Of a stretch of 32,156 nucleotides of DNA, positions 1 through 32,156 are shown one piece after another (the stretch's first letter is position 1; the number at the start of each line of letters is the position of its first letter). The translations under genes and the position numbers were made by a program. The DNA comes from an uncultured Mucilaginibacter sp. (GTDB taxonomy: Bacteria > Bacteroidota > Bacteroidia > Sphingobacteriales > Sphingobacteriaceae), in contig CAISPD010000097.1 of the NCBI GenBank assembly GCA_903887275.1, positions 1 to 32,156 of the forward strand, read 5' to 3'. The notes beneath the pieces were generated by a model. The model did no database searches and was not told the origin of the DNA. It saw only the letters and a list, made by a program, of their open reading frames with translations.

Positions 1-2175
1 GCTGTAATAGGGGCGGGGTAATTGACGATCATCATACACCTCCTTAAACTTAGCTTCTACCAAATGCTCCAGTTTATACTCCCTGATATATTTTTCGCAT
101 TGCTGGTCGATAGCAGCATTCATGAAATAGCCAAGCAACATGGGTGCCGGACCATTGATGGTCATAGATACCGAAGTAGAAGCGCTGCAAAGATCAAATC
201 CCGAATAAAGTTTTTTGGCATCATCCAGGGTAGCGATGCTAACACCCGAGTTACCGATCTTGCCATAAATATCGGGCCGCGTATGCGGGTCCTCGCCGTA
301 AAGAGTTACCGAATCAAATGCGGTTGAAAGCCGGTGCGCCGATTGCCCCAGAGATACGTAATGGAATCGCTTGTTTGTCCGTTCAGGACCGCCTTCGCCA
401 GCAAACATCCGTGTTGGGTCCTCGCCTTCGCGTTTGATCGGAAATACCCCGGCTGCATACGGAAACTCGCCGGGTAAATTTTCAGTGAGTAGCCAGCGCA
501 GCACATCACCCCAGGCTTCATACCTTGGCAGAGATATCTTAGGTATCTTTAATTGAGAAAGAGAGGTGTAAAAAAGTGGTTGCCTGATCTCTTTATCACG
601 TACTTTGTAGATAAAATTTTCGGCTTTGTAGGTTTTAACCGTTTCTGGCCACACGGCTAACAAGCGCTTGCATTCCGGGTGAAGGTGGGCTTCCAAACTA
701 CTATAAAGCTTCTCTAGTTCTGTTTTAAATTCTTTGGAGCTGCCACTTTCAAGGCTCAAAACACCCCGGATGTTAAACAGCTGCTGCGCTATCTTACATT
801 GCTCATTTACCCATTCATCATAAGTCTTACTGCTCTCTGCTATTTCGGCCAGGTACCTGTTTCTGTCTGGTGGAATGATGAATAATTTCTCGGATTCGCC
901 TGCGTGTAAATTTCGCTGGCCTGATGTTCCCACAAAAAGATCGACACCCGTTTTAACATTGATGGTTTTCATCAAAGCTTCAAACAAGGTATTCATCCCG
1001 GGATCGTTGAATTGTGATGCCATGGTGCCAAATACCGGTAAGTCTTCGTCTTTGGCCTCAAATAACTGGTGGTTGCGTTTGTATTGTTTACGCACATCAC
1101 GGATGGCATCCAATGCTCCGCGTTTGTCGAATTTATTCAAGGCAACGATATCGGCAAAATCCAGCATGTCGATCTTTTCCAGCTGGGTTGCAGCACCAAA
1201 CTCCGGCGTCATCACATACAGTGAAACATCGCAATAATCTGTGATCATCGTGTCCGATTGTCCGATCCCCGATGTCTCTACGATCACCAGGTCGAAACCT
1301 GCTGCCTTACAAATGTCAATCGATTCCTGCACATATTTTGATAATGCAAGATTTGCCTGACGTGTAGCCAGCGACCTCATGTACACCCGCGGATTATTGA
1401 TTGCATTCATCCGGATACGGTCTCCCAGCAATGCACCACCCGTTTTGCGTTTAGATGGGTCGACTGAAATTATCGCTACCGTTTTACTGGTTTCTTTCAA
1501 AAATCTTCTTACCAGTTCATCAACAAGTGACGATTTGCCTGCACCTCCGGTACCAGTTATACCCAGCACCGGTGCCTCGCCTAAATCGTCTCCGGGGGTG
1601 AGTGCTCCAACGCCCTTTTGCTTTGAAGAGATGCCGGGGGAAAGGCGGTCATTCTCAGCCAATGTTATCAGCGTTCCGATAGCTTTGGGGTCTTTGTCTG
1701 CCAAATGCTTTAATTCGCCATTGAGATGTGATACGGTGACGAAATCACAGGCCTGCATCATTTCATTGATCATCCCCTGTAAACCCATACGGCGACCGTC
1801 GTCGGGTGAAAAGATGCGGGCAATACCATAGTCCTGCAGCACTTTGATCTCCTGCGGCAAAATCACACCACCACCTCCGCCAAATATTTTGATATGACCA
1901 GCGCCCCGTTCAGCCAGCAGATCGTGCATGTATTTGAAGTATTCGATATGCCCGCCCTGATAGGAGGTAAGAGCGATGCCCTGTACATCTTCCTGTATAG
2001 CGCAATTGACCACTTCTTCTACCGAACGGTTATGCCCCAGGTGAATGACCTCAGCACCGGACGACTGTAAGATGCGCCGCATGATATTGATCGTGGCATC
2101 ATGCCCGTCGAACAGCGAAGCTGCTGTAACAAAGCGGACCTTGTTTTTAGCCTGGTAGGGAGCGATGGTTTCCAT
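1..2175 (-). CDS. icmF: Fused isobutyryl-CoA mutase / MeaB-like GTPase (IcmF), 5' (N-terminal) part; continues past the left edge
   Basis: Read by hand on the minus strand from ATG at 2175: [82 protein letters not shown] (B12-binding), then [20 protein letters not shown]-loop and [20 protein letters not shown] (MeaB-type G domain), then the start of the mutase domain. Open to position 1. Confidence 0.93.
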
Positions 2176-2191
2176 TGGTGGAATTTTACTA

Positions 2192-2199
2192 CAAAACTA
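2192..2199 (-). promoter_or_regulatory. Candidate -7 element (TAGTTTTG) for icmF
   Basis: Minus strand TAGTTTTG matches the Bacteroidetes TAnnTTTG consensus, 16 bp upstream of the icmF ATG; no good -33 TTTG seen. Confidence 0.4.
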
Positions 2200-2216
2200 A
2201 ACAAAATGTTCTACTG

Positions 2217-2230
2217 CTATGCATGCATAG
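2217..2230. repeat. Perfect 14-bp palindrome CTATGCATGCATAG
   Basis: Sequence equals its own reverse complement; intergenic, upstream of icmF. Confidence 0.6.
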
Positions 2231-2359
2231 GTTTAGGGAATATTTTGTGATAACAGACAGGTGCCCAGGATTGATTTCGGACTTAAAGAGTGCCGACGTC
2301 ACTTATAGGCCGGTGCTTTCAGGTTCCTGGGTTGTTCGTTTCGGCCGATCATAAAAACG

Positions 2360-2367
2360 TATATTTG
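2360..2367 (+). promoter_or_regulatory. Candidate -7 element (TATATTTG) for the radical SAM gene
   Basis: Matches TAnnTTTG about 35 bp upstream of the start. Confidence 0.45.
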
Positions 2368-2401
2368 CCCTATATATTAAGGTAACTATAAAAGCAAATC
2401 A

Positions 2402-3343
2402 TTGGAATCACTTTTACAACAAGGTATAAAGGGCTACAACAACTACGGGGCATGGCTGCGCGAAAAATATAAGGGCGAGCGCGTGTTCAAAGTAATAGTT
2501 GACGGTGGCTTTACTTGTCCTAACCGCGATGGTTCCAAAGGGTATGGAGGTTGTACCTATTGCAATGTTGATTCCTTTACGCCCAGCGTTTCCCGTCAGG
2601 AACCTAACCTGCGCGAGCAGGTGATCAAAGGCATGGAGCGTGCAATCAAGGGTAATAAGGCAGATAAATTTATCATTTACTTTCAGCCCAATACCAATAC
2701 CTATGCCCCGGCCCATTACCTGAAAATGCTATACGACGAGGCTTTAAGTATCAATACTGAAAATATTGTCGGCCTGTCGGTAGGTACCCGCCCGGATTGT
2801 ATCGATGCGGAAAAAATAGCACTACTTGAATGCTATACCGATCGTTTTGATGTCGACCTGGAAATGGGCATGGAGTCGATCTATAACGAAACGCTGGGAC
2901 AGATCAACCGCGGCTGTACACATGACGATTTAGTAAATACACTCGGCCTGTTAAAAAACAGCCCGCTTGATGTTTGCGTGCATACCATATTCGGTTTTCC
3001 CTGGGAAACAAAGGAAATGATGTTAAAGTATGCTGCCGAGATCAACCGTTTTCCGCAGATCAAATTTGTTAAATTCCATCACCTGCATATTGTTGAAGGA
3101 TCGGTAATGGGTGTTAAATACAAAAGAGCACCTTTTAAACTGTTTACCTTGCCCGAATACGCCGATTTCCTTTGCGAATTATTACCCCTAGTTCGTCCCG
3201 ACGTGGTTATTCAGCGCTTATTCGGACTGTCAGATATGGATCTGCTCATCGCTCCCAATTGGGGTCTCAAAAAATCGGAGATACAACATTATATTGACAA
3301 AACGATCGCAGACAGGGGTGTGATACAAGGATCGGCCCTTTGA
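2402..3343 (+). CDS. TIGR01212-family (YhcC-like) radical SAM protein
   Basis: 313 aa, TTG start; FTCPNRDGSKGYGGCTYCNVDSF radical SAM Cys cluster characteristic of the family. Confidence 0.9.
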   Translation: MESLLQQGIKGYNNYGAWLREKYKGERVFKVIVDGGFTCPNRDGSKGYGGCTYCNVDSFTPSVSRQEPNLREQVIKGMERAIKGNKADKFIIYFQPNTNTYAPAHYLKMLYDEALSINTENIVGLSVGTRPDCIDAEKIALLECYTDRFDVDLEMGMESIYNETLGQINRGCTHDDLVNTLGLLKNSPLDVCVHTIFGFPWETKEMMLKYAAEINRFPQIKFVKFHHLHIVEGSVMGVKYKRAPFKLFTLPEYADFLCELLPLVRPDVVIQRLFGLSDMDLLIAPNWGLKKSEIQHYIDKTIADRGVIQGSAL

Positions 3344-3516
3344 AGTTAAAATTGCATCGGTTTGTAAATCCATTCTACTACCTGCGTCCCGCCATCCACC
3401 CTCCGCCCCGCACCAACCGCTCCCCGCTTTAAGATAATTTATTTATTATTGTTTAAAATTAACCCTTTCCAAACCAAAAGGTAAAAGGGACGTAAAACGC
3501 GATAAAGCAACAGATT

Positions 3517-4722
3517 TTGTCACAAAGAGCGCAGCAAAATTACATACCCGCACTTACTGGTGTCCGCGCATTAGCCGCCTACCTGGTATTCATTTCACAT
3601 TATGAATACACCTTCGACAAAAGCTTTCCTCATTTTATCCAGCGATTTTTCTTCGAGTTTCATATCGGGGTAACCATCTTTTTTGTGTTATCAGGCTTTC
3701 TGATAGCCTTCAGATATTACGATAATTTTGAGCTGACAAAAGACTGGTTCAAACAATACCTTAAAAACCGGGTAGCACGTATTTACCCGATGTATTTTCT
3801 AATAACTGCAGGAGCGTTCATTGCCTATTACTTTAGCCGCGATCCCTCGGTAATACAGGGTTTTCCCAGTGCAATTGCCCTGTTCTTTATGCATATTACA
3901 TTTGTTCGCGGGTTCTTCCATGATCTTGTATTTACCGGTGTTGCTCAAGGATGGTCGCTTACAGTTGAAGAGTGTTTTTACTTTTCGGCACCTGTTATTT
4001 TTTATTTCATACATCGCCATAGTAAGTATTACCTGCAAATACTATCTATCACCGGCTTTGGTTTTTTAATGGTGCTGATCTTCCGCAATATCCATTGGTA
4101 TGGTTTTTTCGGCAATTTTACTTTTATGATGCTGTATACCTTTTTCGGGCGCTGCTTTGAGTTTTTTGTCGGTATCAAACTGGCATTGATGATCAGGCAG
4201 CAGGGCTTTCACCGGAGCAATAAATTGAAGTTTACCTATATCGGCTTTATGTTCATTTTCTTTTGCGTTTGGCTGATGTCACTGCTGCCGGTACCACAAG
4301 GCTGGACGGCTGGCTTGCATAACCCGCTGGGTATCGTTGTTAATAATTACCTGCTATCTATAGCTATTGCAACGTTCTTTTATGGCATTATTACGGAGCC
4401 GACGGCTATGAAGAAAGTATTGGCCACACCATTTGTTGAATTGCTGGGTAAAAGCTCATATATTTTCTACCTGATTCACCTGGGGTATATTTATGGATTT
4501 ATTTACAAAGCCACTAACTGGTTGAATGATAAAACATTTACTTTGTATGACAGATGGGGGCTCGACTGGCATTCGCCTTTTGAGTATGAATGGATAAATA
4601 TTATTTATGCATTTATCGTTTTAAATGTGCTGTCTGTGATTTTATTTAAATTTATTGAGGAACCTTTTAATCTGTTTATCCGTAAATCGGATTTCCTGAT
4701 CAAGGCTAAACAAAAGCTATAA
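3517..4722 (+). CDS. Acyltransferase-3 family membrane protein (OafA/YrhL-like)
   Basis: 401 aa, TTG start; IPALTGVRALAAYLVFISHYE N-terminus, about 10 hydrophobic segments, WSLTVEECFYF motif. Confidence 0.9.
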   Translation: MSQRAQQNYIPALTGVRALAAYLVFISHYEYTFDKSFPHFIQRFFFEFHIGVTIFFVLSGFLIAFRYYDNFELTKDWFKQYLKNRVARIYPMYFLITAGAFIAYYFSRDPSVIQGFPSAIALFFMHITFVRGFFHDLVFTGVAQGWSLTVEECFYFSAPVIFYFIHRHSKYYLQILSITGFGFLMVLIFRNIHWYGFFGNFTFMMLYTFFGRCFEFFVGIKLALMIRQQGFHRSNKLKFTYIGFMFIFFCVWLMSLLPVPQGWTAGLHNPLGIVVNNYLLSIAIATFFYGIITEPTAMKKVLATPFVELLGKSSYIFYLIHLGYIYGFIYKATNWLNDKTFTLYDRWGLDWHSPFEYEWINIIYAFIVLNVLSVILFKFIEEPFNLFIRKSDFLIKAKQKL

Positions 4723-4729
4723 ACCTGGT

Positions 4730-6070
4730 ATGTCTGCTATATCAAAAAACAAAACTGATAACAAGCTTCTATTGGCGTTAGCATTGCTGGCAATTTTGCC
4801 GGTTATGCTTGTTTCTTCAGGAAAGGCACAGGCCAAAAAGATCGCTGGTGACAATGCAGATGTAAGTACCGAGGTAGTGGCTCATGACGCAGATGCTATA
4901 TTTAGCAGCAAAGCTTTTTTTACATTCTCGGTAAGTAATAAACTTGACGCCGAACAGGCTGGCACGGTAGGCTATGTTGTAACAACCGAAAAAGGAGAGC
5001 GGGTAGCAGAAAATAGCCTGAAGGTTAATATAGCCGCAAATTCAAACAAGGATATAGATTTCGAAGTACCGGCTTTGGCACCGGGTTTTTATAAGATCAA
5101 TTTTATGATCAACGTATCAGATTATGATGATACAACCCGCCGGGCCTTTGGTATCAGGCCGAAAGAGATACAGTCGCAATATCCGCGCCCCGCCGATTTT
5201 GACGAATTCTGGCAAAAAGCCAAAGATGATCTGGCCAGGGTTAAACCAAACTTTAAATTAGTACCCGTGCCTAAAAAAAGCACTGCAGATCGTAATGTTT
5301 TTGAGATTCAAATGCAGTCGCTGGATAATTATACGATCAAAGGCTGGTTAACAGTACCCAAAACCAAAAACCCTCACCGAAAATTTGCGGTATTGCTGGG
5401 TTTGCCCGGTTATCAGGTGGACCTTGATCCGATAGTCGGTTCAGATGATGACCTTGCTATCATTACCTTAAATACCCGTGGGCAGGGCACGAGCAGGGGG
5501 CCTATTGATACCCGTCGTGATGAATTTATCTCATACAAACTCGAAGACAAAGAACGGTATGTAATGCGGGGTGTGATCATGGATTGCGTGCGTGCTATTG
5601 ATTTTGTGTACTCACAGCCAAATTTGATCCATGATAATATCCTGGTCTCGGGTGGAAGCATGGGAGGCTATCTGGCACTGGCAGTGGCTGGTTTAGACAA
5701 TCGGGTTAGCCTTTGTTCGGCACAGAACCCTATTTTATGCGATATTCGTGGTTTGGTAAATGAGGTTGAATGGCCAATTACCAGCATTAAAAAATATATT
5801 GCTACACAGCCAGGGTTAACCTTAGATAAGGTACTCAGCAATCTTGATTATTACGATGGCAAAAACTTTGCGCAGCATATAAACGCACCAACATTGATAG
5901 GCATCGGGCTGCTGGATCCGTTTGCTCCGCCAAATAATGAATACGCTACTTTTAATCTGATACCGGGAAAAAAGAAGATCATGGTATTCAAGAACCTTGC
6001 ACACGAGATCAGCGGGAAATACAAAGAATGGGAAGGACGTTGGATGCGCGATACTTTTGCACTATTTTAA
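4730..6070 (+). CDS. Secreted acetylxylan esterase / cephalosporin-C deacetylase (AXE1) family alpha/beta hydrolase
   Basis: 446 aa; signal peptide, extra N-terminal beta-rich domain, RPADFDEFWQKAKDDL, GGSMGG nucleophile elbow, GLLDPFAPPNNEY acid and KNLAHE histidine regions. Confidence 0.87.
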   Translation: MSAISKNKTDNKLLLALALLAILPVMLVSSGKAQAKKIAGDNADVSTEVVAHDADAIFSSKAFFTFSVSNKLDAEQAGTVGYVVTTEKGERVAENSLKVNIAANSNKDIDFEVPALAPGFYKINFMINVSDYDDTTRRAFGIRPKEIQSQYPRPADFDEFWQKAKDDLARVKPNFKLVPVPKKSTADRNVFEIQMQSLDNYTIKGWLTVPKTKNPHRKFAVLLGLPGYQVDLDPIVGSDDDLAIITLNTRGQGTSRGPIDTRRDEFISYKLEDKERYVMRGVIMDCVRAIDFVYSQPNLIHDNILVSGGSMGGYLALAVAGLDNRVSLCSAQNPILCDIRGLVNEVEWPITSIKKYIATQPGLTLDKVLSNLDYYDGKNFAQHINAPTLIGIGLLDPFAPPNNEYATFNLIPGKKKIMVFKNLAHEISGKYKEWEGRWMRDTFALF

Positions 6071-6073
6071 CAG

Positions 6074-6928
6074 ATGATCATGAAGTTTTACAAAGCTCCT
6101 ATTAAATACCTGATCGCTGTTACAAGTATTATCTTTTTAGTACAGCAAAAAAGCCTGGCTGATGGATTTCCACTTCGGCCGGGGCGTTTGTTATTAAACC
6201 CCTCTGTCAGTTACTTTTTTGCGAACAAGGGTTGGGACTCATTACGTGCACTTCGGGCTTTTCCGGCCAATGGTCAGTTTACTTCTACCACCTTTACCCT
6301 TTCTGCGGAATATGGGATTAGCCGCCGCTGGAGCGTGGTTGCCTTAATGCCTTACGTAAGCAATACTTACCAGCAAACAGGCTATTCCAGCAGTAACCGT
6401 GGGTTAACCGATCTGGAGACCGGTATACGCTATTATCTGGCTAATATCAACTATATCTACTACTTTATGCTGCAGGGTACGGTTATCACACCTATGTATG
6501 TCAATAACCCGGGGCTGGGCTATGGCCTTACCGGTGCTGAATTAAAGCTATCATTTGCAGGTAGCGGCCACCTTTTTGGAGCTAATGATTATTTTACCAT
6601 AGAAGATGGTGTCCGCCAATATTTTGGCACACAAGGCCCATGGCAAGATCGCTACAGCGCTACTTTTGGCCTTTCGCTCGACAAAAAATTTAAAAACCAG
6701 ATTTCCGTATCCTTTGGAGGGTTTTACTCGGTCAGCGATTTCAAGAAATTTAATGTTAACCCGGCGCTCGATAAGAATTTTGCATTTAACCAGGTATCGC
6801 TCAGTTATGGTCACGCCTTCAGCAAGGAGTTTTCAGTATTTGTAAGTGGCGGAACCTTTGTTAACGGGCGCAATACCGGCGATGGATCGAGCGTATCCTT
6901 ATCATTAATTTTAAGACCATTTAAATAA
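6074..6928 (+). CDS. Putative outer-membrane beta-barrel / transporter protein
   Basis: 284 aa; N-terminal signal, alternating amphipathic strands (e.g. QISVSFGGFYSVSDF, VSLSYGHAFSKEFSVFVSGGTFV). Confidence 0.7.
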   Translation: MIMKFYKAPIKYLIAVTSIIFLVQQKSLADGFPLRPGRLLLNPSVSYFFANKGWDSLRALRAFPANGQFTSTTFTLSAEYGISRRWSVVALMPYVSNTYQQTGYSSSNRGLTDLETGIRYYLANINYIYYFMLQGTVITPMYVNNPGLGYGLTGAELKLSFAGSGHLFGANDYFTIEDGVRQYFGTQGPWQDRYSATFGLSLDKKFKNQISVSFGGFYSVSDFKKFNVNPALDKNFAFNQVSLSYGHAFSKEFSVFVSGGTFVNGRNTGDGSSVSLSLILRPFK

Positions 6929-6943
6929 AAGGCAGCCAGGGCT

Positions 6944-8971
6944 ATGAACAGGATATTGATCTTATTTTTCATTTTACCTTTTTATTGCGCTGCGCAGTCT
7001 GCTGATAGCTATATACAAAGCGGAAATAATAAAGCAAATAAAAAAGATTACCGTGGAGCTATTGCTGATTTTACCAGAGCTATAGAGCTGGATGGGAGCA
7101 AGTCAAAGGCTTATTTCTATCGTGGCAATGCTTATACCAATATTCAGGATAACGCAGGCGCCATTAAAGACTACACCAAAACCATCGAGCTCGATCCTAA
7201 AAACACCAATGCTTATTTTTACCGTGCCGATGCTTACAACGCCATCAAAGCTTACAAAAATGCAATAACCGACTTCAATCAGGCTATTGCCATGAACCCG
7301 CATAATGCGGATATGTATCATTACCGCGCCAATGCAAAATCAAATACCGGCGACTTTGAAGGTGCCCTGGCTGATTTTAACAGCGCATTAAAAATTACCC
7401 CAAATGATCCGCAATTGTATGAGTACCGCGGGGTCACCAAAAGTAATTTAAATGATTACAAGGGAGCTGTTGAAGATTATGATATTGCAGTACGTTTAGA
7501 TCCCAACAACTCGGATCTGATCTATTATCGTGCTAATGCTAAGGGAAACCTGGGAGATAATAAAGGGGCCATTGCCGATTTTTCCCGGGCTATCAGCCTT
7601 AATCCAGGTAATGTGGAAGCTATTTTTTACCGTGCTAATGCGGAAGTGAATATCGGGCTGTACCCTGCCGCTATCGCCGACTATAAACGTACGGTAGAAC
7701 TGGCTCCTCAAACTCATAATGCCTACAAATATTTGGCACAGGCATTGGGTCATGAAAAAGACAGAGCGGCGGCACTTGCGTATTTTGGCAATAAAATAAA
7801 AAAGGATACCAATAATGCAGCTTTTTACTTGTACGATGGTATTGTAAGAAGTAATCAGGATGATAAACCAGGCGCTTTAGTTGATTTTGACCGGTCGATC
7901 CAGTTAGACAATAAAAGCTCTGATGCCTATCAAAACCGCTCAGATGCAAAATCCGGCCTGAAAAGGTATGTAGAAGCAAAGGAGGATGCTAACCAGGCCA
8001 TTAAGCTTGATGCAGCTAATAGCTATGCTTACATTTCACTTGCGCGCGCCAAATATGGCTTGCTGGATACAGCCGGTGCATTAAAAGAACTCGATAAAGC
8101 TGTCGGCATCAATTTAAAAAATGATTACGCCTATGCTATTCGCGGTGATATTAAAATGGACCAGCATAAATACGAAGAAGCATTGGCTGACTACGAAAGA
8201 TCTGTTCAATATGCTCCTGGAAATGCCGGGTACTATTTGCGACGTTTAACGGCTCGTATACAGACTGGCGACCGAAAAGGAGCGCTTGCCGATTATAATA
8301 AGCTGATGGATATGGATGCTGATGATATTGCGCTATACCTGAAGCTTGGCCGCACTTTGATTGATGGCAAATTTTACAGCGAAGCCCTGGCCCTGTTTAA
8401 CAAGATGATTTCGAAAGATGCAGGGAACGCCCGATATTTTCTGTACCGGGGTATTGCTAAACAAAACCTGGGCAATATCAATGAGGCCATAGCCGACTAT
8501 GATAAAGCTATTGATATTTTACCGAACCTGGTTGAAGCCTTTGACAATCGTGGGAATGCTAAATTTTCACGTGGTGATATTGAGGGCGCATTGAAGGATA
8601 TCAATATGGCTATCAGCATTAAGGAAGATGATGACCAGGCCTATTTTTTCCGGGCCAATATCCGGATGATCCAGAAAAACTATCAGGGGGCCATTGATGA
8701 TTATAATTCAGCATTGTACATCAGCCTTGATAACATTAAGGTTTATGGCTACCGGGGCTACGCCGAAAGCTTCCTGCCAGAATATACAGCACAATACAAA
8801 GCTGATTTCATTGAGGCCATAAAACTGCAGCCTAAAAACGATTTTGTCTATTACCTCCGTGGCCTGGCCAAGTTCAACCAAAAAGATAATTCAGCTTGTG
8901 CCGATCTGAATAAGGCAATTGAATTAGGATCGATGGAAGCAAAGGATGCAGTAAAGAAGTATTGCCGGTAA
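6944..8971 (+). CDS. Large secreted/exported tetratricopeptide-repeat protein
   Basis: 675 aa; signal peptide then about 19 consecutive 34-aa TPR units (e.g. SKAYFYRGNAYTNIQDNAGAIKDYTKTIELDPKN). Confidence 0.9.
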   Translation: MNRILILFFILPFYCAAQSADSYIQSGNNKANKKDYRGAIADFTRAIELDGSKSKAYFYRGNAYTNIQDNAGAIKDYTKTIELDPKNTNAYFYRADAYNAIKAYKNAITDFNQAIAMNPHNADMYHYRANAKSNTGDFEGALADFNSALKITPNDPQLYEYRGVTKSNLNDYKGAVEDYDIAVRLDPNNSDLIYYRANAKGNLGDNKGAIADFSRAISLNPGNVEAIFYRANAEVNIGLYPAAIADYKRTVELAPQTHNAYKYLAQALGHEKDRAAALAYFGNKIKKDTNNAAFYLYDGIVRSNQDDKPGALVDFDRSIQLDNKSSDAYQNRSDAKSGLKRYVEAKEDANQAIKLDAANSYAYISLARAKYGLLDTAGALKELDKAVGINLKNDYAYAIRGDIKMDQHKYEEALADYERSVQYAPGNAGYYLRRLTARIQTGDRKGALADYNKLMDMDADDIALYLKLGRTLIDGKFYSEALALFNKMISKDAGNARYFLYRGIAKQNLGNINEAIADYDKAIDILPNLVEAFDNRGNAKFSRGDIEGALKDINMAISIKEDDDQAYFFRANIRMIQKNYQGAIDDYNSALYISLDNIKVYGYRGYAESFLPEYTAQYKADFIEAIKLQPKNDFVYYLRGLAKFNQKDNSACADLNKAIELGSMEAKDAVKKYCR

Positions 8972-8992
8972 GATATACTGCAATAAAAAGCC

Positions 8993-9352
8993 TCAGTACG
9001 CCTGTATCAATATTTCCGCAGGAATATGTAAAACAGCGTTCAGTTTGCGAATCATTGCTAAACTCAGTTTTCTTTTGCCAGACAATATCTCTGATTTTCG
9101 TGAACGAAAGCCAAGAATATCGCCCAATTCCTTTTCGGAAATACCCATTTGATCAAGCCGGAATTTTATGGCGTCAATCGGATTTGGCGAGGGGACAGGG
9201 TAATGTGCTTTTTCATAAGTGCTTACAAGTATGCTCAATACTTCCAACTCATCGGATGCCGCAGACCCTTCAATGATATCACCTTGCATCAGTTCATAAA
9301 CACGGGCAAGGCTAGATTGATATTCTTCCTCGTTCTTAATGGGTTTTAACAT
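8993..9352 (-). CDS. higA: HigA-type antitoxin, HTH/XRE domain
   Basis: 119 aa; IDAIKFRLDQMGISEKELGDILGFRSRKSEILSGKRKLSLAMIRKLNAVLHIPAEIL helix-turn-helix; directly downstream of the HigB-like ORF. Confidence 0.87.
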   Translation of the reverse strand: MLKPIKNEEEYQSSLARVYELMQGDIIEGSAASDELEVLSILVSTYEKAHYPVPSPNPIDAIKFRLDQMGISEKELGDILGFRSRKSEILSGKRKLSLAMIRKLNAVLHIPAEILIQAY

Positions 9353-9647
9353 AACTTATAATTTTAGCATCAATGTTATCATATTGTTTATGAGTGCCAA
9401 ACCAAACTACAAAAACAATTTTTAAGCGATATTCAATATCCACGATCAAACGGTAACTGTTACCATGTATATTAAAAACGACTCGTTTATTATTCAGTAT
9501 TGAAGCATTCCGATATTGTTCTTTAAGTTCATTCGGATTGTTCCATTCAGCTGTTATTGCTTCCTCATACCAGCTAAACAGTGCATGTTCTGCCTGATGA
9601 AATTCGGCCGCATAATCTTTTAAGGTTTTTACTGCTATTACACGCAT
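9336..9647 (-). CDS. higB: HigB-type RelE-like toxin (HigB_toxin family)
   Basis: YRNASILNNKRVVFNIHGNSYRLIVDIEYRLKIVFVVWFGTHKQYDNIDA is the HigB_toxin signature. The listed ORF starts at 9668; I prefer MRVIAVKTL at 9647 because the upstream part overlaps the promoter/operator. Overlaps higA by 17 bp. Confidence 0.87.
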   Translation of the reverse strand: MRVIAVKTLKDYAAEFHQAEHALFSWYEEAITAEWNNPNELKEQYRNASILNNKRVVFNIHGNSYRLIVDIEYRLKIVFVVWFGTHKQYDNIDAKIISYVKTH

Positions 9648-9665
9648 GTATAGTGCAAATATAAA

Positions 9666-9692
9666 CAAACGTTACCAAATTGGTAACGTTTG
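9666..9692. promoter_or_regulatory. Palindromic putative HigBA operator CAAACGTTACCAA-A-TTGGTAACGTTTG
   Basis: Perfect 13-bp inverted repeat with 1-nt centre, 19 bp upstream of the higB ATG and just upstream of a TATATTTG -7 element on the minus strand. Confidence 0.8.
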
Positions 9693-9771
9693 TCAGTAGA
9701 AATTTTCGCGAATGCGAAAGCTTTCCCGGGGGCCCTAAAATATATAGATTTACATTTTAAATAAAACCATA

Positions 9772-10281
9772 ATGGGAACGCCTGAATTTAACCTGACCAA
9801 TGAGATAGAAAAACTAAGGCAAATGCTTTGGTTGCCCATTACGCATATAGAGTTTGACGCAAGATATGAATATGCTAAATTGGATATTGATGAACAGATG
9901 CATCCGATTTGGACCGACCCAAAGGTTTTTATCAATGATGACATGATCGGTACAATTCCATATCTAAGATTAGCGAGCGGATATGGCTATTCAAATGATC
10001 ACTGCGTATTTGCCTGGGATAAAATATATAGCCAATACAGTCAGGTAATTTTTGAAAAAATACTTCAACGTGAGCCCATGGCAATTGATGCAGCACCAGC
10101 CGAATATAAGCATGGATGGCCTCTTTTGTTGAATGTCAAAGACAAAAATGGAGCTGTAATAAAAAAGGCTTGTTGTCGGTTTGTCGATGATGAATGGGAG
10201 GTAAGCGTGATGCCTTTGGATGTTAAGTCAACAAGAAAAACCGTTAAAGTTACCCTTGTGCCACCCACCACCAATCTTTAG
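9772..10281 (+). CDS. Hypothetical protein
   Basis: 169 aa ORF between a divergent and a convergent gene; no recognised domain. Confidence 0.65.
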   Translation: MGTPEFNLTNEIEKLRQMLWLPITHIEFDARYEYAKLDIDEQMHPIWTDPKVFINDDMIGTIPYLRLASGYGYSNDHCVFAWDKIYSQYSQVIFEKILQREPMAIDAAPAEYKHGWPLLLNVKDKNGAVIKKACCRFVDDEWEVSVMPLDVKSTRKTVKVTLVPPTTNL

Positions 10282-10290
10282 AAACCAGCA

Positions 10291-10752
10291 TTAACCAAAT
10301 ATCTCCTTTATCGCCTTCTCTCTAAACGCAAACACCTGCTTTAATTTATTCTTTACGATCAGGCTATTGGCTATGCTGCCAATAAAACTCCAGCCAATGG
10401 CATAGTTTACGATATCGGTCATTTGCACGCCACCTTCAACGGCTTTGAAATGGTGCTGGTGATGCCACAGAGCATAAGGTCCGAAACGCTGCTCATCAAT
10501 AAAATATTGACCTTCTTTTACCTGGGTGATCTCGGTCATCCAGTTCATTTTGATGCGGAGCAGGGGGTAAACGTTATAGGTAATGATCATTCCGGGGTAA
10601 ACCTTGGCGCCCGGTGTAAAATCGGAAGTAACCACGAAATTCATATCCGGTGGGGTGATCTTCGATAGGTTTAGCGGCGAACTGAAGAAGTCCCATGCGC
10701 TTTCGAGCGAAGCGGGAATGAAAGTTTCGAATTGTAGTGCGTAGGTTTTCAT
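10291..10752 (-). CDS. SRPBCC-family (START-like/polyketide cyclase fold) protein
   Basis: 153 aa; LQFETFIPASLESAWDFFSSPLNLSKITPPDMNFVV and FGPYALWHHQHHFKAVEGGVQMTDIVNYAIG. Confidence 0.83.
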   Translation of the reverse strand: MKTYALQFETFIPASLESAWDFFSSPLNLSKITPPDMNFVVTSDFTPGAKVYPGMIITYNVYPLLRIKMNWMTEITQVKEGQYFIDEQRFGPYALWHHQHHFKAVEGGVQMTDIVNYAIGWSFIGSIANSLIVKNKLKQVFAFREKAIKEIFG

Positions 10753-10837
10753 GGACGGCTTTTTAACTGCTGCGAAGATAGCGAGACTATCCTGGGCAGT
10801 GGTAAGCCGAAAGTCACATTTGGCGAAGTGCCATCAA

Positions 10838-11311
10838 TTACTGCACGATTTTATTGGCGCAATAAGAACTGGCGAAAGCTTCAGGTTTTGCTTTAAATAC
10901 GAAGCCCATACTCAAAATATAACCCATCGCTTCGTGCAATGCCTGATTTGATTTGAACATCGGATTGGTATTGATATCGGCATGTACTTCCAGGTCAACA
11001 TCATAAAGGTCGAGCAAATCGCACAACTTGTAGGCAATGTCGATCGATTTTTGAACTTCGGTAAGCATACGCTCTTTGATGCTCATTTTTTGGCCGGTAC
11101 GTTCCTGGTGGATATACATAAAACCACCTCGTTTTTCGCGCAAAAAAACAATCACTGTTGCAAAATCAGTAACATTACCCTTTACCTGTGAATCGGTACC
11201 GATGCACACTTTAAGTTTGTTTCCCAGTAAGCTTTCTCTTTCGATGGCTTTTTCCACCTCGTCGATGATCGGTGAGCTGATGATCTCGCCGCTAAATTTT
11301 CTCCAGGTCAT
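10838..11311 (-). CDS. YkuK-like ribonuclease H-fold protein (DUF458)
   Basis: 157 aa; VCIGTDSQVKG, VHADINTNPMFKSNQALHEAMGYILSMGFVFKAKPEAFASSYCANKIV. Confidence 0.85.
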   Translation of the reverse strand: MTWRKFSGEIISSPIIDEVEKAIERESLLGNKLKVCIGTDSQVKGNVTDFATVIVFLREKRGGFMYIHQERTGQKMSIKERMLTEVQKSIDIAYKLCDLLDLYDVDLEVHADINTNPMFKSNQALHEAMGYILSMGFVFKAKPEAFASSYCANKIVQ

Positions 11312-11515
11312 AAAATTGTTTTTAGTAAATTTTAACTGACCTGATTTTCAGGTCTATAAAAATAAGCGATAAGCTTTCATATATAGATAACGCCTGTGTG
11401 ATTTATTTGTTAACAGTTGGGTCATTATTAACAGGTTATATATCAAATATACATTATATTAGCGTTGCAATACCCCGCCATTCACAACATTCTCAATAAT
11501 TGAAAAAAAGATCTT

Positions 11516-13555
11516 ATGAAATTAAGTAAATGGGCTTTGCTGGCCATTTCGGTTACAGCTTTTACAGCCTGCAAACACAAAGACGCAGCTACTGATGTAG
11601 AAAAGCGAACCGTTTTTTTTGATAAAAGCGGCATGGACACAACCCTGAAACCCGGCGACGATTTTGCATTGTACGCTAACGGTGTCTGGCTCAAAAAGAC
11701 AAAGATCCCGGCATCTGAAAATGGATGGGGGTCCTTTTATACGCTTTCAGATGATAATATCAAACAAGTGCACAGCATTCTGGAAGATGTTTCGTCAAAG
11801 AGTAATGATGCAGGCAGTTTAGAGCAAAAGGTGGGCGATTTGTACAAAAGTGGTATGGACACCGCAACACTCGAAAAATTCGGTTATGACCCCATTAAAC
11901 CATTGCTGGCAAAAGTAAGCGCTTTGAAAGACTATAAAGAGCTGGTAAAACTTGCTGCTGACGGTTTTAAAACAGGCGACGGATTTTTGTTTGGCTTTTA
12001 TGTTTCGCCCGACGATCGGATCAGTAACAAAAACGTGGCACATTTTGACCAAACAGGCTTATCCCTGCCGGATAAAGATTATTATACAAAAACAGATACC
12101 GCAACAGTTAAGATCAGGGCTGCCTTTGTTAAATATATTGCAAAGCTTTTCAGCTTTACCGGGGTTGATGCTGCAACTGCTGCTAAAAAGGCCGATGGCA
12201 TCCTGAAATTGGAGACCGAGATCGCTAAATCGCATTTGGCACCAGTAGACCTGCGCGATCCGGTAAAAAATTACCACAAACTAACTGTTGCTGATTTGCA
12301 GAAGCAATTGCCTGATATCGACCTGAAAGATGCATTTGATCGCTTGCAATTGAAAACTGACACAGTATTGGTTGGTCAGCCAGGTTATTATATTGCTTTA
12401 GATAACCTGCTGAAAAGTCAGCCTATTGATGTTTGGAAAGATAAAGCCGTGTTTGGTGTAATTGATGGCGCTTCCGGGTCATTGAGTAAAAAATTCAGGG
12501 ATGCCAGTTTCGATTTCTACAATAAAACATTGTATGGTCAAAAGGAACAAAAAGAGCGTTGGAAAACTTTGGCCTATAACGTTGATGGTTCACTGGGCGA
12601 ATTACTGGGACAACTCTACGTAACCAAATACTTCCCGCCGGATGCAAAAGAGCGCATGCTTGCCCTGGTTAATAATCTGCAAGGCGTATACAAAGATCGT
12701 ATCGAAAAGCTTGATTGGATGAGCCCCGACACTAAAAAGCAGGCTATAGCCAAACTGGCAGCATTTACAAAAAAGATCGGGTACCCTGATAAATGGAAGA
12801 CATATGATGATGTTCATATCGCAAAAGATTCATTTTATAATAACCTGCGATCTGTTGCAATTCACAATTATAAACGGTCGATCGCTAAAGTTAACAAGCC
12901 GGTTGACCGCAGCGAATGGGGGATGACCCCACCAACGGTTAACGCCTATTACAATCCTACTTTTAATGAGATCGTATTCCCGGCAGGTATCCTGCAATAT
13001 CCGTTCTTCGACAAAGATGCTGATGACGCGATCAATTATGGCGCAATAGGTGCCGTGATCGGTCACGAAATGACCCATGGTTTCGACGACCAGGGGCGCC
13101 AGTATGACAAAGATGGCAACCTGAAAGATTGGTGGACCAAGGATGATGCTGATAAATTTAAAAAGCGCGTTCAGGTGATGATCGATCAATATAACCAGTT
13201 TACCCTGCTTGGCCTGCACGTGAATGGTAGCCTTACCCAGGGCGAAAATCTTGCTGATATTGGTGGGTTGTCAATAGCCTATCAGGCGTTTAAGAACACC
13301 CCGCAAGGCAAAAGCGACACCAAAATTGATGGCTTAACACCCGATCAGCGTTTCTTTTTATCCTTTGCGCAGGTTTGGCGGGTAAAAACCAGCGACGAAA
13401 CGATGCGCGTTCGTCTCAACACCGATCCGCATTCACCTGAAGTTTTTCGTGTAGATGGTCCGGTATCCAATATTGAGGCTTTCTATAAAGCGTTCAACAT
13501 CAAACCAGGCGACAAGATGTACCGGGCAGAAAAGGACAGAGTGAAGGTTTGGTAG
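11516..13555 (+). CDS. M13-family (PepO/neprilysin-like) metallopeptidase, lipoprotein
   Basis: 679 aa; lipobox FTAC, IGHEMTHGFDDQGRQYD zinc motif, ENLADIGGL, VNAYYNP. Confidence 0.95.
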   Translation: MKLSKWALLAISVTAFTACKHKDAATDVEKRTVFFDKSGMDTTLKPGDDFALYANGVWLKKTKIPASENGWGSFYTLSDDNIKQVHSILEDVSSKSNDAGSLEQKVGDLYKSGMDTATLEKFGYDPIKPLLAKVSALKDYKELVKLAADGFKTGDGFLFGFYVSPDDRISNKNVAHFDQTGLSLPDKDYYTKTDTATVKIRAAFVKYIAKLFSFTGVDAATAAKKADGILKLETEIAKSHLAPVDLRDPVKNYHKLTVADLQKQLPDIDLKDAFDRLQLKTDTVLVGQPGYYIALDNLLKSQPIDVWKDKAVFGVIDGASGSLSKKFRDASFDFYNKTLYGQKEQKERWKTLAYNVDGSLGELLGQLYVTKYFPPDAKERMLALVNNLQGVYKDRIEKLDWMSPDTKKQAIAKLAAFTKKIGYPDKWKTYDDVHIAKDSFYNNLRSVAIHNYKRSIAKVNKPVDRSEWGMTPPTVNAYYNPTFNEIVFPAGILQYPFFDKDADDAINYGAIGAVIGHEMTHGFDDQGRQYDKDGNLKDWWTKDDADKFKKRVQVMIDQYNQFTLLGLHVNGSLTQGENLADIGGLSIAYQAFKNTPQGKSDTKIDGLTPDQRFFLSFAQVWRVKTSDETMRVRLNTDPHSPEVFRVDGPVSNIEAFYKAFNIKPGDKMYRAEKDRVKVW

Positions 13556-13597
13556 TTTTTTGAGGTAGAAGTTCAAAGGGAAAAGGTTTTTTGGATG

Positions 13598-13636
13598 AGC
13601 CTTCCGAAGTTTTAAATCTTCGGAAGGCTTTTTTAT
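13598..13636 (+). terminator. Rho-independent terminator downstream of the M13 peptidase gene
   Basis: AGCCTTCCGAAG / CTTCGGAAGGCT 12-bp stem followed by T-rich tract. Confidence 0.87.
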
Positions 13637-13677
13637 TATATTAATTCCGCATTCGGCACTCCGAATTTCGCACTCCT

Positions 13678-15357
13678 TTATCCCACCAGTTTTTTATACT
13701 TCAACCGATGCGGGGTGATATCACCAATACGTTTCTTGCGGTTTTCTTCGTAGGCTGTATAATCACCTTCAAAGAAATAAACCTGCGAGTTGCCCTCAAA
13801 GGCTAAAATATGTGTGCAAACCCTGTCAAGGAACCAGCGATCGTGACTGATGATCACGGCACAACCGCCAAAATTCTCAAGGGCTTCTTCCAACGAACGC
13901 AGTGTATTTACGTCGATATCATTGGTAGGTTCGTCAAGCAGTAGTACGTTCGACCCTTTTTTGAGGGTGATGGCCAGGTGTACCCGGTTACGTTCACCGC
14001 CCGAAAGTACGCCTACTTTCTTTTGCTGATCGGCGCCGTTAAAGTTGAATTTAGATACATAGGCACGTGAGTTAAGTGCTTTGTGGCCCACCATGATATT
14101 ATCCAAACCATCGGTTATATTTTCCCAAACCGATTTATCCTGGTCCAGGTCGTCATGCATCTGGTCAACGTAGCCTAGAGCCACAGTTTCGCCTACGCGG
14201 AAAGTTCCGGCATCCGGTGTTTCCTGCCCGGTAATGAGTCGGAATAAAGTAGTTTTACCGGCACCGTTCGGCCCGATGATACCTACGATACCAGCAGGAG
14301 GCAGCGAAAAGCTTAAGTTCTCAAATAGTAACTTATCACCATAAGATTTGGTGACACCATTAGCTTCGATCACTACATTGCCCAAACGTGGTCCGGGTGG
14401 AATGAATAGCTCCAGCTTATCTTCACGTTCCTTAGTTTCTTCAGAGGCCAGCTTTTCATAGTTAGACAAACGAGCCTTGCCTTTAGCCTGGCGTGCTTTT
14501 GGTGCCATGCGCACCCATTCCAATTCGCGCTCCAGAGTTTTCTGGCGTTTGCTTTCGGTCTTCTCTTCCTGGGCCAGGCGTTTCGCTTTTTGGTCCAGCC
14601 ATGAGGAATAATTTCCTTTCCATGGAATACCTTCCCCACGGTCGAGTTCCAGGATCCAGCCCGCAACGTTATCGAGGAAGTACCTGTCGTGGGTTACAGC
14701 GATAACGGTACCCTTATATTGTTTCAAATGCTGCTCCAGCCAGTCAATCGATTCCGCATCAAGGTGGTTGGTAGGCTCATCCAGCAAAAGTACATCTGGC
14801 TCCTGCAGCAGCAGGCGGCACATGGCCACGCGGCGGCGTTCGCCACCTGACAATACACCAATCTTAGTATCAGGTTCGGGACAGCGCAGGGCATCCATAG
14901 CTCTTTCAAGTTTGGTATCAAGCTCCCATGCATTTACCGCGTCAATCTTGTCCTGTAGTTCGCCCTGGCGTGCCATTAGCTTATCCATGGCGTCAGGGTC
15001 GCTGTATACTTCTTCCAATCCAAATTTTTCGTTGATGTCTTCGTATTCTTTTAATATGGCCGTTATAGCCGATACTCCCTCCTCAACCACTTCACGTACT
15101 GTTTTATTAGGGTCAAGTTCTGGTTCCTGCGCAAGGTAACCCACGGTATAACCGGGTGAAAAAACTACTTCACCCTGGTATGATTTATCCAGCCCGGCGA
15201 TGATCTTCAATAACGATGATTTACCCGACCCGTTCAAACCGATAACACCAATCTTGGCACCATAAAAGAACGATAGGTAAATGTTTTTTAATACTTGTTT
15301 TTGCGGCGGGTATATTTTGTTGACCCCGGCCATAGAAAATATGATCTTCTCGTCCAT
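13678..15357 (-). CDS. ettA: Energy-dependent translational throttle protein EttA (ABC-F ATPase)
   Basis: 559 aa; two Walker A (GLNGSGKSS, GPNGAGKTT), two LSGGERRRV/LSGGERNRV signatures, ABC-F linker. Confidence 0.95.
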   Translation of the reverse strand: MDEKIIFSMAGVNKIYPPQKQVLKNIYLSFFYGAKIGVIGLNGSGKSSLLKIIAGLDKSYQGEVVFSPGYTVGYLAQEPELDPNKTVREVVEEGVSAITAILKEYEDINEKFGLEEVYSDPDAMDKLMARQGELQDKIDAVNAWELDTKLERAMDALRCPEPDTKIGVLSGGERRRVAMCRLLLQEPDVLLLDEPTNHLDAESIDWLEQHLKQYKGTVIAVTHDRYFLDNVAGWILELDRGEGIPWKGNYSSWLDQKAKRLAQEEKTESKRQKTLERELEWVRMAPKARQAKGKARLSNYEKLASEETKEREDKLELFIPPGPRLGNVVIEANGVTKSYGDKLLFENLSFSLPPAGIVGIIGPNGAGKTTLFRLITGQETPDAGTFRVGETVALGYVDQMHDDLDQDKSVWENITDGLDNIMVGHKALNSRAYVSKFNFNGADQQKKVGVLSGGERNRVHLAITLKKGSNVLLLDEPTNDIDVNTLRSLEEALENFGGCAVIISHDRWFLDRVCTHILAFEGNSQVYFFEGDYTAYEENRKKRIGDITPHRLKYKKLVG

Positions 15358-15951
15358 ATTAATGAGTGAATGAGTTAGTTAGTGAATGAGTGAATGTTTT
15401 TAATCCGAAAGTCCGGAGGCTTTTAATGAGTATTATTGTTGCTTTGTTTCTAATTGAGTTAAATCGACCGTTTAATCTTTTTTCAAAACTAAGACTATTT
15501 TAACTAAAACAAATTGCGCCACGCATCATCTTTCAGACTTCCACGGACTTTCCGACTTCCGGACTCCCACCCCTCAAAAACCTACAAATTTTTGTGGAAA
15601 TCTTAATAACTAATTAATATATTGTCAATCATTTTTAATTGATTTGCGTATGGAAAGAACTTGCGATTTGATAAGCTTCTTTTTATAATGCCTTAATGTC
15701 ATAGTAAGTGACGAAATGCCTGTTATAAAAACCAAATTAGGCTGAAATATCGCAACAAGTACTAAACTATTGCGTTAAGAGAAGATCAAACAAGTAAGCA
15801 TCAGCCACTTACTGTCAGTTGTAAGAAATTTTTTAGGTTTTTGTTCATTATTTTCTTTGTATAAAGTTTATCTTTAATAGATTGCGCATCATAACAATGT
15901 CTGTTTTTTGAGGTGCAAAAAAGTTGGCAGTATTGTTGCAGAAGGTACAAA

Positions 15952-15990
15952 TACGTCCTGCAGAACATTTGAACGATAAACAGGGACGTA
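15952..15990. repeat. Imperfect inverted repeat TACGTCCTG...CAGGGACGTA in the clpC 5' region
   Basis: Arms with a 1-nt bulge, 20-nt loop, ending 22 bp before the clpC ATG. Confidence 0.4.
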
Positions 15991-16012
15991 CATAATTTTT
16001 GAAAGGTATTAT

Positions 16013-18550
16013 ATGGAAGCTAAATTTTCGCCAAGGGTAAAAGATGTGATTCAGTACAGCAGGGAGGAAGCCTTGAGGCTCGGCCATGACTATATCGGAA
16101 CCGAACATCTGCTTCTTGGTCTTATCCGCGATGGCGATGGTATCGCAATCAAATTGCTTAAAGGCTTGAGCATTGATACTACCAAACTGCGCCGTGCCAT
16201 TGAAGATGCTGTAAAAGGTACCATTGGTACCAACGTAAACATTGGCAGCATACCGCTTACCAAACAAGCGGAAAAAGTATTAAAAATAACCTACCTGGAA
16301 GCCAAAATATTTAAAAGTGATGTGATCGGTACCGAACATTTATTACTTTCTATTTTGCGCGACGAGGATAATATTGCATCGCAGATATTGTTACAATTCA
16401 ACGTTAATTACGAGATATTTAAAGGCGAAGTTGAATCACATAAGAACGATGTCACCGACGAAATGCCGGGCTCACCTACTGGTGGCGAGGATGAGTTTAA
16501 GGAAGAAGATTCTTTCAGCCAGCCTAAAAAGGTAAGCGATATAAAATCCAAAACTCCGGTATTGGACAATTTTGGTCGCGACCTGACCAAGGCTGCCGAA
16601 GATGGCCGTTTAGATCCGATTGTTGGTCGCGAGAAAGAAATTGAGCGTGTTTCTCAGATCCTGTCACGCCGTAAAAAGAATAACCCGATACTGATCGGTG
16701 AACCGGGTGTGGGTAAATCAGCCATCGCTGAAGGTTTGGCTTTACGCATTGTACAGCGTAAAGTGTCTCGTGTTTTGTTCAACAAACGCGTGGTTACTTT
16801 AGACCTTGCTTCACTGGTTGCCGGTACCAAATACCGTGGTCAGTTTGAGGAGCGGATGAAGGCTGTAATGAACGAGCTCGAAAAATCGCCTGATGTAATT
16901 TTATTTATTGACGAGATACATACCATTGTTGGTGCCGGTGGTGCTTCAGGCTCGCTGGATGCTTCCAATATGTTCAAGCCTGCACTTGCTCGCGGAGAGA
17001 TCCAATGCATTGGTGCTACGACGCTGGATGAATATCGTCAGTATATAGAAAAAGACGGCGCTCTGGATCGTCGGTTTCAAAAGGTTATGGTTGAACCAGC
17101 CACACCGGATGAGACCATCGAGATTTTGACCCGCATCAAAGACAAATATGAAGAGCACCATGGTGTAACTTATACCCCGGAAGCTATCAACGCCTGCGTT
17201 TCTTTAACAGCCAGATATATTACCGACCGCTTCCTGCCGGATAAGGCGATCGATGCTTTAGACGAATCGGGTTCGCGTGTGCACCTGACCAACATCCATG
17301 TGCCGCAGAATATATTGGATGTTGAGGCCAAGATCGAACAGATCAAAATAGAAAAGAATAAGGTTGTACGCAGTCAGAAATACGAAGAAGCTGCGAAACT
17401 GCGTGATACCGAAAAGCATTTGCTGGAAGAATTGGAGCAGGCTAAAGCTATTTGGGAAGCTGAAACAAAATCAAAACGTTACACGGTGACCGAAGAAAAT
17501 GTTGCCGAAGTTGTGGCTATGATGACCGGTATTCCGGTTCAGCGTGTAGGCCAGGCCGACAGTCAGAAGTTGCTGAACATGTCGGAAACGATCTCTACCA
17601 AGATCATCGGACAGGAAGAGGCCATCAAGAAATTGACCCGTGCCATTCAGCGTACCCGTGCCGGTTTGAAAGATCCGAAGAAACCAATTGGTTCCTTTAT
17701 TTTCCTGGGCCCAACCGGGGTAGGTAAAACCGAGCTGGCGAAAGAATTAGCCAGGTTCATGTTTGATACTGAAGATGCTTTGATCCAGATTGACATGAGC
17801 GAGTATATGGAGAAATTCGCAGTATCACGTTTGGTAGGTGCGCCTCCGGGCTATGTGGGTTATGAAGAAGGTGGACAATTGACTGAAAAGGTACGCCGTA
17901 AACCATATGCTGTTATCTTGTTGGATGAGATTGAAAAAGCTCACCCTGATGTATTCAATATCCTGTTACAGGTGCTGGACGAAGGGCAGCTGACAGATTC
18001 ATTGGGCCGCAAAGTCGATTTCAGAAATACGATCATCATCATGACCTCCAATATTGGTGCACGCCAGCTAAAAGACTTCGGGCAGGGCGTAGGTTTCACC
18101 ACCGCTGCCAAAACTAACCAGGCTGATGCACATTCAAGAGGTGTTATCGAAAACGCATTAAAACGTGCTTTTGCACCAGAGTTCCTGAACCGCATCGACG
18201 ATGTGATTGTGTTCAATTCGCTTGGTAAAGACGAAATATTCAAGATCATCGATATTGAACTCGGTCATTTGTTTGGCCGCGTAAATACATTGGGCTATAA
18301 GATTACTCTTACTGAAAATGCCAAAGAGTTTATTGCCGATAAAGGCTTCGACTCGCAGTTTGGTGCACGTCCGTTGAAACGGGCTATTCAGAAATACCTG
18401 GAAGATCCGATCGCAGAAGAAATACTGAAAGGTGAACTGAGTGAAGGTGATACCCTGGAAGTTGACTACGATAAGGAAACCGACCAGATCAAAGTTGCCG
18501 CCAAACACGACGGTGAGAACAAAACGCCTAAAGAAGAAGCGCAGGAATAA
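16013..18550 (+). CDS. clpC: ATP-dependent Clp protease ATP-binding subunit ClpC
   Basis: 845 aa; duplicated Clp-N repeats, [15 protein letters not shown] and [15 protein letters not shown] Walker A motifs, UVR-like linker. Confidence 0.96.
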
Positions 18551-18569
18551 AAGCCCTTCGAATAAATAA

Positions 18570-18611
18570 TAAAAGCCCGCTTTTACTAATGGTGAAAGCG
18601 GGCTTTTTTGT
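18570..18611 (+). terminator. Rho-independent terminator downstream of clpC
   Basis: AAAAGCCCGCTTT...AAAGCGGGCTTTTTTG hairpin with T run. Confidence 0.85.
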
Positions 18612-18775
18612 TATATGTACAGCAAGCTAATTGCGGCTGCTATTATTGTATACCCGCCAATTTTGGCTTTTTACATTTGGTGCCATTAACTGCAGTTTTA
18701 AGTTAATGAAATGGACTAAAATCAGATACGGCCCTTGATAGAAAAAATATCGGTCAGTTTATTAATTCCGCCCTA

Positions 18776-19870
18776 TCATTTCTCCGGCTCATAATCCACC
18801 GGCAATAAACTTGCCATACGGCTGCGGCCCCAGAAGCCTTCGAAGGTGATGGCCGATGGGTCTATCAGGATGCCGTTATTGTCAAATACTGCATATGATT
18901 GGTTGAGTGTTAAGGTAGTTGTTGACCAGCCTATGCCGTTGGGATTATTGTCATTCTCCACTACAGGCGTGCCGCCATTGAACATCACGTAAAGGCAATC
19001 GTCGAATAGCAAGGCATACAAGCCATCTTTGTTGGTCGGTTTTTCATAGGAGCTAACAGGGAGCGGAGTGGATATCAATTCGGCTATGTATTGATTATTA
19101 ACGCCATTAAATGCTGGGTTCGGCTTACGAATTAGTCTCAATGCCTTAAATCCCTCGGCCGCAGTTTTACCCGCTATAACTGCCCTCAGAAAATGCATAC
19201 TGGAGCCTTTGTAAACTGCCAGCCTGTTTTGCAGCCAGCGCCGCTCAAGCGCTTTTTTGCCCTTCATGTTTTCAAAGGAGGCAGTTCCGGCGAAATAAAG
19301 CGTTGTTTTTTTATAGTCTTTTTCAAACGCGTTGAGCTGGTATTTGATTTTATATCCAAGTGCGCGATTCTCGATGATCAGGTAATCTGTCGAACTGGCT
19401 GTTAATACGCGACCTATTTTTTCAAAGGTAAGATCGAGTATCTCGGGGTTCAATATTTTACAGTCCTGCGCATAAACGGATGTGCCAAGAAATTCTTCTT
19501 TGAACATGGCATAATTATTTTCCCATTCGGCATCAGGGTGGATAACCACTTCTTTCAGCGAATGAGGCTTGCTCCTGATAGCAATTACAGGCAGATTCAT
19601 GTTCTCTGCTACCAGTACTTGTTCCCGATAAGTTTCGAAGCCCAGCATGGAAACAACCAGTTCATATTGTCCGCCGCGAACGTTGTTTAGTATAAATGTG
19701 CCGTCAACCAGCGTGGCGGATCCAACGGATGCATTGCTGAGAAAAACACTTGCTCCCGGAATAGGTTTTTTATCTTCCAGATCAACCACACTGCCACGTA
19801 TTTGAAATTGCCCGAAAACAATAACCGGTGCCATGAAAAATAAAAGGAATACCAGCAAACGCATTTCCAA
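18776..19870 (-). CDS. Secreted protein with N-terminal carboxypeptidase-regulatory-like domain
   Basis: 364 aa; signal peptide, IRGSVVDLEDKKPIPGASVFLSNASVGSATLVDGTFILNNVRGGQYELVVSMLGFETYREQV. Confidence 0.83.
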   Translation of the reverse strand: MEMRLLVFLLFFMAPVIVFGQFQIRGSVVDLEDKKPIPGASVFLSNASVGSATLVDGTFILNNVRGGQYELVVSMLGFETYREQVLVAENMNLPVIAIRSKPHSLKEVVIHPDAEWENNYAMFKEEFLGTSVYAQDCKILNPEILDLTFEKIGRVLTASSTDYLIIENRALGYKIKYQLNAFEKDYKKTTLYFAGTASFENMKGKKALERRWLQNRLAVYKGSSMHFLRAVIAGKTAAEGFKALRLIRKPNPAFNGVNNQYIAELISTPLPVSSYEKPTNKDGLYALLFDDCLYVMFNGGTPVVENDNNPNGIGWSTTTLTLNQSYAVFDNNGILIDPSAITFEGFWGRSRMASLLPVDYEPEK

Positions 19871-19928
19871 AGCTAAACAGCCAGATGGTGTTTTGAAAAT
19901 ATTAATGGCGAATTAAATCCTCTGGTGT

Positions 19929-20381
19929 TTATTTGATCCGGCGGTAAGTAGTGCTGCCGGCGTCATAGGCATAGAGATAGATGCTTAGCTGGTTATCAGC
20001 GATATCAAAAAACTCGTGCGAATAACCACTATCCTGCCCGTCAAAGATTATCCGGTTTTTTAATTGATGAAAAACGTAAGCCGTATCTTTTTTTGTAGTA
20101 TAAGTGCCCGACTTAATCAAAGTGCCATGTTGATAAAAGGCATAAGTTTTTGCTGTAAACACAGCCAGGGTATCATTACCCGCTTTATGGTAATGGGTGC
20201 CGCTCCAGCCGCCATAATCAACGCTGAGCTCCCATGTTCCGATGATGCTGTCAGATACCGGTACTTCTTTCTTACAGGCAAAAGCAGTTGGTAAAAACAA
20301 AACAAGCAAAGCATATAATAATTTTGGCCTCATATCCCCGGTTTTCATCAGGTTACGTAATTGTTTTGTAAAGTGATACAT
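19929..20381 (-). CDS. Hypothetical lipoprotein (start uncertain; an internal Met may be used)
   Basis: MRPKLLYALLVLFLPTAFACKKE lipobox, then GTWELSVDYGGW beta-rich lipocalin-like sequence. Confidence 0.7.
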   Translation of the reverse strand: MYHFTKQLRNLMKTGDMRPKLLYALLVLFLPTAFACKKEVPVSDSIIGTWELSVDYGGWSGTHYHKAGNDTLAVFTAKTYAFYQHGTLIKSGTYTTKKDTAYVFHQLKNRIIFDGQDSGYSHEFFDIADNQLSIYLYAYDAGSTTYRRIK

Positions 20382-20586
20382 TTGAAAGCCGCCAAAAGCA
20401 ATAAGCTATTGTAATTGCCGTTCAACATAAAATTATGACAAATTAAATGCCATTAGCTTTAAACCTTTTGCGTTTTCTTTGTTCTAACAATCAGGTAAGC
20501 ATTATTAAAAACACTCAAACAGGGTCAACAACCATTAAAAGGTCGAACTCCCATTAAATTATAACTATTTCAAACAAATAACTACT

Positions 20587-20982
20587 ATGAAAAAAATCCT
20601 CACTATCGTTTGCTGCACTTTGGTACTATTTTCAATTTCATCCTGTACCAAGCAGTATATTACCCCAAATCCAAATGTTACATTATCTGCTACGCTGGCG
20701 CCAAGCGACTGGAGTTTATATACTGATGGTAAGTCGTACCAGGCTCCTATTACCGTTTCAGAAATTGGTCCCAACTTCGCACAGAATGGCGGAATCATTG
20801 TAGCTATTTCATTTTCAAATGGGGTTTATGAACAAATACCGGAGGTTTACAACGGTATTTCCTACAGTTATACCTATAACGCGGGTAATGTAACACTGTA
20901 TGCACAATCGGCTGATGGTACTACGGCCGTGCAGCCTACGCAGAGTATGAACGTAAAAATAACGCTGGTTGCAACCAACTAG
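20587..20982 (+). CDS. Small putative lipoprotein
   Basis: 131 aa; MKKILTIVCCTLVLFSISSCTKQ lipobox; followed by a strong terminator. Confidence 0.75.
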   Translation: MKKILTIVCCTLVLFSISSCTKQYITPNPNVTLSATLAPSDWSLYTDGKSYQAPITVSEIGPNFAQNGGIIVAISFSNGVYEQIPEVYNGISYSYTYNAGNVTLYAQSADGTTAVQPTQSMNVKITLVATN

Positions 20983-20997
20983 AGAAATTTTACTATT

Positions 20998-21035
20998 AAA
21001 AAAAGGCGATCCGAAAACCGGATCGCCTTTTTTTT
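20998..21035 (+). terminator. Rho-independent terminator
   Basis: AAAAAGGCGATCCG-aaaac-CGGATCGCCTTTTTTTTT. Confidence 0.9.
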
Positions 21036-21090
21036 TGAATATCAAATGATGAACCTGCCGACAGGCTGGAATCAAATAATGAAGGAAATA

Positions 21091-21906
21091 TTATTCAGAT
21101 GCCATTTGTTCTATAACGGCCTGCGTTACGCCGGTAAACGAGAAGCCGCCATCATGGAAAAGGTTTTGCATAGTTACCATCTTAGTGAGGTCAGAGAACA
21201 AAGTAACAACGTAATCAGCACACTGGTCGGCGTTGGCATTGCCAAGCGGACTCATTTTTTCGGCATAATTGATAAATCCGTCAAAACCTTTTACACCTGA
21301 ACCTGCGGTGGTACGTGTTGGAGATTGCGATACCGTATTGATTCGCACTTTCTTTTTGGTGCCATAATAATAGCCAAAATTGCGGGCAATGCTTTCTAAC
21401 ACTGCTTTGTTATCGGCCATATCATTATAATCAGGGAACACACGCTGTGCGGCAATATAAGATAATGCTACAACGGAGCCCCACTCATTGATGGCATCAT
21501 GTTTTAATGCGATCTGTAACACGCGGTGCAAGCTTAAAGCCGAGATATCAAAACCTTTGTGGGTGAATTCGTAATTGTTTTCGTAGTAGGGCAAGCCTTT
21601 ACGAACGTTGATACTCATACCGATAGAGTGCAGAACAAAATCGACACCGCCGCCGAAATGTTCTTTGGCTTTTGCAAAAAGGTTTTCGATATCCTCGTTG
21701 CTGGTTACGTCGGCTCCGATAACCGGGGCATTGCATTCTTCGGCCAGTTTATTAAGTTCGCCCATGCGAAGTGCCAGCGGCGAGTTGGTCAATATGATCT
21801 CGGCACCTTCTTCATGTGCGCGTTGCGCAACTTTCCAGGCGATAGATGCCTCATTAAGCGCACCGAATATGATACCTTTTTTACCTTTTAACAGATTGTA
21901 AGCCAT
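21091..21906 (-). CDS. fabI: Enoyl-[acyl-carrier-protein] reductase (NADH) FabI
   Basis: 271 aa; GKKGIIFGALNEASIAWKVAQ, ALSYIAAQRVFPDYNDMADNKAVLES (Y-x6-K), TRTTAGSGVKGFDGF. Confidence 0.95.
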   Translation of the reverse strand: MAYNLLKGKKGIIFGALNEASIAWKVAQRAHEEGAEIILTNSPLALRMGELNKLAEECNAPVIGADVTSNEDIENLFAKAKEHFGGGVDFVLHSIGMSINVRKGLPYYENNYEFTHKGFDISALSLHRVLQIALKHDAINEWGSVVALSYIAAQRVFPDYNDMADNKAVLESIARNFGYYYGTKKKVRINTVSQSPTRTTAGSGVKGFDGFINYAEKMSPLGNANADQCADYVVTLFSDLTKMVTMQNLFHDGGFSFTGVTQAVIEQMASE

Positions 21907-21997
21907 GTGTTGTTTTTTTATTGGTGGGCAAATTTATATAAATAAGTCGAATTCTGTATTTGTTGCTCTTATTCTTAATTCACTCCAGACTTGAGAC

Positions 21998-23665
21998 TCA
22001 GGACTTAAGACTCTCATCCAGCAATTCCCTTGCGTTCTGCAAAGCGCTTTCCCCCGGTTTGTCGCCGCTAAGCATTTTGGCTATTTCTAAAACACGTTCA
22101 TCCCTGTTCAATTCCTTGATACGGGTATAGGTTGTTGCCGTTGAATTGTCTTTATATACAAAATAATGTGCCCCGCTTTTGCTTGCTATCTGGGGTAGAT
22201 GGGTAATAGCAATCACCTGCAGGTTTTGAGCAAGGCGTTCCATGATTATTCCCACCTTATTGGCCACCTCACCCGAAACTCCTGCATCGATCTCATCAAA
22301 TATAATGGTTGGCAAAGCTGTGTGGCTGGCAATTAACGATTTGATAGCCAACATTAGTCGCGAAAGCTCGCCACCCGAAGCCACTTTGCTCATCTCGGCC
22401 AGGGTATGACCCTTGTTGGCAGAAAACAGGAAGCGAACCTGGTTAATGCCATCCGGCCCGAGGGATTGCAATTGATTTAACTCTATTTTAAGCGTAGAAT
22501 TAGCCATGCCCATTTCCCCCAATGCGTTCACAACCTCATTCTCAATCTCCGGAATCGCCTTTGTCCGATTGGAAGTTAGTTGTTTAGCTAATTGTTCGAG
22601 TATATTTTTATCGAGGGCTAATTGCTTTCGCAGCTTTTCTATGGCTTCATCGCCATGCACCGCTTGCGCTATCTTTTCCGAAAGCTCATCCTGTAATACC
22701 AACAAATCTGCGGTTGTGCTGAGGCGATGTTTCTTTTGCAGGGTATAAATGATATGAAGCCGTTCGTTGATCTCGGCAACCCTGGCTTCATCGGTATGAG
22801 TACGCTGTTCGATATTTTCAATTTCAGCAGCGATGTCTTTTAGTTCAATCGTTACACTTTTGAGTCTTTCATGTTGTTCTGCAATCCCCGGATTGAATTT
22901 TTCAAGCGACGCAAGGTGATGTGTAGCTTCCCGCATTTGCAGTAATGCCGAGGCTTCGCCATCCTGTACCAGATGTATTGCTGCCAAAAGGCTGCGTTTG
23001 ATCTCTTCAGCGTTATTAAGTGTATAGAGTTGTTGTTCCAGTTTTTCCTGCTCGCCGGCTACCAAATTTGCCTTTTCCAACTCATCAAACTGAAACTGAT
23101 AATAATCCAGGTCGGCCTTAGCTTTGTCGCTGGCCGAGATCAACAGTTGTAACCTGCCAGAGTCTTTTTTGTAAGCCTTGAATTTACTGCGATAATCAGT
23201 AAGAAAATCACTATGACCTGCAACTGAATCAACGACCAGTAGCTGGAAATCCGGATCGTTTATCTCGAGCGTAGCGTGTTGGGAGTGAATGTCGATCAAT
23301 TTTTCACCCAATTGCTTCAGCAGGGTAAGGTTTACCGGAGTATCATTAACAAAAGCCCTTGATTTGCCATCAGAACTGATTTCGCGTCTTAAAATGGTTT
23401 CAGCTTCATGGTCCAGGTCGTTTTCATCAAAAAAGCTTTTTAAATGAAATTCTCCGATCAGGAAAGTGCCTTCTATAACACATTTCTTTTGCTGGTTGAA
23501 AAAAAAGCGACTCTCAGCACGTTGACCCAGGATCAATGAAAGTGCTCCCAATATGATGGATTTTCCTGCACCGGTTTCGCCGGTCAGTATATTTAAACCC
23601 TTATCGAAGCTGATTTCCAGGTCGTCTATTAAGGCGTAATTACTGATACTGAGCTTGTAAAGCAT
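21998..23665 (-). CDS. recN: DNA repair protein RecN
   Basis: 555 aa; SISNYALIDDLEISFDKGLNILTGETGAGKSIILGAL, SGGELSRLMLAIK, TIIFDEIDAGVSGEVA, AITHLPQIAS. Confidence 0.96.
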   Translation of the reverse strand: MLYKLSISNYALIDDLEISFDKGLNILTGETGAGKSIILGALSLILGQRAESRFFFNQQKKCVIEGTFLIGEFHLKSFFDENDLDHEAETILRREISSDGKSRAFVNDTPVNLTLLKQLGEKLIDIHSQHATLEINDPDFQLLVVDSVAGHSDFLTDYRSKFKAYKKDSGRLQLLISASDKAKADLDYYQFQFDELEKANLVAGEQEKLEQQLYTLNNAEEIKRSLLAAIHLVQDGEASALLQMREATHHLASLEKFNPGIAEQHERLKSVTIELKDIAAEIENIEQRTHTDEARVAEINERLHIIYTLQKKHRLSTTADLLVLQDELSEKIAQAVHGDEAIEKLRKQLALDKNILEQLAKQLTSNRTKAIPEIENEVVNALGEMGMANSTLKIELNQLQSLGPDGINQVRFLFSANKGHTLAEMSKVASGGELSRLMLAIKSLIASHTALPTIIFDEIDAGVSGEVANKVGIIMERLAQNLQVIAITHLPQIASKSGAHYFVYKDNSTATTYTRIKELNRDERVLEIAKMLSGDKPGESALQNARELLDESLKS

Positions 23666-23669
23666 AATT

Positions 23670-23699
23670 ATTTTAGCATCCTTACGGGGATGCTAAAAT
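23670..23699. repeat. Perfect 12-bp hairpin ATTTTAGCATCC-TTACGG-GGATGCTAAAAT abutting the recN start
   Basis: Exact reverse complement arms; 4 bp between the arm and the recN ATG (23663-23665). Confidence 0.75.
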
Positions 23700-23730
23700 A
23701 GGGTTTTTTAGTGGATTGAGGTATGTTAAG

Positions 23731-23770
23731 TTGGGTTAAGTTGTCCCGATAAGCATCGGGACAACCCAAT
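23731..23770 (-). terminator. Hairpin TTGTCCCGAT-AAGC-ATCGGGACAA, extended with TTGGG/CCCAA around a bulge; likely terminator/REP-like element after the M56 gene
   Basis: 10-bp perfect stem directly downstream of the M56 stop codon. Confidence 0.6.
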
Positions 23771-25909
23771 TCAGTTCTTTCCACTGGTATCCGGTTTGTC
23801 GGCTGGTCTTTGATTTTCTTTAAAAGGTTCAACATTACCTTTTAGATTTTTTATTTCCTCCATTTGTTTCTTAAACTCAGGCGAATTAAAATATTCCTGC
23901 ATTTTTTTCTGAGCTAAGCGCATATCCGCCTGCAGTTTTTTTAATTCAGGACTGTTCTGATATTTTTTCATATTGATACCGGCCTGGCGCATTTCGTCCT
24001 GTATCTTTTTTAATTCAGGACCGTTTTGATAGGCGCGCATTTGTTCGTTTAATACCTTCATTTTTTCCTGCGCATTTTTGATAGCTTCTTTATTGTCCAT
24101 CAGGGAAATACTGTCGCTCATCTTCCTTAATTCTTCAGATTTTTCGCGGAATTCCGGTGAGTTAAAATGCTGGCTCAGCTTCTCACCTGATCTTTTCAAC
24201 TCTTCGGTCTCTTCCTTTATCCTGGCAGGTAATTGGTTTTGCAATTCTTCCTTATACTTCAGATAGTTTTGGTTTGCTTTACTATTATTTGCGCCATTGT
24301 TTTTATAGTCATACTGATAATTTTTGGGGACCCCGTATTTCTTCAGTAAATTGTTGTTCAATGCTTTAAATTCCGGGCTGTTATAATAGTGTTCCATATC
24401 CATTCCCATCTTCTCCATGTTCGCACTCAATGCTTTGGTTTCTGGAGTTTCGGCCCATTTTGATTGAAATTCTTCGGCCATTTTTTGCTGGTTGGCCTCC
24501 ATTTCTTTCCAGGCAGCACTATTATAGTATTCCTCTATTTTTTTACTCTCAACCTCCATTTGTTCCTGCAGTTTCTTCCATTCGGGACTATTGTAATATT
24601 CCTCCATTTTTTTGCCGTCAATCTCCATTTGCTCCTGGAATTTTTTCCATTGGCCGCTGTTATAGTATTTCGACATTTCTTCGCCATATTTTTCCATTTC
24701 GGCCTGGTACTTCTTCATTTTGGAGTCATCGGCAAATGTCATTTTTGAAGTGTCATTACTAAATTCAGCCGCTCTTTTTTGTTTATTAGCAAGCTTTTGT
24801 TTTTCTTTTGAAGTGGTTTTTTTGCGACCTGTATCAGTCAGAAAACTATTGATAACAGCAGGTTTTAATTTGTTAAAAGATATTTTTCCATGGGCTATAC
24901 CCGGGTTTAACCAGGCCAGGCCTGTGATGCTTGCCGTTAACACAACGAAAGCAAGTAGTATGTGGCGTACGTTGCCAATTGGTTTTTTCGTTTTCATGAT
25001 TCTTTCGATCCTGTTTAATAAGTGATACCTTTTCCCGGTTGCCGCAAGGGCCAGCTGTCCTAAGTGGGTACGGGTTTGTTCTAATTTCAACAGTGCATGC
25101 GCATACACTATTGGTTTTTGCGTCGACGCTATTACCATATCGTCGCAGGCGTTTTCGCGCTCGCTATTAATGCTGCGGCCGATTAAATGGGCAAAGGGGT
25201 TAAAGAATAGTAACACCTGCATAGCTTGTTGAATCAGGTTTAGCAGGTAGTCGTTACGTTTAATATGGGCCAGTTCATGCAGCAATATCGCTTCGATCTC
25301 TTCTGTCGATAAGCTTGTTGCTATTGCGGCTGGCAGCAATATAAAAGGCTTAATGTATCCGAACACACAGGGTACATCTACCAGGGTACTGAGGCCAAAA
25401 CTGATTCGCCTTTCGATATCAAATTGCGATGCAAAAGCATTGATCTTTCTTAATATGGCTATATCAATACTGATATGCTGTTTTAATTCTGCAAACCTGG
25501 TTCTGGTTACTATCAACCTTGTGGTATTGTAAAGCAGTCCTGAAAAATAGATCAGTGTTATGTAAGGTAAAAAGCTTTCAATGGTGTAAAACTCTCTGCT
25601 GCTGATGGGTGTGGTGTGCGGAAATTGTAAGGGCATAGCCAACATCGATGGGATATAAGCCAGATTGTTGTCGTTTGGTTTTATAATTGTCCAATGGTAG
25701 ATTCTTATTTCGCCAACCAGCGTGCACAAAAACCAGGTGGTTAAACCTAAAAGCGCTAACATGCCGATATTGTGTTTCGATGCAGCAGACATTGCCGAAA
25801 ATGACATTAGTATCATCCGAAGAAGAAAATAAATAAACAGTCCCTGCCACAATGAGTGGATCACGGCAACACCAATTACCTGGCTGATGTTATATAGGAT
25901 GGTTTCCAT
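23771..25909 (-). CDS. M56-family (BlaR1/MecR1-like) membrane metallopeptidase with long repeat-rich C-terminal region
   Basis: 712 aa; N-terminal TM helices, AILLHELAHIKRNDYLLNLIQQ (HEXXH), NSERENACDDMVI, then a TM helix and about 8 repeats around YxNSPExKK. Confidence 0.9.
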   Translation of the reverse strand: METILYNISQVIGVAVIHSLWQGLFIYFLLRMILMSFSAMSAASKHNIGMLALLGLTTWFLCTLVGEIRIYHWTIIKPNDNNLAYIPSMLAMPLQFPHTTPISSREFYTIESFLPYITLIYFSGLLYNTTRLIVTRTRFAELKQHISIDIAILRKINAFASQFDIERRISFGLSTLVDVPCVFGYIKPFILLPAAIATSLSTEEIEAILLHELAHIKRNDYLLNLIQQAMQVLLFFNPFAHLIGRSINSERENACDDMVIASTQKPIVYAHALLKLEQTRTHLGQLALAATGKRYHLLNRIERIMKTKKPIGNVRHILLAFVVLTASITGLAWLNPGIAHGKISFNKLKPAVINSFLTDTGRKKTTSKEKQKLANKQKRAAEFSNDTSKMTFADDSKMKKYQAEMEKYGEEMSKYYNSGQWKKFQEQMEIDGKKMEEYYNSPEWKKLQEQMEVESKKIEEYYNSAAWKEMEANQQKMAEEFQSKWAETPETKALSANMEKMGMDMEHYYNSPEFKALNNNLLKKYGVPKNYQYDYKNNGANNSKANQNYLKYKEELQNQLPARIKEETEELKRSGEKLSQHFNSPEFREKSEELRKMSDSISLMDNKEAIKNAQEKMKVLNEQMRAYQNGPELKKIQDEMRQAGINMKKYQNSPELKKLQADMRLAQKKMQEYFNSPEFKKQMEEIKNLKGNVEPFKENQRPADKPDTSGKN

Positions 25910-26006
25910 GAGTTATTGATTTGTTGATTTGTTGATCAGTTATTGGTTTACTTGTTGATCAGTGATTTGTTGACCGGTACAATTACAAATCACTAAATAA
26001 CCTCCG

Positions 26007-26381
26007 CTAGGCCTCCAATCCCTCCAGATACTTTTTAATTGCCTCAATCTCATCCTTCGACGCTTTGTGATGGCCGAGGGCTTGTATTACCAGATCTGAT
26101 GTTGAGCCTTCAAATACGGTGGAGATTATCCTGTCGAGCGCACTTACCTGTGCTTTTTCCTGGGTATATGCCGCCTTGTAGATATGCGTTTTAGCAGTAG
26201 TATCGCGTTCTACCAGTCCTTTTTCATCCATGATTTGCATCAGCTTCAGGGTTGTAGTATAGCCTGCACCCTTGGTTTTGGCCAACTCTTCGTGCACATC
26301 ACGCACCGTTGCTTTGCCCATTTTCCAGAGTATCTGCAATATTTCCAATTCACTTTCTGTCGGCTTGATTTCCATTTTCAT
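26007..26381 (-). CDS. BlaI/MecI/CopY-family transcriptional repressor
   Basis: 124 aa; PTESELEILQILWKMGKATVRDVHEELAKTKGAGYTTTLKLMQIMDEKGLVERD. Confidence 0.93.
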   Translation of the reverse strand: MKMEIKPTESELEILQILWKMGKATVRDVHEELAKTKGAGYTTTLKLMQIMDEKGLVERDTTAKTHIYKAAYTQEKAQVSALDRIISTVFEGSTSDLVIQALGHHKASKDEIEAIKKYLEGLEA

Positions 26382-26388
26382 TTTAAAT

Positions 26389-26459
26389 TACGAATTGCTT
26401 CGTACAAATATCTACGATAGATTTCGTATTTGCAAATTTTATTTACGATTTATTTCGTA
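26389..26459. promoter_or_regulatory. Three operator-like dyads TACGA-N6-TCGTA upstream of the BlaI gene
   Basis: TACGAATTGCTTCGTA (26389-26404), TACGATAGATTTCGTA (26413-26428), TACGATTTATTTCGTA (26444-26459). Confidence 0.8.
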
Positions 26460-26588
26460 GATAAGAGACACGGGGAAAATAGAAGTGTTACAGACGATTG
26501 GTATTTTTTTAGTCCTAAAGACCGGAAGCCCGAAAGAAACCTGGAGGTAAATTATTTAAATAATGCTATCAGGTAGGCGCGTCATTGA

Positions 26589-26616
26589 GTCATTTGCTGC
26601 GCGTCATTTGCTGCGC
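26589..26616. repeat. Tandem duplication of 14-mer GTCATTTGCTGCGC
   Basis: Two perfect adjacent copies, with partial GTCA continuing at 26617 and GCGCGTCATT just before. Confidence 0.7.
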
Positions 26617-26789
26617 GTCAGCAAGCGGAGCAGTTTGGTTTAAAGCAATCTACTACAATCATGGTTTACACTTTTTGAGGGGAAATGAGTTTAAACATTT
26701 GTATATCAATTTGTTAAATTGAAATTAACACTGAATTCTGTTAACCATGTAAACCCACAATACAACCAATAAAACGCAATAAAAAAAGC

Positions 26790-27686
26790 TTACCGTCCAA
26801 TTCCCTGGTACTTCTGCCCGTTAGCGGGATCTGCCTGAGTTAAAGCAGCGATAGCGACGGTTTTTTCCCGCGAATCAGCTTTGCTATAGATGGAAACAAG
26901 CTCATCGCTTTTGGCACTGAAAAAAACAACAGGGAACATGGCGCCAAGCCGGGTACGGTCGAGCTGGGCAAGTGTGGGTAATAGGTCGTCTATTACTTTA
27001 CGGCCTTTGGATGTGTTATCGGCCATTTGATCAAGCCCGTTACGGTGATAATCATACAGGATATTTCGCAGCGGCAAATAAGCCCGGTTATTCAAATTTT
27101 CAGACAGCCAATAGCGATTAGTATTGCCATCAAATGCCTTCCAACCCTTATATCCGCCGTTTGATTGCGCATTGTTTACCACAACCTGTGCCAGCTGAAA
27201 ATAGGGGGTTCCGCCGAGGCGGCCAAATGAATCATAATCTATTCCAATGATCACGTAGGCATAAAAAGCCATTACGGATGCAAGATTACTATTGAAAGTT
27301 TGATCGGAGTAATCAATAGTGGAACCTTCGCTATAGGTAAACTCAAAATCTTTGTCGTTTACATTAATTAATGGGGATGAATAGTTACTGTTAAAAACAG
27401 GTCTTGAAGATTGCACTTGCAATTCGCCGCTAAAACTGCTGTTTCCATCCCATGTATTAATATTGAGCACAAATGTACAATCAAAGCGTTCTTGCTGCAT
27501 TACCTGATCCTGGCACCATTTTCTACCATTCAGAAAGTCTTTCATAGACGTTTCAAGCGACTGAAAAATATGGCGGTTACTGGATTGAATTTTTCCCGAA
27601 ATAACCTTTACCTGAGCATTCAGATCCTGGGCCTGAGCTGAATAGCCAATAAACAGGAAAATAATATAAAGACTAATTTTTCGCAT
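26790..27686 (-). CDS. DUF4835-family secreted protein (family annotated as type IX secretion protein PorD in some databases, from memory)
   Basis: Signal peptide MRKISLYIIFLFIGYSAQAQ; DLNAQVKVISGKIQSSNRHIFQSLETSMKDFLNGRKW and AMFPVVFFSAKSDELVSIYSKA. Listed ORF starts at 27719; MRKIS at 27686 is the better start. Confidence 0.83.
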   Translation of the reverse strand: MRKISLYIIFLFIGYSAQAQDLNAQVKVISGKIQSSNRHIFQSLETSMKDFLNGRKWCQDQVMQQERFDCTFVLNINTWDGNSSFSGELQVQSSRPVFNSNYSSPLINVNDKDFEFTYSEGSTIDYSDQTFNSNLASVMAFYAYVIIGIDYDSFGRLGGTPYFQLAQVVVNNAQSNGGYKGWKAFDGNTNRYWLSENLNNRAYLPLRNILYDYHRNGLDQMADNTSKGRKVIDDLLPTLAQLDRTRLGAMFPVVFFSAKSDELVSIYSKADSREKTVAIAALTQADPANGQKYQGIGR

Positions 27687-28881
27687 TGATGAGTTCAGTA
27701 ACTTTATTACAAATATCAACGGCCACTTGTTCTTTGTGTTTTAGCTTGAAAATGCTTTTTTGCAGTTGAGAATCTATAATGGTTATCTTATTGGTATCCG
27801 ATTTAAAACCGGCACCTTTATCATTTAGCGAATTTAACACAATTAAGTCGAGGTTTTTCTTTTGCAGCTTTTCAATGGCGTTTTTTTCCTCGTCGTTGGT
27901 TTCCAGTGCAAAGCCAACCAATACCTGTCCATTTGCCTTTTGCTGACCCATGGTTTTCAAAATATCGACTGTTTTTTTCAGATCAATATGCAGCTCTTTG
28001 TCCTGTTTTTTGATTTTTTGAACAGATACTGTTACAGGTGTGTAATCGGCAACCGCAGCACACATCACACAGGCTTTGCTGTCAGGGAAAAAGCGCAGAC
28101 AGGCATCCAGCATATCGGCTGCTGAAATAATATCAATACGATTGATATCATGGTATTTACTTTTTTCGGTGGTTGGGCCGGCTATCAGGGTAACATTGGC
28201 GCCAAGCGAAGCAAATTGATCAGCTATCGCAAACCCCATTTTACCCGATGAATGATTACCGATAAAGCGCACGGGGTCAATAGCTTCGTAAGTAGGGCCA
28301 GCAGTTACCAGTATATTTTGGCCGTAAAGCGGTAATTTACTCTTGATATCCGTTTCCAGGAAAGCTACGATCACTTCAGGTTCGGCCAGTCGGCCTTCTC
28401 CATGCAAGCCGCTGGCCAGTTCGCCTTTGCCGGGGCTGATCAGGATATTGCCAAATGATTGCAACAGGCCGATATTATGTTGGGTTGCTTCATGCTTCCA
28501 CATATCAAGATCCATTGCCGGTGCAAAATAAACCGGGCATTTGGCAGAGAGGTAAACTGCGGTTAGCAGGTTATCGCTTAGGCCAGTGGCTATTTTAGCA
28601 AGCGTATTGGCGCTGGCAGGAGCAATGATCATCAGATCGGCCCAAAGACCTAACTCGACATGATTGTTCCATTCGCCCGTTTCTGGTGTAAAATATTCTA
28701 CCAAAACCGGTCGTTTTGAAAGCGTCGAAAGTGTAAGTGGCGTTATGAAGTTGGTAGCATCAGGGGTCATCAGCACCTGCACATTGGCACCTGCCTTTAC
28801 AAGCAACCTTACAAGGGTTGCAGCTTTATAGGCAGCAATACTACCGCAAATGCCAAGAATGATTTTTTTGCCCTCAAGCAT
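27673..28881 (-). CDS. coaBC: Bifunctional phosphopantothenoylcysteine decarboxylase / phosphopantothenate-cysteine ligase
   Basis: 402 aa; GKKIILGICGSIAAYKAATLVRLLVKAG, APAMDLDMW, ILVTAGPTYEAIDPVRFIGNHSSGKMG. Confidence 0.96.
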   Translation of the reverse strand: MLEGKKIILGICGSIAAYKAATLVRLLVKAGANVQVLMTPDATNFITPLTLSTLSKRPVLVEYFTPETGEWNNHVELGLWADLMIIAPASANTLAKIATGLSDNLLTAVYLSAKCPVYFAPAMDLDMWKHEATQHNIGLLQSFGNILISPGKGELASGLHGEGRLAEPEVIVAFLETDIKSKLPLYGQNILVTAGPTYEAIDPVRFIGNHSSGKMGFAIADQFASLGANVTLIAGPTTEKSKYHDINRIDIISAADMLDACLRFFPDSKACVMCAAVADYTPVTVSVQKIKKQDKELHIDLKKTVDILKTMGQQKANGQVLVGFALETNDEEKNAIEKLQKKNLDLIVLNSLNDKGAGFKSDTNKITIIDSQLQKSIFKLKHKEQVAVDICNKVTELINAKN

Positions 28882-28901
28882 GTAATGAAAGTAAAAAATA
28901 A

Positions 28902-28983
28902 AAATTCAAAATTCAAAAGAAACAGGGGCTTTGTTCAAACATGCTACCTGTTTTGGCTAACGCCATTTTTGAATTTTGAATTT
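28902..28983. repeat. 17-bp perfect inverted repeat AAATTCAAAATTCAAAA ... TTTTGAATTTTGAATTT with nested AAACAGG/CCTGTTT
   Basis: Arms at 28902-28918 and 28967-28983, 48-nt spacer, in the rpoZ-coaBC gap. Confidence 0.75.
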
Positions 28984-29005
28984 ATAAATTCCGGACCAGC
29001 TAAGC

Positions 29006-29332
29006 TTATTCCTTAGTTGGGTTGCGATAGTAGATCTTATCTTCTAAAAACTCCTGAACAGCAACCAAAGAAGGTTTCGGTAATTTTTCGTAGTGCTTAG
29101 ATATCTCTATCTGTTCGCGATTTTCAAAGATCTCTTCCAGATTATCATTTGAAGACGCGAATTCGGAAAGCTTTTGATGCAATTCTTCCTTAACGTTATT
29201 TGATATCTGGTTGGCACGTTTCGCCATAATTACGATCGACTCGTAAATGTTGTCGGTTTTTACATCCAGGTCGCGTAAGTCGCGGGTAATGGTGCTACTG
29301 GCCACAGCGGGTTTATTTGCAGTGTTGGTCAT
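29006..29332 (-). CDS. rpoZ: DNA-directed RNA polymerase omega subunit
   Basis: 108 aa; RDLRDLDVKTDNIYESIVIMAKRANQISNNVKEELHQKLSEF. Confidence 0.87.
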   Translation of the reverse strand: MTNTANKPAVASSTITRDLRDLDVKTDNIYESIVIMAKRANQISNNVKEELHQKLSEFASSNDNLEEIFENREQIEISKHYEKLPKPSLVAVQEFLEDKIYYRNPTKE

Positions 29333-29340
29333 ATCAATTT

Positions 29341-30273
29341 TTATTGAGCTGGTGCTTTTTGATTTGTATTTGTTTTGTCGACTGGAGTATTACCGGTCAA
29401 TGTGTCTCTTTTTTGAAAGCGACGCGCATATTTTAAATCGCTTGCATACTGTGCAAGTTCGCGTTTTGCTTTTGCAATTCCTTGTTCACTGTCTTTTTTT
29501 ATCGATACAGCATCAGCAAGGTATTTACTGTTGGGATATTTCTCGGCAAATTGCTGCTCATAACTGATCACTTGTCCGAAACGATCCTCCTGTTTCGAAG
29601 TGTTGCTATGGTAGGCATACTGGTATTCGGCCTTGATGGTCAAATAGTCCATTTCCTCGGCGTATTTGGTATCAGGGTAATCGCGCAACACGTTGCCAAA
29701 GTCGATCACAGCTGCCTGAAAATCACCAATTGTTAAATACAATTTAGCATTTTCGTATGCCTTACGCTCCAGTTTATCACGCAGGTTTTGAATCAGTTTT
29801 GATACTTCAGCGACACGGTCACTTTTAGGGTAAAGGTTTATGAATAATTGCAACTTATCGATAGCTTTAGTTGTGTTCTCCTGATCAAGCGAATAAATAG
29901 GCGAATCCAGATAATAACAATAAGCGCTCATAAAGCTGCATTCTTCAGCTCGTTGACTTTGCGGGTAAGTATCCGAAAACTGTTTAAAGTGATAGCTCGC
30001 AGAAGTGTAATCTCTTAACCGATAATTGGTATAAGCATAATAATAGTACAAATCCTGAGCGCCGTCCTGCCCGCGGTACCGCTGAACCAATGTTTCAAAA
30101 AGTTCAAGCGCATGGGTATAGTCTTTCTTATTATAGTAGGCAATAGCAGCGTCGTACTTCTTCTTATTGTCGTTGCTGGCTTTAAGCTTTTCAAACTTGC
30201 TTTTACAGCCACCAATCAACAAAACAAGAGCTACCAAAAATACTGATAGAATAAGACGTTGTTTTTTAAACAT
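29341..30273 (-). CDS. bamD: Outer membrane protein assembly factor BamD (lipoprotein, TPR)
   Basis: 310 aa; lipobox LIGGCKSKF, YYNKKDYTHALELFETLVQRYRGQ, QFSDTYPQSQRAEECSFMSAYCYY. Confidence 0.9.
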   Translation of the reverse strand: MFKKQRLILSVFLVALVLLIGGCKSKFEKLKASNDNKKKYDAAIAYYNKKDYTHALELFETLVQRYRGQDGAQDLYYYYAYTNYRLRDYTSASYHFKQFSDTYPQSQRAEECSFMSAYCYYLDSPIYSLDQENTTKAIDKLQLFINLYPKSDRVAEVSKLIQNLRDKLERKAYENAKLYLTIGDFQAAVIDFGNVLRDYPDTKYAEEMDYLTIKAEYQYAYHSNTSKQEDRFGQVISYEQQFAEKYPNSKYLADAVSIKKDSEQGIAKAKRELAQYASDLKYARRFQKRDTLTGNTPVDKTNTNQKAPAQ

Positions 30274-30468
30274 TTTGCAAAGATACGCTAATTTATAAAT
30301 CGGTCAATTATTTATTTGCCAGCTAATATAGATGCCATTAAGTAGAAGGCAAGAATCGGGCTCCATTATTTAACATCTTTTAACTGTTTTTAGTATCGCT
30401 ATTTGATTCGTTGTAACAACTAAATAAAATTGATACTTATAAGGTATAATTGAATATGAGTTATAAAC

Positions 30469-30972
30469 GTGGATAAGCAAACCCGATTTCTGCAATTGCT
30501 GAACGAAAACAAAGGCATATTGTTTAAGATATGTAAGATATATCAGGACAATGCCGATGATCAAAATGATCTTTTGCAGGAAATGACCTTGCAGTTATGG
30601 CTGGCTTTTGATTCATATCGCGGAGAAAGCAAGTTTAGTTCGTGGATGTATCGGGTGGCATTGAATACAGCTATCGTATTTTTTAAAAAGCAAAAGCGTC
30701 GTCCGGACGACCAGCCGATGCCTGAAGGCTTTGACCATTGTGACGAATCTTCATCTGCGGGAGAAATGGAAGAAAAGCTGGCCTTGTTTTATCGGGCAGT
30801 TCAACAATTAGGAAAAGTTGAAAAGGCGTTGACATATCTATATATGGAAGATCAGCCTTATGAAGAAATTGCTGCTCACCTGGGAATAACCGAAGGGAAT
30901 GTTAGGGTGAGGTTGAACAGGGTAAAATCCAAATTAAAAGAAATTGTTAAAACAATGAATTATGAATATTGA
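30469..30972 (+). CDS. ECF-type RNA polymerase sigma factor (sigma-70 family)
   Basis: 167 aa, GTG start; DDQNDLLQEMTLQLWLAFDSYRGESKFSSWMYRVALNTAI (region 2) and YEEIAAHLGITEGNVRVRLNRVKSKLKE (region 4). Confidence 0.92.
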   Translation: MDKQTRFLQLLNENKGILFKICKIYQDNADDQNDLLQEMTLQLWLAFDSYRGESKFSSWMYRVALNTAIVFFKKQKRRPDDQPMPEGFDHCDESSSAGEMEEKLALFYRAVQQLGKVEKALTYLYMEDQPYEEIAAHLGITEGNVRVRLNRVKSKLKEIVKTMNYEY

Positions 30973-31591
30973 TGAATTGAAAGATGCCTGGAGCCAGGAT
31001 GAGCCCCAGGGCTTGAACTTGCCATTGAGTACAGAAATGTTGGGTAAAACTACTTCTGTCATTGGCAAATTACGGTCAAAAATGAAAGCCGAATTGATTT
31101 CACTTCTGGTATGCTATGTTTTTATAATTGCAATGCTGTTTTGGCGGGTAAAGTCGCCCCTGTTTTTTAATATTACCAGTATTCTGCTTTTTAGCATAAT
31201 AGTTATTAATGGTTTTTATTGTTTTAAGTTTTATGTCTTTTACAAGACGATCGGCCGGTACGATCTGAGCGTTGCCAGTAGCATCAGAAAAATAGTTTAT
31301 GAATTGGAGCTGAATACAGAAATATACAAAACCCACAGCTTTTCGGTGATACCATTGTCAATACTTGCAGCGCTTACTTTGATGGGTAGCAAAGTCAGGG
31401 TAGATCAAATGCCTGCTGTTTTAGCGTCAAATGGCTTTATTTCATTTACAGCCATGGTTGTAATATTTGTTATCATATTGATATCTTTCGCAGTAACTTA
31501 TCTTTTTACCAATTTGTATGTCCGTTCGAGCTACGGGAAAGCCCTCCACGACCTTAAATGTATTGTTAGCGATTTGGGCGAAGATGCCTGA
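30962..31591 (+). CDS. Membrane protein, probable partner (anti-sigma-like) of the adjacent ECF sigma factor
   Basis: 209 aa with about 4 hydrophobic segments; start overlaps the sigma gene by 11 bp, so translational coupling is likely. Confidence 0.7.
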   Translation: MNIDELKDAWSQDEPQGLNLPLSTEMLGKTTSVIGKLRSKMKAELISLLVCYVFIIAMLFWRVKSPLFFNITSILLFSIIVINGFYCFKFYVFYKTIGRYDLSVASSIRKIVYELELNTEIYKTHSFSVIPLSILAALTLMGSKVRVDQMPAVLASNGFISFTAMVVIFVIILISFAVTYLFTNLYVRSSYGKALHDLKCIVSDLGEDA

Positions 31592-31682
31592 TAGCGAATA
31601 TATTTTTGATTGAAGTAAATGTAACCTGGTGATCTGTTTATTATAGCTGGGGTATCAATTATAAAAAATTTTCACGCTGATT

Positions 31683-31717
31683 TGTAGTGTGTTGCAACTA
31701 CACTAACACCTTTTTTT
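31683..31717 (+). terminator. Weak candidate terminator after the sigma/partner operon
   Basis: TGTAGT...ACTACA and GTGTT...AACAC short stems followed by T7. Confidence 0.35.
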
Positions 31718-31726
31718 GATGATGAG

Positions 31727-31757
31727 TTTGGTGAAGCCAAAAATCTGCTTACCTTTG
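31727..31757 (+). promoter_or_regulatory. Strong Bacteroidetes-type promoter P1: TTTG-N19-TACCTTTG
   Basis: TTTG at 31727-31730, 19-nt spacer, TACCTTTG at 31750-31757, followed by CAG. Confidence 0.8.
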
Positions 31758-31827
31758 CAGCCCGCAAAAGAGGAAACGGGTTTTCTTGGAAACGCTGAAA
31801 AGCGAAAAAAGAAAAATAAAAATAAGT

Positions 31828-31858
31828 TTTGCAGAACAGAAAAAGGATCGTACCTTTG
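31828..31858 (+). promoter_or_regulatory. Strong Bacteroidetes-type promoter P2: TTTG-N19-TACCTTTG with upstream A-rich tract
   Basis: TTTG at 31828-31831, 19-nt spacer, TACCTTTG at 31851-31858, followed by CAG; A-rich 31803-31825 resembles an UP element. Confidence 0.8.
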
Positions 31859-32156
31859 CAGTCCCAAAACAAACAGGCCCACCAGGGGTCAAAAATACCG
31901 AAAGCGATTTTCGGTATCTAAAATTGAAAAGTAATCGTTTAAATGCGATACTAAATAATCCAAACCGCGAGGCAAGGAGAAAAGTTCTTATACACTACAA
32001 GAGATAATCATAAAGCGCAGCGGGGCTTTATTAGAAAGTGGAATCGTCAACGAGGAAGCGAGAAGATAAAGCACTGTCAATTTTTAAGGGATAGGAATAC
32101 TGAAGAAGATACCGGCGAAGCGGGAAGGATAAAGGTGGCAACACCGGAGTCCGAAC
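31859..32156 (+). other. ORF-poor structured leader / possible 5' part of a stable-RNA operon; runs off the right edge
   Basis: Hairpins TACCGAAAgcgaTTTTCGGTA (about 31896-31916), ATAAAGC...GCTTTAT (about 32010-32031) and GGTG-GCAA-CACC (GNRA tetraloop near 32134-32145); no credible CDS. Confidence 0.45.

Follow-up and report, generated by a model that had tools for sequence, protein, structure and literature searches.

A candidate export and polymer-editing cassette encoded apart from its exopolysaccharide synthase in Mucilaginibacter

A four-gene run in the genome of an uncultured Mucilaginibacter sp. probably represents (we put the probability at about 0.6) one half of a synthase-dependent exopolysaccharide system, the outer-membrane and polymer-editing half, detached from the other; the export barrel would have been split off from the rest and joined to an ester-editing enzyme. 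Sequence comparison establishes the gene content and domains of this cassette, its intact catalytic motifs, the relocation of the barrel, and the co-occurrence of synthase, barrel, and esterase. Together these provide a genome-level handle on an apparently uncharacterized exopolysaccharide of a genus named for slime, with both its synthase and its probable export channel named.

Gene content of the cassette

The window analyzed here (the whole stretch of DNA; 32,156 nt) is an entire contig, C97 of the assembly. The cassette occupies positions 3517 to 8971 (Table 1). The first-pass annotation described four codirectional genes separated by gaps of 7, 3, and 15 bp, and the open reading frame coordinates, all on the plus strand, agree with this. 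Pfam and AlphaFold2 likewise bore out the products that it assigned: an acyltransferase-3 (AT3), an AXE1 esterase that is secreted and carries an additional domain at its N terminus, a beta-barrel of small size, and a protein made up of TPR units. A promoter and terminator scan of the cassette gave results at chance level, which have no bearing on operon status.

Table 1. Positions in the window of the cassette genes, the catalytic residues of the esterase, and the upstream neighbor
Feature	Position	Strand	Basis
MnmL/YtqA-type radical SAM protein (neighbor outside the module)	2402..3343	+	TIGR01212, 283 bits
Acyltransferase-3 (AT3, PF01757), stand-alone	3517..4722	+	Pfam Acyl_transf_3, 77.7 bits (cutoff, 31)
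Secreted CE7-type (AXE1) alpha/beta-hydrolase with N-terminal beta-sandwich domain	4730..6070	+	Pfam AXE1, 144.5 bits (cutoff, 21)
CE7 catalytic triad	Ser310, 5657-5659; Asp396, 5915-5917; His425, 6002-6004	+	Alignment to 1l7a
12-stranded outer-membrane beta-barrel, probable polymer export channel	6074..6928	+	AlphaFold2, Foldseek, genomic context
Secreted periplasmic TPR protein, accessory	6944..8971	+	Pfam TPR families

The AT3 open reading frame (401 aa) begins with TTG, and its orthologues start at the same place. It contains both of the motifs that define the family (PMC9833829), namely, R17-x10-H28 in the first transmembrane helix and R85-x-x-R88, and all four residues are invariant in 27 orthologues. 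The Pfam domain covers only residues 11 to 369, and no fused SGNH domain was found in the protein, which is of the stand-alone type.

The esterase is a protein of 446 aa in which the AXE1 match spans residues 146 to 436, so that residues from about 40 to 145 form an extra N-terminal domain. Comparison of its profile with the cephalosporin C deacetylase of Bacillus subtilis (1l7a) aligned the catalytic triad with an E value of 1.6e-54. Of 38 aligned homologues, 37 keep the Ser-Asp-His triad and the other is truncated. One locus (L028, 2239 to 3357) carries a shortened CE7 gene without the triad Asp and His, possibly owing to a frameshift in a draft assembly. With respect to the family signatures RGQ, GxSQG, and HE, the subtype found in the window reads RGQ/GGSMG/HE and a second subtype reads RGN/GGSQG/HE, one deviation each. 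By its AXE1 domain and intact triad, the protein is a member of the CE7 acetyl esterase family and is predicted to be a deacetylase. It shares triad and fold with the acetyl xylan esterases and cephalosporin C deacetylases of that family and differs from them in being secreted, in its N-terminal domain, in the replacement of the Gln of GxSQG by Met, and in its genomic tie to a barrel. AlphaFold2 modeled the esterase poorly (pLDDT, 58), and a fold search with this model confirmed CE7 only and gave no assignment for the N-terminal domain. Literature searches combining CE7 with exopolysaccharide returned nothing on point and no precedent for a CE7 enzyme acting on a bacterium's own polymer, the link that is proposed here. 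A search on polymer acetylation in Mucilaginibacter also returned nothing on point.

The barrel protein (284 aa) has no match in Pfam or NCBIfam, and its family profile found none in the PDB. The AlphaFold2 model has 12 strands (pLDDT, 76.7; pTM, 0.71). The best Foldseek matches were to the amyloid exporter FapF (5o67 and 5o65) and a COG4313 channel (4rl8), with E values of about 1e-9 and TM scores of 0.53 to 0.67; identity across the structural alignment is 12 to 15%. The predicted fold thus resembles the 12-strand channels of the FapF/COG4313 type, distant as they are in sequence, and not the 16- to 18-strand exporters AlgE, BcsC, and PgaA, with whose export architecture the barrel had initially been compared. 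A 12-strand pore is narrower than those of known polysaccharide exporters, and this is the main structural doubt about polymer export. Records with 89 to 91% identical barrels are from Mucilaginibacter. XagA was considered as a possible relative of the barrel, and the literature found on it gave no help.

The fourth product (675 aa) consists of TPR throughout. Division of its length by 34 gives about 19 units, as first proposed, and a strict count of the helix-B motif gives 14.

The radical SAM gene upstream flanks AT3 in most Mucilaginibacter genomes, whether or not the cassette is present, and so marks a genus-conserved site. The usual site of the cassette has this gene and AT3 on one side and two conserved downstream genes on the other. 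The window also contains a HigB-type toxin gene (PF09907) and a HigA-like HTH antitoxin gene on the minus strand (8993 to 9668); these two genes separate the cassette from the conserved downstream genes. One related locus (L026) has the HigA-like gene alone and another (L027) has neither, suggesting recent arrival or loss of the pair. Further along the window is a gene for a BlaR1-type M56 peptidase (23771 to 25909, minus strand), and a small gene at 26007 to 26381 may encode its repressor.

Conservation of the barrel-esterase pair

We read 39 cassette loci around the barrel, 38 of them from Mucilaginibacter or close kin and 1 from another family; a few loci come from identical or nearly identical genomes in two collections. 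Barrel and CE7 esterase occur together in all 39, the loci having been located via the barrel. AT3 lies in the same gene run in 34, and a TPR gene, in variable position, lies beside the barrel or esterase in 17. Gene order varies among the cassettes, and many genomes contain two barrels and two esterases. These counts, with the retention of AT3 in genomes without the cassette, identify barrel and esterase as the core, AT3 as a frequent partner, and the TPR protein as an option. The first-pass annotation had taken TPR protein and barrel to be the export pair, and this was rejected on the same counts.

The pairing extends to subtypes. Two CE7 subtypes pair with two barrel subtypes in 36 of the 39 loci, against 14 expected, and none of 20,000 shuffles reached 36; the shuffles ignore shared ancestry and used a split of barrels and esterases into three groups, two-group clustering being uninformative. 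In addition, AT3, CE7, and barrel genes are adjacent in a genome of another family (G390), where the surroundings are unrelated and include a neighboring recA-like gene. Thus, the homologues do co-occur in related genomes, and the arrangement, found across Mucilaginibacter and again in G390, is far above chance. A gene for a GH26 protein (beta-mannanase family) was noted beside three cassettes away from the usual site (L040, 4052 to 5182; L042, 12786 to 13934; and L078, 1692 to 2837).

The role of AT3 is less certain than those of its neighbors, since the gene persists in genomes that lack everything else. A possible but unlikely reading is that AT3 is an unrelated neighbor marking an insertion site and that the module comprises only CE7, barrel, and an optional TPR protein. 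It is favored by three genomes (G003, G011, and G014) in which AT3 stands beside the radical SAM gene without esterase, barrel, or synthase and by G001, in which AT3 adjoins the MnmL/YtqA gene, the rest of the module is missing there, and the esterases and barrels are found at a different site without AT3. AT3 also is kept in G026 and G029. On the other side, AT3, CE7, and barrel stand together in the different setting of G390, and a second AT3 lies inside the cassette in two loci (L045 and L079). All CE7-bearing genomes carry AT3 in the sets searched, and five of the 39 cassettes are without it in the same gene run. We therefore rejected a strict bond between AT3 and the module; of the initial assignment of AT3 to it, the frequent partnership stands, and the tie to what is a genus-wide gene is looser than the operon order suggests. 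Its retention without the module and its absence from five cassettes indicate that AT3 may act on something else.

Linkage of the barrel to a polysaccharide synthase

The absence of a glycosyltransferase had been noted from the sequence. This holds for the window, which as a whole contig ends before the synthase, but not for the genome, in which a glycosyltransferase family 2 (GT2) synthase resembling those of cellulose and PNAG, with a BcsB-like partner, is encoded on another contig. The best-scoring named families for the GT2 are cellulose synthase (CelA) and PgaC, and its sequence contains TED and QRSRW motifs. Pfam analysis of the operon gave 63.7 bits for BcsB and 37.7 bits for MshEN, GT2 and BcsB being above the cutoff.

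The connection to the cassette comes from genomes in which the barrel lies within the synthase operon. Strong barrel homologues are present in another genus of this family (g37; eight genomes) and, in a different family, in the genome G462. In seven g37 loci (L063 to L068 and L075) and in G462, the order is histidine kinase, BcsB-like protein, barrel, GT2, and membrane protein, and a GH5 gene lies alongside the operon in the g37 loci. In the 18 Mucilaginibacter synthase loci read, and in G390, the same operon is without the barrel, which is found beside CE7 elsewhere. This supports the suggestion, made before the synthase was located, that the export and acyl-editing module is encoded away from the synthase of its polymer.

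Across 201 genomes of the family, 41 have both a full-length barrel and the synthase, none has the barrel alone, and one (G138) has the synthase alone. The last contains a 3' synthase fragment in a decayed operon without an adjoining BcsB or kinase gene. Within the genus set, 31 genomes have both, 5 have neither, and 1, which is 61% complete, is discordant (Fisher's test, 1.4e-5, shared ancestry ignored). The phylum sample includes six genomes with a strong full-length barrel match, all of which have the synthase, and two others in which a weak barrel-like gene lies near the synthase. Co-occurrence in 41 of 42 genomes and the in-operon position elsewhere tie the barrel to the synthase and are consistent with its predicted function as the export channel.

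The esterase follows the relocated barrel. CE7 of the cassette type is present in 21 of 24 Mucilaginibacter genomes and in G390 and was not found in nine g37 genomes, in G462, or in Mucilaginibacter without the barrel; it is present only where the barrel lies outside the synthase operon. In the barrel tree, in-operon and esterase-linked barrels separate at 99/98 support, and the G390 barrel falls among the esterase-linked ones on a long branch; in the synthase tree, the placement of G390 was not settled. An export gene that has moved out of its synthase operon, with an esterase only in the relocated versions, offers a clean evolutionary contrast.

These distributions bear on an alternative, hemicellulose foraging, in which plant xylan or mannan would be deacetylated extracellularly by CE7 and the resulting products taken up through the barrel. 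In its favor, acetyl xylan esterase is the name given to CE7 enzymes, and GH26 and GH5 genes lie beside the three cassettes noted above and beside the synthase, respectively. However, the barrel tracks a polymer synthase across the 201 genomes, and the g37 and G462 genomes, where no such CE7 was found, have it within the synthase operon. Synthase loci also commonly include a trimming hydrolase (BcsZ-like), which counts against assigning the hydrolases to foraging, and no SusC or SusD genes were noticed among the translations read around the cassettes. We consider foraging improbable.

The distance from cassette to synthase is 13 to 27 kb in ten genomes, and the two closest relatives have an intact synthase on the contig of the cassette, about 22 kb upstream. 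In the genome of the window (G000), another contig of 9.4 kb (C10) carries the synthase gene (L094, 4086 to 5930), which has one in-frame TAA within a conserved region. This strain may have a nonfunctional system, or the stop codon may be an error of the fragmented assembly. In the synthase locus L095, a gene beside the GH5 gene (2311 to 3300) encodes an acyl-ACP-type fatty acid desaturase (PF03405), and most of the Mucilaginibacter synthase loci read have one of equal length there.

Predicted mechanism and relation to known systems

In the mechanism that we propose, the GT2 and BcsB-like pair, encoded elsewhere with a histidine kinase, the MshEN domain on the GT2, a membrane protein, and GH5 nearby, would extrude a glycan into the periplasm, and the 12-strand barrel of the cassette would carry it through the outer membrane. 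One or more CE7 enzymes, matched by subtype to the barrel, would cut esters off the chain, either within the periplasm or once it reaches the surface, and in this way acyl content could be tuned during export, provided that the polymer is the CE7 substrate. AT3 would most likely supply the acyl groups across the inner membrane, and the TPR protein, where present, may scaffold the periplasmic passage.

Such a system would work like synthase-dependent export. As in the Bcs cellulose, Pga, and alginate systems, there is a GT2, a BcsB-like partner, an outer-membrane barrel, a polymer hydrolase, acyl-modifying enzymes, and, in some cassettes, a periplasmic TPR protein. Unlike in those systems, the barrel is predicted to have 12 strands, where the known exporters have 16 to 18, and is encoded away from the synthase; the TPR protein is separate and optional; and the esterase belongs to CE7 rather than being of the CE4 (PgaB) or SGNH type. 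In the acetylated-cellulose (Wss) system of Pseudomonas fluorescens, acylation enzymes also have been added to a cellulose-type synthase. Wss uses alginate-acetylation-type genes within the same operon, whereas AT3 and CE7 are found here in a separate cassette. PMC10302187 deals with WssI of that system.

Besides the synthase-dependent systems, the nearest relative is the NfrA/NfrB N4 glycan receptor system of Escherichia coli, which similarly combines a GT2 bearing an MshEN-like domain with outer-membrane barrel and TPR components. In NfrA, the TPR and a 16-strand barrel are fused in one protein, and NfrB responds to cyclic di-GMP (c-di-GMP) (PMC8669472). In the present system the MshEN domain is N-terminal, and the c-di-GMP-binding motif RLGxx...Q (PMC5013675) has been lost in the aligned sequences (L095, 8056 to 9897, and homologues). 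A search of the window's genome for GGDEF proteins found none, although the control genomes gave matches. c-di-GMP control, considered by analogy with NfrB, is therefore doubtful, and the MshEN domain possibly is a relic c-di-GMP receptor.

A different division of labor between the two enzymes also was considered. Like SGNH domains and PatB, CE7 could be an extracytoplasmic transferase that passes acyl groups from AT3 to the polymer, in a two-protein relay bound to the matched barrel; the polymer then would be acylated on exit by an enzyme from a family of plant-fiber deacetylases. The occurrence of AT3 and CE7 in one gene run in most cassettes, and of AT3 in every CE7-bearing genome of the sets searched, favors such a relay. 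So does the question, stated as open in PMC9558356, of whether AT3-only proteins require a partner, "SGNH or otherwise." The persistence of AT3 without any such CE7, the CE7 cassettes at sites without AT3, and an active site that looks like that of an ordinary hydrolase make the relay quite improbable. In either case, the cassette provides a natural test of whether stand-alone AT3 proteins need a separate extracytoplasmic partner. That the module instead exports protein or other cargo, as the fold similarity to FapF might suggest, with lipids or lipopolysaccharide as the targets of esterase and AT3, is highly improbable, as no cargo gene was seen nearby and the tie is to a polysaccharide synthase.

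Finally, two loci (L045, 7933 to 18365, and L079) contain an enlarged cassette with a ketoacyl-ACP synthase III and a short-chain reductase in addition to the second AT3. Both also encode a protein of about 1,310 aa with three CE7 domains (Pfam was run on L045 only). Together these genes hint at an acyl group other than acetyl.
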